Positions 1 to 64,000 of a DNA stretch of 64,000 bases are shown piece by piece (positions within the stretch are counted from its first letter, which is position 1; the number at the start of each line of letters is the position of its first letter). The DNA lies in contig NZ_SNWP01000010.1 in assembly GCF_004361915.1 (NCBI RefSeq), forward strand, positions 692,501-756,500, given 5' to 3'. A model generated the notes under the pieces. The model saw only the letters and a list, made by a program, of their open reading frames with translations. It ran no database searches and was not told the origin of the DNA. The DNA comes from Sediminibacterium goheungense (lineage in GTDB: Bacteria; Bacteroidota; Bacteroidia; Chitinophagales; Chitinophagaceae). Made by a program: the position numbers and the translations under genes.

Positions 1-40
1 TATTTGAAGATTTTTCAAACTTTTTTTGCTGTCAAAATCG

Positions 41-104
41 CTGTAAGAACTACCGTTTTTTTCAAACGGACGGCAAAGATAAGAGCTTATTTTTTAGTAC
101 CAAA
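41..104 (-). promoter_or_regulatory. rrn-type leader unit C (promoter, hairpin, boxA-like)
   Basis: On the minus strand TTTG (104-101) is followed after exactly 19 bases by TATCTTTG (81-74), matching the Bacteroidota housekeeping promoter pattern. About five bases downstream a hairpin forms from CCGTTT and AAACGG (69-53). It is followed by TAGTTCTTACAG (52-41), which resembles a boxA antitermination element. The same arrangement recurs at 144-207 and 257-322. The transcript would run left, out of the window. Confidence 0.6.
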
Positions 105-143
105 TTTTATTTGATTTTTATTTTTTCAGACCCTCATTTATGC

Positions 144-207
144 TTCAATGAACTTCCGTTTTTGTTGAACGGGCGGCGAAGATAAGCGTGTATTTTTAAC
201 CACCAAA
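144..207 (-). promoter_or_regulatory. rrn-type leader unit B (promoter, hairpin, boxA-like)
   Basis: Second tandem unit: TTTG (207-204), 19-base spacer, TATCTTCG (184-177). A hairpin CCGTT/AACGG (172-156) follows, then AGTTCATTGAA (154-144). The hairpin loop differs from unit C while the stem is kept, so the structure seems to be conserved. The -7 element has one departure (TTCG for TTTG). Confidence 0.58.
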
Positions 208-256
208 TTTTATTTTAAAATTTCTGGTTTTTTTCTTGCCATTCACTGTAGCTGCC

Positions 257-322
257 TTCAAAGAACACCCTCTTTTTTCATAAGCGGGGTGCAAAGATAA
301 GCGTGAATTATTCCCTGCCAAA
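257..322 (-). promoter_or_regulatory. rrn-type leader unit A (promoter, hairpin, boxA-like)
   Basis: Third and most upstream unit: TTTG (322-319), 19-base spacer, TATCTTTG (299-292). A CACCC/GGGTG stem (291-266) follows and overlaps TGTTCTTTGAA (267-257), the best boxA-like match of the three. The stem sequence differs completely from units B and C but pairs in the same place, which supports a selected hairpin. Confidence 0.58.
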
Positions 323-386
323 TCTTTTTCAAAACTATTTTAGTGTGGAATCTTAAAACCCTTTGCTGCAAAGACTTTCAGCGGAT

Positions 387-420
387 AAAAAAAATGAAGA
401 CTTTTTTTTCATCGTCTTCA
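387..420 (-). terminator. intrinsic terminator after truA
   Basis: On the minus strand TGAAGAC (420-414) pairs with GTCTTCA (401-395) across a 12-base loop and is followed by eight T (394-387). It lies 46 bases past the truA stop and separates truA from the leftward promoter units. Confidence 0.85.
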
Positions 421-465
421 TCAGCTCTTTTTATTGGCATATAAACACATGAATCAATCAACCGG

Positions 466-1239
466 TTATTTATTTTCATCTATCACTTCCAATAGGCCAT
501 CAGGATATCTTACACGCATCAGATATAAACCATGCGCAGGTGTGGTGAAATCTGCCTTACTGCAATCTTTCGCTTCGATCACTTTTCGGAAAAGAATCTC
601 CGACTCTTCCAATGTATACTCGGTCCTCGCTATCCGTATCATCGTTCCCACAATACCCCTGATCATTCCCCGCAAAAAACGGTTGGAACTGATATGAAAC
701 GATATCTCCCCCGCCCCATGCTCGTGCCAAATGGCTGAACGGATCTTACAGTTGTAAGTATATACCTGGGTATTTCGCTTCGAAAAAGAAGTAAAATCCT
801 CATATTCCATCAGCACAACCGCTAATCTATGTAATACAACCTTGTTCAAAGGAAAAGGATATAACCAGCCCTTTTCTGTTAAAAAAGGATTTTTCTGCTT
901 GTAAATCAGGTACTTATACACCCTCTCCACAGCATCAAACCTGCAATGTGCAGCTTCATCTACCTTATATATACCCGTAACTGCGATATCTGCCGGTAAA
1001 ATGGCATTCAGGTTGTAACGGTGCTTCGCTGTAAGTTCAATAGCTGTATCGAAATGGAAAAAATTCTGTTCAGCATGCACGCCGGCATCCGTTCTGGAAG
1101 AACCCGTAAGCGTAAAATCGTCTCTGAACAATGTTTTCAACGCATGCGTAACCTGCGATTGTATGGTCTCCTGTCCATCCTGTATCTGAAAACCAGCATA
1201 TCGGCTTCCCTGGTAAGCTACTGACAGAAAATAACGCAT
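466..1239 (-). CDS. truA: tRNA pseudouridine(38-40) synthase TruA
   Basis: TruA converts uridines 38-40 in the anticodon arm of many tRNAs to pseudouridine. The 257-residue protein has the usual length. It carries the family's catalytic motif SSRTDAGVHA, with the nucleophilic aspartate at about residue 51, and the typical N-terminus YFLSVAYQGSRYAGFQ. Its start codon overlaps the stop of the upstream gene in a TGATG junction, so the two are probably translationally coupled. A strong intrinsic terminator follows the gene. Identification is firm; nothing unusual is seen. Confidence 0.96.
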   Translation of the reverse strand: MRYFLSVAYQGSRYAGFQIQDGQETIQSQVTHALKTLFRDDFTLTGSSRTDAGVHAEQNFFHFDTAIELTAKHRYNLNAILPADIAVTGIYKVDEAAHCRFDAVERVYKYLIYKQKNPFLTEKGWLYPFPLNKVVLHRLAVVLMEYEDFTSFSKRNTQVYTYNCKIRSAIWHEHGAGEISFHISSNRFLRGMIRGIVGTMIRIARTEYTLEESEILFRKVIEAKDCSKADFTTPAHGLYLMRVRYPDGLLEVIDENK

Positions 1240-2003
1240 CAGGGAGTTTTGAAGGTATGGTTAATGAAAGAAGGCAACATGGCAGCTGGGGCTGGCTGGC
1301 TTTTATAAGCAGGTATTTCCTGGTTTTTTCCATTTACCCGAGCCATACCCGGAGGTTTGATTACAGGCACATAAAGAATCACCGTATCATTCTTAGGCAC
1401 GCCATTCACCACAAAAACCATATCAACGCCCTCAGGTGATGACTTATCATAGATTTTCTGCACCAGTGGTAACTGGTTTTTCTTTTTAGGAGCCAAGGGC
1501 TGTTCTGCCACCGTAATCACTTTAGCGATGGTATCGGCAGGCTTTACCGGGTTTTGAAGAGGAAGCTGTGGTATTTCTTTCGCCTTTACATCGGCTACAG
1601 GCTCTTCTTCCTTTTTTACCTGAGGTTTGGGCAATACAGCAATGGTTTTTCCCTTTTGTTGTGAAAAATCAACGAGGTTAAATAAGCTCCAGGTATTATC
1701 AAGTTCCTGCTTAAGAGAAAAGCCCAGATCCTTCCCCTCCACACTTATCTCATACTGTTGTTCTTCTTCCGATTGGGCAAAACCTATATGAATCTCATAT
1801 TTACCATCTGTCAGTTTAGGAATCAGTAAATAACCACTGGCATTTGAACTAAGGGTACTACCCATAATGCGCAGATAGAAGGGGCGGTTATTTTCTGTCT
1901 GAAAAAAAAGATAATGGGTAGCCTGCGCCGACACCGTTTCTAAACCCATTAAGAGTAGGCCTGCGATGCATAAATAAGTCAGTAATGATTTCCCTACCTT
2001 CAT
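1239..2003 (-). CDS. exported protein of unknown function upstream of truA
   Basis: A 254-residue protein with a clear N-terminal signal peptide (hydrophobic stretch about residues 8-22, ending VSAQA). It should reach the periplasm or outer membrane. Residues 27-120 look like a folded beta-rich domain. Residues 125-175 are rich in Pro, Lys and Glu and look like a linker, followed by a C-terminal part ending in a Pro/Ala-rich tail. No catalytic motif was recognised. It is co-transcribed with truA and overlaps its start by one base. It resembles conserved Bacteroidota proteins of unknown role; no function is assigned. Confidence 0.8.
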   Translation of the reverse strand: MKVGKSLLTYLCIAGLLLMGLETVSAQATHYLFFQTENNRPFYLRIMGSTLSSNASGYLLIPKLTDGKYEIHIGFAQSEEEQQYEISVEGKDLGFSLKQELDNTWSLFNLVDFSQQKGKTIAVLPKPQVKKEEEPVADVKAKEIPQLPLQNPVKPADTIAKVITVAEQPLAPKKKNQLPLVQKIYDKSSPEGVDMVFVVNGVPKNDTVILYVPVIKPPGMARVNGKNQEIPAYKSQPAPAAMLPSFINHTFKTP

Positions 2004-2211
2004 ATCAACAAAATTACAGTTTTAATCTGCTCTTGCTACTTAAGTGCATAACCCATCCAACCATTAATAAAATTCTAACATTCTGCGTGTATTACAGGTT
2101 TATCTTTAGACCTCTAAAACACAAGCATGAAATGTGCAGGAATACATATTCCTATCGCCCGGAATATTTACCAGCGAATTCCATGTGACCAAAATCACTA
2201 AAAATCAACGC

Positions 2212-4674
2212 ATGAAAAGATTATTGTTACTGCTTGCCTTCTTCCCCGCTATTTTGAAGGCCCAGACAACCGGTGCCGATGACTGGAAAAAAGTTTACCG
2301 GTCATTTGCCACTAAAGTGAATGATGTCGTTCACACCAGATTAGATGCAAAATTCGATTATGACAAGTCTTACCTCAATGGTAAGGTATGGATTACGCTG
2401 GAACCTCATTTCTACAGTACCGACTCCCTCCAGCTTGATGCAAAAGGAATGAATATTCACCAGGTAGCGATTGTAAAAGCCGGTAAAAATATTCCTTTGA
2501 AATATGGATATGACAGCCTCTTCCTGAATATCCAATTAGACAAAAGCTATAAAAAAGGTGAACGATACACAGTTTATATTGATTATACCGCTAAACCCAA
2601 TGAATTTAAAGCTGCCGGTAGCGCTGCCATTACAGATGCTAAAGGCTTATACTTTATAAATCCAAAAGGTGAGGAAAAAGATAAACCCACACAGATCTGG
2701 ACGCAGGGCGAAACAGAAGCCACGTCTGTATGGGTACCTACCATCGACAGACCGAATCAGAAATCAACACAGTTGTTTAACCTCACGGTTCCCAAAAAAT
2801 ATGTATCACTGTCAAACGGCAAGTTGATTGCACAGAAATTAAATACAGATGGAACCCGTACAGATACCTGGTCGATGGACCAGCCGCATGCTCCTTATTT
2901 ATTTTTCATGGGCATTGGTGATTATGCGGTAGTAAAAGATTCCTATAAAGGAAAAGAAGTGAGTTATTATGTAGAGAAAGAATACGAAAAAGTGGCCCGT
3001 AAAATTTTTGGTGACACACCTGAAATGATGGCTTTCTTCTCTAAAAAACTAGGTGTTGAATATCCATGGGTGAAATACAGCCAGATGACTGCCCGTGATT
3101 ATGTGAGTGGTGCCATGGAAAATACCACCGCCACCCTTCACCAGGAGAGTGCACAACAGGATGCACGCGAACTGGTGGATGGTAATGGATGGGAGTCTAC
3201 CATTGCCCATGAGTTATTTCACCAATGGTTTGGTGATCTTGTTACCGCTGAAAGCTGGAGCAATCTTACGGTGAATGAAAGCTTTGCCGACTATAGCCAG
3301 TATTTATGGGCTGAGTACAAGCATGGTAAAGATGAAGCCATGTTTGAAAACTTTAACCAGATGCGCGGATATATAGGCAGCGGTCAGCAGGCACGCGACC
3401 TGGTTCGTTTCTACTACAAGGATAAAGAAGACATGTTTGATGCCATCAGCTACAACAAAGGTGGCCGCATATTACACATGTTGCGGAACCTGGTTGGTGA
3501 TGATGCTTTCTTTGCCTCACTGAATAAATATCTTACCACCCATAAATTCGGCAACGGTAATGCACACAAACTACGCCTTGCTTTTGAAGAAGTAACCGGC
3601 AAAGACCTGAACTGGTTCTTTAATCAGTGGTACTTTGGCAATGGTCATCCCCGCATCGATATCAGTTATCAATACAATACAGAAAAGCAGGTAGCGAGTG
3701 TGATCATCAAACAAATTCAGGCCGGTGATAAAATTTTCAGGCTGCCTTTCACCATTGATATCTGGCATGGCAATGAAAAAAAGAGAGAGATGGTATGGAT
3801 GGAAAACAAAGCAGACACTTTCAACTTCAGCGTAAAATCTAAGCCTGACCAGATTAATGTTGATGCAGACAAATATTTACTGGTTGATAAAAAAGATAAT
3901 AAGAACCTCGCTGAATTTATTCATCAGTTTAAACACGCAGGTAACTATCTCGACAGAAGGGAAGCCGTTGCATTTGCGGGTAACAATCTAAAAGAGCCTG
4001 CTGCTGTTCAATTATTGATGGATGCATTAAATGATCCTTACTTCCGCATCCGTTCACTTGCCATTACCAATCTGGCCAAAGTAACACCTGATGATGCATT
4101 GATTGCCAAAATGGAATCAATTGCTAAAAATGATCCTAAAAGAACGGTGAAAGCAGAAGCCATCGATTTTCTTGCCAAACTGAAAAAAGAGAGCTACAGC
4201 TCATTGTTTATGCAGGCAACAAAAGATTCTTCCTATACATTGGCAGGTGCCGGTTTGGAAGCACTTTCTGAGATAGACAGTGCGGCTGCACTTACACTGG
4301 CCAAAGAGCTTAGCAAGTCTCCTTCCAAAGGAAGATTGAACGAAGCGATTTCTGGCATTATGATTACCTATGGCGATGAAACGGCTTTTCCGATCGTATC
4401 AGATAGTTATGAAAAAATGCCGCTGACTTTTGCAAAAGTGCAGATGAGTGCTACTTATGCCGCATTTGCAGCCAAACTCACTAAGATGGATGAGTTTACA
4501 AAAGCCGTGGATGCTATTTTTGCTTTCAGGGATATGATTCCTCCTTCTGCCCGTGCCCAAACTGATCCAACCATTCTGGGTGCACTTAAATCATTGGCTA
4601 CTGCCAAAGAAGCGGCCGGTGCAAAACAAATGGCCGATTATGTGCGAAATAAGTTACCGGAAGAGAAGAAGTAG
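2212..4674 (+). CDS. M1 family zinc metallopeptidase (aminopeptidase N-like)
   Basis: A secreted M1 (gluzincin) aminopeptidase of 820 residues. The substrate-binding GAMEN motif begins at residue 300. The zinc site HELFH is at 333-337, with its third ligand Glu at about 356 in NESFADY. After the catalytic core, residues from about 560 look like HEAT-type helical repeats. The start at 2212 is preferred over an in-frame ATG at 2134 because it gives a standard signal peptide (MKRLLLLLAFFPAILKAQ); the extra 26 residues would bury it. A hairpin terminator follows. M1 identity is certain; the substrate is not known. Confidence 0.93.
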   Translation: MKRLLLLLAFFPAILKAQTTGADDWKKVYRSFATKVNDVVHTRLDAKFDYDKSYLNGKVWITLEPHFYSTDSLQLDAKGMNIHQVAIVKAGKNIPLKYGYDSLFLNIQLDKSYKKGERYTVYIDYTAKPNEFKAAGSAAITDAKGLYFINPKGEEKDKPTQIWTQGETEATSVWVPTIDRPNQKSTQLFNLTVPKKYVSLSNGKLIAQKLNTDGTRTDTWSMDQPHAPYLFFMGIGDYAVVKDSYKGKEVSYYVEKEYEKVARKIFGDTPEMMAFFSKKLGVEYPWVKYSQMTARDYVSGAMENTTATLHQESAQQDARELVDGNGWESTIAHELFHQWFGDLVTAESWSNLTVNESFADYSQYLWAEYKHGKDEAMFENFNQMRGYIGSGQQARDLVRFYYKDKEDMFDAISYNKGGRILHMLRNLVGDDAFFASLNKYLTTHKFGNGNAHKLRLAFEEVTGKDLNWFFNQWYFGNGHPRIDISYQYNTEKQVASVIIKQIQAGDKIFRLPFTIDIWHGNEKKREMVWMENKADTFNFSVKSKPDQINVDADKYLLVDKKDNKNLAEFIHQFKHAGNYLDRREAVAFAGNNLKEPAAVQLLMDALNDPYFRIRSLAITNLAKVTPDDALIAKMESIAKNDPKRTVKAEAIDFLAKLKKESYSSLFMQATKDSSYTLAGAGLEALSEIDSAAALTLAKELSKSPSKGRLNEAISGIMITYGDETAFPIVSDSYEKMPLTFAKVQMSATYAAFAAKLTKMDEFTKAVDAIFAFRDMIPPSARAQTDPTILGALKSLATAKEAAGAKQMADYVRNKLPEEKK

Positions 4675-4842
4675 GAAATAAGGAATAAGAAATAAAGAAT
4701 ATGAAATAAGAAAATACATTTGCTTTTCCAACTACAACCAACAAAGAAGCCTCCTGCATGGGAGGCTTTCTTTATAGTAGAATAATTTTTTGAATCCTTA
4801 ATTTCCTGATTTTATATTTCTTATTCCTTATTTCTTATTTCA
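4675..4842. repeat. inverted word repeat (GGAATAAGAAATAA family)
   Basis: Two arms, 4675-4712 and 4803-4842, are built from degenerate copies of GGAATAAGAAATAA and its complement. They flank the hairpin terminator at 4743-4773 and fill the gap between two convergent genes. One of about ten similar intergenic repeats in the window. Confidence 0.7.
4743..4773 (+). terminator. intrinsic terminator, M1 peptidase gene
   Basis: AAGCCTCC (4747-4754) pairs with GGAGGCTT (4761-4768). An AAAG/CTTT extension lies across one bulge and a T-rich run follows. The minus strand is also T-rich past the stem, so it may serve the convergent TPM gene as well. Confidence 0.85.
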
Positions 4843-4849
4843 TTACTGC

Positions 4850-5641
4850 CTACCATCCACCACCGGCTCCGCCTCCACCACTGCTTCCACCTCCGAAACC
4901 GCCAAAGCCGCCGCCACCAAAGCCACCGCTTCCACCTCCCCAGCCGCCACCGCTGCTTCTTCTGCCGCCACCGAGTACAGACGACCAGAAGATGGCTTCT
5001 GCAATATCACCATATCCTTTTCGGCTTACCATACCACCTCCACGACCACCACCGCCGCCTCTTGCAACAATCATCAACACAACAAACAGTATCAATACAA
5101 ATGTGAGTATCGATTTTCCGGTAGTGCCGCCGTTGCTTTTCTTGTTACGTTTAATTTTATATTCACCCGCAGCTGCTTTACTCAGATCATTGATCGCATC
5201 ATCAATACCTCTGTAATAATTGCCTTCTTTAAAAGCCGGAACAATTTTATTACGATATATATCTGATGCAATGATATCAGGTATGGCACCTTCCAATCCA
5301 TAACCTACTTCAATCCAGACTTTTCTGTCTTCAATAGCTGCCAGTATTAATACCCCATTATTCTTTTCCTTACTACCAATACCCCATTCACGAAACAATT
5401 TGTTGGCATATTCCTGCACTTCATAACCATTCAGCGTAGGAATTAACACAACGGTAATCTGGTTAGAGGTGCTGTCGTCCAGTGCTACCAGTTTCTGCTC
5501 CAAAATATCCACCTGCTCTTTCGACAACACATTGGCTTTGTCGTTTACCAGTTTGGGCGGATTGGGTCTGGGCAATACTTCCTGTGCCTGTGTTGCCACA
5601 AAGCTCAGCAGCATGATCCATATGACGAATAATTTTTTCAT
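4850..5641 (-). CDS. TPM-domain membrane protein with Gly-rich tail (YgcG-like)
   Basis: A 263-residue protein: signal peptide (MKKLFVIWIMLLSFVATQAQ), a TPM (Psb32/YgcG-type) domain at about residues 35-165, one transmembrane segment near 185-200, then a long Gly/Ser-rich tail that is low-complexity and typical of the family. TPM domains face the periplasm; some family members act as acid phosphatases or in membrane-protein maintenance, but no biochemical role can be read here. The start at 5641 is preferred over 5668 because the signal peptide begins there. It is last in a lemA-TPM-TPM cluster, a common Bacteroidota arrangement. Confidence 0.88.
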   Translation of the reverse strand: MKKLFVIWIMLLSFVATQAQEVLPRPNPPKLVNDKANVLSKEQVDILEQKLVALDDSTSNQITVVLIPTLNGYEVQEYANKLFREWGIGSKEKNNGVLILAAIEDRKVWIEVGYGLEGAIPDIIASDIYRNKIVPAFKEGNYYRGIDDAINDLSKAAAGEYKIKRNKKSNGGTTGKSILTFVLILFVVLMIVARGGGGGRGGGMVSRKGYGDIAEAIFWSSVLGGGRRSSGGGWGGGSGGFGGGGFGGFGGGSSGGGGAGGGW

Positions 5642-5680
5642 GTAGTTATTGTTCAGGTGTCGTATCAAATGACACTGATT

Positions 5681-6142
5681 TTATTTACCAAATACAATAT
5701 CATCGGGCAACTCATTCTTATCTCCTTTTTTATCGTAAGGAAAATGATGGGCCAATGCTGCACCAATATCTTCAATAATCGTTGCCAGGCCCTCAGCATA
5801 ATGCTGCTGTCGGAATTCTGACAGCATTTTCTTCACTTCCTCATCCCAGAATGCACTACCTACTTTTCGGTGTATACCCTCATCCCCAAAAACAGCCAGT
5901 TGCCGGTCTTTCATAGCGATATATACCAACACACCGTTCCTTTCGGCTGTGGCATCCATCTTCAGATTGAAAAAAAGTTCCTGTGCGCGGTGTAATGGAT
6001 TTACATATGCACATTTGTTTTCAATAAAAATTCTCACTTCTCCACTGGTCTGTTGTTCGGCAGACTGAATGGCAGCTACAATTTTTTGTTTCTCTTCGTC
6101 TGAGAAATAACGTTCCGGCTTTTTTCTGAAGAGTCCGAACAT
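5681..6142 (-). CDS. TPM-domain protein without signal peptide
   Basis: A 153-residue TPM-domain protein that begins MFGLFRKKPERYF and has no signal peptide or membrane segment, so it is probably cytoplasmic or loosely membrane associated through its basic N-terminus. The TPM core (about residues 20-130) includes TSGEVRIFIE and NGVLVYIAMKDRQLAVFGD. It lies between lemA and the Gly-rich TPM gene on the same strand. The pairing of a secreted and a non-secreted TPM protein with LemA recurs in this phylum, which suggests one membrane-associated process of unknown nature. Confidence 0.85.
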   Translation of the reverse strand: MFGLFRKKPERYFSDEEKQKIVAAIQSAEQQTSGEVRIFIENKCAYVNPLHRAQELFFNLKMDATAERNGVLVYIAMKDRQLAVFGDEGIHRKVGSAFWDEEVKKMLSEFRQQHYAEGLATIIEDIGAALAHHFPYDKKGDKNELPDDIVFGK

Positions 6143-6158
6143 AGTCTGCTGATATTAA

Positions 6159-6226
6159 AAGCCACAGTGAGTAACAGTCTGAAGAAGTCATGATCAACTT
6201 CTTCTGCCGGAACAACACTGTGGCTT
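6159..6226. repeat. nested double hairpin between lemA and TPM gene
   Basis: Outer arms AAGCCACAGTG (6159-6169) and CACTGTGGCTT (6216-6226) are perfect 11-base complements. Inside them GAAGAAGT (6181-6188) pairs with ACTTCTTC (6197-6204). The structure nearly fills the gap between the two co-directional genes. There is no long T tract, so an mRNA-processing or stability element is more likely than a strong terminator. Confidence 0.7.
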
Positions 6227-6231
6227 ATGTA

Positions 6232-6822
6232 TTAAAATTTAACTTCCGGCGCTTTTTCGGCACCTGCATCGGCTTTAAAGCCTTCTTTTACTTTAAATCC
6301 GAACATACCTGCCAGAATATTCATCGGGAAAGAACGTGCTTTAATGTTATAGTCGGCCACTGCCTGGTTAAAATCGTTACGGGATACTTTGATCCTGTTT
6401 TCTGTACCCTCCAGCTGTGCCTGTAAGCCTCGGAAAGCATCATTGGCACGCAGATTAGGATAATTCTCAGTTACCATCAATAAGCGACCCAATGCCTGAG
6501 ACAGTTGCCCCTGTGCAGCCTGATACTGTTGTAGTTTTTCAGGTGACAGATCATTAGGATCTACTTTGATTTGTGTGGCACTGGCTCTCGCATTAATCAC
6601 ATTTTGTAAGGTAGTCTGCTCAAAATTAGCTTCTCCCTTTACCGTATTTACCAGATTCGGGATCAGGTCTGCACGGCGCTGATAATCGCTTTCAACGTTT
6701 GCCCATGCTTTTTTCACCACTTCATCCTGTTTTACCAGACCATTATATCCATTGCACCCACATCCACCTAAAACAAGGACCAATGCAGCAATGACAATTA
6801 AGGTTAGATTTTTTGTACTCAT
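6232..6822 (-). CDS. lemA: LemA family protein
   Basis: A 196-residue LemA-family protein. An N-terminal hydrophobic segment (residues 6-20) ends in LGGCG, which reads as a lipoprotein signal or a membrane anchor. The rest is the helical LemA domain, with the conserved YNGLVKQDEVVKKAWANVE and RADLIPNLVNTVKG stretches. LemA proteins are membrane-anchored with the bulk outside the cytoplasm; their molecular function is unresolved. It is the first gene of the lemA-TPM-TPM cluster. Confidence 0.93.
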   Translation of the reverse strand: MSTKNLTLIVIAALVLVLGGCGCNGYNGLVKQDEVVKKAWANVESDYQRRADLIPNLVNTVKGEANFEQTTLQNVINARASATQIKVDPNDLSPEKLQQYQAAQGQLSQALGRLLMVTENYPNLRANDAFRGLQAQLEGTENRIKVSRNDFNQAVADYNIKARSFPMNILAGMFGFKVKEGFKADAGAEKAPEVKF

Positions 6823-6907
6823 GTTGACTTGATTTTTATGAAATTAGTTATTTAAATGCTGTTTTATAGTATTAGTAGCAGGATTGTGCAAAACATTACA
6901 TAAAGCT

Positions 6908-7022
6908 AATGGCTTATGGTTCATAGCGTATAGCTGGTAGGTAATAGCATATGGGTTATAAGCTATCACTATTTAGCTGATTATAAGCCATATGCTATGA
7001 ACCATAGGCCATACGCCATATG
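6908..7022. repeat. inverted word repeat (GGTTCATAGC family)
   Basis: Arms about 6908-6962 and 6976-7022 consist of degenerate words such as CTTATGGTTCATAGC and their complements. It fills the gap between the pgk 3' end and the lemA promoter region. The same word family returns at 26223-26334. Confidence 0.7.
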
Positions 7023-7029
7023 CAAAAAG

Positions 7030-8223
7030 CTATTTCACCGCCGCAATCCCCGGCAATTCCTTGCCTTCAAAATACTCCAGCATGGCGCCGCCGCCGGTGG
7101 ATACGTAGCTGACTTTATCAGCAAAACCGAATTGGTTTACGGCTGCCACACTATCGCCCCCGCCTACCAATGAAAAAGCGCCGTTGGCTGTGGCTTCCGC
7201 AACCGCTATTGCGATGGCTTTGGTTCCGTGCTGAAATTTTTCCATCTCAAATACGCCCATGGGACCGTTCCAGAGAATGGTTTTGGAACGTTTGATGCAA
7301 TTTGTGAACTGATCACAGGCACTGGCGCCGATATCCAATCCCATCCAGCCATCCGGAATATGGTTGCTGGGTGCGGTGGATGTATTCGCATCTGCAGCAA
7401 ATTTGTCGGCAATAATAGAATCGGATGGCAGGTGAATACACACACCTTTCTCTTCAGCTTTTTTTAGTAAGGCAACCGCTGTATCCAGACGGTCATCTTC
7501 ACACAATGAGTTTCCGATGGTTCCTCCCTGTGCCTTCATAAAAGTATATGCCATACCACCACCGATAATAATATCTGTAGCCCTTTCCAGCAGGTTTTCG
7601 ATGATCAGAATCTTATCGCTGACTTTGGCACCACCGATGATAGCTGTAAAGGGTTTCTCTGCCGAATGCATTACTTTTTCCGCACTGGCTACTTCACCAT
7701 CCATCACGGTACCGAACATTCTTTTATCTGTCTGGAAAAACTGTGCAATAACTGCAGTAGAAGCGTGCGCACGGTGTGCTGTGCCAAATGCATCGTTTAC
7801 ATATACATCGCCCAGCTTACTCAACTTTTCTGCAAAAGCAATATCACCTTTCTCTTCTTCCTTATAAAAACGAAGGTTCTCCAGTAATAATACCTGACGG
7901 GGTTGTAATGCCGCTGCCTGGGTGGCTGCTGTTGCTCCGATACAATCATCCGCAAACAATACTTCTGCACCACCCAACAGTTGAGACAAATGCTGAACGA
8001 GGTGTTTCAGTGAATATTTTTCTGTTGGACCTTCTTTAGGTCTGCCGAGATGACTCATGAGGATCACACTACCGCCATCACCCAGAATTTTCTGAATGGT
8101 GGGAATGGTGGCGCGCATACGTGTATCATCTGTTATTTCATAAGCTGCATTCAAGGGCACATTAAAATCTACCCGGATCAATGCTTTCTGATTGCTGAAG
8201 TTATGGTTGAGAAATTTGCTCAT
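7030..8223 (-). CDS. pgk: phosphoglycerate kinase
   Basis: Glycolytic kinase interconverting 1,3-bisphosphoglycerate plus ADP and 3-phosphoglycerate plus ATP in the cytoplasm. The 397 residues match the family length. The N-terminal substrate-binding motif RVDFNVP, the SHLGRP loop, and the C-terminal nucleotide-binding GGGDSVAAV are all present. It lies downstream of gapA on the same strand, separated by a word-type inverted repeat, so the two consecutive glycolytic enzymes are probably co-expressed. Confidence 0.97.
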
Positions 8224-8225
8224 TT

Positions 8226-8344
8226 TATTAATTTGGAAATTTGAAGATTTGGAAATTTGGAAATAATTAAAAAAAGAAATGTGGCAAATGAATAGTGTTT
8301 CTCACATTTTCAAATTGCCACATTTCCAAATTTCCAAATTGATT
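8226..8344. repeat. inverted word repeat (TTTGGAAATTTG family)
   Basis: Arms 8228-8266 and 8307-8344 are built from TTTGGAAATTTGG-like words and complements (CCAAATTTCCAAATT). It occupies the gapA-pgk gap. A related family lies at 36548-36672. Confidence 0.72.
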
Positions 8345-8345
8345 A

Positions 8346-9359
8346 TTATTTAGATATCAATCCTGCAAAATATTTTACGGTTCTTACCAGTTGGCTTACG
8401 TAACTCATTTCGTTATCGTACCAGCTTACTGTTTTTACCAGCTGGCTGTCGCCTACGGTCATTACTTTGGTTTGTGTGGCATCGAATAGTGAACCATAGT
8501 GAATACCGATGATATCAGAGCTTACAATTTCATCTTCCGTATAGCCGAAGCTTTCATTACTGGCTGCTTTCATGGCTGTATTGATTTCTTCTGCCGTTAC
8601 TTTTTTATTCAGGATCACTGCCAGTTCGGTTAATGAACCGGTGATGGTAGGTACACGCTGTGCGCCGCCATCCAGTTTACCTTTCAATTCAGGTAATACC
8701 AGACCAATGGCTTTTGCTGCACCTGTGCTGTTGGGCACAATATTGGCGGCGGCAGCTCTTGCTCTGCGCAGATCACCTTTCGGATGCGGTGCATCGAGGG
8801 TATTCTGGTCGTTGGTATACGCATGGATGGTTGTCATGATACCGGTGGCAATGCCAAAATTATCGTTCAGTACCTTGGCCATGGGTGCCAGACAGTTGGT
8901 TGTACATGATGCACATGAAATGATGGTTTCGCTACCATCCAGAATATTGTGGTTTACATTGAATACCACTGTTTTGAGGTCGCCGGTTGCGGGTGCTGAA
9001 ATAACTACACGCTTGGCGCCGGCTTTAATATGTGCTTCTGCTTTTTCTTTATCAGTGAAGAAACCGGTTGATTCGATCACTACATCTACACCATGTGCTC
9101 CCCAGGGAATCTGTGAAGGATCTTTCTGCGCATAAATTTTCACGGTTTCGCCATTTACAACGATGGCATCATCGGTAGAAGTAACAGTAGCGTCGAAACG
9201 GCCCTGTGCGCTATCGTATTTCAGGAGGTGTGCTAATACTTTAGGACTGGTCAGATCATTGATCGCTACTACATCAATACCTTCCATATTGTAGATCTGA
9301 CGAAACACCAAACGGCCGATACGTCCGAAACCGTTGATGGCAACTTTAACTGTACTCAT
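8346..9359 (-). CDS. gapA: type I glyceraldehyde-3-phosphate dehydrogenase
   Basis: NAD-dependent GAPDH of 337 residues, cytoplasmic, making 1,3-bisphosphoglycerate for Pgk. The Rossmann motif NGFGRIGR is at residues 9-16. The catalytic cysteine is C152 in [12 protein letters not shown], and the WYDNE motif lies near the C-terminus. A -7-like element TAAATTTG lies on the minus strand at 9402-9395, about 35 bases before the start, with no convincing -33 element. First gene of the gapA-pgk pair. Confidence 0.97.
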
Positions 9360-9475
9360 TTGTTTTTGTTTTAGGTATATGGCTTAAAGAGTGGCAAATT
9401 TACATGGATTGGGAGGAAAAATGAGGATATTTTTTGAGGGATATGATTTGTTAGTTTCTACAGATAAATACTCCA

Positions 9476-9530
9476 TTTTAGCCACAGATGCACAGATTCG
9501 AGGTTATAATCTTTGCATCTATGGCTAAAA
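9476..9530. repeat. inverted repeat (ACAGATGCACAGATT family)
   Basis: Arms of 23 bases, 9476-9498 and 9508-9530, are complementary with two mismatches across a 9-base loop. Key word: CACAGATGCACAGATT. It lies between the gapA promoter and tRNA-Glu. The rest of 9403-9605 shows nothing else recognisable. Confidence 0.75.
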
Positions 9531-9606
9531 GCCAATTTCAGCCTTTGCGCACAAGGCTTATGAATGCTGCGTTGGACTATTCATTTCTATAAAAAAGCGA
9601 AAAAAT

Positions 9607-9637
9607 TTTGGCAGGTAGTTTTCAAAGCCTATTTTTG
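9607..9637 (+). promoter_or_regulatory. promoter of tRNA-Glu
   Basis: TTTG (9607-9610), exactly 19 bases, then TATTTTTG (9630-9637). Transcription would begin about 5 bases later, leaving a leader of roughly 16 bases before the mature tRNA. Same spacing as the leader units at the left edge of the window. Confidence 0.75.
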
Positions 9638-9658
9638 CGTCCCGATTGACAAAAAAAT

Positions 9659-9733
9659 GCCCGGTTCGTCTATCGGCTAGGACATCTCCCTTTCACGGAG
9701 GAAAGACGGGTTCGATTCCCGTACCGGGTACCA
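9659..9733 (+). tRNA. tRNA-Glu (anticodon TTC), CCA encoded
   Basis: The acceptor arm GCCCGGT (9659-9665) pairs with ACCGGGT (9723-9729), including a first-position G-T pair. The D arm is GTCT/GGAC, and the anticodon loop CTTTCAC gives anticodon TTC. The T arm contains GGTTCGATTCC. Discriminator A is followed by an encoded CCA (9731-9733). The 3' half is also read on the other strand as the end of a recombinase fragment, which fits an integration site. Confidence 0.95.
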
Positions 9734-10244
9734 TACCGGAAACACTCAAATCTTTGAAGCGTTTCCGGTTTTTTATTTCCCTGAAACCCTCTCCCAGCTT
9801 GACTATCAGCCGAACTGCCTCATTCACTTTTGTGGTTCGATGTTGCTTGCCGTCAAAAACGAACTTTTCTGGAAACATCGAACCAATTATCTGCCTTTTC
9901 ATCGCTGAATCACCTTGTATGTATAGTGTTTTGATTCGAGAAAGGTTGCTTATCCCTTTATCGACCATTTCATTATAATTTTTTTCATCGAGAGCAGTAG
10001 TTGCCAGCTTGGCTTCCAGTTCTGTAATCAGCCGCACAGACTCTTCTTTTAGTTCCCGAAAATCCTGGTGGTCCATTTTTTCATCAACGACAAGAACCCG
10101 CCCATTTTTCAGGCGATTATTGACAACCTCAATTTGATTGAGAATTTTATTTCGCTCGCTTCGGACATCCTTGGTAAGTTCATTCAGGCGCTCTTTAAGC
10201 AGCACCGCATATGCCTGGTTATAGGAAAATGGAATGGTGTGTTT
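9693..10244 (-). pseudogene. C-terminal remnant of a serine site-specific recombinase
   Basis: An open frame without a usable native start covers the last ~180 residues of a Bacteroidota-type serine recombinase. It has a coiled-coil segment (KERLNELTKDVRSERNKIL) and the family's typical end (FPEKFVFDGKQHRTTKVNEA, then VRLIVKLGEGF). The catalytic N-terminal domain is missing. The frame is open up to the left end of an IS3 element at 10245, which evidently cut the gene. Its C-terminus (PGTGIEPVFPP) is encoded by the complement of the tRNA-Glu 3' half and stops in the anticodon region. This indicates an element that integrated into this tRNA. Non-functional. Confidence 0.82.
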
Positions 10245-10324
10245 TGACCTCCCCCCAGAAAACTGGACATTATTACACTAGAAAAAGGGGTAATTATTCA
10301 TAATTTAAACCATGAATTTTTACC

Positions 10325-10590
10325 ATGAAGAAGTCAAAATTTACTGAAGCGCAAATTGTGTTTGCGATTAAGCAATCTGATCAGGGTTTAAAACGTAGGA
10401 AATCTGTCGTAAGATGGGCATCATCGAAGCGACATTTTATAACTGGAAGAAGAAGTATGGCGGGTTAGGTGTGTCTGAGCTGCGCGAGATGCGCCAGCTC
10501 AAGGAGGGGAATGCCCGGCTAAAACAGATGGTTGCTGATTTAAGCCTGGACAGGCAAATGCTTCAAGATGTGATCAAAAAAAAGCTTTAA
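10325..10590 (+). pseudogene. IS3 orfA (HTH transposase subunit), frameshifted
   Basis: It starts MKKSKFTEAQIVFAIKQSDQ and ends KQMVADLSLDRQMLQDVI plus KKKL, the usual helix-turn-helix and leucine-zipper protein of IS3 elements. One base is missing near 10392-10397, after GGTTTAAAA, so the frame is lost between the first 23 residues and the rest (EICRKMGIIEATFYNW). The A8G run at 10576-10584 is the usual -1 slippage site to orfB. Confidence 0.85.
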
Positions 10591-11463
10591 GGCCAGCCCA
10601 GAAGAAGGAGCTGGCCGGCTATTTAATGGGGCAGTACAAGGTGGTGGTAAGACGTGCTTGCCGGGTACTGGAGCTTCGCCATTCGGTATTTTACTACCGC
10701 CATCATCGAAGAGAAGACAGGCCCTTGAGGAAACGCATTAAGGAAATGGCAGCTAAGCGCATCCGTTATGGGATGTGGCGGATCTACACGCTACTGCGCA
10801 GGGAAGGCTGGACGGATAACCGCAAGCTTGTGCATCGTATCTACAAAGAAGAAGGTCTGAACCTTTGTAGTAAACGCCCACGTCGAAGCAAGTCTGGTGC
10901 TCACCGGCTGGAGAGACTACAGGAGGTTGGATTGTACGAGTGTTGGTCAATGGATTTTGTAAGCGATGCCTTGTTTGACGGCCGTAAGTTCCGGGCCTTA
11001 ACTATAGTGGATAATTGTAGTCGGGAATGTCGGGCAATCGCTCCGGGGTGGTGATGTGGTAAACGCTCTGGAGGAATTAAAACAGTATCGGGGATTAATA
11101 CCCAAACGGATACAAACAGATAATGGCAGTGAGTTTATATCAAAAGAAATGGACCGCTGGGCATACTACAACCAAGTAACGATGGACTAATCACGTCCGG
11201 GCAAACCTACGGACAATCCCTTTGTGGAATCTTTTAACGGAAGCTTCAGGGATGAATGCCTGAATGCGAACTGGTTCTTATCTTTTGATGATGCGGCGCA
11301 AAAGATTGAAGCCTGGAGAACAGAATACAATCATTACCGGCCGCACAGTTCTTTAGGCGACCAGACACCAATATCATTCGTAAGCAAATGCCTGCAGATG
11401 TTGGAAGAAAGTCAAACCCTGCCGGGGGCTCCTGATGCAGATAAAACGATTTTTTGCAACTGA
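10588..11463 (+). pseudogene. IS3 orfB (DDE integrase), disrupted
   Basis: The rve/DDE transposase is recognisable in pieces: an HTH_21-type segment (YYRHHRREDRPLRKRIKEMA), first Asp in CWSMDFVSDA, second Asp in TDNGSEF, and Glu in NPFVESFNGSFRDECL. The frame breaks after RAIAPGW (11054) by a small deletion. A stop codon interrupts VTMD*SRPGKPTDNP near 11190. The C-terminal piece runs to 11463. It cannot make an active transposase. Confidence 0.86.
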
Positions 11464-11831
11464 AGGTCTTCCATCGACAGCGTCAGAAAAATCATTTTCC
11501 CACATCAGTATGAAAAAAACGAAAACAAGCCCTTTCTATAGTTTAGCGTGTGCCGGAATATGGGAGGAGCTCATTGGGTATAAGGAAATAGCGGTAATGA
11601 TCAAGCCGAACTTTCCATTATGGAAAATTGTTCCATGGAAATGAGTTTTGTAAAGGACCCCCTCCTTCTTTAATAACTCATTTCCATTGATAAAATTGGA
11701 ACAATACAGAGATTGGATATCTGCTTATGAAAAACGCTTGTTATCTCTGAACGGTGTGAAAGTAATGTCAAACGCAGAATTAAAAAAGGGGTAAAAACCC
11801 CTGTTTTATAAATATACAGAGTTTGTAAAAG
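11464..11831. other. gene-free stretch with TTCCAT/ATGGAA dyads
   Basis: No credible gene is seen; a 69-codon open frame here has no family features. The stretch holds a cluster of dyads: TTTCCATTATGGAAA (11612-11626), TTCCATGGAA (11631-11640), and 13-base arms ATGGAAATGAGTT (11635-11647) and AACTCATTTCCAT (11675-11687) flanked by ATTGTTCC/GGAACAAT. At 11787-11802 lies the palindrome AGGGGTAAAAACCCCT, repeated at 20473-20488. Confidence 0.6.
11787..11802. promoter_or_regulatory. palindrome AGGGGTAAAAACCCCT, copy 1
   Basis: A near-perfect 16-base palindrome, 30 bases past the 3' end of the frameshifted response regulator. It is followed by TGTTTT on the plus strand. An identical 16-mer sits at 20473-20488. 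Operator or weak terminator; undecided. Confidence 0.5.
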
Positions 11832-12484
11832 CTATGACCTGTCACTTATATTATGTTCCATAGCATACACAATCAGACCAGACTTACCCTTTACGCCAAG
11901 CTTCCTGGTTAACTTTTTCCGGTAATCATCCATTGATTTAGGACTTAAAAACATCTGTTCTGCAATTTCCTGATAGGTTAGCTGTTGACAAAGTAACTTC
12001 AGAAATTTTAGTTCATTGTCTGTTAAATCAACCTTGGGCTGGATTTGCAAAACATTCTTTTGCAGCCCGGATATTATTTTTTTTGAAATGGAATCGGGAA
12101 GATAACTTCCGGTATTCCACAATGTCTGGATAGCATCATGCAATCTTTCGGGTTCTGCATTCTTAGTAATATATCCATGAGCTCCGGCCTGAATCATTTT
12201 CAGAATGGTAGTTTCATCACTATACATGGAAAGCACCAGAATCTTTACTTGAGGATAATGGCTATTTAACCACTGTGCAACTTGTATACCATCCTTCCCT
12301 CCCATATTTACATCTAGGATGAGAATGTCAGGTATCAGATTTTTTTAAGGGCCGTGATCACCTCCTCACCATTATCAGCCTCAAAAGCAATATGGTAATT
12401 GCCTAAAAGCTGAATCAGGCGTACCAGTCCCTTTCTTAGCATGGTATGATCATCAGCAAAAGCAAGGCTAAGTTTTCGCTGCAT
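11832..12484 (-). pseudogene. NarL/LuxR-type response regulator, frameshifted
   Basis: Reading on the minus strand from ATG at 12484 gives MQRKLSLAFADDHTMLRKGL and continues to ALKKI, then a stop. In the next frame the protein resumes as LIPDILILDVNMGGKDG and runs to the end. One base is missing in an A7 run (12341-12347); eight A would restore one 217-residue regulator. It would have the acidic pair DD at 11-12, phospho-acceptor Asp about residue 58, and a C-terminal LuxR helix-turn-helix (LTYQEIAEQMFLSPKSMDDY). It follows the histidine kinase by six bases, so it is the kinase's natural partner. A GTG/ATG start at 12305 would leave only a truncated receiver. Confidence 0.85.
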
Positions 12485-12490
12485 AAAATC

Positions 12491-13306
12491 CTATTTACTA
12501 TTAAACTGATCCACTGGAATAAACACCTTTACAAGTGTTCCCATTCCGGGTTCACTTTGAATCAGAAAACTACCATTGAAAATGGATACTCTTTTTTTCA
12601 TATTGCCAAACCCTATTCCATGCTTTATGCCTTCCTGGCTCAGGTCAAATCCTTTACCATTATCCCTGATGGACATTTCCACTCCGTTGTCAATACGAAT
12701 TAACTTAAAATCTACTTCTGACGCACCTGAGTATTTCAACATATTTTTAATCGCCTCCTGATAAATCCGGAATAACAGTAACTGAATTTCCGGTTTCAGG
12801 TCCAATTTCAGGGTAATGGATTCATCTATTTCCAGGGTACTGTTTACAACATTTTTCCGTTTGAGATTCTCCAGTTCATATACAATGGCATTAAAAACCC
12901 CTATCTCCACAATTCGATCCGGATTCATACTCCTGGACAAATAAGTAAGGTCTTCCATCGATTTTTGCAATAGTTCCCGACTTTCCTGAACCAACTGTAA
13001 AGCTGATGGATCCTGACCAATTTGACTGATAAGAATAGTAAGGTTTACGTTGGTAAGGAGTAATGTTTGGCCAACATTGTCATGAATTTCCATGGATATG
13101 TCCCTCTGGACTGTTTCCTGAATTTCCATGCGCGTGCTGAGTATCTCATTTTCCATGGTAACTTTCAAAAGCTCCAGTTCCTTTTTTTGCTGCATCTTTC
13201 TTTTTTGGTATGAAAAAGTCAGCAAGACGACAAAGCCAATTAAAAAGCTGATTATGAGACTAATAGCTAGGAATTGGGTATAGATTTCCGGGTATTGATC
13301 TGGCAT
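12491..13306 (-). CDS. sensor histidine kinase, NarX/DesK (HisKA_3) type
   Basis: A 271-residue kinase with one N-terminal transmembrane helix (residues about 11-32), a coiled coil, a HisKA_3 dimerisation box with phospho-His at about residue 75 (SMEIHDNVGQ), and a HATPase domain with N box (EAIKNMLKYSGA) and G box (DNGKGFD, GIGFGNM). It has no extracellular sensing domain, so sensing may depend on the membrane protein encoded just upstream, whose gene overlaps by 40 bases. Its partner is the frameshifted LuxR regulator downstream, or the intact one at 14692-15342. Confidence 0.9.
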   Translation of the reverse strand: MPDQYPEIYTQFLAISLIISFLIGFVVLLTFSYQKRKMQQKKELELLKVTMENEILSTRMEIQETVQRDISMEIHDNVGQTLLLTNVNLTILISQIGQDPSALQLVQESRELLQKSMEDLTYLSRSMNPDRIVEIGVFNAIVYELENLKRKNVVNSTLEIDESITLKLDLKPEIQLLLFRIYQEAIKNMLKYSGASEVDFKLIRIDNGVEMSIRDNGKGFDLSQEGIKHGIGFGNMKKRVSIFNGSFLIQSEPGMGTLVKVFIPVDQFNSK

Positions 13307-13908
13307 ACGAATGCAATAATGAGAATAATATAGAAAACACCATTTACAAAAAGGATGATACTTCTGGTCAAACGAATCATTTCTTTTGGCAATGTTGCGA
13401 TAAAGTTAAACACACCGGCTACAGATAAAGACGTAGCATAAAAAACCAATAAGCCGGTCACTATCCAAAAGGAAGGTTCTTTTAAAAGGTTATCTACCTG
13501 TGCTTCTTTAAAAGTGTGATAATAATAATAAATACAGACATAAACGATGATGAGAACACTAAATGTGTAGCTATAGGTGTGAAAGGTTTTCAATCCATGT
13601 ACCAAAAATATATCTATAAGACAACAGCAGGCTATTAGGACCATCAGTCTTAAAACAAAAGTTTTCCGTAGAATAAGATATAAAGTATAGGCAAAATAAC
13701 AAAGCTCAATTACTGAATAGAGATTGACTAACCACAGATTATTGATAGAACGTACCCTGTAATACCGGGCTACCAATTCAACACTTAGGGAAAGCAGGAG
13801 CAGTAAAGGTATAGTCCTGAGATAAGGAAAAGAGGGTCGCGTCTTTATAGAAAAGCCTGTAATTACTGCGACTAAAAGAATAATCCAATCGATTCTGATA
13901 TCATTCAT
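13267..13908 (-). CDS. multi-pass membrane protein upstream of kinase
   Basis: 213 residues with about six or seven hydrophobic helices (near 8-20, 30-48, 62-82, 88-105, 115-132, 148-168, 182-205) and short loops. No known catalytic motif. The 3' end overlaps the histidine kinase gene by 40 bases, implying coupled translation and a shared role, perhaps as the membrane sensor for a kinase that lacks one. Family not recognised; function inferred only from position. Confidence 0.75.
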   Translation of the reverse strand: MNDIRIDWIILLVAVITGFSIKTRPSFPYLRTIPLLLLLSLSVELVARYYRVRSINNLWLVNLYSVIELCYFAYTLYLILRKTFVLRLMVLIACCCLIDIFLVHGLKTFHTYSYTFSVLIIVYVCIYYYYHTFKEAQVDNLLKEPSFWIVTGLLVFYATSLSVAGVFNFIATLPKEMIRLTRSIILFVNGVFYIILIIAFVCQINTRKSIPNS

Positions 13909-13964
13909 AACCTAATAACTCCTGTAATATACAGGAGTTATTAACGGGTTCAGGATTTTATTGA

Positions 13965-14459
13965 CTAAATAATTTCTATCCCTCCATTCTCATCTGTCAT
14001 GGTAAATCCAATGGGATCCAATTCCATTGACAAATCGATGTCAAAATCAGGAGGCATTCCTCCGCAATAAGGCGGGCAATTTTCCCCTTTGTTAAACGCC
14101 AATAGTTCCTTCTTTCCATTTTTATTGATAAACAAGGCTTTATTTCTGGCACCCGGATGGTTTTCCGATTTTCTTGTTGCAACCATTACAATCGTTTGAC
14201 GTCCTGCCAGTTCGCTCAGAGGGTAATCAGCTGGATAAACGCCAAAAAACATTTTAACGCCATCAGCTCCATGTTGTTTGATAAGAGAAATAAAATGTTC
14301 CAGTTGTTCCATTCCAAACCAGGTACTCAGGGAATCGGGTTTATCCAGTTTTTGGCTATTGGGTTTCCATCTTTCCAACTTGTAGGTGCTAACCAGATCA
14401 TGGACATGCTTTGTTGAAACCAGACTGCCATTGCTTTCAATAATAGATTTTGTGGTCAT
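13965..14459 (-). CDS. protein of unknown function in two-component cluster
   Basis: 164 residues, no signal peptide or membrane segment. It has a central region FFGVYPADYPLSELAGRQ and a Gly/Pro/Cys-rich part (GENCPPYCGG). It resembles small conserved Bacteroidota proteins of unknown role. ATG at 14459 is taken as the start; a TTG at 14483 lies inside a perfect hairpin directly upstream. The next genes downstream on the strand are the membrane protein and kinase. A direct repeat of AATCCCTGTTTT lies about 140 bases upstream and may be a regulator site. Confidence 0.7.
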   Translation of the reverse strand: MTTKSIIESNGSLVSTKHVHDLVSTYKLERWKPNSQKLDKPDSLSTWFGMEQLEHFISLIKQHGADGVKMFFGVYPADYPLSELAGRQTIVMVATRKSENHPGARNKALFINKNGKKELLAFNKGENCPPYCGGMPPDFDIDLSMELDPIGFTMTDENGGIEII

Positions 14460-14490
14460 AAAAAGAAGTTTGATGAACACCAAACTTCTT
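14460..14490 (-). promoter_or_regulatory. terminator-like hairpin abutting a start codon
   Basis: On the minus strand AAGAAGTTTG (14490-14481) pairs perfectly with CAAACTTCTT (14472-14463) across an 8-base loop. A T-rich stretch then leads straight into ATG at 14459. It has the form of an intrinsic terminator or attenuator in the leader, and could also mask the start codon. Confidence 0.65.
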
Positions 14491-14600
14491 GGCCTATTCG
14501 ACCTTAAAAATCACATAAATACCTATTTATCAATTAATTATTAATTAACTATAATTATAATATAATATACGTCAATTGCTTATCTATTAATGACAAAATT

Positions 14601-14639
14601 AATCCCTGTTTTTGGACAAAAAAATCCCTGTTTTCAGGG
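14601..14639. promoter_or_regulatory. direct repeat AATCCCTGTTTT, 22-base period
   Basis: AATCCCTGTTTT occurs at 14601-14612 and 14623-14634, two helical turns apart. The second copy continues into CAGGG to form CCCTG-TTTT-CAGGG (14626-14639). It lies upstream of the unknown gene that heads the kinase cluster and downstream of the LuxR regulator gene. Probable binding site; the protein is unknown. Confidence 0.5.
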
Positions 14640-14691
14640 TTATTGAACCCTTGAAATTTTAAACATTTCTCCTACTAATTGGAAACAAAAA

Positions 14692-15342
14692 TTAGAACAG
14701 TTGAACAATGCCATTTTCAATGGCATAAAAAGTGAGGGCAGCCCGGTTGTTAATTCCCAGTTTTTGGAAAACACTATCCCGGTAATTTTCCAGGGTTTTT
14801 GGCTGAACAGATAGCTTAATGGAAATTTCTTTATAGGTTAGGTTTGTACAGGCAAGTTTTATAAACTGGATTTCCTTTTCAGTTAGCAATTGTTTGCCCT
14901 GAAATCCCTTTTGATTGCGCATTTTTATTAAGTCGCTATATTTCTTTTTTATATTTATGGGGATATAAAACCCGAAATCAACTACGGATTTAATGGCACT
15001 TTCCAGTATGGATGGATCAGCTGATTTTGGCAGGTAACCACAGGCACCCTGATAAATAGCGTTTAAAATAACATCTTCCGACTGGTATAAGGAGAAAATA
15101 AAGATTTTTACAGATGGATACAAAGTATGGATCTCTCTGATAACATCAAATCCACTCATCTTAGGCATAGATAGATCAAGAATAATGACATCAGGCAAAC
15201 TGCCGCTTTCCAATTGGCTTAATAGCTCCTTTCCATTTGAAGCTTCTACTATAACCTGGAATTGTTTATTTATTTCAAGAAGTGTCCTTATTCCTCTTCT
15301 GGTAATTGCATGGTCATCCACAAGGCCAATTTTTACCTTCAT
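14692..15342 (-). CDS. NarL/LuxR-type response regulator, intact
   Basis: A 216-residue regulator. Receiver domain 1-120 carries the acidic pair at D9-D10, phospho-acceptor D56 (DVIILDLSMP) and the conserved switch residues around FIFSLYQ. A C-terminal LuxR (GerE) helix-turn-helix follows (LTEKEIQFIKLACTNLTYKE). No kinase gene is immediately adjacent; the nearest is at 12491 in the same orientation. It follows the decayed peptide/exporter genes and may have regulated them, which is an inference from position only. Paralogous to the frameshifted regulator at 11832. Confidence 0.92.
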   Translation of the reverse strand: MKVKIGLVDDHAITRRGIRTLLEINKQFQVIVEASNGKELLSQLESGSLPDVIILDLSMPKMSGFDVIREIHTLYPSVKIFIFSLYQSEDVILNAIYQGACGYLPKSADPSILESAIKSVVDFGFYIPINIKKKYSDLIKMRNQKGFQGKQLLTEKEIQFIKLACTNLTYKEISIKLSVQPKTLENYRDSVFQKLGINNRAALTFYAIENGIVQLF

Positions 15343-15524
15343 AAATTTTCAATAAATTTAAATGGTATAATTAACCAAATATATAAATCATTTAATGATA
15401 AAGATACCTTAAGGGGAAACCACAAATTATCTGAAAATATTAATAGATTTTGATTAGACCCTAACGCAAGAAAATATTCACTGCGAGAAAACTAAGCATT
15501 GAGGAATTATAAGTCGTATGTTGA

Positions 15525-15632
15525 CTAAAGTGAAGTAATACCTAATGCCTTTTTTATATTATAATAAAACCGATCTAAAATAGTGTACTCTTTAGTAATG
15601 ATTAAAGCATCACCATGTAAGCCATTGTAAGC
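15525..15632 (-). pseudogene. C-terminal scrap of probable HlyD-type secretion protein
   Basis: An open frame of 35 codons from the IS end to a TAG stop at 15525. It contains GLHGDALIITKEYTILDRF followed by YYNIKKALG. This resembles the usual C-terminus of Bacteroidota HlyD membrane-fusion proteins (a Gly-Met/Leu-x-Gly-x-Ala-x-Ile-Ile-Thr motif, then a hydrophobic tail). The rest of the gene is absent; an IS3-family element sits where it should be. Expected neighbour of a C39 peptidase/ABC exporter. Assignment is by motif only. Confidence 0.5.
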
Positions 15633-15654
15633 TCCCCGTAATTTAGTGCCACGG

Positions 15655-16523
15655 TTAGTTAGAGTTTTCTAAGGTAATATTTTTCTGTTTTTGCTTCCAT
15701 TTGTCTGCATATCTTATCGGTGATAAATAGCCCAATGATTTATGCGGTCTCTCGGTATTGTAATCCATTCTCCACTCTTCTGTTTGCTCTCTGACTTCCG
15801 ATAAACGATAGAACAGGTAGGCATTTAATACCTCTCTTCCGATGCTTCCATTTTTCCTTTCGATGTATGCATTTTGGGTGGGTTTCCCCGGTTGAATAAA
15901 CTGTATCGTTATCTGCCTGCGTTCATCGCTACACCATTCTTCTAGCTTATGGCTGATAAATTCAGGGCCATTGTCGCAACGAATATTGGCTGGTTTACCT
16001 CTTTGTGTAATCAGTTTTTCCAGCACTCTGATTACCCTAAGAGATGGCAATGACGTATCTACTTCAATAGCCAAAGATTCCCTATTAAAATCGTCCATTA
16101 CATTGAACAAGCGGAACCTTCTTCCATCTACCAGTGTATCGCTCATAAAATCAATACTCCACACCTGGTTAGGCGCTACAGGAAGGGTCAATGGCTGTTT
16201 TATCCTCTCAGGAAGCCTCTTTTTGGCTCTGCGACGGATATTGAGTTTCATGTCCGTATATACTCTGTAGATCCTTTTATGATTCCACCAGTGACCCTTA
16301 TTCCAAAGCCGGTAACAACATTGCCGGAACCCAATAGCAACATGCTTTGTAGTTAGTGCAGTCAGGGCGTCCTGAAGCTCACTGTCATCCTTCGGTTTTG
16401 ATTGATACTGGTAAGTACTGCGGGATATGCCTACCAGTTCACATGCCTTACGGTTACTTAACTGCTCTTCTTCTACCAGATGATGGGCAGTCTCCCGTTT
16501 CGCTTCAGGCGTTAAAACTTTTT
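15655..16523 (-). CDS. IS3-family transposase orfB (DDE integrase)
   Basis: Produced as an OrfAB fusion after -1 frameshifting at AAAAAAG (16524-16518). Continuing in the shifted frame gives KVLTPEAKRETAHHLVEEEQ without interruption into the HTH_21 region and the rve core. The catalytic triad is visible: Asp in WSIDFMSDT, Asp in RCDNGPEF, Glu in QNAYIERKNG. The integrase ends normally (RPHKSLGYLSPIRYA and about 15 more residues). The first ATG in this frame (16251) would omit the N-terminal region, so frameshift expression is the better model. Appears functional. Confidence 0.9.
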
Positions 16524-16787
16524 TGCAATCAGGTTTTTCATGGCTCTATTCTCAAGACTCAGTTCAGCTACAATCTTTTTGTACTCACTAATCTCGGCTT
16601 CCATCTGCTTCATCTTTACAACATCGCTCACTTCCATGCCCCCATACTTCGCCTTCCAGTTGTAAAACGTTGCTTCACTGATGCCCATCTCCCGGGCAAT
16701 GTCTTTAACAGCAATTCCTGATTCCTGTTTCTTCATGGCAGATACTATCTGCGTTTCGGTAAATCTTCCTTTTTTCATGTCTTTCAA
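16512..16787 (-). CDS. IS3-family transposase orfA
   Basis: A 91-residue (88 if begun at the second Met) DNA-binding subunit: helix-turn-helix (RFTETQIVSAMKKQESGIAV, then GISEATFYNW) followed by a leucine-zipper-like helix ending KNLIAKKF. The A6G slippery run near the 3' end feeds orfB. It is intact, unlike the decayed copy at 10325. Confidence 0.92.
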   Translation of the reverse strand: MKDMKKGRFTETQIVSAMKKQESGIAVKDIAREMGISEATFYNWKAKYGGMEVSDVVKMKQMEAEISEYKKIVAELSLENRAMKNLIAKKF

Positions 16788-16852
16788 AGTTTAAAGTTAA
16801 CAAGCTTTTTACCGCTAACTCTAACCTTCAATGGACAACTTTTAGGGGAAGC

Positions 16853-17041
16853 CTACACTCGGAACCCAATATCTTCAGCAGCATCACTTAATCCTAAAAG
16901 AGAGACACCATCTCGCCTTAATCGAGTCTTAGCATGCAATTGCGCAGGAGTTATAGACTGACCATAATAATTCGCAACCATTCGCAGGCATGTTGGACCA
17001 CAGTCCATTGTGTTCATCTGTTTATAAAAATCAAATTTCAT
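16853..17041 (-). pseudogene. N-terminus of C39 peptidase/ABC peptide exporter
   Basis: 62 residues of a bacteriocin-type exporter: the C39 peptidase domain start with its catalytic cysteine in MNTMDCGPTCLRMVANYYGQ, then GVSLLGLSDAAEDIGFRV. Full-length members are about 700 residues, with peptidase, six membrane helices and ABC ATPase. Here the frame meets a stop just before the IS3 element, and neither the catalytic His/Asp nor the ABC part is present. Its ATG overlaps the stop of the TlpA-like gene (ATGA), showing that it belonged to this operon. C39 domains cleave leaders after Gly-Gly, matching the peptide gene at 18510-18730. Confidence 0.87.
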
Positions 17042-18450
17042 AACTTCTTTGCTAAATCAATTTGGGATAGTAGCTCATTTAATCTAACTGGCTCTGCAGC
17101 TTGTGAAAAGGCGATATCACCTCTTTCTGTAACAATCAAATATCGAGGTATACTAACAATATGAAGTAAATTAGATAGTTTTTCAATTTCGTTAGCGTCT
17201 TTAAGGATATAATTTTTCGAACTAGTAAGTCTTCCTTTCTTCAAATAATTTTTCCACTGATTATAATCTTGGTCGAGTGATATAGTAATGAGCTCAGTTT
17301 CAGATCTGCCTGATTTAATATTGTGCAATAAAGGCTGAGCTTTAATGCAAGGCACGCACCAAGTAGCCCACAAATCGACAAATTTGATATTTGAATTTGA
17401 TTGAAATATTTCTCCAATGGTAAATACGGCACCATTTGTGTTTTTTAATTCTATATTATATATTGAATACAGGTTTAATTCAGAATATTTCTTTGTGAAC
17501 TTTAGTTGAATTTCTTTTGTTTTAGGGTCTTTATAAATATTTAAGATGTCATTCTTAATACTGTCTGTTACCCTATCAAAAATGTTAACTCTACTTAGAT
17601 AATGCATTCTTACTATCCCGGCTAATGCAATTTCAAGATTCTTTCCCTTTAAAAGCTTTTTGGCATTTGCAGAAGCTTCTTTAAAATACTCAATCGCAGA
17701 GAGTGAAAGACTACCCTTGTGAAAGTAATACTCAAAATAAGCACCAATAAAATCAAAATAATATTGAGACTCGCATAGAATAGAATCATTAATATTACTT
17801 GCTAGCATTGCATGTTCGACTAATTGCTCTATGCTATCTGTAATTGGAATTTTAGAATCTCTTAATTGACAAAGGAAGTCTGATAGAAAATAATAAGGCA
17901 TTTCTTTAATAATAAACTCCCTAAATGATTTACTTATTGGATATTTCCTTGCGAAGGAAGGAAGCCATTCTTCTTTAATCCATTTATAATATTGATAAAC
18001 TTCTTTGGCAGACAGCAGTTTATCCTTATAGGTTACTGTTTTCAATCTAGGTGAATTCTGTATTAACTTTTTTAATCTATTATAGTACACATAATTACCT
18101 GGATAATCTGACAAAGCATCTAATGAATCATTATAATCTTCTTTATTACCTACAAAATAAAAATTAACTATTGCCCTATCTCCCTGCTCAATAAAGACAT
18201 AATTATAAAATAGTGAATAAAGTCCACTTTGCTTTTGATCAAATCTGCTATTATAATTTGAATCTTTAATTTTTACCTTAATATTATTGTATTCTGTATT
18301 TAGGAAATCGGTGGTATAAAAAGGAACTGTATTATAATCATAGTTATGCATAGTACCAGAGATACTAGTCTTCTTATCACACCCCAATAGCGTAAAAAGA
18401 GTACAAACTAATAAACATTGAGCTATAAAAATTTTCTTCAAATATGCCAT
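17038..18450 (-). CDS. TlpA-like thioredoxin-fold lipoprotein
   Basis: A 470-residue exported protein: lipoprotein signal (LFTLLGC, lipid Cys about residue 24), a long helical region (about 90-330) of unknown fold, and a C-terminal TlpA/redoxin domain with the active site WATWCVPC at about residue 365. It would act as a periplasmic thiol-disulfide enzyme. Encoded between a cysteine-rich peptide and its exporter, it probably served disulfide formation or isomerisation of that peptide (inference). The sequence is AT-rich compared with flanking core genes. The frame is intact, unlike its neighbours. Its stop overlaps the exporter start. Confidence 0.88.
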   Translation of the reverse strand: MAYLKKIFIAQCLLVCTLFTLLGCDKKTSISGTMHNYDYNTVPFYTTDFLNTEYNNIKVKIKDSNYNSRFDQKQSGLYSLFYNYVFIEQGDRAIVNFYFVGNKEDYNDSLDALSDYPGNYVYYNRLKKLIQNSPRLKTVTYKDKLLSAKEVYQYYKWIKEEWLPSFARKYPISKSFREFIIKEMPYYFLSDFLCQLRDSKIPITDSIEQLVEHAMLASNINDSILCESQYYFDFIGAYFEYYFHKGSLSLSAIEYFKEASANAKKLLKGKNLEIALAGIVRMHYLSRVNIFDRVTDSIKNDILNIYKDPKTKEIQLKFTKKYSELNLYSIYNIELKNTNGAVFTIGEIFQSNSNIKFVDLWATWCVPCIKAQPLLHNIKSGRSETELITISLDQDYNQWKNYLKKGRLTSSKNYILKDANEIEKLSNLLHIVSIPRYLIVTERGDIAFSQAAEPVRLNELLSQIDLAKKL

Positions 18451-18509
18451 CTTATAAAATTAAAAGATTAGGAGAAATATAATATTCCTCCCAATCCTTA
18501 TTTTAGGAA

Positions 18510-18730
18510 CTAAGGCCAGTAAGTAGAATTATTACTTCTTACACAATACACTGCACAATTGGTTGCATTAGCAGCACATCCACCCCAACCAGCATTTCCA
18601 CACCATCCACTACCCCAGGTGCAATGCGCTACTCGATCGTTCCCGCAAACGCCTCCGCCGGCTCCTGTGGACCTTCAGGATCATTACCTCCTTTTAAGTT
18701 CCTAAGTTGTTCTCTGCTTAAATTTTTCAT
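18510..18730 (-). pseudogene. Cys-rich GG-leader peptide precursor, frameshifted
   Basis: From ATG at 18730 the minus strand reads MKNLSREQLRNLKGG, a classic Bacteroidota double-glycine leader, then NDPEG. In the next frame an uninterrupted core follows: GGGVCGNDRVAHCTWGSGWC, then GNAGWGGCAANATNCAVYC and ten more residues to a stop at 18510. Adding one base near 18665-18675 restores a ~73-residue precursor with six cysteines in a Gly/Trp/Asn-rich core. As it stands the leader frame ends after 33 codons. Next to a C39 exporter, a VKOR-thioredoxin protein and a TlpA-like protein, this is probably the product of the cluster: a secreted disulfide-bonded peptide, perhaps a bacteriocin. Activity unknown. 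Confidence 0.75.
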
Positions 18731-18803
18731 TTTTTTTAGTTTAAAATTTTGGTAATATTTAATTAGGCAATTACCATTAGCCTATGTTGGCTGGCCAGTG
18801 CAA

Positions 18804-20183
18804 CTACACTAAAGATGTTTTCCTTATATCATTTAGTGAAAGATTTTCAATTAACATTGGAATAATTATATATAAATCGTCCGAACTGTAATATTCTGAA
18901 TACAAAGCTCCATTAATCAATATAGTTGGAGTTTTATCAATTTTATGCATCTCACACCATTCAAAAACTTTAATTAATTCTGGTTTAAATTCCTCTGCAG
19001 CCATTTCAAAACTTTGCTCACTGAGATATTTCTCTCGAAATAAATTTATATTCTTTAACTGATACCACTCATCTAGTATTTCTTTCTTCTCAAAAGAACT
19101 ATGATTGGCTAACGAAAGAAGATTAATTGCAGAAATAAAATTTTCATTATCTCCAGAAAATGAATCGACAATGAAAAATATTTCGAAAGAAATTTCTTCA
19201 TTATAAACTTTAAGTAGAGACTTTAAAGTTTCATGAGTCACAGCACAAGGCACACAGGTAGGCCCACTTATTATCTGTAGTCGAATTTTTGCATTAGGAT
19301 TGCCTAATTGAATTGCAGCATTAGTATCAGGCGTACCAAAAAATGGCTGTTGCATCATAACACCATGGAATACTACAGGATTTTTTTTGAATTTTTCATA
19401 TTCGACTTCCAACCATTCATACTTGAAATAATATTTTATAAAACTCCTGATTGAAAGCCAAATAGCAGCTATGAGAAGAAACAAAATGGAAAAATTACCG
19501 TAGATTTTTAAAAAATTATACTGGCTTATATTTATAGTTTCTAATTCGAATAATAGAAAAAAAGCCTGTATCAATAGAGATGTGGAAATCATTAAACAAA
19601 TTTTACACCATGCCTTAATCACCTTCCATTGTATAAAAATGGTAATGGGTAATAGAAGAAGTGAGCTTGCTATAATTGGAGTAAGTAAAAAGAATTTCGC
19701 ATCAGGGTTAATGCCTGTATAAAACAGGAAAGCTACACTTGTTGAAATGAAATAAATTAATGCTATTTCAGCCAAATCTATATAGTCATAAAAAGGAAAG
19801 ACTTTAGAATTGAATACTTGAGCACAATTTTGATTATCCCTCGTATTACAAAATTTTTGAATAAAGTTAGTAGGGTATCCCTTCTTTGCTAAAATGAGGG
19901 ATATCGAAAAAAATATTCCTAAAAAATTCAAGGATATAATAAAAAGGCTGGAAAAATTTAGAGATTTATTTTGATAGAAAAAAAGTATCAAAGAGACTAA
20001 GGCAATAATTATAATAAATGAACTCTTATTGAGGATAGTTTTATTATTACTAAGCTGTTTAATTTTAGAGAATAATTGCTCTTCTTTTATAGAAAGAAAA
20101 ATACCTTTCCAGTTATGAAAAATTAGTCCGGAATTCAGAAACTCTTCCTTAGAATTTACCACAAAAAAAATCATAGCTTTCAT
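18804..20183 (-). CDS. VKOR-thioredoxin fusion membrane protein
   Basis: 459 residues: a short N-terminal remnant (FFVVNSKEEFLNSG), several transmembrane helices (about 55-240) forming a vitamin K epoxide reductase domain with paired cysteines (CNTRDNQNCAQVF) and the CxxC of AWCKICLM, then a DsbA/thioredoxin-like domain with GPTCVPC at about residue 310. Such proteins re-oxidise thioredoxin-fold partners through quinones and drive disulfide formation outside the cytoplasm. It is upstream of the six-cysteine peptide on the same strand. The N-terminal C39-like domain lies in the same frame at 20217-20426 but is separated by two stops and compensating indels, so this entry may be a truncated product. 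Confidence 0.85.
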   Translation of the reverse strand: MKAMIFFVVNSKEEFLNSGLIFHNWKGIFLSIKEEQLFSKIKQLSNNKTILNKSSFIIIIALVSLILFFYQNKSLNFSSLFIISLNFLGIFFSISLILAKKGYPTNFIQKFCNTRDNQNCAQVFNSKVFPFYDYIDLAEIALIYFISTSVAFLFYTGINPDAKFFLLTPIIASSLLLLPITIFIQWKVIKAWCKICLMISTSLLIQAFFLLFELETINISQYNFLKIYGNFSILFLLIAAIWLSIRSFIKYYFKYEWLEVEYEKFKKNPVVFHGVMMQQPFFGTPDTNAAIQLGNPNAKIRLQIISGPTCVPCAVTHETLKSLLKVYNEEISFEIFFIVDSFSGDNENFISAINLLSLANHSSFEKKEILDEWYQLKNINLFREKYLSEQSFEMAAEEFKPELIKVFEWCEMHKIDKTPTILINGALYSEYYSSDDLYIIIPMLIENLSLNDIRKTSLV

Positions 20184-20426
20184 CTAAATCAGGACTTTGA
20201 TACAATGATGAAAATACTAGTACAGGAAAGGAAATGGTATATTATTAAGATCATTTTTATCTCCAACTACAGCAGTGTACTCCATATCATGTTCCACTAA
20301 AAAGTCAGTCAAAGACACTAAACTTGGATAATTTGGGTGTGACAATAATTTCTTCCTTAAATATTTCTCATTGATAGTAATATTTAATTGCTTTAAATAT
20401 TGCTTGGTTGCTAAGAGAATAGACAT
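20163..20426 (-). pseudogene. broken C39-like N-terminal domain of the VKOR protein
   Basis: A 69-codon frame from 20426 reads MSILLATKQYLKQLNITINE and continues through LLSHPNYPSLVSLTDFLVEH to IPFPFL. This is the non-catalytic C39-like domain normally fused in front of Bacteroidota VKOR proteins. It stops at 20217. In the shifted frame VFSSLYQSPDLDESYDFF follows, and removing one T from the T8 run (20170-20163) returns to FFVVNSKEEF of the VKOR gene. So one lost base near 20222 and one gained base at T8 explain the break. The net frame is unchanged but two stops now interrupt it. Confidence 0.72.
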
Positions 20427-20472
20427 GATTATTGAATTACAAGCAATTTAATGTCCCCAACTCGGTTAAAAT

Positions 20473-20488
20473 AGGGGTAAAAACCCCT
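20473..20488. promoter_or_regulatory. palindrome AGGGGTAAAAACCCCT, copy 2
   Basis: Identical 16-mer to 11787-11802, here about 46 bases upstream of the start of the VKOR-cluster gene (20426, minus), a usual place for an operator. Flanked by T and A, which extends the palindrome to 18 bases. The rest of 20427-20574 shows no gene. Confidence 0.55.
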
Positions 20489-20574
20489 ATACTTTTCAAG
20501 AAATGCTATTGTAGATAAACCTGAAGCATAAATCTCACAAATAATAGTTTATCTCACACCTCTATTTTTTTATA

Positions 20575-20635
20575 TGACCTTCTCCCAGAAAACTGGACAT
20601 TATTAAACTAGAAAAAAGGGGTAATTATTCAAAAT
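20575..20635 (+). mobile_element. solo left-end relic of the IS3 element at 10245
   Basis: About 61 bases starting TGACCTTCTCCCAGAAAAC match the left end of the decayed IS3 element (10245-10304) in the same orientation, with a handful of substitutions and one extra A. No transposase follows. Both copies bracket the accessory region. Confidence 0.85.
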
Positions 20636-20702
20636 AAAAAATAATAATCCTCATCATGCAACGATTTCTTCCTAGAAAACATCATCTCTAAAAAAACCTT
20701 GT

Positions 20703-21104
20703 ATGAAAAGATATGTATTAACCAGCCTGCTTATCAGCAGCCTTCTCTTCTCCGGTTGCGAGAAAACAGATGAACAATTACTAGAAAAATGTGTACAGGT
20801 AAAAATACTTGATGAGCTTTGCGGCACTGCCGTAATGCAAATACTCGATGAAGACTATTTTAAATTTGGTGTAGATGGCTATCAGAAAGATGGAGTTACC
20901 TACGACCATGTTTTTTCTGCAGAATTAAGCTGTGCCGATATCACCAAATTCCAAACCCTTACCGCTTCCTTGAAAGGACTCGTAGTATACGTGAAGATGA
21001 TGAAGCAGATCCAATACGACCCTGCCTGTACAAAATGCGCAGCCGTTGTACCTAATGCACCTGCCAAATGGATACCAATAAAGTTTTCAGAAAAATGTGA
21101 TTAA
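20703..21104 (+). CDS. small cysteine-rich lipoprotein, paralog 1
   Basis: 133 residues beginning with a lipoprotein signal (SLLISSLLFSGCEK, lipid Cys about residue 19). The mature part has eight further cysteines, with motifs VKILDELCGTAVMQI, DGVTYDHVFSAEL and DPACTKCAAVVPNAP. It is closely related to the next gene (same order of motifs). Likely an outer-membrane-anchored protein stabilised by disulfides; family not recognised. It lies just outside the IS-bounded accessory region, so a link with the disulfide genes is only a suggestion. Confidence 0.82.
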   Translation: MKRYVLTSLLISSLLFSGCEKTDEQLLEKCVQVKILDELCGTAVMQILDEDYFKFGVDGYQKDGVTYDHVFSAELSCADITKFQTLTASLKGLVVYVKMMKQIQYDPACTKCAAVVPNAPAKWIPIKFSEKCD

Positions 21105-21207
21105 AATATGTTGGCAGATATTTCTACCAAAAAATACTTCACTTGATTTTTCCATTACAGATTCAACGATTTATTTCAATTCTATCCCATACACCAAACT
21201 GATAAAT

Positions 21208-21618
21208 ATGAAAAAAAGTTTTTCTCCTTTGCTGATAGTATGCAGTCTGGTATTTATTGTAGCCTGTGAAAAAAATGAAACAACTCAATCAAAAGATTGT
21301 GTTCCGGTAAAAATATTGGATGTAGTTTGTAATAGTGCTGTTTTACAAATCACTGATCCTGCCTATTATCATTTAGGTGTTAATGGATACGAAAAAAATG
21401 GTATCACCTACGACCATGTTTTTACTACCATTCTCCCTTGTAAACTTCCGTCCAATAATAACTCCAGACCTAATATGGGCGTTGCAGACAAACCGTTCTA
21501 TGTTCAGATACTGGATCAACCGGAAGCAAGCGACCCTAATTGCGGATCCTGCGCCGCCATTGTTAGCAACGCCCCAAATAAATTATGGTACGTTTCTTTT
21601 TCAGAAAAATGTAATTAA
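21208..21618 (+). CDS. small cysteine-rich lipoprotein, paralog 2
   Basis: 136 residues; start chosen at 21208 (MKKSFSPLLIVCSLVFIVAC) because it gives a lipoprotein signal, whereas the frame open from 21097 adds 37 unlikely residues. The mature part mirrors paralog 1: VKILDVVCNSAVLQI, GITYDHVF, DPNCGSCAAIVSNAP, and a final FSEKC. A tandem duplication is likely. The stop codon lies inside one arm of a hairpin shared with the convergent DoxX-like gene. Confidence 0.82.
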   Translation: MKKSFSPLLIVCSLVFIVACEKNETTQSKDCVPVKILDVVCNSAVLQITDPAYYHLGVNGYEKNGITYDHVFTTILPCKLPSNNNSRPNMGVADKPFYVQILDQPEASDPNCGSCAAIVSNAPNKLWYVSFSEKCN

Positions 21619-21643
21619 GAAGGTCTGAACCAACCTTCTTAAT
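21614..21643. terminator. bidirectional hairpin holding two stop codons
   Basis: ATTAAGAAGGT (21614-21624) and ACCTTCTTAAT (21633-21643) are perfect 11-base complements. The TAA of the plus-strand lipoprotein gene (21616-21618) is in the left arm, and the TAA of the minus-strand DoxX-like gene (21641-21639) is in the right arm. A shared terminator for both. Confidence 0.75.
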
Positions 21644-22046
21644 CACTTTCTTCCAGATGTAATTTCTGATGATGGGCACCGGCAGCTATATGTAATGCAA
21701 AGCCTGCAATAGCTGCATCTTTCAAGATACTAACCAATGCCAGGGCTTTCATTTCCTTGTCACCGGTATCCAGGTAATTGGGCAGATGGATAGTGAGAAT
21801 AAAAATAAATAACATAATAGCCAGAAAATAGGCTGCCGTTTTCACCATTCGGTTGGTAACAAATGAAATGGCCACCAGTATGAAAGCCGCTCCCACTAAA
21901 TATACCCACAGCAATCCACCCGGTAAAAAAGAAGGAATGTACACAACCAGTTCCCGGGCATGTTGAAAATGATAAATGCCGAAACTGATCATCACAACGG
22001 CTAAGAGGTAGATCGCTATACGCGATACGATGTGATAGTTTTTCAT
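21639..22046 (-). CDS. DoxX-like membrane protein
   Basis: 135 residues with four hydrophobic helices (about 7-25, 45-65, 70-92, 108-128), the layout of small DoxX-family membrane proteins (SFGIYHFQHA near the first helix). The start at 22046 (MKNYHIVSRIAIYLL) is preferred to 22097, which adds a basic unstructured extension. The family's biochemical role is poorly defined. It is transcribed toward the lipoprotein gene with a shared hairpin between the two. Confidence 0.78.
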   Translation of the reverse strand: MKNYHIVSRIAIYLLAVVMISFGIYHFQHARELVVYIPSFLPGGLLWVYLVGAAFILVAISFVTNRMVKTAAYFLAIMLFIFILTIHLPNYLDTGDKEMKALALVSILKDAAIAGFALHIAAGAHHQKLHLEESD

Positions 22047-22137
22047 GGCAAACAGTTTTGTTGTATAAAATTTACAACTTTTCTTCCGCCTTTGCAAGCT
22101 TTTCGCCCTATTTCTGCCGGCAATTGAAAAATATCAT

Positions 22138-23301
22138 TCACCAGGGGCCTACTACGGCAGTACCTTCATCAATGGTAACCGGATAAGCCCCGGGCAATAC
22201 CCCATAGGTTTCCAGATAAGATTCAGATATCCTGTCTACAAAATCTGCTACTGCTGCTTTTTTGACAAGATTGAGCGTACAACCACCAAAACCGCCACCC
22301 ATCATTCTGGCGCCAATTACATTTTTATATCCAATCGCAAAATTCACCAGAAAATCGAGTTCCGGACAACTAACATTGTACATTTCACTCAACCCTGTAT
22401 GGGTACTAAACATTTTTTTTCCAAAAGAAAGCAAATCCCCTTTTTTTAGATCTTCACAGGCTTCTTTTACACGCGCTATTTCTTCTACCACATACAGGCA
22501 CCGCCTGAATATATTTTCATCCAATGAATGTAGTTCCTGCTGTAATAATGCGGGTGTAGCATCTCTCAGACTCGTGATTTCCGGATGAAACCTTTGCAGG
22601 TGTGCTACACCTGCTTCGCAATCTAATCTGCGGAGATTGTACTCAGAATCGGCAAGCGAGTGTTTTACACGACTATTGATCAGTAACAGATCATATTCCT
22701 CCGACTCAAAAGGAAAATAATGATGGTCCAGCGAGCGACAGTCTAACTCAATCACCTGATTGGCTTTACCAAACATGCTGGCAAACTGATCCATGATACC
22801 ACAACGAACACCAATAAAATCATTCTCAGCCTGCTGTGCCATTTTCACCATGGTCATCCTGTCTAGCTTATACCCAAATAACTCATTCAAGGCAAAAATG
22901 GTAGCACATTCTACCGCTGCTGATGATGAAAGGCCGGCACCTATAGGGATATCTCCCCGTACAACAGCATTAAAGCCTCCACAAGGGTAGCCAGCTTTCT
23001 GTAATACATCTACGATGGCCAATACATAATTGGCCCAGCTTTGCAATGAAACTGAAACAGCGTCTATATTGCCTGTATAAAACTCCTTGTAATCAACCGA
23101 AAAAAGATGAATCTCCTGATCGTTTCTCGCACCTATTGATACATATACTGCATTATCGATAGAAGCCGGTAATACAAACCCATCATTATAATCGGTATGC
23201 TCCCCGATCAGGTTGATTCTGCCTGGCGAACGTACAATAAACTGTGGCTCTCCGAAATGTTCACGGTAATAAATACCTGCATCCTGTATTAATAAATTCA
23301 T
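22138..23301 (-). CDS. galK: galactokinase
   Basis: GHMP-family kinase that phosphorylates galactose at C1, first step of the Leloir pathway. At 387 residues it matches the family. Visible motifs: signature GRINLIGEHTDYNDGFVLP, the ATP-binding GAGLSSSAAVE loop, and the C-terminal MMGGGFGGCTLNLV. Its ATG overlaps the stop of the upstream beta-CASP gene (ATGA), so the two are co-translated; no other gal gene is nearby. Confidence 0.96.
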   Translation of the reverse strand: MNLLIQDAGIYYREHFGEPQFIVRSPGRINLIGEHTDYNDGFVLPASIDNAVYVSIGARNDQEIHLFSVDYKEFYTGNIDAVSVSLQSWANYVLAIVDVLQKAGYPCGGFNAVVRGDIPIGAGLSSSAAVECATIFALNELFGYKLDRMTMVKMAQQAENDFIGVRCGIMDQFASMFGKANQVIELDCRSLDHHYFPFESEEYDLLLINSRVKHSLADSEYNLRRLDCEAGVAHLQRFHPEITSLRDATPALLQQELHSLDENIFRRCLYVVEEIARVKEACEDLKKGDLLSFGKKMFSTHTGLSEMYNVSCPELDFLVNFAIGYKNVIGARMMGGGFGGCTLNLVKKAAVADFVDRISESYLETYGVLPGAYPVTIDEGTAVVGPW

Positions 23302-24704
23302 CCTTCTAATTTTGTCTGATAATGCATTTCCGGAATCACTACTTCCTTAAAACCTTTACGCATAAGCCTGTGTGCAAAATCCTGTTGTACATCATATTCA
23401 CCATGTACCAGAAAAAGTGTTTTTACCTTCGAAGGATCCTGGCAGGCTAAAAACTGGCAAAGATCCTCATAATCACCATGTGCACTCATGCTGCGCATTT
23501 GGCCCACTTCGGCTTTTACATCATACATTTCGCCGAAAATTTTTACCTGTGCGGCTCCATTGGCCAAACGCCCACCTAATGATCGCGGCTCACAATAACC
23601 CACCAGCAATATGGTATTTTTCTGATCACCAATATTGTTCATGATATGATGCTTTACCCTTCCCGCATCTGCCATACCACTGGCCGACATAATTACACAA
23701 GGCTGTGGTAATTCATTCAGGTATTTACTTTCATCCACTGTTTTAATAAATTTCAACCCTGGAAAATCAAAAGGATCATCATCTTTCTCCATCACTTTCC
23801 TGATTCGCTTATTAAAGTACTGCGGATAGGCTTTCAGCATTTCGGTAGCTTCCCTGCTCAGTGGGCTATCCACATAGATCGGCACCCTGGGCAATCTGTT
23901 TTCAAGATCCAACTGGTTCAGTGCATACAATAGTTCCTGCGTTCTTCCCACACTAAATGCGGGTATAATCAGCTTTCCTTTTTTCTTTATACAGGTCGAT
24001 TCAATCCATTCCAATAAAGTGTCTGCCACACCATGTACTTCATCATGCAGTTTATTACCATAAGTACTTTCCAGAATAATATAGTCAGCCTGCGGAAAAA
24101 CAGACGGTGAGCGAAGTATTGCATCATTATATCTTCCTACATCACCACTGAAAGTAAGTTGTCTGGTTTTACCCTCTTCCGAAATCCGGAGATGTACAGC
24201 AGCACTACCAATAATATGTCCGGCATCGGTAAACATCAGCTCAACACCTTCTGTAATGGTTGTCCATTCATCGTAATTCACTTCTACAAAAAGTTCCAAT
24301 GCCTTCGCAGCATCTTCCAGATCGTATAGGGGCTCATAAGGAGGTAACCCCTGCTTTGCGCGTCTTTTATTGATGAACTTGGTATCATCACGCTGTATCA
24401 CTGCTGAATCTTCCAGTAAAATACCTCCCAGTTCCCTTGTGGCTGGAGTGGCAAATATCTTACCCTCAAATCCTTCCTTTACCAATCTGGGTATGAGTCC
24501 AGAATGATCAATATGCGCATGCGAAAGTACCAGTATATCTACTGAACGGGCATCGAAACCAAATTCTCCGTTGAGCACTTCTGTTTCCTTTCCCATTCCC
24601 TGAAAAAGACCACAATCGAGTAATATTTTTTTCCCACTCTGTAAGGTAAGCAGGTGTTTTGATCCTGTCACCGTTCTTGCTGCTCCATGAAATGCTATCT
24701 TCAT
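23298..24704 (-). CDS. MBL-fold beta-CASP hydrolase (RNA exonuclease-like)
   Basis: 468 residues of the YSH1/CPSF73-like bacterial family. The metallo-beta-lactamase motif HAHIDHSG is at about residue 61, the beta-CASP domain about 180-370 (YVDSPLSREATEML), and the RMM domain at the C-terminus includes SAHGDYEDLCQFL. Members are metal-dependent RNA nucleases in the cytoplasm; the exact substrate is unknown. Upstream of galK with a 4-base overlap. Confidence 0.93.
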   Translation of the reverse strand: MKIAFHGAARTVTGSKHLLTLQSGKKILLDCGLFQGMGKETEVLNGEFGFDARSVDILVLSHAHIDHSGLIPRLVKEGFEGKIFATPATRELGGILLEDSAVIQRDDTKFINKRRAKQGLPPYEPLYDLEDAAKALELFVEVNYDEWTTITEGVELMFTDAGHIIGSAAVHLRISEEGKTRQLTFSGDVGRYNDAILRSPSVFPQADYIILESTYGNKLHDEVHGVADTLLEWIESTCIKKKGKLIIPAFSVGRTQELLYALNQLDLENRLPRVPIYVDSPLSREATEMLKAYPQYFNKRIRKVMEKDDDPFDFPGLKFIKTVDESKYLNELPQPCVIMSASGMADAGRVKHHIMNNIGDQKNTILLVGYCEPRSLGGRLANGAAQVKIFGEMYDVKAEVGQMRSMSAHGDYEDLCQFLACQDPSKVKTLFLVHGEYDVQQDFAHRLMRKGFKEVVIPEMHYQTKLEG

Positions 24705-24714
24705 ACCTTTCTTT

Positions 24715-25203
24715 TTATGATTGTTTCGACTTAAATGTCCAGGTTACAAAAAATGTAGCTACTGCTTCCTGCTCCTGGTTTTTACCGACCGATTGGCAGA
24801 TAATGGTTTGTGGTTCTCCGGTTTTAATGGCCGTCTCAACAGCTTCTGTTATCTTATCTCCATCGGTACATGTAAAAGTAATCATACCTGTTGCTTTTTT
24901 ACTGAAACTACCTTCTACTTTCAGTACCAGCATGCTTACCGATGGCTTACGTCGATAAATCTGCGCAAAACCAAGAATACCGGTACTCATTTCAGCTGCC
25001 ATGGCCTGTACAGCGAAATACATAGAGCGAAATGGATTTTGCGAAAACCAGCTATAACGTACCCCAATTTGTGATTGATGAGCATCAAAGGATCGTATCC
25101 GCAATCCGGAGAAAAAAGCTGATGGAAGACGTTGCAATAAAAACAACCTGAATTTTAACGGGTTGGATATCTGTCGGCGAAAAATATCAAATGATGGATT
25201 CAT
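24715..25203 (-). CDS. DUF4442-type hotdog-fold protein
   Basis: 162 residues. The sequence WFSQNPFRSMYFAVQAMAAE matches the helix of DUF4442 hotdog-fold (thioesterase-like) proteins, with a beta-rich remainder. Function is unproven; hotdog proteins often act on acyl-CoA or acyl-ACP. Start chosen at 25203 (MNPSFDIF); ATG codons at 25212 and an alternative at 25233 are possible. Ten bases upstream of the beta-CASP gene, same strand. Confidence 0.8.
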   Translation of the reverse strand: MNPSFDIFRRQISNPLKFRLFLLQRLPSAFFSGLRIRSFDAHQSQIGVRYSWFSQNPFRSMYFAVQAMAAEMSTGILGFAQIYRRKPSVSMLVLKVEGSFSKKATGMITFTCTDGDKITEAVETAIKTGEPQTIICQSVGKNQEQEAVATFFVTWTFKSKQS

Positions 25204-25313
25204 AGCTTTCATTCCTGTACATAAATGTAACAAGTGAAAAGCGAATCAAATGTAAAAACCTTGTTTTCTTACGGTGAGAACGAATTTTGAGTATTGAATA
25301 GCTGGATGCAAAC

Positions 25314-25405
25314 AACTTCCTTTCTTCCCTTCTCCCTGCAAAAAGCATCTTGCAAAGAGCCGGTTAAAATAATAGTAGCATTCATTTACAGAGAGAAAGG
25401 AAGTT
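25314..25405. repeat. AACTTCCTTTC inverted repeat between mlaE and DUF4442 gene
   Basis: AACTTCCTTTC (25314-25324) and GAAAGGAAGTT (25395-25405) are perfect complements 70 bases apart. They lie in the otherwise empty gap 25204-25454, where a -7-like TACATTTG also occurs on the minus strand near the DUF4442 start. Confidence 0.5.
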
Positions 25406-25454
25406 CGCAAGCGCTAATTAATTTCAGAGTTGAAAATTCCTCTGTTCTTCTGTT

Positions 25455-26192
25455 TTACAGCAACAGCGCTGCGAGCATATAATCGGCACAAAGAATAAGG
25501 ATACAACTTACCACAACAGCACTGGTACTGGCACGACCAATTTCTAATGCACCACCTTTTACATTGTAGCCATAATAAGCAGAGATACTACTAACAATAA
25601 AAGCGAAAGTGTAGGATTTATACAGTGCGAAATTGATATTATACAGGTTCAGGTTCTGGCGCAGACCGATATCAAAAATATCAGGTGCCAGAATACCTGC
25701 CATATTACCAGCCGTTCTTCCACCCCAGATACCCAGTACGGCAGATATGGTAATCAGGCAGGGAATTACCAGTAAAGACCCCAGAATTTTTGGCATCACG
25801 AGGTAGCTTTTGGTATTGATGCCCATAATCTCCAGTGCATCTATTTGTTCACTGATGCGCATATTACCCAACTCACTGGCAATTTTACTACCCACCACGC
25901 CGGCCAGTACAATACTCACGACTGTAGGCGATAATTCAAGGATCATACTATCACGCACAATTTGTGCGATGGTAGCCTGAGGTACAAGCGGACTTACCAA
26001 CTGGTAGGCCGTTTGCACCGTTGTTACCGCACCCAGAAACAATGAAATAATCACCACAATCGGTAAAGCCCCCAATCCGATCTCCACGCATTGGTGCATA
26101 AACTCTTTCCAGTACATGCGCCAGTTCTCAGGTTTGGTAAACATCCCCTTCAACATCAACAGGTAAGAACCTAAATGGGTGAAAAATGACAT
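25455..26192 (-). CDS. mlaE: MlaE-family ABC transporter permease
   Basis: 245 residues with five or so membrane helices and the MlaE signature region (SELGNMRISEQIDALEIMGI, in the coupling-helix part). MlaE is the inner-membrane permease of the Mla/MCE lipid transport system that moves phospholipids between membranes. The partner ATPase (MlaF-like) is encoded 13 kb away at 38789-39577; no MCE-domain gene lies next to it here. Confidence 0.93.
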   Translation of the reverse strand: MSFFTHLGSYLLMLKGMFTKPENWRMYWKEFMHQCVEIGLGALPIVVIISLFLGAVTTVQTAYQLVSPLVPQATIAQIVRDSMILELSPTVVSIVLAGVVGSKIASELGNMRISEQIDALEIMGINTKSYLVMPKILGSLLVIPCLITISAVLGIWGGRTAGNMAGILAPDIFDIGLRQNLNLYNINFALYKSYTFAFIVSSISAYYGYNVKGGALEIGRASTSAVVVSCILILCADYMLAALLL

Positions 26193-26222
26193 TGCTTTGT
26201 TTTTGATTTACCAGAAAATCGG

Positions 26223-26334
26223 GCTTATCGCTGATGGTTCATGGCAAATAGTTAGCTCATAATCCAATAACACCATTCGCCCTAGACCATTATCTATAAG
26301 CCATATGCTATGACCCATCAGCCATACGCTACAA
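26223..26334. repeat. inverted word repeat (GGTTCATAGC family), second locus
   Basis: Arms 26223-26262 and 26298-26334 use the same vocabulary as 6908-7022 (GATGGTTCATGGC, ATAAGCCATATGCTATGA). It fills the gap between the malic enzyme 3' end and mlaE. Confidence 0.68.
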
Positions 26335-26335
26335 A

Positions 26336-28678
26336 CTACTTCTTACGCTTCTTCAAACGCTTCCACCAGCTACTGCGCTGAATCACTTCATTGGTATCCA
26401 TCCTACATTTCAGTTGCGCATCCACTACGGCTACCAATGCCATATTTACAATACTCCTTACCGTACTACCCAGTTGTAAAACGTGCACAGGTTTTTTTAG
26501 ACCCAATAAAATCGGACCAATTGCGTCTGCACCACCTACTTCTTTTAATAAATTATAGGCCACATTTCCGGCTGTGAGGTTGGGGAATATCAATACGTTT
26601 ACATCTTCATCTACCAATTCACTGAATGGATAGTTATCGCGCAGTATTTCTTTGTTAAAAGCCATACTACCCTGCATCTCTCCATCTACCACCAGCGACG
26701 GATTTCGCTGCTTCAGAATACGTGTTGCCTCGGCCACCATTTTCGCTTCCGGAGAATCGCTGCTTCCGAAATTGCTATAGCTTAACATAGCAATCCGGGG
26801 TGTTACGTTGAAAGTACGTACTTCCTTGGCAACCATCATTGCTATATCGGCCAGTTCTTCTGCATTCGGATGAAAGTTAACCGTGGTATCTGCCAGAAAC
26901 AGAGGTCCTTTTTTTGTGAGCAGTAAATACATACCCGCAATCTTCTTCACCCCTTCTTCTGTTCCGATAATCTGTAATGCAGGACGAATGGCTTCAGCAT
27001 AATTTTTGGTTAGACCCGATAACATCGCATCCGCATCTCCCGTTTCCACCATCATACAGCCAAAATGATTGCGGTCTTTCATAATCTTCAGACTCTCATA
27101 ATGATTGAATCCTCGTCTCTGACGCTTCTTAAAGAACAATTCACCATAAAACTCACGCTTAGATTCCATTTCATCACTACGCGGATCTATAATTGGTAAA
27201 TCGGTTATATCAATATTATGCTCTTCTGCAATCCTGTTAATCTTGACAGGATCTCCCAGTAAGATCGGATAAGCAACACCTTCATCATAAATAATACTGG
27301 CCGCTTTCAATATCTTCTGGTTATCGGCTTCTGCAAATACCAATCGCTTCGGATCTCTTCTCGCTTTGTTACCAATTACCCTCAATAACTGATTATCCAG
27401 TCCAAGTCTCTTGTTCAGTTCGACTACATAAGCATCCCAGTTATGGATCTGCTTTTGTGCCACGCCACTTTCTACAGCGGCTTTTGCCACTGCAGGTGCT
27501 ACAGTTGACAATAAACGCGGATCGAGTGGTTTGGGAATAATATATTCCGGACCAAATGACATATTGGTCTGGTTATAGGCCATGTTCACAATATCGGGTA
27601 CAGCCGACTTGGCCAGTTCTGCCAAAGCCTTAACAGCTGCGAGTTTCATAGCCTCATTAATCTGAGTGGCACGTACATCTAATGCGCCTCTGAAAATATA
27701 AGGGAAGCCCAAAACATTGTTTACCTGATTCGGATAATCGGTACGGCCCGTTGCCATGATGATATCTTTACGCACAGCAATCGCATCTTCATAGCTGATT
27801 TCAGGATCGGGATTGGCCATGGCAAAAACAATGGGATTCTTTGCCATACTCTTTACCATTTCCTGCGAAACCACATTGCCTACGCTAAGACCCAGAAAAA
27901 CATCCGCATCTTTCATGGCTCTTTCAAGTGTGGTATCTGAACGCTTAACAGCAAATTTTCGGCGTATAGTATCCAGATCTGTTCTGCCTTCATGTAAAAC
28001 ACCATCCTTATCAAAGAGAATGAAATTTTCATACTTCGCTCCCAGTGCCACATACAGCTGTGTACAGGCCATGGCAGCAGCACCTGCACCATTCACAACA
28101 AAACGAACTTTCTCTATTTTCTTTTTCTGTAGTTCCAGCGCATTCAACAATGCAGCACCACTGATGATAGCTGTTCCATGCTGGTCATCGTGCATCACCG
28201 GAATCTTCATCTGCTGTTTCAGTTGCTGTTCAATATAAAAACATTCAGGTGCTTTGATGTCTTCGAGGTTAATACCCCCAAAAGTGGGTTCCAGCGCTTT
28301 TACAATCTGTACAAATTTCTCCGGATCTTTTTCATTGATCTCAATATCGAATACATCGATATCCGCAAAGATTTTGAACAATACACCCTTCCCTTCCATT
28401 ACAGGTTTACTGGCTTCCGGACCAATATCGCCCAAACCCAGTACAGCCGTACCATTACTGATTACTGCCACCAGATTACCCTTGGCAGTATACTTATACA
28501 CTTCTTCAATATTGTTTTGAATTTCTTTACAGGGTTCTGCCACACCCGGACTATACGCCAGTGAAAGATCACGTTGGGTTTTGGCTTCTTTAGTAGGAAC
28601 CACTTCAATTTTACCAGGTCTGCCGCTGGCATGGTATTCCAGTGCCTGCTCCTTTCTCAGATCTGTATTTTTAGCCAT
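26336..28678 (-). CDS. maeB: NADP-type malic enzyme with phosphotransacetylase-like domain
   Basis: 780 residues. The N-terminal malic enzyme (about 1-430) has [12 protein letters not shown], the catalytic/metal-binding HDDQHGTA, and [10 protein letters not shown] for nucleotide binding. The C-terminal half (about 440-770) is the PTA_PTB domain found in the MaeB type, probably regulatory rather than catalytic. It decarboxylates malate to pyruvate, supplying NADPH. Monocistronic in appearance. The 245 bases upstream (28679-28923) show no gene. Confidence 0.95.
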
Positions 28679-28923
28679 ACTTTTTTTTTTCGTTAACCGG
28701 CAACATAACCCACTTCAGCAGGGGTTGTGTCACTCACTTCAGGGTCCGGTTCTTTAACCAGATACCCCACATTCAAGGGTGCAAAATACGATATAAATAA
28801 AATAGGGGCCCTTATTTCATATGGTGGCCAATTTATAATAGTTCCCGCTATCTAAATCCTTCTCTGCGAAACCTCCTTACTTTTATTCTCTACAGTGAAA
28901 AAATACTGCTGAGAATGAGAGAA

Positions 28924-30105
28924 TCAGCTTTTAACAGTCGCACCCAGCCATGCCATATTGCCTATACCTATTTCAATGGCCCTCTCATCAATATCAAAAC
29001 GGGGTGTATGTACATTATGGATAATTCCTTTTGCTTCATTACGAACACCGAGGCGAAAAAAGCAACCAGGTATTACCTGTGTATAATAACCAAAATCTTC
29101 AGCACCCATCCGCATCTCTGTTTCTAACACATTTTCTTTTCCCATAAAAAGATCTGCCTGCTTCCAGGCACTTTCTGTAAATACAGGATCATTGTCTACC
29201 GTAGGGTAACCAATGTCTATATGCAGGTCTATTTCCCCGCCCATCGATTCAACAAGACCGACCGCATTTTTACGGATCAATTCATGCGCCTTAAAGCGCC
29301 ACTCTTCATCCATCGCCCTGAAAGTTCCCATAAGTTTTACTTCACTGGGTATTACATTGGTAGTATGTCCGCCCTGAATAGAACAGATCGACAATACAGA
29401 AGGCGACAATGGATTTTTATTTCTTGAAATAATCTGTTGGAGACTCACAATCAAATGTGAAGCAATTAAAACCGTATCAGCCGTAAGATTGGGAGAAGCG
29501 GCATGTCCGCCCTTGCCTTTGATGGTAATATAAATTTCATCTGCACTAGCCATTACCCTGCCTTTACGGAAACTGAGTTTACCTGTTTCCAGTCCGGGGT
29601 GCACGTGCAGCCCGATGATGCCATGTGGTGCAGGGTTTTGCAATGCACCATCACGGATCATATAACTGGCGCCACCCGGATTTTTTTCTTCACCGGGCTG
29701 AAACAATAGTTTTACCGTTCCTTCCCACTCATCTTTCAATTCATGTAAGACCCTTGCGGCTCCCAATAAAATAGAAGTATGTACATCATGACCACAGGCA
29801 TGCATAATGCCTGGCTTCTGTGAGCGATAAGCCGTTTCATTTTCTTCCTGAATGGGCAGGGCATCCATATCAGCACGCAAAGCAATAACACGGCTATCCG
29901 GATTTTTACCACGAATCATACCCAACACACCCGTTGTGGCCATCACTTCAAATGCAACACCCATTTCCTGTAGTCTGGCCTGTATAAATTTTGATGTTTC
30001 AAATTCCTGATAACTCAGTTCCGGATGGGCATGCAGATGTGACCGAATCGCTACTGCATCTGCTGCGTATTTTGAGGATAAATCTTTTATCTGTTGTAAT
30101 AACAT
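28924..30105 (-). CDS. M20-family amidohydrolase (N-acyl amino acid hydrolase type)
   Basis: 393 residues of the M20D/amidohydrolase group. Metal-binding segments are MHACGHDVHTSILLGAA and the downstream PGEEKNPGGA (catalytic Glu), with the dimerisation domain about 180-290. These are cytoplasmic dinuclear metal enzymes that cleave N-acyl or hippurate-like amides. The specific substrate cannot be read. It starts nine bases after the SPOR-domain gene, so the two are co-transcribed. Confidence 0.92.
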   Translation of the reverse strand: MLLQQIKDLSSKYAADAVAIRSHLHAHPELSYQEFETSKFIQARLQEMGVAFEVMATTGVLGMIRGKNPDSRVIALRADMDALPIQEENETAYRSQKPGIMHACGHDVHTSILLGAARVLHELKDEWEGTVKLLFQPGEEKNPGGASYMIRDGALQNPAPHGIIGLHVHPGLETGKLSFRKGRVMASADEIYITIKGKGGHAASPNLTADTVLIASHLIVSLQQIISRNKNPLSPSVLSICSIQGGHTTNVIPSEVKLMGTFRAMDEEWRFKAHELIRKNAVGLVESMGGEIDLHIDIGYPTVDNDPVFTESAWKQADLFMGKENVLETEMRMGAEDFGYYTQVIPGCFFRLGVRNEAKGIIHNVHTPRFDIDERAIEIGIGNMAWLGATVKS

Positions 30106-30113
30106 AGTTTTTT

Positions 30114-30548
30114 TTATTGTGTCAATTCATCTTCAGCAGCATTATATTCAATCAGGTCTTCTACAACATACACACCTTGCGGATATAATCTGCTCAGCAT
30201 TTTTCTAAACTGCTCAGCGTCTTCTTTTCTTACAAAATTGCCAATACGCACTTTAAATAAAGGCGACTGATAAGAAGTATAAGTTTTCTGATCGGGAAAT
30301 CGGCTCAAAAGCTCTGTCTTCATTCTCAATGCCTGGTCGCGGCTATTGGTACTAATCACCTGCACGCGATAACCTTTATACTGACCATTACTCGTAAGCA
30401 TGGCCGTTCTTTTATTGATTTGCGCCTGTTTGGCTGCTAGCAGATCCAGACGCGCATCTTTTTTTACTACAATGGTATCAGCTGCCCATACCGTATGACT
30501 GCTGATAAGAAAAAAACAAGCGGCTAAAGATCGGAACAGCACAGACAT
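30114..30548 (-). CDS. SPOR-domain exported protein
   Basis: 144 residues: signal peptide (about 1-22, ending VWAAD), a short linker, and a C-terminal SPOR domain (KGYRVQVISTNSRDQALRMK, then FKVRIGNF). SPOR domains bind denuded peptidoglycan glycan strands, commonly at division sites. A -7-like TATCTTTG is at 30591-30584 on the minus strand, about 36 bases upstream. First gene of a two-gene unit with the M20 amidohydrolase. Confidence 0.88.
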   Translation of the reverse strand: MSVLFRSLAACFFLISSHTVWAADTIVVKKDARLDLLAAKQAQINKRTAMLTSNGQYKGYRVQVISTNSRDQALRMKTELLSRFPDQKTYTSYQSPLFKVRIGNFVRKEDAEQFRKMLSRLYPQGVYVVEDLIEYNAAEDELTQ

Positions 30549-30710
30549 GTCTGAATGTTTTCAGTAAGATAAATAAATAAGTGCAAAGATACAGGTTGTA
30601 ATGGATGACCGTATTAATAAGCCCTGTAACCGGTGTAACAAATGAGCGGCAGATGTGTGCAGATTTTTACCTTAATCTGTGGTCAGTAAAATCAACCTGA
30701 TCTATCATTA

Positions 30711-31382
30711 CTAATAATGCCCCTCTCCCCTTTCTCCTTTCACAATTTCCACCCCGGCACTGCAGCCCAGCCTTGTTGCACCAGCTTCAATCAACTGCTT
30801 TGCAAATATGTGGTCGCGAATGCCGCCTGAGGCCTTGATCTGTACCTGTTCTGGTAAATGCAAACGAAACAGCTTCACCACTTCCACCGACGCTCCTTTT
30901 TCGGCATAACCGGTAGACGTTTTTAAATAATCAATACCTGCCACACCGTATAACTCACAACACTTAATAATCTCATCATCGGTAAGCACACCTGATTCAA
31001 TAATAATTTTGATGATTTTGTTCTTGCTTTTTACCACCGGCATTATATGATTGATTTCATTCGCCAGATATACCCAATCACCGTTTTTAATAGCTGAAAT
31101 ATTAATCACCACATCCAGTTCATCGGCTCCATCTACCATGGCCAATACAATTTCAGCGATCTTGGCTTCTACAGCCGAATAACCAAAAGGGAAACCTATC
31201 ACCGTTGCCACTTTTACATCACTACCCTCCAATAAAGATTTTGCTTTTTTAACAAAATTCGGTGGTACACAAACAGCGGCAAATGCATATTGCCTTGCTT
31301 CAGCGCAAAGTTTTTCAATGTCTGCCACGAGTGTTGTGGGTTTAAGAACCGTATGATCTATGTATTGTGCTAGATTCAACAT
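30711..31382 (-). CDS. deoC: deoxyribose-phosphate aldolase
   Basis: 223 residues, the usual DeoC length. It cleaves 2-deoxyribose-5-phosphate to glyceraldehyde-3-phosphate and acetaldehyde in nucleoside salvage. Seen: VKVATVIGFPFG, the Schiff-base lysine in YLKTSTGYAEKGA, and IKASGGIRD. Downstream of secA behind a strong terminator, so it is probably transcribed alone; TACTTTTG at 31416-31409 (minus) could be its -7 element. Confidence 0.95.
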   Translation of the reverse strand: MLNLAQYIDHTVLKPTTLVADIEKLCAEARQYAFAAVCVPPNFVKKAKSLLEGSDVKVATVIGFPFGYSAVEAKIAEIVLAMVDGADELDVVINISAIKNGDWVYLANEINHIMPVVKSKNKIIKIIIESGVLTDDEIIKCCELYGVAGIDYLKTSTGYAEKGASVEVVKLFRLHLPEQVQIKASGGIRDHIFAKQLIEAGATRLGCSAGVEIVKGERGEGHY

Positions 31383-31415
31383 ATAACTTGTTTAGAACTA
31401 AGAAAAAACAAAAGT

Positions 31416-31455
31416 ATAAAACAAAACCTCCCGAAATCGGGAGGTTTTGTTTTAT
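31416..31455 (-). terminator. secA terminator overlapping its stop codon
   Basis: Arms 31416-31434 and 31437-31455 are a perfect 19-base inverted repeat with a 2-base centre (AA). The core is CCTCCCGA/TCGGGAGG with flanking TTTTGTTTTAT on the downstream side. The TAA stop of secA (31454-31452) is inside the upstream arm. Confidence 0.92.
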
Positions 31456-34400
31456 AGGTCTTTGCCATGACAGGCTTTGTATTTCTTACCACTTCCACAA
31501 GGGCAGGGATCATTTCTCCCGATTTTTGGTCCTACATTAACCGGCTGTTGTTTTACGGGTGTAGGATCGTAATAATCATTCTCTGTTGGTGGCGCATCCA
31601 TATCTTCCTTGGTGGTACTCAGTTTACTCAGATCTGTTTTCTGCTGACGGCCTTCTTTCACTTCTTCTCCATCATTCAGCGGAATCATGGCATGGCTCAG
31701 GAACTGTACAATATTGGTATTCACTTCGCCGTCCATTTTCTTGAAGATATTGTAGGCTTCCATTTTATAAATCACCAGCGGATCTTTCTGCTCATAGGTA
31801 GCCGTTTGCACGCTCTGTTTCAGATCATCCATGGCACGCAGGTGTTCTTTCCATGCATCATCAATCAAAGCCAGTGTTACTGTTCTTTCGAGTGCATTCA
31901 CCAGTTCGGCTCCATTACTGTTCAGGGTTTTCTCCATATTGGCCAGTACCTGCATACCCTTTCTGCCATCTGTAAATGGAACAATCACATTTTCAATATG
32001 GTTACCCTGCTGCTGGCGGATATTTTTGAATACGGGAATGGCCTGCACCATCATCTCCTGCTTTTTCCTGTCGTAATTGGTAACGGCCTGGAGGTATAAT
32101 TTCTCTGCCAGTTGCTGGTCATTACCTTTTACAAACTCATCAGCAGTAATATTGGTATCGATACCAAAATTTACAATGGCAGCCAGTCTGAAGCCATCAT
32201 GATCATTCTGCTCCCTGAAAGAAGTTACCAGATCTTCTGCTACTGCATAAAATGCATTATCCAGATCCAGTGCCAGTCTTTCCCCAAACAACGCGTGGTT
32301 ACGTTTTGTATATACCACTGTACGCTGCTTATTCATCACATCATCATATTCAAGCAAACGCTTACGGATACCGAAGTTGTTTTCTTCTACTTTTTTCTGT
32401 GCACGCTCAATCGATTTGGTAATCATGCTGTGCTGTATCACTTCGCCTTCTTTGTATCCGGCAAAATCCATGATCTTGGCGATACGATCGCTTCCGAACA
32501 TACGCATCAGATCATCTTCCAGTGATACAAAGAACTGAGATGAACCGGGGTCACCCTGACGACCGGCACGACCACGTAACTGTCTGTCTACACGGCGCGA
32601 TTCATGTCTTTCTGTACCCAGAATAGCCAGACCACCTGCTTCTTTTACACCGGGTCCGAGTTTGATATCGGTACCACGACCTGCCATGTTGGTGGCAATG
32701 GTTACAGCACCAGCCAGACCTGCTTCAGCTACAATCTGTGCTTCACGGGCATGTTGTTTGGCGTTCAGTACATTATGTGCAATCTGTTTTTGACGCAGCA
32801 TACGGCTCAACAATTCACTTACTTCCACCGAGGTAGTACCTACCAGTACCGGGCGCCCTGCTTCTTTAAGTTTGGCAATTTCATCGATCACTGCACCAAA
32901 TTTTTCACGTTTGGTTTTGTATACCAGATCCTGTTCATCTTTTCTGATAGCGGTAACATTGGTTGGAATGGCTACCACATCCAATTTATAGATATCCCAG
33001 AACTCTGCTGCTTCAGTTTCTGCCGTACCGGTCATACCTGCCAGCTTATGGTACATCCTGAAATAATTCTGGAGCGTAACGGTAGCATAGGTTTGTGTAG
33101 CTGCTTCAATCTTTACATTTTCTTTTGCCTCGATTGCCTGATGCAAACCATCAGAATAACGACGGCCATCGAGTATACGACCTGTTTGCTCATCTACAAT
33201 TTTTACTGAGCCATCCATCACTACATACTCAACATCTTTATCGAATAAAGTATAGGCTTTCAGTAACTGCTGTACAGTATGAATACGATCTGCTTTTACA
33301 GCGTATTCATTAATAAGGTTTTCTTTGTGATGCAGTTTATCTTCAGCGCTCAGTGATTCATTTTTATCTACTGATCCCAGCGACACACTGATATCGGGAA
33401 GAATAAAGAAGCTGGCATCTTCGCCTGCTTTTGTAATCAGCTGAATACCTTTATCGGTAAGTTCTACGGAATTATTTTTTTCATCAATGTAGAAATACAA
33501 TTCTTCATCGGCTTTGGGCATTTCTCTTTGCTGATCGGCGAGGTAATAATTCTCAGCTTTCTGCAATTTCACACGCATTCCTGGCTCACTCAGCAATTTG
33601 ATTAAAGCGCTGTTCTTTGGCAAACCACGATGGGCGCGGAACAAGGCAAGGCCGCCATCTTTCGGATCATCATTGCCTTCTGCAATTTTCTTTTTGGCCT
33701 CATTCAGAAACTGGTTCACGGCTTTTTTCTGCGCTTCTACGAGTCTTTCGATCCTTGGCTTTAGTTCAAAGAATTGTTGTTCACCTGTATTATGACCGAT
33801 CGGACCTGATATGATCAAGGGTGTTCTGGCATCATCAATCAATACTGAATCCACCTCATCCACCATGGCAAAATGGTGTTTACGTTGTACCATTTCAGCG
33901 GGTGAATGCACCATATTATCCCTTAAATAATCGAACCCAAATTCATTGTTGGTACCATAGGTAATATCTGCGAGATAAGCATTACGACGTGCTTCGGTAC
34001 TGGGTTCATGCTTATCAATACAATCTACTTTCAGACCCAGCCATTCAAATATGGTTCCGTTCCACTCACTATCTCTTCGGGCCAGGTAATCGTTTACCGT
34101 AACAATATGTACCCCTTCTCCTGCCAATGCATTTAAGTAGGCGGGCAGGGTCGACACCAGTGTTTTACCTTCACCCGTAGCCATTTCAGCAATTTTACCT
34201 GCATGTAATACGCTACCTCCAATCAGCTGTACATCATAGTGCACCATGTTCCAGGTTACGTTCGCTCCCGCAGCCGACCAGCTGTTTTTGAATATACATT
34301 TATCTCCTTCAATACGGATATACTCTTTCTTGACGCTGAGCTCACGATCCAATGCGGTGGCAGTAGATACCAGTTCTGTATTTTCTTTAAAACGTCTGGC

Positions 34401-34757
34401 CGTTTCTTTTACCACAGCGAAAGCTTCCGGTTGAATCTGCGCAAGCGCCTCTTCAATTTTCTTATCCCTTTCCTTTTTCAGCTTATCTACTTCCTGGTAA
34501 ATAATATCCCTGTTGTGGATCTCATTTTCGGGCAGGTTTTCTGCTTCCTGTTTTTTGGCTTCAATCTGTTCATCAATGGAAACAAGATGTGCCTTAATAC
34601 GCTGTCTGAACTCCTGTGTTTTATTACGAAGCTCGTCATGGGTCAGTTGCTGGTATTGTTCATAATACTGGCTGATTTTCTGAATGATGGGCATAATCTG
34701 CTGCACATCTTTTTCACTTTTACTGCTCCCGAATAATTTTGAGATAAATTTCAACAT
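31452..34757 (-). CDS. secA: preprotein translocase ATPase SecA
   Basis: 1101 residues, longer than E. coli SecA (901) as is usual in Bacteroidota, which carry insertions near the first nucleotide-binding domain. Walker [10 protein letters not shown], Walker [19 protein letters not shown], the second ATPase lobe ([13 protein letters not shown]), and the C-terminal zinc-binding SEC-C motif [17 protein letters not shown] are present. It drives preprotein export through SecYEG. A -7-like TACCTTTG lies at 34858-34851 on the minus strand. Ends within a perfect terminator hairpin. Confidence 0.98.
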
Positions 34758-34928
34758 ATTACTAAGTCTGGTGTATTAGAAAATTTTAACAGTCAAAAAC
34801 GATGCGCAAAAAGTTTTTGAGTCAATTTGGCATTTTTCAACTGAGGCCGCCAAAGGTAAAGAATTTGGGTAGAGTGCGCACGTGGCCGGGAAACAGATGA
34901 TTATTTATCAAATACTTAACGGATTAGC

Positions 34929-35525
34929 ATGAAAACAAAGCAATTATGGATGTCGGTTTTCGGCTTACTATGCGCCTTTATGGCACATGCACAGGTTAGT
35001 GAACAGGATTCTCTTGCCCGTGAGCGCATTAAACTGGTACAGAATAATATGTATGTATTGGGTGCCTGGGCAGGTGCCAACATTATACAGGGTACCATTT
35101 CGGCCAGTAATACACATGGTGCCGAACATTACCTGCATCAGATGAATGCCTACTGGAATACGGTTAATCTTGCCATAGCCGGCGTGGGTTTATTGGGTAT
35201 CCGAAAACAGTTGCAAAAAAAACACAGTCTGACCAGTAACCTGAAAGCTCAGTATCAATTGGAAAAAATATTATTATTAAATACAGGGCTGGATTTGGCG
35301 TATATCGCTACAGGTTTTTATTTAAAAGAAAGGGGCACCCGGCTTAACAATGACCGGAACAAGGGTTATGGCAATAGCCTGCTGTTACAGGGAGGCTTTT
35401 TATTGGTTTTTGACCTTATTCAGTATGGTCAGCACCGTCGGAACACCAAATGGCTGGAGCAGCGGCAGGGCAAGCTGGAACTGGGTTTGGGCGGAAATGG
35501 ACTGGCCCTTCACTACCGGTTCTGA
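34929..35525 (+). CDS. exported membrane protein of unknown function (DUF6992-like)
   Basis: 198 residues: signal peptide (ending AHAQ), three more hydrophobic segments (about 40-60, 75-95, 155-170) and a short C-terminal beta-like end (LELGLGGNGLALHYRF) that resembles an outer membrane terminus. The pattern recalls DUF6992-type Bacteroidota proteins, but the match is from memory of the layout only. It lies between divergent secA and atpG; no role can be assigned. Confidence 0.75.
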   Translation: MKTKQLWMSVFGLLCAFMAHAQVSEQDSLARERIKLVQNNMYVLGAWAGANIIQGTISASNTHGAEHYLHQMNAYWNTVNLAIAGVGLLGIRKQLQKKHSLTSNLKAQYQLEKILLLNTGLDLAYIATGFYLKERGTRLNNDRNKGYGNSLLLQGGFLLVFDLIQYGQHRRNTKWLEQRQGKLELGLGGNGLALHYRF

Positions 35526-35665
35526 ATAACCCGGGGCGATGGTGGGTAAAAAAGCAAAGTTTTGATGGAATTTCAGGCTGTTTCTGCTACTTTTGCAGCC
35601 AAATTGAAAAGGGTATGCGGGATGTTCCTGATACCTTGTTTCTCGAAACTTGAAACTTTTACCCA

Positions 35666-36547
35666 ATGGCAGGTCAGTTAAAAGAAGTACGTAACCGGAT
35701 CAAGAGTGTTCAGAGTACCCAGCAAATTACCAAGGCAATGAAAATGGTAAGTGCGGCTAAATTGCGCCGTGCGCAGGATGCCATCACCCAGATGAGGCCA
35801 TATGCCCAGAAACTCCAGGAAATGCTGAGCAATATCGTAAGTAATACCGAAGGTGATATGAGCATCAAACTGGCAGAAGAAAGAGCCGTTGAAAAAGTAT
35901 TGCTGATTGTAATCACAAGTGATCGTGGATTATGTGGTGGTTATAATGCCAACATCATTAAACTGGCCAAACAAACCATTGCCGATAAATATGCCAACCA
36001 GCACAAAAAAGGTAATGTTACCATCTGGAATATTGGTAAAAAAGGTTATGAAAGCTTACTGAAAGCTGGTTACAAAGCTGATGCTACTTATAAAGATATT
36101 TTCCTGAATCTTAATTTTGAAAATGTTCAGGCTGCTGCTCAGGCTGCTATGAAAGCTTTTGAAAACAAAGAATTCGATGCGGTAGAAATCATTTACAGTG
36201 AATTTAAAAATGCGGCTACCCAGCGATATACCGCTGAGCAGTTTTTACCCATTCCTAAAGTGGCCAATACAGGTGCCACCAAAAAATCGGATTTCATTTT
36301 TGAACCGGCAAGGGAAGAACTGATTGCTGAACTGATGCCTAAAATTCTCAATACCCAGCTCTACAAAGCGGTATTGGATTGTAATGCCAGTGAGCACGGT
36401 GCACGTATGACTGCCATGGATAAGGCCAGTGAAAATGCAAACGAACTCCTCAAAACCCTTAAAATCAGCTATAACCGCGCCCGTCAGGCTGCCATTACTA
36501 CCGAACTTACTGAGATTGTTAGTGGTGCTGCTGCGTTGCAGGGATAG
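35666..36547 (+). CDS. atpG: ATP synthase gamma subunit
   Basis: 293 residues; central rotor shaft of F1. The N-terminal helix MAGQLKEVRNRIKSVQSTQQ and the C-terminal signature ITTELTEIVSGAAAL are diagnostic. The other F1Fo genes are not in the window on either side, so atpG is separated from them or they lie elsewhere. TACTTTTG (35588-35595) is a good -7 element 70 bases upstream, although the nearest TTTG is 23 bases further, longer than usual. Confidence 0.97.
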   Translation: MAGQLKEVRNRIKSVQSTQQITKAMKMVSAAKLRRAQDAITQMRPYAQKLQEMLSNIVSNTEGDMSIKLAEERAVEKVLLIVITSDRGLCGGYNANIIKLAKQTIADKYANQHKKGNVTIWNIGKKGYESLLKAGYKADATYKDIFLNLNFENVQAAAQAAMKAFENKEFDAVEIIYSEFKNAATQRYTAEQFLPIPKVANTGATKKSDFIFEPAREELIAELMPKILNTQLYKAVLDCNASEHGARMTAMDKASENANELLKTLKISYNRARQAAITTELTEIVSGAAALQG

Positions 36548-36672
36548 CAGATTTGAATTTGAAAATTTGAAAATGCGGTAATTTGAAAATGATTGTTATG
36601 TTTGATTGAACGTAATAATCAAAACACCACTATTTCATTTCCAAATTTTCAAATTATCAAATTTTCAAATTA
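36548..36672. repeat. inverted word repeat (TTTGAAAATTTG family)
   Basis: Arms about 36548-36591 and 36638-36672 are made of TTTGAAAATTTGAAA-like words and complements. It fills the atpG-scpB gap. Related to the TTTGGAAATTTG repeat at 8226-8344. Confidence 0.7.
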
Positions 36673-36675
36673 ATC

Positions 36676-37497
36676 ATGGAAATAAGCCAGATCATACCAC
36701 ACATTGAAGTGTTGATTTTTGCGAGTGAGAAACCACTTACTTCTTTAGACATCGTTGAACTGATTAATAACACTTTCGGTTTTCTGGAAGAGCGCGTAAC
36801 GCTGGATCAGGTGGAAGCTGCTATTCAGGGAATTTGTGAGAAGTATGATTCTGAATTTTACCCTTTCGAAGTTCGTGAAAGTGGCGGAGGCTGGCAGTTC
36901 CTTACCAAAAAAGACTTCCATAAAACCATTGCGCAGCTGAATGGCGACAAGTTCCTCAAGCGTTTGAGCAATGCCGCACTTGAAACCCTTGCCATAATTG
37001 CCTACAAACAACCCATCACCAAAGGAGAGATTGAATCGATCCGCGGTGTAAACAGCGATTACAGTATTCAGAAATTGCTGGAGAAAGAACTGATACTCAT
37101 TAGTGGTCGTAACGAGCAAATGCCAGGCAAACCGCTTGTGTATGCTACCTCCAAAAACTTCATGGATTATTTTGGCATCAACTCTCCGGAGGACCTCCCA
37201 AAAATAAAAGAAGTACTGGCAGAACAAATTGTAGAAGGTACCGTAATACGTCCGGAAGACTTCACAGATCAGCCCGTTGCTGCTGAAACCCATCAGGAGG
37301 AGCCCCCGATTGATGGAGATACTTCTTTATTAAAGGTAAACGAAGACGGCGAACTGATTCTTCAGGTTGATGAAGAAGGTATTACTGAAGAAACTACAGA
37401 AGATACCATTACTGAAACTTCTTCCGAAGACAATGACACACCTCCTGCCGACGAAAGCCAGGATGAGGAGCCTTCTTCTGATGAAAATCCCCAATAA
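36676..37497 (+). CDS. scpB: segregation and condensation protein B
   Basis: 273 residues. Residues 1-180 are the two winged-helix domains of ScpB, partner of ScpA in the SMC condensin (IIPHIEVLIFASEKPLTSLD; ALETLAIIAYKQPITKGEIE). The remaining ~80 residues are an acidic, Thr/Ser/Glu-rich low-complexity tail, common in Bacteroidota homologs and probably disordered. It is followed by lysA on the same strand 49 bases on. Confidence 0.94.
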   Translation: MEISQIIPHIEVLIFASEKPLTSLDIVELINNTFGFLEERVTLDQVEAAIQGICEKYDSEFYPFEVRESGGGWQFLTKKDFHKTIAQLNGDKFLKRLSNAALETLAIIAYKQPITKGEIESIRGVNSDYSIQKLLEKELILISGRNEQMPGKPLVYATSKNFMDYFGINSPEDLPKIKEVLAEQIVEGTVIRPEDFTDQPVAAETHQEEPPIDGDTSLLKVNEDGELILQVDEEGITEETTEDTITETSSEDNDTPPADESQDEEPSSDENPQ

Positions 37498-37546
37498 GAT
37501 TCGTTTCGTTTTATAAGGATAAGCCGAAGACAAGTATCTTCGTGAT

Positions 37547-38764
37547 ATGTCTTTACAAATTTCGAATGAGCAATTAAGAACCATTGCCCGGGAATTCGGC
37601 ACGCCGCTTTACCTGTACAATGCAGACCGTATTACCCATCAGTATACACAGTTACAAACTGCTTTTCAGCACAGCGATAAGGTTCGTTTTTTTTATGCCT
37701 GCAAAGCATTGACCAACCTCAGCATTCTCAAACATATCAAACAGATTGGATGCAATGTTGACTGTAGCTCCATCAATGAAGCCAGGCTTGCCGTACATGC
37801 AGGTTTTACCCCTGAAAATATTTTATACACCAGCAATGGAATCGCTTTTGATGAAATTGAAGAAGCCGTTGCTCTGGGCATTAATATCAACATTGACAGC
37901 CTTTCCAATCTGGAGAAATTCGGAAAAAAATATGGACATAGTTATCCGGTAGGTATCCGTATCAGACCCAATATTATGGCAGGTGGCAATCTGAAAATTT
38001 CTACCGGTCATGAAAACAGCAAATTCGGTATCCCGATTGAGCAGTTACAGGATATCGTACAACTCATGCAGCAATACAATATTCATATTGCAGGTTTACA
38101 CAACCATACGGGAAGTGAGATTAAGGATGTGGATGTATTTATGAAAGTGAGCAGTGTTTTTCTGGATATGATTCCTCATTTTCCCGAACTGCAATTTCTG
38201 GATATGGGCGGTGGTTTTAAAGTGCCCTATAAAGATGGGGATGAAGGGACCGACATACAACTACTGGCCAATGAAATCATGGCTTTTGAAAAGAAAATTG
38301 CAGTTACCTATCAGCGTAATTTTCAGATATGGTTCGAGCCAGGTAAATATATCGTGAGTGAAGCCGGTTACCTGCTTAGTAAAGTGAATGTGCTTAAACC
38401 AACGGCTACTACCACTTTTGCCGGTATTGATACTGGTTTCAATCACCTGATCAGGCCTATGTTCTACGAAGCTTACCACCGTATCAGAAACATCAGCAAT
38501 GAAAAGGGCGAACTGAAAAAGTATGCCGTAGTAGGTAATATCTGCGAAACTGACACTTTTGCCTGGGACAGAGAACTGAATGAAATACGTGAGGGCGATG
38601 TACTTGTATTTGATAACGCAGGTGCTTATGGTTTTGAAATGGCCAGCAATTTCAACTCGCGTTTTCGTCCGGCTGAAGTATTGGTAAAAGACGGGAAAGC
38701 CATTTTGATCAGAAAAAGAGAGGTTTTTGAGGATTTATTAAGAAACCAGGTGGAAGCATTCTAA
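37547..38764 (+). CDS. lysA: diaminopimelate decarboxylase
   Basis: 405 residues, PLP-dependent alanine-racemase-fold enzyme making L-lysine from meso-diaminopimelate. The PLP lysine is in FFYACKALTNLSIL; also seen are the HNHTGSEI loop, the MGGGFKVPY glycine loop and CETDTFAWDR near the active site of the dimer partner. Between scpB and an MlaF-type ATPase, all on the same strand. Confidence 0.96.
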   Translation: MSLQISNEQLRTIAREFGTPLYLYNADRITHQYTQLQTAFQHSDKVRFFYACKALTNLSILKHIKQIGCNVDCSSINEARLAVHAGFTPENILYTSNGIAFDEIEEAVALGININIDSLSNLEKFGKKYGHSYPVGIRIRPNIMAGGNLKISTGHENSKFGIPIEQLQDIVQLMQQYNIHIAGLHNHTGSEIKDVDVFMKVSSVFLDMIPHFPELQFLDMGGGFKVPYKDGDEGTDIQLLANEIMAFEKKIAVTYQRNFQIWFEPGKYIVSEAGYLLSKVNVLKPTATTTFAGIDTGFNHLIRPMFYEAYHRIRNISNEKGELKKYAVVGNICETDTFAWDRELNEIREGDVLVFDNAGAYGFEMASNFNSRFRPAEVLVKDGKAILIRKREVFEDLLRNQVEAF

Positions 38765-38788
38765 AACAAAAGAGTAGCTTGCAGTTAG

Positions 38789-39577
38789 ATGATTGAGATA
38801 AAAAATATCAAGAAGATTTTTGGGGACCGTACCATCCTAGACGATATCAGTGCCGTCATGGAAGCTGGCAAATGCAACCTCATCATTGGCACCAGTGGTA
38901 GTGGTAAAACCGTGCTTACCAAATGTATGGTGGGCCTGTTTCGTCCGGAAGAAGGAGAAATTCATTACGACAATAAAGACATGCTTCAGATGAACAATGA
39001 TGACCGCAAATTATTGCGTCAGCAAATCGGCATGTTGTTTCAGGGTACAGCTTTATTTGATTCGATGACGGTGGAACAGAATGTACTGTTTCCGCTGGAT
39101 ATGTTTACCAACTGGTCAGTTGCTGAAAAAAGAAAAAGAGTGAATGAAGTACTGGATCGCGTAAACCTGAAAGATGCGCATAAACGTTATCCTTCAGAAA
39201 TCAGTGGAGGTATGAAAAAAAGAGTGGGTATTGCCAGGGCCATTGTACTGAATCCCAAATACCTTTTCTGCGATGAACCCAACTCAGGTCTTGATCCGCA
39301 AACTTCTTTGGTGATTGATAAACTTATCAAAGAAATCACAGTCGAATTTAATATTACAACCATTGTGGTGACGCATGACATGAATAGTGTAATGGAAATC
39401 GGAGACCATATTGTGTATCTGCACCAGGGCAGAAAACAATGGGAAGGATCAAACAAGGACATCATTTTCAGTAAAGATGAACTGTTGAATAAATTCATTT
39501 TTGCTTCTGAGTTCTTACAGGATGCCAAAGAAATGCGGATGATGGAAATGAATGGCCTGAATAAAAAGAGTTTATAA
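38789..39577 (+). CDS. mlaF: MlaF-type ABC transporter ATPase
   Basis: 262 residues: Walker A GTSGSGKT, signature ISGGMKKRVGIARA, Walker B YLFCDEPNSGLDP, and the H loop VVTHD. Sequence features fit MlaF, the ATPase of the Mla lipid transport system, so its permease is probably the MlaE at 25455-26192. Here it lies 24 bases after lysA and 5 bases before a redoxin gene, an unusual context compared with mla operons in Proteobacteria. Confidence 0.93.
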   Translation: MIEIKNIKKIFGDRTILDDISAVMEAGKCNLIIGTSGSGKTVLTKCMVGLFRPEEGEIHYDNKDMLQMNNDDRKLLRQQIGMLFQGTALFDSMTVEQNVLFPLDMFTNWSVAEKRKRVNEVLDRVNLKDAHKRYPSEISGGMKKRVGIARAIVLNPKYLFCDEPNSGLDPQTSLVIDKLIKEITVEFNITTIVVTHDMNSVMEIGDHIVYLHQGRKQWEGSNKDIIFSKDELLNKFIFASEFLQDAKEMRMMEMNGLNKKSL

Positions 39578-39582
39578 CAGAA

Positions 39583-40098
39583 ATGTATATGAAACAAATT
39601 GTACTGGTGTTTATGGGGCTGGTTATTACGCTCGGCGCATTTGCACAAAATAGTGGAGGAGATCTTCCTCCTTTTATGAAAACCAAAAAACTGCCTGAGT
39701 TCAGCATTCTGCAGACGGACAGTACCTGGTTTACCTACCAGCAATTACCCAAAACTGATTTTACCATTATCGTTTATTTTAGTCCCGATTGTGGTCATTG
39801 CCAGCATGAGGCCAAAGAGATGATGAGTAATATAGACAGCCTGAAAAATACATTTATTCTTTGGGTCAGCTACCGTGATATGGCAGACATCAAAGGTTTT
39901 GCTGAAATCTATGGTCTTACCAACCATAAGAATGTGAAAGTAGGCCGCGACCCCAATTATGCCATACCCTCCTTTTTTCAGGTAAAATACACGCCATATG
40001 TGGCGGTTTATAACAAAAAGGGTGAGTATTTAAAGGCTTTTGAGGGTGGTATCGAAATGCCCGAACTGAACAGGTTTTTAGCTGAGAATAAGCAATAG
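39583..40098 (+). CDS. periplasmic thioredoxin-fold protein
   Basis: 171 residues: signal peptide (to about residue 23, AFAQ), then a redoxin/AhpC-TSA type domain with active site CGHC (FSPDCGHCQHEAKEMM) and a cis-proline region KYTPYVAVY. It should act as a periplasmic thiol-disulfide enzyme. A start at 39589 is equally possible. Five bases after mlaF. The region 40099-40332 downstream holds a half-copy of an intergenic word repeat (GAGCCCTGAGTTATGGGC) and the mdh promoter. Confidence 0.85.
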   Translation: MYMKQIVLVFMGLVITLGAFAQNSGGDLPPFMKTKKLPEFSILQTDSTWFTYQQLPKTDFTIIVYFSPDCGHCQHEAKEMMSNIDSLKNTFILWVSYRDMADIKGFAEIYGLTNHKNVKVGRDPNYAIPSFFQVKYTPYVAVYNKKGEYLKAFEGGIEMPELNRFLAENKQ

Positions 40099-40286
40099 AG
40101 CAAGCTTTGAGCCCTGAGTTATGGGCTATGAGCAATGTATCTGCTATTTTTTGAAGCAAGTGCATTTTGTTATTGGTAAAAAATCTTCTTGTATCAAGAA
40201 AGTGAGCGTTTAATAAAACCCCATTTTACTTCCCTATTCCTTATTCAATATTGAATATTCGTTATTTCAATCCCCCGGGCTTCCCT

Positions 40287-40294
40287 TACCTTTG
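40287..40294 (+). promoter_or_regulatory. -7 element of mdh promoter
   Basis: TACCTTTG followed by CAGC, 38 bases before the mdh start. A weak -33 element (ATTTC, 40264-40268) lies 18 bases upstream. Confidence 0.55.
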
Positions 40295-40332
40295 CAGCGA
40301 AAAAATTCCTCATTTTTTAAATAATCATTTGT

Positions 40333-41262
40333 ATGAAAGTAACCGTAGTAGGTGCCGGGGCCGTTGGAGCTACCTGTGCCGACAATATTGCCCGCGCCGC
40401 ACTGGCAGAAGAACTGGTATTGCTTGATATTAAAGAAGGTCTGGCCGAAGGTAAGGCTCAGGATATGATGCAGACAGCTGCATTACTGGGATTCGACACC
40501 CGTATTACCGGTAGTACCAATGATTATTCAAAAACAGCGGGTTCAGATGTAGTAGTCATTACTTCAGGCTTACCACGTAAACCAGGTATGACCCGTGAAG
40601 AATTGATTGGTACCAATGCAGGGATTGTAAAAGGTGTTTGCGAAAATATTCTCAAATATTCTCCCAATGCCATCATCATTGTGATCAGTAATCCGATGGA
40701 TACCATGACGTATCTGGCATTACAATCAACCGGTTTACCAAAGAACAGAATCATTGGTATGGGCGGTACACTCGACAGTGCCCGTTTCAAATATCAATTG
40801 AGTCAGCACCTGGGTTGCAGCCCTGCAGACCTGAATGCTGTAGTGGTTGGCGGACATGGTGATACTACTATGATTCCATTGATTCGCTATGCAACCTGGA
40901 ACAGTGCCCCTGTTACCGATTTCCTTACTGCTGATCAGCAAAAACAAATTGTAGCTGATACCATGGTAGGTGGCGCTACTTTAACCAAACTTATCGGTAC
41001 TTCTGCATGGTATGCACCCGGTGCTGCCGGTGCTGCGCTGGTAGAAAGCATTCTGCGTGATGAGAAAAAGCTCTTTACCTGCTGCGTAAGCCTTGATGGT
41101 GAATACGGACAAAAAGACATTTGTCTGGGTGTTCCTGTTGTAATCGGCAAAAACGGCTGGGAAAAAATTCTTGACTTTAAACTGAATGAAGAAGAGCAGA
41201 CACTCTTCAATAAGAGCGCAGAAGCTGTAAGAAGCATGAATGATGTACTAAAGACTTTATAA
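40333..41262 (+). CDS. mdh: malate dehydrogenase
   Basis: 309 residues of the LDH-like malate dehydrogenase group. NAD-binding GAGAVGATCADNIA, substrate Arg-containing loop (GLPRKPGMTREEL), ISNPMDTMTYL, and the catalytic His in GGHGDTTMIP. TCA-cycle oxidation of malate to oxaloacetate in the cytoplasm. A strong terminator lies at 41302-41337. Together with maeB it gives two malate outlets within the window. Confidence 0.96.
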   Translation: MKVTVVGAGAVGATCADNIARAALAEELVLLDIKEGLAEGKAQDMMQTAALLGFDTRITGSTNDYSKTAGSDVVVITSGLPRKPGMTREELIGTNAGIVKGVCENILKYSPNAIIIVISNPMDTMTYLALQSTGLPKNRIIGMGGTLDSARFKYQLSQHLGCSPADLNAVVVGGHGDTTMIPLIRYATWNSAPVTDFLTADQQKQIVADTMVGGATLTKLIGTSAWYAPGAAGAALVESILRDEKKLFTCCVSLDGEYGQKDICLGVPVVIGKNGWEKILDFKLNEEEQTLFNKSAEAVRSMNDVLKTL

Positions 41263-41301
41263 TTTTCTGCTACTCATCTCATTTAATAACCGTTCATACA
41301 C

Positions 41302-41337
41302 AAAGCCCCGTTGGTAAAAATCCGACGGGGCTTTTTT
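41302..41337 (+). terminator. intrinsic terminator after mdh
   Basis: AAAGCCCCGT (41302-41311) pairs with ACGGGGCTTT (41325-41334), and the run of T continues to 41337. Confidence 0.92.
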
Positions 41338-41455
41338 CATAATGATGAGCAACCGTTCGTCATGGTTTTGTCACTGCTCATCCCGAAACGCTGTTTTAAG
41401 CTGTAACATTTATGAGTGCTTTGCGTCTGATTGAGCACCTAAAACGAAACACAAC

Positions 41456-43885
41456 ATGAGACGGATTTTAGTATTGGCTGTGTTTGGATTGACTACTATT
41501 TTCAATTCAGCTTTTGCACAAAGCAGCCACAGCATTAAAGGAAAGGTTACCGACAACTCCGGAAAGGGTATACAGTCTGTAACTGTATCATTATTAAAAG
41601 CAGCAGACAGCAGTCTGGTAAAAGCAGATGTTACCGATGAGAATGGCGCTTTCGAAATAGTGATCGCACCGGCAGGAAAATACCTGCTGAATTATACCAT
41701 GATTGGATTTGAAAGAATCTACTCTGCACCTTTTGAAGTAAAAAATGGACAAGGTTATGACGCTGGAAGCACCACTTTACAAGCAGCCGCTAATAAACTG
41801 ACTGATGTAACAGTTACTTCCCGTAAACCCATGATTGAGATTAAAGCCGATAAAACGGTTTTTAATGTAGAAAACAGTATTAACGCTACAGGTAGCAATG
41901 CACTGGAGCTTTTACAGAAGAGTCCCGGCATTCAGGTTGATAACAATGAGAACATCAGCATGAAAGGAAAAACCGGCGTTCGTATTTATGTGGATGGTAA
42001 AATGACGCAATTGGGTAGCCAGGATCTTGCTGCTTACCTCAAAAGCATTAACAGTAATGATGTAGAAGCGATTGAAATGATCAGCAATCCAAGTGCACGT
42101 TATGATGCAAGTGGTAATGCGGGTATCATTAATATCCGTTTAAAGAAGAATAAAAAATTTGGTACAAACGGATCTGTGAATCTTGGATTTATACAGGGTG
42201 TTACACCGAAAGGTAATGGTTCGGTGAGCCTGAACTACCGCGACAAAAAAGTAAACCTGTTTAGTAATATTGGCGGCAATCTGGGCAGACAAGAAAATAC
42301 ACTTGACCTCTATCGTGTACAACGCGACACCATTTATGATCAGAAAAGTACCAACTGGAGCGATAATAAAAGCCTGAATGCAAAAGTTGGAGCAGATTTG
42401 TTCCTTAATAGTAAAAGTACTTTAGGTTTCCTGGTTACAACAAATATTGCCAATACCGACTGGTCAAGTGAGAGCAATACCAATATTACGTATAAGCCTA
42501 CCAACCAGTATGTAAAAAAACTGGTGGCACTGAATACCATTCCGGGTAGCAGAACCAATATGAACAGCAATATCAACTATCGTTATACAGATAGTACAGG
42601 TAAGGAAATCAATTTTGATGCCGATTATGGCTTGTTCCGTGGTACCGGCAGAAGCTTTCAACCCAATAACTATCTCGACAATAGTGGAAATATGTTATCA
42701 CGTGTAGTGAACCGTAACTATACACCTACTGATATCGATATTTATACGGCTAAAGTTGATGTGGACCAACCAAAATGGAAAGGAAAACTCGGTTATGGTG
42801 CGAAGTTCTCTTATGTAAAAACCACCAATACTTTTGATTTCTTCAATGATATCAATGGCACACCGGTAAAAATTTTAAGCAGAAGCAATAGCTTTACTTA
42901 TAAAGAAAATGTAAATGCAGCTTATGTAAACTACCAGCGCCAATTGAATCCAAAATGGAGCCTGCAAACAGGTTTACGTATGGAGCAAACCAATAGCGAA
43001 GGTGTTTTAACAAGGGCAGATGGTGTAGTACAGGCTGATAATACCGTTAAACGTAATTATCTGGATTTCTTCCCGAGTGCTGCATTAACCTGGGCCGTTA
43101 ACCAGAAACATACCTTAAACCTTACTTTCAGCAGAAGGATCGATCGTCCTACTTATCAGGACCTGAATCCATTTGAAAACAAACTGGATGAACTGACTTA
43201 CGAAAAAGGTAATGCTTTCTTACGTCCCCAGTATACCAATACTGTTGAGTTATCGCATACTTTCAAATACATGCTGAACACAACCATCGGTTACAGCCAT
43301 GTAAAAGATTTTGCTACGCAGACTACAGATACAACAAATAATGCCACATTTGTTCAGCAGAAAAACCTTGCTACCCAACGTATCCTGAGTTTCAGCATCG
43401 GCTCTCCTTTACCCATTGCCAAATGGTGGAATGGATATGCAAATATCTGGTACAACTACCAGATGTTTAAAGGGAAAATTGGTGAGAACGAAGTGAAAAC
43501 AGATATCCCGATGTTTGGTGCCTATATGCAACATTCATTTACACTGGGTGGCGGTTACACAGCTGAGATGAGTGGCTGGTTCAGTGGCCCGAGTGTATGG
43601 GGTGCTACCTGGAAAACACGTTCTTTAGGCGGACTTGATCTGGGCTTCCAGAAGCAGGTGTTGAAAAAACAGGGTACTGTTAAACTGAGTGTAACAGATA
43701 TCTTCTTTACCAATCCATGGACAGCTACCAGCAATTTTGGTGGATTGTATATCAATGGTAGTGGCAGAAATGAAAGTCGCACCGTTCGTTTAGCATTCTC
43801 ATGGCGTTTTGGTAACAGTCAGGTGAAAGCAGCCCGCCAACGCCAGACAGGTCTGGAAACTGAAGCGAAAAGAATTAAAGGATAA
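41456..43885 (+). CDS. outer membrane beta-barrel receptor-like protein (TonB-dependent type)
   Basis: 809 residues: signal peptide (to about 22, FAQ), a CarboxypepD_reg-like domain (about 27-105, IKGKVTDNSGKGIQSVTVSL), a plug domain (about 120-220, LLQKSPGIQVDNNENISMKG) and an OMP_b-brl_3 type barrel to the C-terminus. It should sit in the outer membrane; ligand unknown. No SusD partner is present, so it is not a standard glycan-uptake pair. Ends before a terminator at 43908-43936. Confidence 0.9.
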   Translation: MRRILVLAVFGLTTIFNSAFAQSSHSIKGKVTDNSGKGIQSVTVSLLKAADSSLVKADVTDENGAFEIVIAPAGKYLLNYTMIGFERIYSAPFEVKNGQGYDAGSTTLQAAANKLTDVTVTSRKPMIEIKADKTVFNVENSINATGSNALELLQKSPGIQVDNNENISMKGKTGVRIYVDGKMTQLGSQDLAAYLKSINSNDVEAIEMISNPSARYDASGNAGIINIRLKKNKKFGTNGSVNLGFIQGVTPKGNGSVSLNYRDKKVNLFSNIGGNLGRQENTLDLYRVQRDTIYDQKSTNWSDNKSLNAKVGADLFLNSKSTLGFLVTTNIANTDWSSESNTNITYKPTNQYVKKLVALNTIPGSRTNMNSNINYRYTDSTGKEINFDADYGLFRGTGRSFQPNNYLDNSGNMLSRVVNRNYTPTDIDIYTAKVDVDQPKWKGKLGYGAKFSYVKTTNTFDFFNDINGTPVKILSRSNSFTYKENVNAAYVNYQRQLNPKWSLQTGLRMEQTNSEGVLTRADGVVQADNTVKRNYLDFFPSAALTWAVNQKHTLNLTFSRRIDRPTYQDLNPFENKLDELTYEKGNAFLRPQYTNTVELSHTFKYMLNTTIGYSHVKDFATQTTDTTNNATFVQQKNLATQRILSFSIGSPLPIAKWWNGYANIWYNYQMFKGKIGENEVKTDIPMFGAYMQHSFTLGGGYTAEMSGWFSGPSVWGATWKTRSLGGLDLGFQKQVLKKQGTVKLSVTDIFFTNPWTATSNFGGLYINGSGRNESRTVRLAFSWRFGNSQVKAARQRQTGLETEAKRIKG

Positions 43886-43907
43886 TAGTTGATTTTTAAA
43901 TACAATG

Positions 43908-43936
43908 AAAAGGCTCCGGAGTTTCGGAGCCTTTTC
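43908..43936 (+). terminator. intrinsic terminator after outer membrane protein gene
   Basis: AAAAGGCTCCG (43908-43918) pairs with CGGAGCCTTTT (43925-43935) with loop GAGTTT. Confidence 0.92.
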
Positions 43937-44031
43937 GTTATTCGCAAACACAGGTTATCATGATTGTTATGATCAATCAGGATAATCTTGTTTCATTTTA
44001 CAAAGGATAGAAAATAGTAAAAAAATATTAT

Positions 44032-45033
44032 TTACAAGTATGTATAAGCAGTCTTAGCAATTAGATCTACATCCTGATCCTGCATACATTTAAAATGTGC
44101 CCTTGGACATGTCTTTGTTCCATAATTCGAGCAGGGCTGACATGGCAACCCTTTTACCATGAAATTATGATAAGCCGCCTGGTTATGATGAACCAATTGC
44201 GCTGTTCCATAATAAGGCTCTACATCTAATGCGGGTGAAGTACCACCCCAGATAGCAAGTACAGGCTTGTTCAATGCGCATGCGATGTATTGCATACCTG
44301 TATCATGAGAAATAACAAGCCTGGATTGCCGTATGATATCTGCCGATTCATGCAGACTGAATTTGCCGCAGGCGTTATAAATTTTTACCGGATCGATTTC
44401 TGCAATTTTTTCACCTTCTGCTTTATCTTCTTTTCCACCAACCAGCACAATCGGGTATTGTATTTTACTGCATAACTCGCGGAGCTTATACACGGGTAGT
44501 TTTTTGGTATAATAAGAAGCGCCGATAACAATCGCTACAAAACCTGCACTATGAGACAGGGGTAAGTCTTCCGCTTTCACCTTTATATCAGCAGGAATAA
44601 AATAATCCATACCTTTTCCATCATTCTGTACACCTAATGGTGCCAGCGCGTCTATACAACGCTCTACAATATGCCGCCCGGCCATTTTATTGATATGAAG
44701 TCTCGTAAGTAAAACTTTTTCGATGACTTCTTTATGGTAAGAAAGTACCGGAACCTTTAATGCTTTTTTGATGCGCCAGGTTCTGAAATTTTTATGCAGG
44801 TCAATGATATAATCAAACTTCTCTTCCCGTAATGTTTTGATCAGAGAATCCAGGTTGCTGTTGAAATAATGAAAGCGATCGATATAAGGGTTACCTTCTG
44901 TAACGGCCTTCATCGATTGTTTGGTGAGAAAATGTACTTCTGCATGCTCCACCTGTTGTTTCAAACAACGGATAGCTGGTGTAGTCAGCACAATATCGCC
45001 AATTGAAGAAAAGCGGATTACGAGAAATTTCAT
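44032..45033 (-). CDS. glycosyltransferase family 9 (heptosyltransferase-like)
   Basis: 333 residues. The N-terminal MKFLVIRFSSIGDIVLTTPA and the later SHDTGMQYIACALNKPVLAIWG are typical of GT9 LPS heptosyltransferases, which act on the inner face of the inner membrane in lipopolysaccharide core assembly. The end carries a cysteine cluster (CQPCSNYGTKTCPRAHFKC) common in the Bacteroidota members. The donor sugar is not certain from sequence. Confidence 0.93.
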   Translation of the reverse strand: MKFLVIRFSSIGDIVLTTPAIRCLKQQVEHAEVHFLTKQSMKAVTEGNPYIDRFHYFNSNLDSLIKTLREEKFDYIIDLHKNFRTWRIKKALKVPVLSYHKEVIEKVLLTRLHINKMAGRHIVERCIDALAPLGVQNDGKGMDYFIPADIKVKAEDLPLSHSAGFVAIVIGASYYTKKLPVYKLRELCSKIQYPIVLVGGKEDKAEGEKIAEIDPVKIYNACGKFSLHESADIIRQSRLVISHDTGMQYIACALNKPVLAIWGGTSPALDVEPYYGTAQLVHHNQAAYHNFMVKGLPCQPCSNYGTKTCPRAHFKCMQDQDVDLIAKTAYTYL

Positions 45034-45043
45034 AGCACAATTT

Positions 45044-45204
45044 AGTCTGGAAGACCGAAAGTCCGGAAGTCGGAAAGATTTTTTTACAAAACGATCTTTG
45101 TGTCAATCTGTGCCCTTAGTGACATTGCTTATTGCCACTGAGGACACAGACTGACACATAAAAGAAAATTGTCGCCGGACTTCCGGTCTTAATATCTTTC
45201 GGAC
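45044..45204. repeat. two nested inverted word repeats
   Basis: Outer arms 45044-45080 and 45171-45204 share words such as GTCCGGAAGTCGGAAAGA and complements. Inner arms TGTGTCAATCTGTGCCCTTAG (45099-45119) and its partner (45136-45158, CACTGAGGACACAGACTGAC) form a second stem. It fills the gap between the MFS gene 3' end and the glycosyltransferase start. Confidence 0.72.
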
Positions 45205-46437
45205 TTACTCCTCCACGTAATTCAAATCTTTATGGAAGGTTTCTTCAGTGAAATAGTAAGCAATCAGTGTTATACTCATGACTACGATACCTGTTACAAT
45301 ACCGCTGTTAATCAGGCTCCAGTTCCAGGATTTTTGAAAGAGATCGAGGAACAACATATTAATCAGTGGTAATGCACCGCGTACCATATTGGGTATAGTG
45401 GTGGCAGCGGTGCCTCTTAAATTGGTGCCAAACTGCTCGGCTCCCATCGTCACAAAAATGGCCCAGAAACCCGTGCTGAAACCCAGCAGGGTACAAATGG
45501 CATACATAGAAGTATCAGAATCATTGTATCCGCTGAAGAAAAGAAAGAGTCCGACAATAGTAAGCATGTAATAGAGCAGCAATGCTTTTTTTCTGCTTTT
45601 GAAATACTGGCTCACCAAACCTACCAGCATGTCACCAATAGCAATGGCTGCATACGCGAACATGATAGAACGTCCTGAGTCGATAGTAGTACTATCGAAC
45701 ATAGCTTTACCAAAACGGTCGCTCTGGTTTACCAGTATACCGATCACATACCAGGTAGGTAATCCGATTAAAATGGCAAATACATATTTCTTCAGGCGTT
45801 TACCATTATTAAAAAGCATAAAGAAATTCCCCCTTGCTACTTTCTGTTCTTTTGCCTCACGGAACATACCTGATTCTGCCACACTTACACGCAACAGGAG
45901 TAAGCCTATTCCCAATGCACCACCAATTTTGTAGCAAAGCCGCCAATCGTCTGTTAATTGGTATGTAAAATAAGCTGCTACGGCACCACTCAGTCCGATT
46001 CCTGCCACCAGTGATGTTCCCACTCCCCGTTTATTTTTAGGCAGCAATTCACTCACCAATGTAATACCCGCTCCCAGTTCACCAGCCAGTCCGAGACCGC
46101 CAATAAAACGGCATGCAGCATACTGATTTACCGTCTGTACAAAGCCTGTGGCAAAATTGGCCAGCGAGTATAGGATGATGGAACCAAACAATACACTTAA
46201 TCTTCCTTTCTTATCTGCCAGCACACCCCATAAAATACCTCCCAATAATAAACCTGTCATCTGCCAGTTAATTACACGGGTACTATCTACCAGCATCGTG
46301 GCATCAGTAGCGCCCACACCCAACATACTGGGCTTCTTTACAATGGTAAAGAGGAGTAAATCATAGATGTCAACAAAATAACCCAGTGCTGCAACAATCA
46401 CGGGCAAGGAAAAAATACCATATTTTTTTTCAGTCAT
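45205..46437 (-). CDS. MFS transporter (metabolite:proton symporter-like)
   Basis: 410 residues with 12 predicted helices. It has the MFS motif in the loop 2-3 region (WGVLADKKGRLSVLFGS) and GGLGLAGELGAGITLVSELL in helix 4-5, which recalls sugar- or organic-acid/proton symporters of the SV2-like group. Substrate not known. It is co-oriented with the DedA and DAACS genes upstream but separated by short gaps. Confidence 0.9.
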   Translation of the reverse strand: MTEKKYGIFSLPVIVAALGYFVDIYDLLLFTIVKKPSMLGVGATDATMLVDSTRVINWQMTGLLLGGILWGVLADKKGRLSVLFGSIILYSLANFATGFVQTVNQYAACRFIGGLGLAGELGAGITLVSELLPKNKRGVGTSLVAGIGLSGAVAAYFTYQLTDDWRLCYKIGGALGIGLLLLRVSVAESGMFREAKEQKVARGNFFMLFNNGKRLKKYVFAILIGLPTWYVIGILVNQSDRFGKAMFDSTTIDSGRSIMFAYAAIAIGDMLVGLVSQYFKSRKKALLLYYMLTIVGLFLFFSGYNDSDTSMYAICTLLGFSTGFWAIFVTMGAEQFGTNLRGTAATTIPNMVRGALPLINMLFLDLFQKSWNWSLINSGIVTGIVVMSITLIAYYFTEETFHKDLNYVEE

Positions 46438-46511
46438 GACAAGCAGGTTTGGTATAAAAGTCCGCCCTTCCTCGCGGGAGCGATGTCAGGGTGACGAAGT
46501 AAGCTTTGGTA

Positions 46512-47198
46512 TTATGCTTCGTTTTTATTTTTCTTTTTTCCGCCGAATAATTTAATCAGTACGGGAGCTGTGGTTACGAGAACAATACCAATTACAATTA
46601 CTTCTAAATGATCTTTCAGATCGAAACCGAACTGATTGAGTATCCACTTCTGTAAAAAATGTCCGGCAAACAACATACTGAATACCCACGCCACGCAGCC
46701 TACAATATTAAAGAATATGAATTTCTTTTTTTCCATGGAAACAATACCGGCTACAATCGGCGCAAATGTTCTTACGATGGGAATAAAACGGGCCACGATG
46801 ATGGCTCCCCCTCCATGCTTTTCGTAAAACTCATGGGCCTGTTCCAGGTATTTCCGTTTGAATAGAATATTTTCTTTCCAGTTATACATGGCAGGGCCCA
46901 CTTTTCTTCCGAACCAGTAACCTACCGTATTACCGGCGATGCCTGCTGCTGAAATGAGTAACATCAGCATCAAGAGATCGAGGTATTCATTGCCAGTTGG
47001 AATAAATTCATTGGCAAGATTTGAACTGTAGATACCTGCTACAAATAAGAGGCTGTCGCCGGGCAGGAAAAAGCCTGCAAACAATCCTGTTTCAGCAAAT
47101 ACCACTAGTAATATCAACCATAGTCCGCCGTGTTCAATATAAAACTGTGGTTGCAATAACTGGCTCCAGTGAAAATCGGATAGTAATATCTGTAACAT
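46512..47198 (-). CDS. DedA/VTT-domain membrane protein
   Basis: 228 residues, several membrane helices, with the DedA signature (ETGLFAGFFLPGDSLLFVAG; GRKVGPAMYNW; FIPIVRTFAPIVAGI). The family includes undecaprenyl-phosphate flippases and lipid transporters of the inner membrane; which applies here is unknown. It ends in a basic tail (GGKKKNKNEA). Twelve bases separate it from the DAACS gene upstream, suggesting co-transcription. Confidence 0.92.
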   Translation of the reverse strand: MLQILLSDFHWSQLLQPQFYIEHGGLWLILLVVFAETGLFAGFFLPGDSLLFVAGIYSSNLANEFIPTGNEYLDLLMLMLLISAAGIAGNTVGYWFGRKVGPAMYNWKENILFKRKYLEQAHEFYEKHGGGAIIVARFIPIVRTFAPIVAGIVSMEKKKFIFFNIVGCVAWVFSMLFAGHFLQKWILNQFGFDLKDHLEVIVIGIVLVTTAPVLIKLFGGKKKNKNEA

Positions 47199-47210
47199 GC
47201 GTTCGGGGTC

Positions 47211-48470
47211 TTATGCGTTCATTGAAATATCGGTCGGCTCATCCAATGCGCCTTCCCATTTACTTACTACACTTGTTGCCAATGCGTTGCCTACCACATT
47301 GGTGGCTGTACGGAACATATCGCAGAAGTGGTCTATTGGCAGTATCAGTGCAATGCCTTCCGGCGGAATATTAAACATAGCGCAGGTGGCGGTTACCACT
47401 ACCAGTGATGCCCGTGGAACACCCGCAATACCCTTGCTGGTGAGCATCAATACAATAAGCATGGTTAACTGTGTACCCAGGTCTAACTGTATACCGTATG
47501 CCTGTGCAATGGCGATACTGGCAAAAGTCATATACATCATACTACCATCCAGGTTAAAAGAGTACCCAAGGGGTAATATAAATGAGACGATTTTATCTTT
47601 ACAACCAAAGCGTTCCAGTTCTTCAGTAAGTTTAGGGAATACAGCTTCACTGCTGGTAGTACTGAATGCGATAATTAATGGCGGGAAGATGCGGCGCAAT
47701 AAATCGGGTAATCGTTTCCCCAAGATAATAAAGCCTACTGTTAATAAGATGGCCCATAATGCTGCTATACCCATCAGGAAATACAAGAGGTATTTACCAT
47801 AAAAAATAAATACATCAAGTCCTTTGGTAGCTATCACTGCTGCGATGGCACCGAATACGCCAAGGGGTGCAAAATTCATTACATAGCCTACCATTTTAAG
47901 AATCACATGGGCTACAGCATCTAAGCCTTTCACTACAATTTTTGCTTTCTCACCAAGGGCAGCGGTGGCCACGCCGAAAAATATACTGAATACTACCAGC
48001 TGCAGTATTTCGTTGGTGGCCATGGCATCAATCACACTTTTAGGGAATACGTGTTCCACAAATTTCTGGATACTGAATTCCTGCGTTTTACCTACCAGGT
48101 CCTGTGCACCGGTAATGTCTGCATTACTAAGGTCGATACCTTTACCGGGCTGGAAAAGGTTCACCAGTAACATACCCAGTAAAAGACTTACCAACGATGC
48201 AGATACAAACCATAACAATGCTTTTCCTCCTACCCTTCCTACGGTTTTAAGGTCGCCAAGTTTGGCAATACCCACTACCAGGGTGGAGAATACCAATGGT
48301 GCGATGATCATCTGCACCAGCCTGAGGAAAATGGTAGTTAAGAGTTTAAGGTTTTTGGAAAATGACTGTATGGTATCGGGTCCGGCATTCTCATGTATAA
48401 AATAGCCAAGTATCACACCGGCAATCATCGCTATAACGATATATAAGGTAAGCCTGTTAGATTTTTTCAT
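47211..48470 (-). CDS. dicarboxylate/amino acid:cation symporter
   Basis: 419 residues of the DAACS family (GltP/DctA-like). Reentrant loop HP1 is TTSSEAVFPKL, the unwound helix motif is SFNLDGSMMYMTF, and HP2 is TSKGIAGVPRASLVV. It imports glutamate, aspartate or C4-dicarboxylates with Na+ or H+; the exact substrate is open. It shares a divergent upstream region (48471-48622) with the APC permease gene. Confidence 0.94.
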   Translation of the reverse strand: MKKSNRLTLYIVIAMIAGVILGYFIHENAGPDTIQSFSKNLKLLTTIFLRLVQMIIAPLVFSTLVVGIAKLGDLKTVGRVGGKALLWFVSASLVSLLLGMLLVNLFQPGKGIDLSNADITGAQDLVGKTQEFSIQKFVEHVFPKSVIDAMATNEILQLVVFSIFFGVATAALGEKAKIVVKGLDAVAHVILKMVGYVMNFAPLGVFGAIAAVIATKGLDVFIFYGKYLLYFLMGIAALWAILLTVGFIILGKRLPDLLRRIFPPLIIAFSTTSSEAVFPKLTEELERFGCKDKIVSFILPLGYSFNLDGSMMYMTFASIAIAQAYGIQLDLGTQLTMLIVLMLTSKGIAGVPRASLVVVTATCAMFNIPPEGIALILPIDHFCDMFRTATNVVGNALATSVVSKWEGALDEPTDISMNA

Positions 48471-48622
48471 TGGGGCCCTATTAGTGCCGCAATATAGTAT
48501 TTATGTTTAAATGGCCTGACCTGAAGGCTAAATCACCGATTCTGAAAAGTTTTGGGGGGTGAAAGCAATAAATACCTATTTTGCCAAAACTTTTCTATTC
48601 AGAAACTTAACCAAACTGTACT

Positions 48623-50122
48623 ATGAGTTTATTTGTAAAGAAACCATTGGGTCAATTACTGGCACAGGCCGATGAAGGGGACAAGGGATTGAAACGTACC
48701 CTCGGCGCCGGTAACCTGATTGCCCTCGGTATTGGAGCCATCATTGGAGCCGGCTTGTTTGTGAGAACAGCTGCTGCTGCCGGACAGGCTGCCGGCCCTG
48801 CTGTGACCATTTCATTTATTGTAGCTGCTATCGGTTGCGCATTTGCCGGTTTATGTTATGCAGAATTTGCTGCCATGATTCCAATTGCAGGTAGTGCCTA
48901 TGCTTACAGCTATGTAACCATGGGTGAACTGGTTGCCTGGATCATTGGTTGGGCTTTGATTATGGAATACGCACTGGGTGCCGCAACGGTATCAATTGCA
49001 TGGAGTGAATACCTCAATAAACTATTGGACGGAGGTATACCCTATGAATGGTCGCATAGCCCCTTTGAGAGTTTTACTGACTCTGCAGGGGTATTGCATA
49101 AAGGAATCGTAAATGCACCCGCATTGGTTATTCTTTTGTTGCTCACTTTATTACTCATTAAGGGCACACAGGAATCGGCGATCGTAAATGCTATCATCGT
49201 ATTCATTAAAGTAGCCATTGTAATTCTCTTTATTGTGTTAGGCTGGCAATACATCCGCCCCGAGAACCATACACCTTATATGATTCCTGAAGGAACAGCC
49301 GCTGTTACGGATAGTGCAGGTAAAGTAATTGCCGACTATTCAGGAGCTTTCAAACACGGATGGGGTGGTGTTTTGGGTGGTGCTGCCATCGTATTCTTTG
49401 CCTTTATTGGTTTTGATGCGGTTAGTACAGCGGCACAGGAAGCCAAAAATCCTAAGCGCGATATGCCGATTGGTATTCTGGGTTCACTGGTGGTTTGTAC
49501 CATCTTATACATCCTCTTCGGACACGTACTGACGGGTGTTGCCAACTGGCAGGAATTTGTGGATCCTGAAAAAGGTCGTGAAGCTTCTGTTGCTTACGCC
49601 ATTTCCACTTATATGACCAAATATGCCTGGTTATCTACTGCTGTAACCGTAGCCATTCTCGCCGGTTTCTCTTCGGTGATCCTGGTAATGTTGATGGGTC
49701 AGAGCCGTATTTTCTATACCATGAGTAATGACGGACTGATTCCAAAAGCATTCGGCGTACTACATCCTAAATTCAAAACACCTTATAAAGCCAACTGGAT
49801 ATTGTTTGTATTTGTGGGTCTGTTTGCTGCTTTTGTTCCCGGACACGTTGCCGGTGACCTCACCAGCTTTGGTACCCTCTTTGCATTTGTATTGGTAAGT
49901 ATTGGTGTATGGATTCTGCGTGTAAAATCGCCTGAAATCGAAAGACCATTCAAAACCCCATTGGTTCCCATTGTACCGATTCTGGGTGCCGTGGTTTGTC
50001 TGGGAATGATTGTTGCACTGGATGCACAAACCCTGAAAGTGGCATTTGCATGGATGGCACTCGGTCTGGTTGTATACTTCCTGTACAGCAAAAACAACAG
50101 TAAACTCCGTAATCAATCATAA
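48623..50122 (+). CDS. APC-family amino acid permease
   Basis: 499 residues, about 12 helices. The N-terminal LGAGNLIALGIGAIIGAGLF is the substrate-binding unwound helix of APC transporters (cationic amino acid transporter branch). EFAAMIPIAGSAYAYSY and FIGFDAVSTAAQEAKNPKRD are also characteristic. Probable proton-coupled amino acid uptake; substrate unknown. A strong terminator follows at 50141-50168. Confidence 0.94.
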   Translation: MSLFVKKPLGQLLAQADEGDKGLKRTLGAGNLIALGIGAIIGAGLFVRTAAAAGQAAGPAVTISFIVAAIGCAFAGLCYAEFAAMIPIAGSAYAYSYVTMGELVAWIIGWALIMEYALGAATVSIAWSEYLNKLLDGGIPYEWSHSPFESFTDSAGVLHKGIVNAPALVILLLLTLLLIKGTQESAIVNAIIVFIKVAIVILFIVLGWQYIRPENHTPYMIPEGTAAVTDSAGKVIADYSGAFKHGWGGVLGGAAIVFFAFIGFDAVSTAAQEAKNPKRDMPIGILGSLVVCTILYILFGHVLTGVANWQEFVDPEKGREASVAYAISTYMTKYAWLSTAVTVAILAGFSSVILVMLMGQSRIFYTMSNDGLIPKAFGVLHPKFKTPYKANWILFVFVGLFAAFVPGHVAGDLTSFGTLFAFVLVSIGVWILRVKSPEIERPFKTPLVPIVPILGAVVCLGMIVALDAQTLKVAFAWMALGLVVYFLYSKNNSKLRNQS

Positions 50123-50140
50123 ACGAAGTCACTTGATTTT

Positions 50141-50168
50141 AAAACCCGCTCCCGTAGCGGGTTTTTTT
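50141..50168 (+). terminator. intrinsic terminator after APC permease
   Basis: AAAACCCGCT (50141-50150) pairs with AGCGGGTTTT (50156-50165) with loop CCCGT, and T continues to 50168. The T run stands where a -33 element of the yebC promoter would be (TATTTTTG at 50183-50190). Confidence 0.93.
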
Positions 50169-50215
50169 ATGGTCAATAGGCTTATTTTTGCAACCCGTTC
50201 ATTTAAACATTTATT

Positions 50216-50938
50216 ATGGGAAGGATTTTTGAAGTACGTAAAGCCACCATGTTTGCCCGTTGGGACCGGATGGCCAAACAGTTTACCCGAGTAGGTAAAG
50301 AAATTGTGATTGCGGTAAAAGCAGGTGGTCCTGACCCGGCTACCAATCCGGCCCTGCGTCGCTGTTTCCAGAACGCCAGAAGCGTGGGTATGCCCAAGGA
50401 TCGTGTAGAAGCAGCCATCAAACGTGCGCAGGGTAAAGACACTTCCAACTACGAAGAAATCTTATATGAAGGCTATGGCCCCCATGGTGTGGCACTACTG
50501 GTTGAAACAGCTACCGATAACCATGTAAGAACCGTGGCCAACGTAAAAAGTCATTTTAATAAAGGAAACGGTGCCATGGGTACCAGTGGCAGCGTAAGCT
50601 TCCAGTTTAAAAAAATGGGAGTATTCAAACTCAACCCTACAGGTTTAAGTATTGATGACCTTGAACTGGAACTGATCGATTTTGGGCTCGAAGAACTGGG
50701 TGAAAGCAATGATGATAATGGTAACCCCATCATCGTTTTACGCTGCGCCTTTGTAGATTTTGGTAACCTGCAAAAAGCACTGGAAGACAAGGGACTTACC
50801 CCTATCAGTGCCGAGCTGGAATGGATTCCAACCACCACTGTTCCTGTCACCGACGAACAGGCTGAAGACGTAAGTAAGCTGATTGAAAGACTGGAACAGG
50901 ATGAAGATGTGAATAAAGTATTTCATAATATGGGATAG
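50216..50938 (+). CDS. yebC: YebC/PmpR-family protein
   Basis: 240 residues, the normal length of the YebC/TACO1 family, recently linked to relief of ribosome stalling at proline-rich stretches and earlier described as DNA-binding regulators. Motifs: [20 protein letters not shown] (a Bacteroidota variant of the N-terminus), [42 protein letters not shown] at 50183-50190 is a likely -7 element 25 bases upstream. Confidence 0.95.
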
Positions 50939-50940
50939 GA

Positions 50941-51085
50941 GGTTGTAAGCTTCAAGCCACAAGCTACAAACAGTATAAAAAAGCTGTTGTTTTTTGAGAA
51001 CAACAGCTTTTTTCGTTAAAAAAACAAGTTAATCTGGTACAATTTCAATTGTAGCTTACAGCTTGTGGCTTGAAGCTCGTAGCTT
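50941..51085. repeat. inverted word repeat (AGCTTGTGGCTTGAAGCT family)
   Basis: Arms 50941-50971 and 51051-51085 use words such as TAAGCTTCAAGCCACAAGCT and complement. They enclose a separate perfect terminator hairpin (50977-51013). The right arm overlaps the -33 region of the DCC gene promoter. Confidence 0.75.
50977..51013 (+). terminator. intrinsic terminator after yebC
   Basis: AAAAAAGCTGTTGTT (50977-50991) pairs with AACAACAGCTTTTTT (50999-51013); 15-base stem, 7-base loop. Confidence 0.9.
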
Positions 51086-51099
51086 TCTTTGTAATTTTG
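51069..51099 (+). promoter_or_regulatory. promoter of DCC gene, apparently leaderless
   Basis: CTTG (51069-51072), 19 bases, TAATTTTG (51092-51099). Only three bases separate the -7 element from ATG at 51103, so transcription should begin at or next to the start codon. Confidence 0.65.
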
Positions 51100-51102
51100 C
51101 AT

Positions 51103-51522
51103 ATGCAAACACTCCAAACCTTACAGCATCCTGTGATTCTCTTTGATGGGGTATGTAATCTTTGCAATAGCAGTGTTCAGCAAGTCATTCAACACGATCC
51201 GGAAAGAAAGTTCCGCTTTGCTTCTTTACAAGGTGAACTGGGTCAGCAGGTATTAGCCTATTTTCATTTACCTGCCGATCAGTTCAATAGTTTTATTTTT
51301 TTACAGGATGGTCGGCTTTATTACAAATCAACCGCCGCTATTAAAGTTATGCAACAGATGCATGGTGGGTGGAAATGGTTGTCTTACCTGCTCTGGGTCG
51401 TTCCTTTTTTTATCCGTGATTTTTTTTATGATTTTATTGCCCGTAACCGATACAAATGGTTTGGCAAACAGGAATCATGCTGGGTGCCAACGCCTGAGTT
51501 GAGGGCCCTGTTTTATGATTAG
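51103..51522 (+). CDS. DCC-family thiol-disulfide oxidoreductase
   Basis: 139 residues (DUF393). The defining motif is FDGVCNLCNSSVQ near residue 14, giving a CxxC after the DG pair, and RFASLQGE follows. A hydrophobic segment at about 85-105 may contact the membrane. These proteins are predicted redox enzymes of unknown partner. The start at 51103 is preferred to 51070 because the promoter -7 element lies between them. Confidence 0.88.
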   Translation: MQTLQTLQHPVILFDGVCNLCNSSVQQVIQHDPERKFRFASLQGELGQQVLAYFHLPADQFNSFIFLQDGRLYYKSTAAIKVMQQMHGGWKWLSYLLWVVPFFIRDFFYDFIARNRYKWFGKQESCWVPTPELRALFYD

Positions 51523-51529
51523 GATACGC

Positions 51530-51680
51530 AGCTTTGGAAGCCTTGAGCCATGAGCTGCGGGCTTTGAGCGTTCTAAGAAATAAAAATGTGCTGCACCATG
51601 TACAACATATTCTTGTTAACAGATCATATTGCACTCAGAAAACCAATAGCTCGTAGCACAAAGCTCATAGCTCACAGCTT
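51530..51680. repeat. inverted word repeat (AGCTCATAGCTCACAGCTT family)
   Basis: Arms about 51530-51573 and 51640-51680 have words such as GAGCCATGAGCTGCGGGCT and ATAGCTCACAGCTT. It separates the convergent DCC and E1 genes. Same vocabulary as 50941-51085. Confidence 0.65.
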
Positions 51681-51690
51681 AAAATTAAAA

Positions 51691-54081
51691 CTACTCAGCC
51701 ATCAACGCTCTTACGGCGTCCATTACATCTTCGGCATTGGGTTTGGAGAAATAATCTCCGTCGCTTCCGTAACCAGGACGATGGGCTTTGGCAGTAAGGG
51801 TTTTCGGACTTGCATCCAGCCATCTGTAGCCACCTTGTTCTTCCATTACTTTGTTGAACATATAAGCAGCAGCACCACCTGGAACATCTTCATCAATAAA
51901 AATAATACGGTTGGTTTTCTGTAAGGAAGAGAGAATAATATGGTTCAAATCGAATGGTAATAATGTTTGCACATCTACCACTTCACAACTGATGCCTTCT
52001 TTGGATAAACGATCTGTTGCATCCTGTATAATACGCAGGGTAGAGCCATAAGATACAATGGTTACATCTGTACCTTCCTGTATAATTTCCGGAATGCCCA
52101 GCGGTACTGTGTATTCCAGTAAATTATCTGGCATTTTTTCTTTCAGCCTGTATCCATTCAAACATTCAATTACAATCGCCGGATCATTGGCCTGTAGCAG
52201 GGTATTATACATACCAACAGCCTGCACCATATTTCTCGGCACACATACATGCATGCCACGCAAAGCATTAATCACAACACCCATTGGTGAGCCACTGTGC
52301 CATATACCTTCCAGTCGATGCCCTCTTGTACGAATGATAACCGGACAACTTTGCTGACCACCTGTTCTGAAATGTGTGGTACAAACATCATCACTCAATG
52401 GTTGCAATCCGTATAATAAATAATCGAGGTATTGAATTTCAGCGATGGGTCTCAATCCACGCAAAGCCATACCAATGGCCTGCCCCACAATGGTTAGTTC
52501 ACGAATACCGGTGTCCAGAATTCTGTCGCTGCCATGCTTTTCCTGCAATCCGGCAAAGCCCTGGTTTACATCTCCAATATAACCTACATCTTCTCCAAAT
52601 GCATACACTTTGGGATTGCTATTGAATAAGGCATCAAAATATCTGTTCAAAACTTCATATCCATTGGCAGTGGTTGCATCAAAGGGAATCAATGGTTTGA
52701 TCTCGGGAACTTTCAATGCACTTTTCGGCCCTTCGTTGTAAAGATGACTATTGTAGAGTTGTTTACTCTCATCCAGCAATGCAGTGCGCAGTTCTTTGAG
52801 TTCTGCTGCTGATGGGGATGATGGCGCTACTTCAATGGCCAGCGCAATCGTGCGTATTACATCGCGGCGGAGAGGTTCTTTATTATTCGCCAGCTCATTG
52901 GCCATCTGTTGCAACTGGTTGTATTTGTCGATATCATTCACCATCGACTGGCGAATGAGTTCACTCGCTCTGGCAGCCTGTTCTTTTATAGGTGCCACAT
53001 ATTTCTCCCATGCCAGATTACGACCTTCTCTTACTGTTTCTTTCGCTTCTGCCTCAACAGCAGCCAGTTCTTCTACTGAAGCCAGTCCGTTTTCGAGCAT
53101 CCACTCTTTCATTTTTTTTATACAATCCCATTCTTTTTCCCATTCCAGCCGCTCAGGTGTTTTATATCGCTCGTGGCTACCACTGGTAGAGTGGCCCTGT
53201 GGTTGTGTAACTTCTTCTACATGGAATAATGCGGGTTCATGAGTTTCTCTTACTTTTTGTAAAGCTTCTTCAAATACTTCACACATGCCTGCATAATCCC
53301 AGGCTTTTACTTTATAAATATGAATACCATTGGTATCGGCCTGTTTCTGAAAACCTTTCAGTGCCGCAGAAATAGAGCCTTTGGTAGTTTGGAAGTTTTT
53401 AGGTACGGATATCCCATATCCATCATCCCAAACAAACACAGCCAGTGGCACCTGCAATACACCTGCCGCATTAATGGTTTCCCAGAAATGTCCTTCACTG
53501 GTACTGGCATCTCCAATGGTAGTAAAGCAGATTTCATTACCGTTATGGCTCAAATGTTCCAACTGGTCCTGATGCTTACTTGCCCTGAAACAACGTGAAG
53601 CAAAAGCCAGTCCGAGACCACGCGGCATTTGTCCGGCCGTGGGTGCTATATCTGAAGAAATATTTTTTCTGTTTGCGAGGTCGAGCCAGTTACCATGTTC
53701 ATCCACAAATCTGGTGGAGAAATGTGCATTCATCTGACGGCCTGAACTAAAGGGTTCATTTTTAGGATCAGGATCGGCGTACAGTTGTGCAAAATATTGC
53801 TCCACACTTGCCAGTCCGGAAGCAAACATAAAAGTTTGGTCGCGGTAATACCCGCTTCTGAAATCACCGGGCTGAAAAAATTTAGACATGGCTATCTGCG
53901 CCACTTCTTTACCGTCACCGAATATGCCAAATTTGGCCTTTCCCGTTAATACTTCACGGCGGCCCAGTAAACTAACTTCCCTGCTCACAACGGCCATACG
54001 GTAATCTTCAATCACCGCATTTCTGAACCCGTCGAAAGAAAGCATATCGTTTTTATAACCCAAAGTAGAAGTTGATTCCAT
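51691..54081 (-). CDS. 2-oxoacid dehydrogenase E1, alpha-beta fusion
   Basis: 796 residues. The N-terminal half (about 1-400) is the TPP-dependent E1 alpha subunit (GDASTSEGHFWETINAAGVL thiamine-binding motif). The C-terminal half (about 460-790) is the beta subunit (FGEDVGYIGDVNQGF; LDTGIRELTIVGQAIGMALR; transketolase C-terminal domain). Such fused E1 proteins in Bacteroidota act in branched-chain or pyruvate-type 2-oxoacid oxidation; which is not decidable from sequence. The E2 and E3 genes are not adjacent. Confidence 0.93.
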   Translation of the reverse strand: MESTSTLGYKNDMLSFDGFRNAVIEDYRMAVVSREVSLLGRREVLTGKAKFGIFGDGKEVAQIAMSKFFQPGDFRSGYYRDQTFMFASGLASVEQYFAQLYADPDPKNEPFSSGRQMNAHFSTRFVDEHGNWLDLANRKNISSDIAPTAGQMPRGLGLAFASRCFRASKHQDQLEHLSHNGNEICFTTIGDASTSEGHFWETINAAGVLQVPLAVFVWDDGYGISVPKNFQTTKGSISAALKGFQKQADTNGIHIYKVKAWDYAGMCEVFEEALQKVRETHEPALFHVEEVTQPQGHSTSGSHERYKTPERLEWEKEWDCIKKMKEWMLENGLASVEELAAVEAEAKETVREGRNLAWEKYVAPIKEQAARASELIRQSMVNDIDKYNQLQQMANELANNKEPLRRDVIRTIALAIEVAPSSPSAAELKELRTALLDESKQLYNSHLYNEGPKSALKVPEIKPLIPFDATTANGYEVLNRYFDALFNSNPKVYAFGEDVGYIGDVNQGFAGLQEKHGSDRILDTGIRELTIVGQAIGMALRGLRPIAEIQYLDYLLYGLQPLSDDVCTTHFRTGGQQSCPVIIRTRGHRLEGIWHSGSPMGVVINALRGMHVCVPRNMVQAVGMYNTLLQANDPAIVIECLNGYRLKEKMPDNLLEYTVPLGIPEIIQEGTDVTIVSYGSTLRIIQDATDRLSKEGISCEVVDVQTLLPFDLNHIILSSLQKTNRIIFIDEDVPGGAAAYMFNKVMEEQGGYRWLDASPKTLTAKAHRPGYGSDGDYFSKPNAEDVMDAVRALMAE

Positions 54082-54303
54082 GCGACAAAAATAACATTAC
54101 CTGCGGAATGGACTAACGGAAATTAGTTTTCAGGAAAAATTGTGGATTCAGGGCTTATTCCGGCATAGATTTGGTTAGTAAATACATATCAGGATCCTGG
54201 TATCCGGCATATATCAGGGCTACTAATAAAATTTTAAGGCATCAATAATTTCCCTGATTTAAATTACCCCTAACTTTGAGTAGACAAATAAAATAAACAT
54301 CAT

Positions 54304-54696
54304 ATGAAGAAGTTTTTATTTCTGGCCATTTTGGGACTGGTTTCTACGGTAAGTGTAATGGCGCAGCAGGACATCAAATTTGCAGAAGCATCTTTCAAAT
54401 TCGGTAAGATCGAACAGAATAAACCTGTTACACATATTTTCACTTATACCAATAATGGTGCTAAACCTGCAGTGATTGAGTTTGCAAGTGCTGAGTGTGG
54501 TTGTACTACACCTGAATACAGCAAAGAAGCGATCCTGAAAGGAAAATCAAGCACGATTAAAGTTACCTACAATGCTGCTGCCATGGGTGCATTCAGTAAG
54601 CGTGTAACAGTAAAATTTGCAGGTATTAATGACCCTGTAATTTTAACCATTGAAGGTGAAGTGGTTCCTGCCAAACCAAAACCAGGCGCAAAATAG
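54304..54696 (+). CDS. DUF1573-domain exported protein
   Basis: 130 residues: signal peptide (about 1-21, VMAQQ) and one DUF1573 domain (Ig-like fold) with FAEASFKFGKIEQNKPVTHI and the SAECGCTTPEYSK cysteine pair. Very common in Bacteroidota, function unknown. TAACTTTG at 54271-54278 is a plausible -7 element 25 bases upstream. A weak hairpin terminator follows at 54732-54758. Confidence 0.93.
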   Translation: MKKFLFLAILGLVSTVSVMAQQDIKFAEASFKFGKIEQNKPVTHIFTYTNNGAKPAVIEFASAECGCTTPEYSKEAILKGKSSTIKVTYNAAAMGAFSKRVTVKFAGINDPVILTIEGEVVPAKPKPGAK

Positions 54697-54731
54697 TTTT
54701 CCATACCCTGATTGATAGTTGATATTTAAGT

Positions 54732-54758
54732 TAAGCGGCCCCTCTTTGGGGTCGCTTA
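54732..54758 (+). terminator. hairpin terminator after DUF1573 gene
   Basis: TAAGCGGCCCC (54732-54742) pairs with GGGGTCGCTTA (54748-54758), one G-T pair. The following TGTTTTG also provides the -33 element of the next promoter. Confidence 0.7.
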
Positions 54759-54761
54759 TGT

Positions 54762-54790
54762 TTTGTAGTGGTAACGCCTCCCTATCTTTG
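54762..54790 (+). promoter_or_regulatory. promoter of aminotransferase gene, apparently leaderless
   Basis: TTTG (54762-54765), 17 bases, TATCTTTG (54783-54790), then only four bases to ATG at 54795. It overlaps the T tract of the preceding terminator. Confidence 0.65.
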
Positions 54791-54794
54791 CGGC

Positions 54795-55988
54795 ATGTTA
54801 GCCATTAGTCAACGCGGACAGGCCATGCCTGCCTCCCCCATCAGAAAACTGGTACCTTATGCAGAAGCTGCGAAAAAGAAAGGCACCAAAGTGTATCACC
54901 TGAATATAGGTCAACCCGATATTGAGACCCCAAAAATGGTGCTGGATGCCGTACGCAACAGTGATTTTAAAGTACTGGAGTATAGCCATAGTGCAGGCAA
55001 TGAGAGTTACAGAAAAAAACTGGTAGGGTATTATCAGTCTGTAGGTATTGATGTGAACCACCAGCAGATTATTATTACGACCGGTGGCAGTGAAGCCATC
55101 CTGTTTGGCTTTATGGCCTGTCTGGATGCAGGCGATGAAGTAATTATACCTGAGCCCTTCTACGCCAACTACAATGGTTTTGCGGTAGCGGCGGGTGTAA
55201 ATGTAGTACCTGTAACCTCACATATTGAAAACGGCTTTGCCCTGCCCCCGATTGAAGAGTTTGAGAAAAAAATAACGCCCAGAACAAAGGCCATTGTCAT
55301 CTGTAACCCCAACAATCCCACTGGTTACCTGTACAGTGCCGATGAAATGGAACAGTTAAAAAATATCATCCTGCGTCATAATCTTTATCTTTTTTCGGAT
55401 GAGGCCTATCGTGAGTTTTGTTATGATGGCCATCAGGTGAGTGCCCTGCATTTAAAAGGGGTAGATAACCATGTCATCATCATGGATACCATCAGTAAAA
55501 GATACAGTGCCTGTGGGGGCAGAATCGGTGCTTTTATAACCCGTAACCAGTCTGTATTAGACGCAGCTATGAAATTTGCACAAGCCAGGTTGAGCCCGCC
55601 CAGCTTTGCCCAGATTGCAGGAGAAGCTGCGATTGATCTTCCTGCCGATTATTTTGATACCACTAAGGCTGAATACCGTTCGCGCAGAGATTTGCTGGTA
55701 AAAAGACTCAATGCTATGGAAGGTGTTTTTTGTCCCAATCCGGGTGGGGCTTTTTATGCCATTGCCAAATTACCCATCGATGATGCCGATACTTTCTGCC
55801 AGTGGTTACTTGAAAGCTTCGACTATGAACAGCAAACAGTGATGCTGGCACCCGCTACCGGTTTCTATGGAACACCGGGATTGGGTAAACAGGAAGTAAG
55901 ACTTGCATACGTATTAAATTTAGATGATATAAATAAAGCTATGGATTGTTTGGAAGCTGCCTTAAAAGTATACCCAGGTAAACAATAG
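54795..55988 (+). CDS. class I/II pyridoxal-phosphate aminotransferase
   Basis: 397 residues of fold type I. Substrate loop VYHLNIGQPDIETP, NPNNPTGYLYS, and the PLP lysine in MDTISKRYSACGGRIGAF. Probably an aspartate- or aromatic-type aminotransferase; substrate not certain. The start at 54795 gives MLAISQRGQAMPASPIRKL, typical of the family; the frame also opens at 54768, but that would precede the -7 element. A perfect terminator follows. Confidence 0.93.
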   Translation: MLAISQRGQAMPASPIRKLVPYAEAAKKKGTKVYHLNIGQPDIETPKMVLDAVRNSDFKVLEYSHSAGNESYRKKLVGYYQSVGIDVNHQQIIITTGGSEAILFGFMACLDAGDEVIIPEPFYANYNGFAVAAGVNVVPVTSHIENGFALPPIEEFEKKITPRTKAIVICNPNNPTGYLYSADEMEQLKNIILRHNLYLFSDEAYREFCYDGHQVSALHLKGVDNHVIIMDTISKRYSACGGRIGAFITRNQSVLDAAMKFAQARLSPPSFAQIAGEAAIDLPADYFDTTKAEYRSRRDLLVKRLNAMEGVFCPNPGGAFYAIAKLPIDDADTFCQWLLESFDYEQQTVMLAPATGFYGTPGLGKQEVRLAYVLNLDDINKAMDCLEAALKVYPGKQ

Positions 55989-56001
55989 ACTGATAATCAT
56001 A

Positions 56002-56040
56002 TAAATAAGGGTTAATCTTGATAAGATTAACCCTTATTTA
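56002..56040 (+). terminator. intrinsic terminator after aminotransferase gene
   Basis: An 18-base perfect inverted repeat (56002-56019 with 56023-56040; AAGGGTTAATCTT in one arm) with a 3-base loop. Downstream to 56160 is very AT-rich with no gene. Confidence 0.88.
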
Positions 56041-56138
56041 ATTTATATTATTAAATTATTAATATTTACGAAATCTAATTTTTTTTGTATTTTTACAGAG
56101 TAATTGATGAAAAAATAATTAATTACAAAAAAATAAAC

Positions 56139-56275
56139 TTTGAAATAAAAATTCTTTTATCTTTACTTTAGAAGCGGTTAGTAACGGTGAAGAGTGAAAA
56201 AAAATGTGATTTATCTTTTTTCTTATATGGCAAGCAATCGAAGACGTCCCCTGTTTCTACAGGGGACTTTTATTT
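56139..56275 (+). ncRNA. possible small RNA with own terminator
   Basis: A promoter-like pair, TTTG (56139-56142) and TATCTTTA (56158-56165), has a short 15-base spacer. About 80 bases later a strong plus-strand terminator lies at 56246-56275 (GTCCCCTG/CAGGGGAC followed by TTTTATTTT). No reading frame of note lies between. The RNA would be about 105 bases and antisense to the 3' end of the convergent gene. No known RNA family was recognised. Confidence 0.35.
56246..56275 (+). terminator. plus-strand terminator overlapping a minus-strand gene end
   Basis: GTCCCCTG (56246-56253) pairs with CAGGGGAC (56260-56267), then TTTTATTTT. It is T-rich only on the plus strand, so it ends a rightward transcript; the loop contains the stop codon of the convergent gene (56259-56257). 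Confidence 0.8.
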
Positions 56276-56871
56276 TGTGCCACTTCCAGGTATTCACCTT
56301 TTTCATTTCGCAGGGTATAACAGGGTTTGGCATTCATGAGACCATAACGTCTTGAACCTTTCATTTCAAAACTCATATACACTTTTCCATTCTCCCGCCA
56401 GGCTTTTCCCCTGATTTCATTTCCGTCCCTGTATTCAATATGTTTGGCCAACCTCCCATTTAATGACCATTCCCGGAAATCACCATCATACCGGCCATTT
56501 GAAAAATGATACTCGAACCTCAGCTGACCGTTCTCCCACCAACCTTTATGTACACTATCTTTTTCCCCTTCAACAAAATACCGTTCAGATTCTTTCTGCC
56601 CATTATCAAACCATGTCACCAGCATACCTTCCTCTTTACCCTTATAATAGCCCTGCATGCGCTGCATGGTACCATTTGCATAAAAAGCATGTAAATGACC
56701 GCTGAACAAGGTATCAGCATAATACATAAGTCCGTTCACCAGTTTCAAACGGGGATCATCAGCTACCACCCCTACCGGTGGAATAACAGGATGCAGCTTT
56801 TTCTTTACCTGCTGCTGATTTCCATTACAGGCTATTAACAGAAAAACACATATGGTCAGATGCCATTTCAT
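56257..56871 (-). CDS. MORN-repeat (YwqK-like) lipoprotein
   Basis: 204 residues with a lipoprotein signal (CVFLLIACNG). It has five or so MORN-like repeats in the middle (GMLVTWFDNGQKESERYF, GWWENGQLRFEYHF, GDFREWSLNGRLAKHIEYR). YwqK-type proteins are sometimes labelled antitoxins, but no toxin partner is here and the exported form argues against that role. Last gene of the SCO1/YHYH operon, overlapping SCO1 by four bases. Confidence 0.85.
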   Translation of the reverse strand: MKWHLTICVFLLIACNGNQQQVKKKLHPVIPPVGVVADDPRLKLVNGLMYYADTLFSGHLHAFYANGTMQRMQGYYKGKEEGMLVTWFDNGQKESERYFVEGEKDSVHKGWWENGQLRFEYHFSNGRYDGDFREWSLNGRLAKHIEYRDGNEIRGKAWRENGKVYMSFEMKGSRRYGLMNAKPCYTLRNEKGEYLEVAQNKSPL

Positions 56872-57506
56872 TCTTCCTGCAAACGTTTAATATCAACGAT
56901 TAAATTGCGGATATCAGCTTCGGATGTGCCTTTGTATACACCCCTTATCCTTCTTTGTTTATCGATCAGCAACACATTCTCCGTGTGCAGAAAATCATTT
57001 TCCGCCTGCGCCTCTCCAAGATCCTCATCAGCGAAATAAGACTTTCTGGCAAGGGTATAAATTTCACTCCGTGTGCCAGTTAATAAATGCCATTGTTGCT
57101 GATTGATCTTATACTGTCTGGCATACTGCTGAAGCCTGCTTACACTATCTGTTTCAGGGGTTACGGAATGTGAAAGAATCAATACGCCCTCATCACCTTT
57201 AAAGGCTTCCTGTACCAATGATATATTATTGGTGAGTCTTTTACAGATACCGGGGCAATTGGTAAAGAAGAAATCAGCCACATATATTTTGTCTTTCACC
57301 GTTTGCTCAGTCACTTTTTCGCCAGACTGATTGATAAATGAAAAGGCCGGTATCTGGTGAATGGGCTGTTCTAATTCCTTTACAGTAAACCAATGTGGTG
57401 TAAAATCCGCAGTAACATAAAAAGGCAACTGATCGTCTGCTTTTTTACTGCTTGTACAAGCCTGAACAAAAAGGAAAAGAATCAGTAAACAATTTCTACA
57501 GCGCAT
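56868..57506 (-). CDS. SCO1/SenC-family copper protein
   Basis: 212 residues, lipoprotein-type signal (LILFLFVQAC). The thioredoxin fold has the copper-binding CxxxC in FTNCPGICKRL and the later His in FLHTENVLLID. SCO proteins deliver or reduce copper at cytochrome oxidase in the periplasm. It is encoded between a Spy-like protein and a MORN lipoprotein in an operon headed by an ECF sigma factor. Confidence 0.92.
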   Translation of the reverse strand: MRCRNCLLILFLFVQACTSSKKADDQLPFYVTADFTPHWFTVKELEQPIHQIPAFSFINQSGEKVTEQTVKDKIYVADFFFTNCPGICKRLTNNISLVQEAFKGDEGVLILSHSVTPETDSVSRLQQYARQYKINQQQWHLLTGTRSEIYTLARKSYFADEDLGEAQAENDFLHTENVLLIDKQRRIRGVYKGTSEADIRNLIVDIKRLQEE

Positions 57507-57508
57507 TA

Positions 57509-57904
57509 TTACTCTTTTGATGGTTTAGGTGCACCCGGAGGACCTTGAGGCCGCAAAGTTTTTTCAATCTCCAGGTATTTTTTGTACTGAGCCTCTGTTA
57601 AAGCTGCTTTAATAGAAGCATCACGCTTTTGTGCCAATGGTTCAATCTTAGCCTTGTCGGGCTGAGGTGGTGGTGGTGGTGCCTGCGGGCGAAGCTTATC
57701 AGCTTCTTTAAAGAAGGCACTAAAAGCATCATTTACCACAGCTTGCTGCTTCGCAGACAACTGTAGTGCTGTCTTCAGCTTTTCATTCACCCGCTTCAAT
57801 CTTTCTTCTGCTGAAGGAGGTTTGGGTGGACCACCTGCCGGTTGTGCATGCAGCATAGAGCAGATGGCTATCAGTGTGAAGGCCAACAAAATTATTTTTT
57901 TCAT
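57509..57904 (-). CDS. small exported Pro/Lys-rich protein (Spy/CpxP-like)
   Basis: 131 residues: signal peptide (ending HAQ), a helical region (about 33-70 and 85-115; ALQLSAKQQAVVNDAFSAFF, ALTEAQYKKYLEIE) with the LTxxQ-like pattern of Spy-type periplasmic chaperones, and proline-rich linkers (QAPPPPPQP). Probably periplasmic; similar in layout to the protein at 58721-59272. Between SCO1 and YHYH genes. Confidence 0.75.
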   Translation of the reverse strand: MKKIILLAFTLIAICSMLHAQPAGGPPKPPSAEERLKRVNEKLKTALQLSAKQQAVVNDAFSAFFKEADKLRPQAPPPPPQPDKAKIEPLAQKRDASIKAALTEAQYKKYLEIEKTLRPQGPPGAPKPSKE

Positions 57905-57915
57905 ACTTACATTTT

Positions 57916-58665
57916 TTATTGTGTTACGGTACCAGGTGTTCCATAAAAACCATTTCCATTAATGTATGGTGCATCAGCTGTAATATGATAATGATAAATA
58001 CCATTGGGATAATCAGCTGTTACTGCAAAATGACCATGATAGGTATCGAGCTGGCTGCTGGTTAATACCAAACCATTTTCCATCGGACCATATACAGGAA
58101 ATCCATCCAGTAAAAACCCAATCAGCGCGTTACGTCCCTTTTGTGCTGTGATATAAAGTGGTTCTACATGATAATGGTATTGCCCGGTTTGTTGCGGGTG
58201 ACCATTATACTGATCAAAACTATTGATCTCATTGGTGAGTGGTGCATTACCTGCTGCATACTGATTAAACAGGGGTACCCCATTAATAGAAATGCCCATC
58301 GGCCCCAGTGAGGTAGCTACTGAAGAAGTGGCTTTTGCAGGATTGATCGGAATCTTAAATACATAACTCTGCGACTGTATACTGTTCGGATTTTTTGCGT
58401 AGTTGGGATTGGTGCCATTGTACGCTTCATATTGTGCATGGGTTGTTGCAAAATATGGACTCTTATGATCGGGTATACCTGTACTTTTTAATACGATATA
58501 ATTTCCTTCCACCGATATCGTTACAGATGTATTGAACTTTTTAAATACATCGGGAACAGTAGCAGTGGTTCCTGTTCCGCTACCTGCTGTATCTTTTTTA
58601 CAGGCCAGTATCAGCGAAGCTCCTGCAATAATGAGGCAGGTTGTTTTGAGCATAATATATTTCAT
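57916..58665 (-). CDS. YHYH-domain lipoprotein
   Basis: 249 residues: lipoprotein signal (IIAGASLILACKK) and a YHYH domain, named for the motif seen near the end (NGIYHYHITAD), with FLLDGFPVYGPME and QTGQYHYHVEPL also present. YHYH proteins are outer-surface or periplasmic and probably metal-binding through their histidines; function unproven. Member of the sigma-factor operon. Confidence 0.9.
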   Translation of the reverse strand: MKYIMLKTTCLIIAGASLILACKKDTAGSGTGTTATVPDVFKKFNTSVTISVEGNYIVLKSTGIPDHKSPYFATTHAQYEAYNGTNPNYAKNPNSIQSQSYVFKIPINPAKATSSVATSLGPMGISINGVPLFNQYAAGNAPLTNEINSFDQYNGHPQQTGQYHYHVEPLYITAQKGRNALIGFLLDGFPVYGPMENGLVLTSSQLDTYHGHFAVTADYPNGIYHYHITADAPYINGNGFYGTPGTVTQ

Positions 58666-58720
58666 AACAGCTTTTTCTTATTAGATGTAAAAGAGAGAAC
58701 AAACCTTCGCTGCATCTCGA

Positions 58721-59272
58721 TTATTTTTCAGGCGCGGGTCTTTCATGTGGTGGCGGACCATCCGGGTGCGGCCCTGGCGGTCTTCCATCACGCGGAGGTG
58801 GGGGGCCTTGCGGACCGGACAACATACGTAACACTTCATGTATGATTTCATCAAACTTTTTCTGCTGCACAGGCGTACATATGGATCTGATTTTTTTGAA
58901 ATGATCGAACGTGATTTTTGAAAGTTCAGCATCGTACCTGGCTGAAACGGTTGCTGCCTGATCAATTTCAGTTGCAGTGATCCCTTCTTTTTCTAAAAGA
59001 CTGAAAAAAGTTTCTTTGGCCTCTCTGTTCTTTTTTCTGATTTCCCGTGTCGCAGAGCGGTGCTCATCTCTAAACACAATGAGTTGCTGCTGCTGCGCAC
59101 TATCCAGTTGTAATTCTTTTATCAAAAAAGTCATAGCGCCACCCTGTGGGGGAACAGCTTCTTCAAGGGGTACTTTTTTTGACCACCAGAAAACAGCTAG
59201 GGTTGTAACATTGAGTAATATCAATATTACAAATGCAACTGTGAGCCATTTATTTTTAGCAATAAAATTCAT
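58721..59272 (-). CDS. membrane-anchored Spy-like (heavy-metal sensor type) protein
   Basis: 183 residues: one N-terminal membrane helix (about 9-29), a helical periplasmic region with ELQLDSAQQQQLIVFRDEH and CTPVQQKKFDEIIHEVLRML (the paired LTxxQ-like helices of Spy/CnrX-like sensors), and a Pro/Gly/His-rich tail (GPHPDGPPPHERPA) that may bind metal. Between the anti-sigma-like gene and YHYH, suggesting a sensor or chaperone for metal-related envelope stress (inference). Confidence 0.8.
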   Translation of the reverse strand: MNFIAKNKWLTVAFVILILLNVTTLAVFWWSKKVPLEEAVPPQGGAMTFLIKELQLDSAQQQQLIVFRDEHRSATREIRKKNREAKETFFSLLEKEGITATEIDQAATVSARYDAELSKITFDHFKKIRSICTPVQQKKFDEIIHEVLRMLSGPQGPPPPRDGRPPGPHPDGPPPHERPAPEK

Positions 59273-59283
59273 CGCAGGTTGAT

Positions 59284-59604
59284 TTAATTATTGATGTCGA
59301 CCGAATTATTCAGGCTATATTCATACATAAAACCTGACATACTTGCTTCCTGTTGCTTCAGGGACATTTTCTTTGCGAAAAAAATATCGCCTAGTGTAAA
59401 AAGATTCAATATTACAAGGCAGCCAACCAAGGCTAACACAGGAACAGGTTTCAGGATTAATTGCCAGCCGGTATTTTTTTGAGGCAATAATTCTTTTTCC
59501 ATTCTGGCAGCCAGTCTGGTTTGAAAATAAACGGGCGCTTCTGCTCTCTTGATATGATCGAAGCAGTCTAAAAAATCGTTGTTATGTGAATGTTCTTTGT
59601 TCAT
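59284..59604 (-). CDS. small membrane protein, probable anti-sigma factor
   Basis: 106 residues; a hydrophilic N-terminal part (about 1-50, including FDHIKRAEAPVYFQTRLAAR), one transmembrane helix (about 51-72), and a short external end. It lies 23 bases downstream of an ECF sigma gene, the usual place of its anti-sigma factor. It lacks a clear HxxxCxxC zinc motif. Assignment by position and topology. Confidence 0.68.
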   Translation of the reverse strand: MNKEHSHNNDFLDCFDHIKRAEAPVYFQTRLAARMEKELLPQKNTGWQLILKPVPVLALVGCLVILNLFTLGDIFFAKKMSLKQQEASMSGFMYEYSLNNSVDINN

Positions 59605-59627
59605 ATAATGGTAGATGAATGGGAGAA

Positions 59628-60188
59628 TTAGTGTCTGATTTTTGCTAGTTTTCTTCGCAGGTTTTCCCTGGCCCTATGCATCAATGATTCTACGGCTTTA
59701 ATACTCACCTGCAATATCTCTGCTACCTCTTCATAACTAAGCCCTTCGGTTTTCAATAAGAGGAAGCAAATACGCTGGTTTTCCGGTAATGACTGAATGG
59801 CTTTAAAAACAGCGGCTGCTTTTTCCTTATGTTCCAGTTGTATACCCGGGTGATGAAAATGTACAGGTTCATTAGATGAGTCGCCCAGACCAACCCAGGC
59901 TGCAAGTGTATGAATGCCCCTGCGCAATTTTTTTTTCCTTTGCCAATCAAGTGCCTTGGTTATGGCAATCCGGTATAACCAGGTGCTTAGTTTTGCCTCA
60001 CCCCGGAAATCACGGATGGACCTGTATACCTGAATAAATACCTCCTGCGATACATCTTCGGCTTCCTGTTCGTCCTGAATAATGCCCAGTACGGTATTAT
60101 ATACCATATCCTGACTACTTTCCACCAAATGGCGAAAGGCCAGCTCATTTCCGGCTTTCAGTTGCAGAATCAGGTTTTCTTGGTTCAA
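59628..60188 (-). CDS. ECF RNA polymerase sigma factor
   Basis: 186 residues. Region 2 (FRHLVESSQDMVYNTVLGII; AEDVSQEVFIQVYRSI; LSTWLYRIAITKALDW) recognises the -10 and region 4 (LPENQRICFLLLKTEGLSYE; VEIL.VSIKAVESLMHRAREN) the -35. It heads an operon of at least seven genes on this strand (sigma, anti-sigma-like, Spy-like, YHYH, Spy-like, SCO1, MORN), which it may control itself. Confidence 0.94.
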   Translation of the reverse strand: MNQENLILQLKAGNELAFRHLVESSQDMVYNTVLGIIQDEQEAEDVSQEVFIQVYRSIRDFRGEAKLSTWLYRIAITKALDWQRKKKLRRGIHTLAAWVGLGDSSNEPVHFHHPGIQLEHKEKAAAVFKAIQSLPENQRICFLLLKTEGLSYEEVAEILQVSIKAVESLMHRARENLRRKLAKIRH

Positions 60189-60366
60189 ACAGGGCTTAAT
60201 TATATAATTAGACGTCTCAACCTACAAAATCCTTCGCCTATCGAATAATTTTTTTGATTCCCATCCTGTCTGACTAAATTGCCATAGAAACCCTTTTATC
60301 AACTGTTTAACAGCTTGGCAGCTTATAAAAAGCAACAGGCCGGGCAGTTACAGTATCTGAAGAAAT

Positions 60367-61761
60367 ATGATGAAAACCCTGATCACCTGCCTATGTTTCC
60401 TCATTTGCCTCACAAAAATCGGAGCGCAAAGCTACCAGTCTACCTATGGCTCTGCTTTTGCAGGTAGTACTTCTATTAAAAACAACCCTGCTTCCTCTGT
60501 TAATTCGGCGTACAAGTGGGACCTTACTTTGTTTACCGCTCAGGCCCGTATCAGCACCAATTCTCTTTTCATGCGTAAGGACTCCGCTTTTTTAAACGGA
60601 GGGTCACTGGCGCGTTTTCTCCATAATAACGTTGATATCAGTCTGCTCAATTTTTTATACAAACCCAATAACAAACATGCATTTGCATTCAACCTGAGGG
60701 TTCGAAGTTATAACCATGCACGTACTGCACCCATATTTGCCAGTGATTCCATCTATAGTATCCATGATTTTATTGTTCAAAACAGAACCACTCCTTACCT
60801 GGAAGGTTTTGTTACGCATAGTGGCTGGCTGCAAGGCGATTTCAATTATTCACGCATATTAAGCGAAACACATAACAGCAGGCTTACCGGCGGTGTAACA
60901 CTTCAGGTAATGAAAAATATATCTGCTGCTTATGGACGTGTGAGTAAAATGAGTTACCTCGAGTCAAAAACGTCTACCGATACACTCTACACTTTTGTAA
61001 CCGGAGGCGGTGCTTTTGGCTATTCATCAAACTATGATGAAACTTCTTCGGGCACTTCATCAACCGGTAAAGATTTTTTAAAAAATACCATCACTAATTT
61101 CGGACTCAGTCTGGGTGTTGAATATTTATTGTATGCAGAAGCTCCTACTGCCTACCAGCAGAATAATGCCATCAACTATCAGTGGAAAATCGGTGCTGCT
61201 TTAATGGATCTGGGTGCCAGCCGTTATAAATCAAGTGCATTCAGTTCACAATTCAGAAATGTTGATCCAGGCATTACAGATATGACCATGGATCAGAAAT
61301 TTACCAATATTCAGAACGGACAGGATTTACGGGATTCATTGGCTACTGTTTTCAATAATGCAGACAGTGTTGGTGGTAAATTTAAAATCGGAAGCCCTAC
61401 ACGTCTGGTTATAAATGTTGATCGTTCATTTGGCAATAACCTCTATGTTAATGCTGATCTCAGTATTAACCTGCATGGCACTTCCGGTTATAAAAGATTG
61501 CTCACAAGAGAAATTAACCTGCTCACGATAACACCCAGATGGGAAACCATTAACTGGGGCTTTTATTTACCTATCCAATACAATAGCCAGGGGCAGTTTC
61601 ATATAGGCGCCGCATTCAAAGCCGGACCACTTGTATTGGGTATCCACAATATTCAATGGGCCAAACAAATCAAAAACCTCAGTGGTGGCGGTTACCTGAT
61701 GTTAAGTATTCATCCTTTTAATAAAAAGAAAGTGGTGAGCAAACTGGATTGTCCGGAATGA
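60367..61761 (+). CDS. DUF5723-type outer membrane protein
   Basis: 464 residues: signal peptide (to about 21, IGAQ), SIKNNPASSV near the mature start, and many alternating beta strands. It is the layout of DUF5723 proteins, which occur in Bacteroidota outer membranes and are of unknown function. Divergent from the ECF sigma gene. It is followed by a long inverted repeat shared with the convergent REC gene. Confidence 0.83.
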   Translation: MMKTLITCLCFLICLTKIGAQSYQSTYGSAFAGSTSIKNNPASSVNSAYKWDLTLFTAQARISTNSLFMRKDSAFLNGGSLARFLHNNVDISLLNFLYKPNNKHAFAFNLRVRSYNHARTAPIFASDSIYSIHDFIVQNRTTPYLEGFVTHSGWLQGDFNYSRILSETHNSRLTGGVTLQVMKNISAAYGRVSKMSYLESKTSTDTLYTFVTGGGAFGYSSNYDETSSGTSSTGKDFLKNTITNFGLSLGVEYLLYAEAPTAYQQNNAINYQWKIGAALMDLGASRYKSSAFSSQFRNVDPGITDMTMDQKFTNIQNGQDLRDSLATVFNNADSVGGKFKIGSPTRLVINVDRSFGNNLYVNADLSINLHGTSGYKRLLTREINLLTITPRWETINWGFYLPIQYNSQGQFHIGAAFKAGPLVLGIHNIQWAKQIKNLSGGGYLMLSIHPFNKKKVVSKLDCPE

Positions 61762-61765
61762 ATTT

Positions 61766-61832
61766 AGTGAGCAGTGAGTAGTCAGTAGTGAGTAAAAGAA
61801 AAACACTCACTACTGACTACTCACTACTCACT
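61766..61832. repeat. long inverted word repeat (AGTGAGTAGTCAGTAG family)
   Basis: 28-base arms 61766-61793 and 61805-61832 with one mismatch and an 11-base loop. Words of the type AGTAGTCAGTAGTGAGT. It fills the gap between convergent genes and may act as terminator for both. Confidence 0.82.
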
Positions 61833-61835
61833 CTT

Positions 61836-62303
61836 CTACGCGATCATCTGCCCTTGCCTTCCTGACAACTGACCTATTGGGGGGAAACGAAAATCTATTT
61901 TGGAGAATTTTTCTTTCAGCTTATTAAGTACTTCAAAACTCAGTGGATTCTGAATCAGCTCAATCACTGCTGAAAAACGTTTTAGCTTAAACATATCATC
62001 CGGGTCGATCGATGATGTAAGTATTACAAAGCGAACAGAAGGGAAGATATAAGCATATTTTTCAGCGAATAGCTCCATAAATTCCCAGCCATCCATTACC
62101 GGCATATGCAAATCGAGAAATACCAATTCCGGCACATCATTGGGACCTTTACTGTTGAGTAAAAAATGATCAAAAATCTGTAAGGCTTTTACGCCATTGA
62201 CTGCAGTAATGACTTCTCCCGCGAATCCTGTTTTGCCAATCATTTTACTTGATACAAACAGAGATATTTCGTCATCGTTCACAACCATTACTTTCCTGAA
62301 CAT
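61836..62303 (-). CDS. single-domain response regulator (REC)
   Basis: 155 residues: receiver domain only, with the acidic pair in VMVVNDDE (about residues 9-10) and phospho-acceptor Asp in LVFLDLHMPVMDG. There is no DNA-binding domain, so it probably relays phosphate or acts on a protein partner. ATG at 62303 is chosen; an upstream TTG at 62324 is less likely. No kinase is nearby. Stretch 62304-62522 holds no gene that can be supported. Confidence 0.88.
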   Translation of the reverse strand: MFRKVMVVNDDEISLFVSSKMIGKTGFAGEVITAVNGVKALQIFDHFLLNSKGPNDVPELVFLDLHMPVMDGWEFMELFAEKYAYIFPSVRFVILTSSIDPDDMFKLKRFSAVIELIQNPLSFEVLNKLKEKFSKIDFRFPPIGQLSGRQGQMIA

Positions 62304-62522
62304 ATACTTTTTTTTGGTTACCAATTACCTTTCATGCTTATATACTATGAAAATAGCTGGTGGATGCTGGACTTTCAGACCCGAAATCAGTCATCTGGAT
62401 AATCATTGATTTCTATACCAAAGTTCGTTCGAGGAAAACCATCGTGCAATAAAGGTTATCGTTAAAAACACGTAGAAGAAAGAGCAGAAAAAGTAGTACA
62501 ATCACTACATACACTACAAAAG

Positions 62523-62559
62523 ATAAAAAAAACTGGTTCCGGAGTATTCCGGAACCAGT
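62523..62559 (-). terminator. terminator of M28 peptidase gene
   Basis: On the minus strand ACTGGTTCCGGA (62559-62548) pairs with TCCGGAACCAGT (62543-62532), followed by a run of T (62531-62523). Confidence 0.93.
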
Positions 62560-62585
62560 CATATACAAGGATATGATTCCTTTAT

Positions 62586-64000
62586 TTAATTCAGTCCACC
62601 CTTACGTGTGGCTTTTGTGGGGCTGGGCCACTCACCTGGTTTACCTGTTCTTGGATTGATAGGCAATACACTCTTTTCGCGTGATGATTTAGCACTGTCT
62701 TCACTGGCCATATAGGCAAGTATGGCTGTTAAGATGGCATTATTACGTACATCATCAAATACGATCTTATCATACGTATCACGGTTGGTATGCCATGTAT
62801 AGTTACCATATGACCATCCCAAAGAACTCAATGAAAATGCAGGTGCGCCGGCTGCAAGGAAAGATGCAAAATCAGATCCGCCACCTCCGGGAGAACCGGG
62901 GAAACTGGTCGTAATATGTTGGCGGATATCACCTGGCACTCTTGATAACCAACGGTTGATATACTCATAAGAATGCAGAAAACCCTGACCTGAAATATTG
63001 CTTACACGGCCTGTACCATTGTCCTGATTAAACAATGCCTGCAGGTTGTTTACAATTTCAGGATGATCTTCCACAAATGCTCGGGATCCGTTCAAGCCCT
63101 GTTCTTCACTTCCCCAATGACCCACTAAAATGGTTCTTTTGGGGTTAGGGAGGATTTTTTTCAGGATACGCATCGCTTCCATCATAGTCAGGGTACCGGT
63201 ACCATTATCCGTTGCGCCTGTACCGCCATCCCATGAATCGAAATGAGCTGAGAGAATTACATATTCGTCTGGCTTTTCTGATCCTTTGATTTCTGCAATA
63301 GTGTTAAATGTTGGCTGTACACCTGTTTCTTTCGAATCGGCACGAACACTGATTTGTGGCTTGCTACCTGATTCTGTTAAACGATATAATAAACCATAAT
63401 CTTCCAATGCCAGATCAACTGTGGGCGTTTTTTTGGTATTGGCACTGAAAATTTTATTCACGCCGAAACCATTCGACCAATTACACTGCACTACGCCCAA
63501 AGCACCTGCATTTTCGAGTGCTGCTGCGAGTGTACGGGCATTGTACCCGGTTTTCGATATTCTTCTGGCCCATGCCTGTGTTTGTTCTGTACGCTGTTTC
63601 TTCATTTTTTCAATCGACTCCTTGGTACCGAATTCATCCCAATTATAATCCGGACGACCTGTGGGTTGTGCCATGGATACCAGCACAAATTTTCCTTTTA
63701 CAGAAGGTAGCCATTGTTGAAAAGCAATTGAATCTGCCAGATCAGGAATGATGACTGTTTCTCCGGTTACCGTTTTTCCGCCGGTACTCGGGCTCCATGC
63801 CAACTGTGTACCTTCCAGCGATTTCGTCCAGGGTGCTACCATATCAATATGGGTAATACCCCGATCCCATCCACGCCATTCGCCCCATTTTTCATTACGG
63901 GCAGTGATACCCCAGCCTGTATATTTCGCTACTGCCCAATCATTGGCCTGCTTCATTTTAGGACTTCCTACCAAACGGGGGCCGATGCCATCCATTAACT
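62586..64000 (-). CDS. M28-family metallopeptidase, partial (N-terminus outside window)
   Basis: The frame is open to the right edge. The first Met (63995) lies inside a conserved stretch (MDGIGPRLVGSPKMKQAND), so the true N-terminus, with a probable signal peptide, is beyond the window. At least 469 residues are present. They include a PA-type insert (about 100-210) and the M28 catalytic part, with zinc ligands in SAHFDSWDGGTGATDNGTG and catalytic Glu in GHWGSEEQGLNGSRAF. Exported zinc amino- or carboxypeptidase of unknown substrate. Ends at a strong terminator. Confidence 0.92.
   Translation of the reverse strand, partial: LMDGIGPRLVGSPKMKQANDWAVAKYTGWGITARNEKWGEWRGWDRGITHIDMVAPWTKSLEGTQLAWSPSTGGKTVTGETVIIPDLADSIAFQQWLPSVKGKFVLVSMAQPTGRPDYNWDEFGTKESIEKMKKQRTEQTQAWARRISKTGYNARTLAAALENAGALGVVQCNWSNGFGVNKIFSANTKKTPTVDLALEDYGLLYRLTESGSKPQISVRADSKETGVQPTFNTIAEIKGSEKPDEYVILSAHFDSWDGGTGATDNGTGTLTMMEAMRILKKILPNPKRTILVGHWGSEEQGLNGSRAFVEDHPEIVNNLQALFNQDNGTGRVSNISGQGFLHSYEYINRWLSRVPGDIRQHITTSFPGSPGGGGSDFASFLAAGAPAFSLSSLGWSYGNYTWHTNRDTYDKIVFDDVRNNAILTAILAYMASEDSAKSSREKSVLPINPRTGKPGEWPSPTKATRKGGLN

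What the first reader, a model, noticed from the sequence alone, without database searches (positions are those of the whole stretch)
11832..20488. A decaying, possibly undescribed disulfide-peptide system with two-component genes
The segment combines a six-cysteine GG peptide, a C39-like/VKOR/thioredoxin oxidase, a TlpA-like lipoprotein, a C39 exporter and probable HlyD tail, plus kinase, membrane protein, unknown protein and two LuxR regulators, all on one strand. Dedicated quinone-linked disulfide machinery in a peptide export cluster suggests a pathway in which cysteines are oxidised during or after export. The placement of a kinase without sensory domain beside a membrane protein raises the possibility that the peptide was a signal as well as a bacteriocin.
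Basis: inference. Interest (0 to 1): 0.75.

Follow-up and report, generated by a model that had tools for sequence, protein, structure and literature searches.

The report
Broken export cluster for disulfide-rich peptides
A bacterium carries the wreck of a gene cluster that, in related Bacteroidota, appears to make and export small peptides rich in cysteine pairs, and its membrane enzyme may make the disulfide bonds on the inner side of the membrane, before export, which is not where bacteria usually make them.

Summary
On the minus strand at 15525-20426 lie a degenerate-C39/VKOR/thioredoxin oxidase, a GG-leader six-cysteine peptide, a TlpA-like protein, a C39 exporter start and an HlyD tail. 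Frame breaks in oxidase and peptide, and an IS3 element with a deletion, inactivate it. Relatives of the oxidase occur in 30 of 195 sampled family genomes (own included) and on plasmids of five Bacteroidota genera; 14 of 61 loci examined show the window's full gene order. Of 40 GG peptides near the oxidase in family loci, 39 have an even cysteine number, mostly six or eight; in 21 exporter loci without the oxidase none of 8 GG peptides has six. The kinase, membrane protein, unknown protein and LuxR gene are a separate module (same order in 9 of 9 relatives chosen), not beside the oxidase in 10 other genomes with both; their place here looks coincidental. New inference: in 52 of 52 fusions aligned, lysine and arginine crowd the side bearing the redox cysteines; 11 of 12 VKORs without the C39-like domain lean the other way. 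The oxidase probably faces the cytoplasm and acts before export. No description was found in the open-access searches made. New variant of a known kind.

The parts
20217..20426 (-). N-terminal, catalytically degenerate C39-like domain of the oxidase (69 codons, now in its own frame)
   Evidence: BLAST to N-termini of single-frame fusions in relatives, up to 49% identity; catalytic residues lost in the family
18804..20183 (-). Rest of the oxidase: extra helix TM0, VKOR core, DsbA-like Thioredoxin_4 domain; six redox cysteines kept
   Evidence: Pfam VKOR and Thioredoxin_4 over cut-off; six cysteine columns invariant in 52 of 52 aligned fusions including the window
18510..18730 (-). Precursor peptide gene: 15-residue leader ending in GG, then a frame break, core frame with six cysteines
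   Evidence: searches (frames; start at 18730), end read; NCBIfam leader_Chryseo 18.9 bits, under its 23.5 cut-off
17038..18450 (-). TlpA-like protein, 470 aa, thioredoxin domain with WCVPC; lipoprotein signal judged by eye
   Evidence: Pfam Thioredoxin_8 42.7 bits; relatives directly downstream of peptide genes
16858..17041 (-). First ~61 codons of the C39 peptidase-containing ABC exporter
   Evidence: Pfam Peptidase_C39 56.2 bits; 38-61% identity over ~60 aa to exporters in relatives
15626..16857 (-). IS3-family element; most of the exporter and of HlyD are missing around it; only full copy found in this assembly
   Evidence: orfA/orfB frames, ends, one full copy
15525..15625 (-). Last 32 codons and stop of the HlyD-type adaptor
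   Evidence: translation, BLAST to HlyD C-termini in six relatives
14692..15342 (-). LuxR-type response regulator RR2, intact; link to either module unproven
   Evidence: Pfam Response_reg and GerE; proteins similar to it by BLAST lie divergently beside the oxidase in 3 of 36 family loci
13965..14465 (-). Unknown protein of the separate two-component module (neighbour, not part of the peptide system)
   Evidence: 49 of 191 family genomes; no Pfam/NCBIfam match
13267..13908 (-). Membrane protein of the separate module (neighbour)
   Evidence: 110 of 191 family genomes; order in 9 of 9 chosen loci
12491..13306 (-). HisKA_3/HATPase_c histidine kinase of the separate module (neighbour)
11832..12484 (-). 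LuxR-type response regulator RR1, split by a frame break (neighbour)

Best explanation
The segment is the inactivated remnant of a Bacteroidota cluster for disulfide-rich GG-leader peptides (most likely bacteriocins). In intact clusters a precursor with a GG leader and a variable core of usually six or eight cysteines is recognised by the oxidase. The oxidase's dead C39-like domain holds the leader, and its DsbA-like domain puts disulfides into the core, passing electrons through the VKOR cysteines to quinone. Charge bias says these parts face the cytoplasm, so oxidation precedes export. The C39 exporter then cuts the leader and exports the peptide with HlyD and TolC. A TlpA-fold secreted partner, often right behind a peptide gene, corrects, keeps or neutralises disulfides on the outer side. 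Shown by sequence: gene set, order, lesions, peptide/oxidase association, even cysteine numbers, loss of C39 catalytic residues, charge bias. Inferred: leader binding, orientation, electron flow, disulfide formation, bacteriocin role, TlpA role.
For: Oxidase in 30 of 195 family genomes incl. own. Exporter within 9 kb in 45 of 61 fusion loci, HlyD in 39, TlpA-like in 36; 0/0/0 in 291,300 bp of control loci (the models were built from some of these loci). Full window order in 14 of 61. GG peptides with at least 2 Cys within 6 kb in 28 of 36 family loci after discarding two hits inside the oxidase gene; 39 of 40 even. 31 of 32 even in class and plasmid loci. 0 hits in 196,791 bp of control DNA. 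In 21 exporter loci without the oxidase, 8 GG peptides with 0, 0, 0, 0, 2, 2, 2 and 4 Cys. Catalytic C, H and Q in 0, 1 and 0 of 41 fusions; 19 of 19 exporters have each (C and Q by the way they were picked). K+R density higher on the active-site side in 52 of 52 fusions, 15.1 against 3.9 per 100 residues; automatic test: 26 of 28 family fusions (2 ties), 10 of 13 class fusions (1 against, 2 ties), and 11 of 12 VKORs without C39 the other way. The C39-to-first-helix stretch aligns to solved PCAT1/ComA-type exporters (best E 2.4e-6), whose C39 domain is cytoplasmic (known).
Against: No experiment. Positive-inside is a rule, not proof; the automatic test gave one class fusion (L152) the other way, four ties and no anchors for L064, and set some helices poorly; one VKOR without C39 (L200) broke the pattern. 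Helix TM0, which puts C39-like and thioredoxin domains on one side, rests on hydropathy. A DsbA-like domain in the reducing cytoplasm is unusual. Three of 41 fusions have a Cys near the lost catalytic position. 13 of 36 family loci show no exporter within reach, some at contig ends. Odd cysteine numbers occur: seven in L066 and L222, and, beyond the 6 kb limit, five in L218 and seven in L147. One peptide (L052) passes the cut-off of TIGR04149, named for radical-SAM-modified peptides. No immunity gene was recognised.
Confidence: 0.58

Rival explanations
1. Same system, but the oxidase has the usual VKOR orientation: cysteines and thioredoxin domain in the periplasm, disulfides made during or after export, as proposed for sublancin or bacteroidetocin maturation.
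For: Ordinary bacterial VKOR-thioredoxin proteins face the periplasm (known; solved relatives 4nv6/3kp9 matched); the TlpA-like partner looks like a lipoprotein and hence periplasmic; sublancin's oxidase BdbB acts in a comparable operon (passages of PMC6391423).
Against: Would put the K/R-rich flanks in the periplasm in 52 of 52 fusions; with TM0, the C39-like domain would then also be periplasmic, away from leaders that are cut off in the cytoplasm.
Confidence: 0.32
2. The peptide is a signal read by the neighbouring kinase, membrane protein and LuxR regulators, i.e. one quorum-sensing-like unit.
For: Proximity and common strand in the window; a kinase/LytTR pair stands directly upstream of the oxidase on one Emticicia plasmid and one gene further upstream on another; RR2-like proteins lie beside the oxidase in 3 of 36 family loci.
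Against: The window's unknown protein-membrane protein-kinase-regulator block is a separate module in 9 of 9 relatives chosen; of 49 genomes with the unknown protein 38 had no oxidase match, and in the 10 others besides the own the two are not neighbours (on different contigs in 7 of 10). The Emticicia pair is of another regulator family.
Confidence: 0.05
3. The frame breaks are assembly errors and the cluster is disrupted only by the IS element.
For: RR1's break sits at a run of seven T; no reads are available.
Against: By eye, genes in the rest of the 64 kb tile as long open frames, so breaks concentrate here. The IS-linked loss alone removes the exporter and HlyD.
Confidence: 0.15

Closest known systems
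Bacteroidetocins (class IIf bacteriocins of Bacteroidales), PMC6671954 (section 7 and passages seen)
   Same: GG leader of 15-16 residues, cysteines in pairs, order membrane protein - peptide - thiol oxidoreductase - C39 exporter; deletion of membrane protein or oxidoreductase gene attenuates activity; no immunity protein found
   Different: Peptides A and B have four Cys and 42-residue cores; the membrane protein is called unknown with five TM; HlyD, TolC and C39 do not occur as words in the main text. Whether that protein is a distant relative was not tested
Sublancin operon sunA-sunT-bdbA-sunS-bdbB (PMC6391423, passages)
   Same: Leader-cleaving exporter with dedicated thiol oxidoreductases; BdbB forms the two disulfides (its DsbB-like, quinone-linked nature and SunT's C39 domain are recalled)
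   Different: Gram-positive, no VKOR fusion, two disulfides plus an S-linked sugar, oxidation outside the cell (recalled)
VKOR-thioredoxin disulfide oxidases (PDB 3kp9, 4nv2, 4nv5, 4nv6; source Synechococcus recalled)
   Same: VKOR domain with two cysteine pairs and a fused thioredoxin-fold domain; matched by the fusion profile
   Different: No C39-like domain and no TM0 (recalled); the charge pattern of 11 of 12 other VKORs is opposite to the fusions
C39-like domains without protease activity, e.g. of HlyB (recalled, no call)
   Same: C39 fold with lost catalytic residues, thought to bind substrate
   Different: Here fused to an oxidase, not to a transporter
Cytoplasm-facing VKOR of the archaeon Aeropyrum pernix (recalled; the paper looked up was not held)
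   Same: Proposed inverted orientation
   Different: General cytoplasmic disulfide formation there, peptide-dedicated here

Membership tests
VKOR family (PF07884) | Pfam match over cut-off | tested here: met
   37.1 against 27.5 bits
VKOR family (PF07884) | two cysteine pairs (loop pair and CxxC) plus fused thioredoxin CxxC | tested here: met
   all six columns invariant in 52 of 52 aligned fusions including the window
VKOR family (PF07884) | active site facing the periplasm | tested here: inconclusive
   charge bias predicts the opposite; no experiment
Active C39 peptidase (oxidase N-terminus) | catalytic Cys, His and oxyanion Gln | tested here: not met
   0, 1 and 0 of 41 fusions against 19 of 19 exporters, these picked by a motif with Gln and Cys
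C39 peptidase-containing ABC exporter | C39 domain plus ABC transporter domains | tested here: not met
   window keeps ~61 codons of the C39 domain only; complete ones in relatives are 726-795 aa
GG-leader peptide (bacteriocin type) | short leader ending in GG followed by a core | tested here: met
   leader found, core now in another frame; NCBIfam leader_Chryseo 18.9 bits in the window (under cut-off 23.5), 28.0 in relative L036 (over cut-off)
Bacteroidetocin, class IIf | mature peptide of about 42 residues with four Cys | tested here: not met
   six Cys in the window core; 6, 8 or 10 in 37 of 40 family peptides
Bacteroidetocin, class IIf | killing of Bacteroidales | not testable with these tools
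   no assay
Bacteroidetocin, class IIf | homologous five-TM protein | not tested
   its sequence was not at hand
Quorum-sensing peptide with cognate two-component system | conserved linkage of peptide cluster and the window's kinase/regulator genes | tested here: not met
   module not beside the oxidase in 10 other genomes with both; order 9 of 9 without it

The most novel reading that the evidence does not exclude
A leader-guided, cytoplasm-facing VKOR: a dead C39-like domain docks the GG leader and the fused oxidase writes disulfides into the precursor before export, making disulfides an installed, RiPP-like modification rather than a product of the periplasm, across a Bacteroidota-wide family of hypervariable peptides (up to ten genes in one locus).
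Probability: 0.5. Interest if true: 0.82.

Novelty: new variant of a known kind. Interest (0 to 1): 0.62.

Why it matters
It links a large set of cysteine-rich, poorly annotated peptides to one marker gene, in a phylum where at least one genus (Bacteroides) is said to lack general disulfide machinery (PMC6671954, passage). If the oxidase faces the cytoplasm, it would be a dedicated route to disulfide-bonded peptides inside bacteria, useful for discovery and production, and a test case for membrane-protein inversion. In the eight plasmid records the fusion is mostly named 'vitamin K epoxide reductase family protein' and the small proteins mostly 'hypothetical' or not annotated; one is named 'bacteriocin'.

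Tried and rejected
Tried: (1) A genome-contig scan with the window oxidase found only four distant VKORs; matches are only 22-34% alike. (2) Search for a tRNA-Glu repeat that would mark the other end of an island: no exact shared stretch of 12 bases or more elsewhere in the window; island claim dropped. (3) Empty-site comparison in the genus: the flanking gene at 22138-23301 (galactokinase by eye) is only 47-54% alike in the full-length matches; synteny was not pursued. (4) phmmer against solved structures: nothing for the window protein, weak thioredoxin hits for L036. (5) Structure prediction not run: its rule admits only window sequences and loci of certain tools, and a single-sequence model would say nothing about orientation. 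(6) Literature: of ten searches, the four that joined VKOR with bacteriocin, double-glycine, peptidase or C39 terms returned no paper; the others listed none that by title or abstract start describes this cluster (two searches showed 12 of 639 and 15 of 45). Subscription papers and preprints are not held. Considered and rejected: signal system with the neighbouring kinase; active C39 protease in the oxidase.

Rows dropped before counts: of 40 places, the own one and two short G107 contigs were left out and two G059 pieces merged (36 loci). In one search, 28 of 36 family, 16 of 17 class and 7 of 8 plasmid fusions were aligned, plus the window; short or split ones were left out. For one search, of 30 fetched VKOR loci (L182-L211) two were skipped for length, 15 passed the script's filter and three of those (L192, L203, L211) were set aside as fusions.
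Full report
WHAT IS THERE. The window is stretch 692501-756500 of contig C1 of a 3.86 Mb genome in 18 contigs. Reading along the minus strand from 20426 to 15525 come a C39-like/VKOR/thioredoxin oxidase, a short GG-leader peptide gene, a 470-residue TlpA-like protein, the first ~61 codons of a C39 exporter, an IS3 element and the last 32 codons of an HlyD adaptor. RR2, the unknown protein, the membrane protein, the kinase and RR1 follow. The peptide's leader (15 residues to GG) and its core (six cysteines) lie in different frames, the oxidase is cut in two frames, RR1 in two frames, and the IS3 element separates exporter start and HlyD end with the rest of both genes missing. One full copy of the IS was found in the assembly. 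By eye the rest of the window tiles with long open frames, so the decay is local; reads that could exclude assembly error are not available. One VKOR match was found in the genome, and at least one further, intact C39 exporter locus without VKOR.

INTACT RELATIVES. The oxidase matches in 30 of 195 genomes of the family, own included, in 23 of 101 genera. I fetched 36 loci. In 29 of 36 the match is one open frame of 502-582 residues; the others are shorter, split or, for L071, not found by that BLAST, so the window's split is a lesion. A profile of 14 fusions gave 49 of 295 class genomes at E<=0.001, most of the weaker matches being to parts of the model; by my count 18, own included, have a strong match over most of the fusion, and 17 of these loci were fetched. 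Plasmids of Emticicia, Spirosoma, Hymenobacter, Aureibacter and Parabacteroides carry it too (8 records). Over 61 loci (36 family, 17 class, 8 plasmid) an exporter lies within 9 kb in 45, an HlyD in 39 and a TlpA-like protein in 36. The same models gave nothing in 291,300 bp of control loci, though those were chosen round another module and are mostly short, and the models were built from some of the family loci. The order oxidase-peptide-TlpA-exporter-HlyD on one strand occurs in 14 of 61 loci, and without an HlyD call in 5 more; other loci have other arrangements, some with the exporter divergent.

THE PEPTIDES. With a strict leader pattern, 29 of 36 family loci have a hit with at least two cysteines within 6 kb. 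Two hits (L046:473, L065:10407) lie inside the oxidase gene on the other strand and are taken as chance, leaving 28 loci and 40 peptides: 27 with six cysteines, 7 with eight, 3 with ten, one each with two, four and seven, i.e. 39 of 40 even. The same scan of 196,791 bp of control loci gave no hit. In class and plasmid loci, where only cores with two or more cysteines were scanned, 32 peptides were counted (18 with six, 7 with eight, 6 with four, 1 with seven) in 17 of 25 loci; in seven of the 25 the script's pattern missed the oxidase gene and their peptides were not counted. Beyond 6 kb two more odd ones were seen, five cysteines in L218 and seven in L147. As a specificity test, 21 exporter loci without the oxidase (20 from class genomes, one from the own) gave eight GG peptides, with 0, 0, 0, 0, 2, 2, 2 and 4 cysteines, and TlpA-like matches in 2 loci. 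Leaders are similar and cores are not; one locus (L218) has ten peptides, another (L041) five. Of 42 peptides with three or more cysteines (one of them the chance hit in L065), 20 are followed by a TlpA-motif protein within 1 kb on the same strand. Of seven other downstream proteins scanned, five are thioredoxin-fold over a Pfam cut-off, one is weak and one has no match. Known families cover the precursors poorly: of eight scanned, one passes NCBIfam leader_Chryseo ('bacteriocin-like protein') and one TIGR04149, a family named for radical-SAM-modified peptides; six pass none. Whether a radical-SAM gene is near that one (L052) was not checked.

THE OXIDASE. Of four intact relatives scanned, four pass the Pfam VKOR cut-off, three Thioredoxin_4 and two Peptidase_C39. 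The six cysteines of the three redox pairs are invariant in 52 of 52 aligned fusions, window included. The C39 part has lost catalysis: Cys, His and Gln are kept in 0, 1 and 0 of 41 fusions, against 19 of 19 exporters, whose Cys and Gln were part of the motif by which I picked them; three fusions have a Cys within four columns of the lost one. Hydropathy shows six membrane segments, one more (TM0) than the five of solved VKOR-thioredoxin proteins (the five are recalled), so the C39-like and thioredoxin domains lie on the same side. Lysine plus arginine are concentrated on that side: 15-24 against 0-3 residues in each of 29 sequences, and 15.1 against 3.9 per 100 residues overall, in the same direction in 52 of 52. 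An automatic version gave 26 of 28 family fusions (2 ties; L064 had no anchors) and 10 of 13 class fusions (L152 against, 2 ties; several helices were set poorly). Eleven of 12 VKORs without a C39 domain went the opposite way, L200 being the exception. By the positive-inside rule the fusion's active sites face the cytoplasm. The alignment of its C39-to-TM0 stretch with solved PCAT1- and ComA-type exporters points the same way, since their C39 domains are cytoplasmic (known), though matching hydrophobic helices adds little.

THE REGULATORS. The unknown protein is in 49 of 191 family genomes and the membrane protein in 110 of 191. In nine relatives fetched from the strong matches the order unknown protein-membrane protein-kinase-regulator is the same in 9 of 9, with no oxidase match in those stretches. 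Ten genomes besides the own have matches to both oxidase and unknown protein (G029, G052, G059, G061, G084, G102, G114, G138, G143, G161; G114 weak). None are neighbours: in seven they are on different contigs, in G102 and G114 over a megabase apart, and in G161 the strong match is on another contig with a weak one about 35 kb away. The module is therefore taken as independent. Regulators of other kinds do stand near some intact clusters: a kinase/LytTR pair directly upstream on one Emticicia plasmid and one gene further away on the other, and RR2-like proteins beside the oxidase in L041, L042 and L068.

HOW IT MOST LIKELY WORKS. Shown: gene content, order, association, parity of cysteines, active-site conservation, loss of C39 catalysis, charge bias. 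Inferred: the dead C39-like domain binds the GG leader; the thioredoxin domain oxidises the core; VKOR returns electrons to quinone; all on the cytoplasmic side, before the exporter removes the leader and passes the peptide through HlyD/TolC. The TlpA-fold partner would act outside as isomerase, reductase or immunity protein. Bacteriocin activity is the likely role, by analogy with bacteroidetocins and because of the variable cores; nothing here tests it. In the window the system cannot work as such, since exporter and adaptor are gone.

KNOWN OR NEW. Bacteroidetocins show the same logic and a parallel gene order (membrane protein, peptide, thiol oxidoreductase, C39 exporter), and deleting the accessory genes attenuates activity (PMC6671954; section 7 read, passages). 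The sublancin operon pairs a leader-cleaving exporter with a dedicated oxidase (PMC6391423, passages). A word search of the VKOR-phylogeny paper PMC4555120 found none of 'Bacteroid', 'peptidase', 'fusion' or 'fused', and in two surveys of RiPP clusters 'VKOR' and 'vitamin' do not occur (PMC8939145, PMC10352776). The searches of the open-access library are listed under Tried and rejected; none turned up this cluster. I rate it a new variant of a known kind, with a potentially new maturation mechanism.

Noticed in passing
window 11832-14465 and relatives L230-L238: Four-gene module unknown protein-membrane protein-kinase-LuxR regulator, same order in 9 of 9 chosen relatives; the first two have no Pfam or NCBIfam match. 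In the window it has an extra regulator (RR2) upstream.
   Followed up: partly
L032 and L033 (contigs of candidate-phyla MAGs): Stand-alone VKORs have the same charge pattern as the fusions, K/R on the active-site side (2 of 2), so cytoplasm-facing VKORs may be wider spread.
   Followed up: no
L145 (Spirosoma oryzicola plasmid) and L149 (Parabacteroides distasonis plasmid): The fusion stands with glycosyltransferases, in L149 also with a LanC-like gene: possible glycosylated or lanthionine variants of the peptides.
   Followed up: no
L144 18047-19536 (Emticicia oligotrophica pEMTOL01): Anti-phage genes kwaA and kwaB directly follow the TolC gene of an intact cluster.
   Followed up: no
L218 (G481:C3:83500-103000): Ten GG-leader peptide genes with similar leaders and unlike cores around one oxidase and exporter; cysteine numbers 4 to 8, one of them five.
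   Followed up: partly
window 9659-11463: tRNA-Glu overlapped on the opposite strand by a recombinase-like open frame of 170 aa (identity by eye, not searched), next to a broken second IS3-like element (10325-11463): signs of an old integration; no matching repeat was found.
   Followed up: partly
L229 6352-10890 (G000:C4): A second, intact HlyD/C39 exporter pair in the same genome without VKOR; the only looser GG candidate in the stretch has a long hydrophobic leader and a one-cysteine core.
   Followed up: partly
window 20703-21618: Two tandem small secreted-looking proteins (133 and 173 aa frames), alike by eye and with conserved cysteines, on the plus strand beside the cluster.
   Followed up: no
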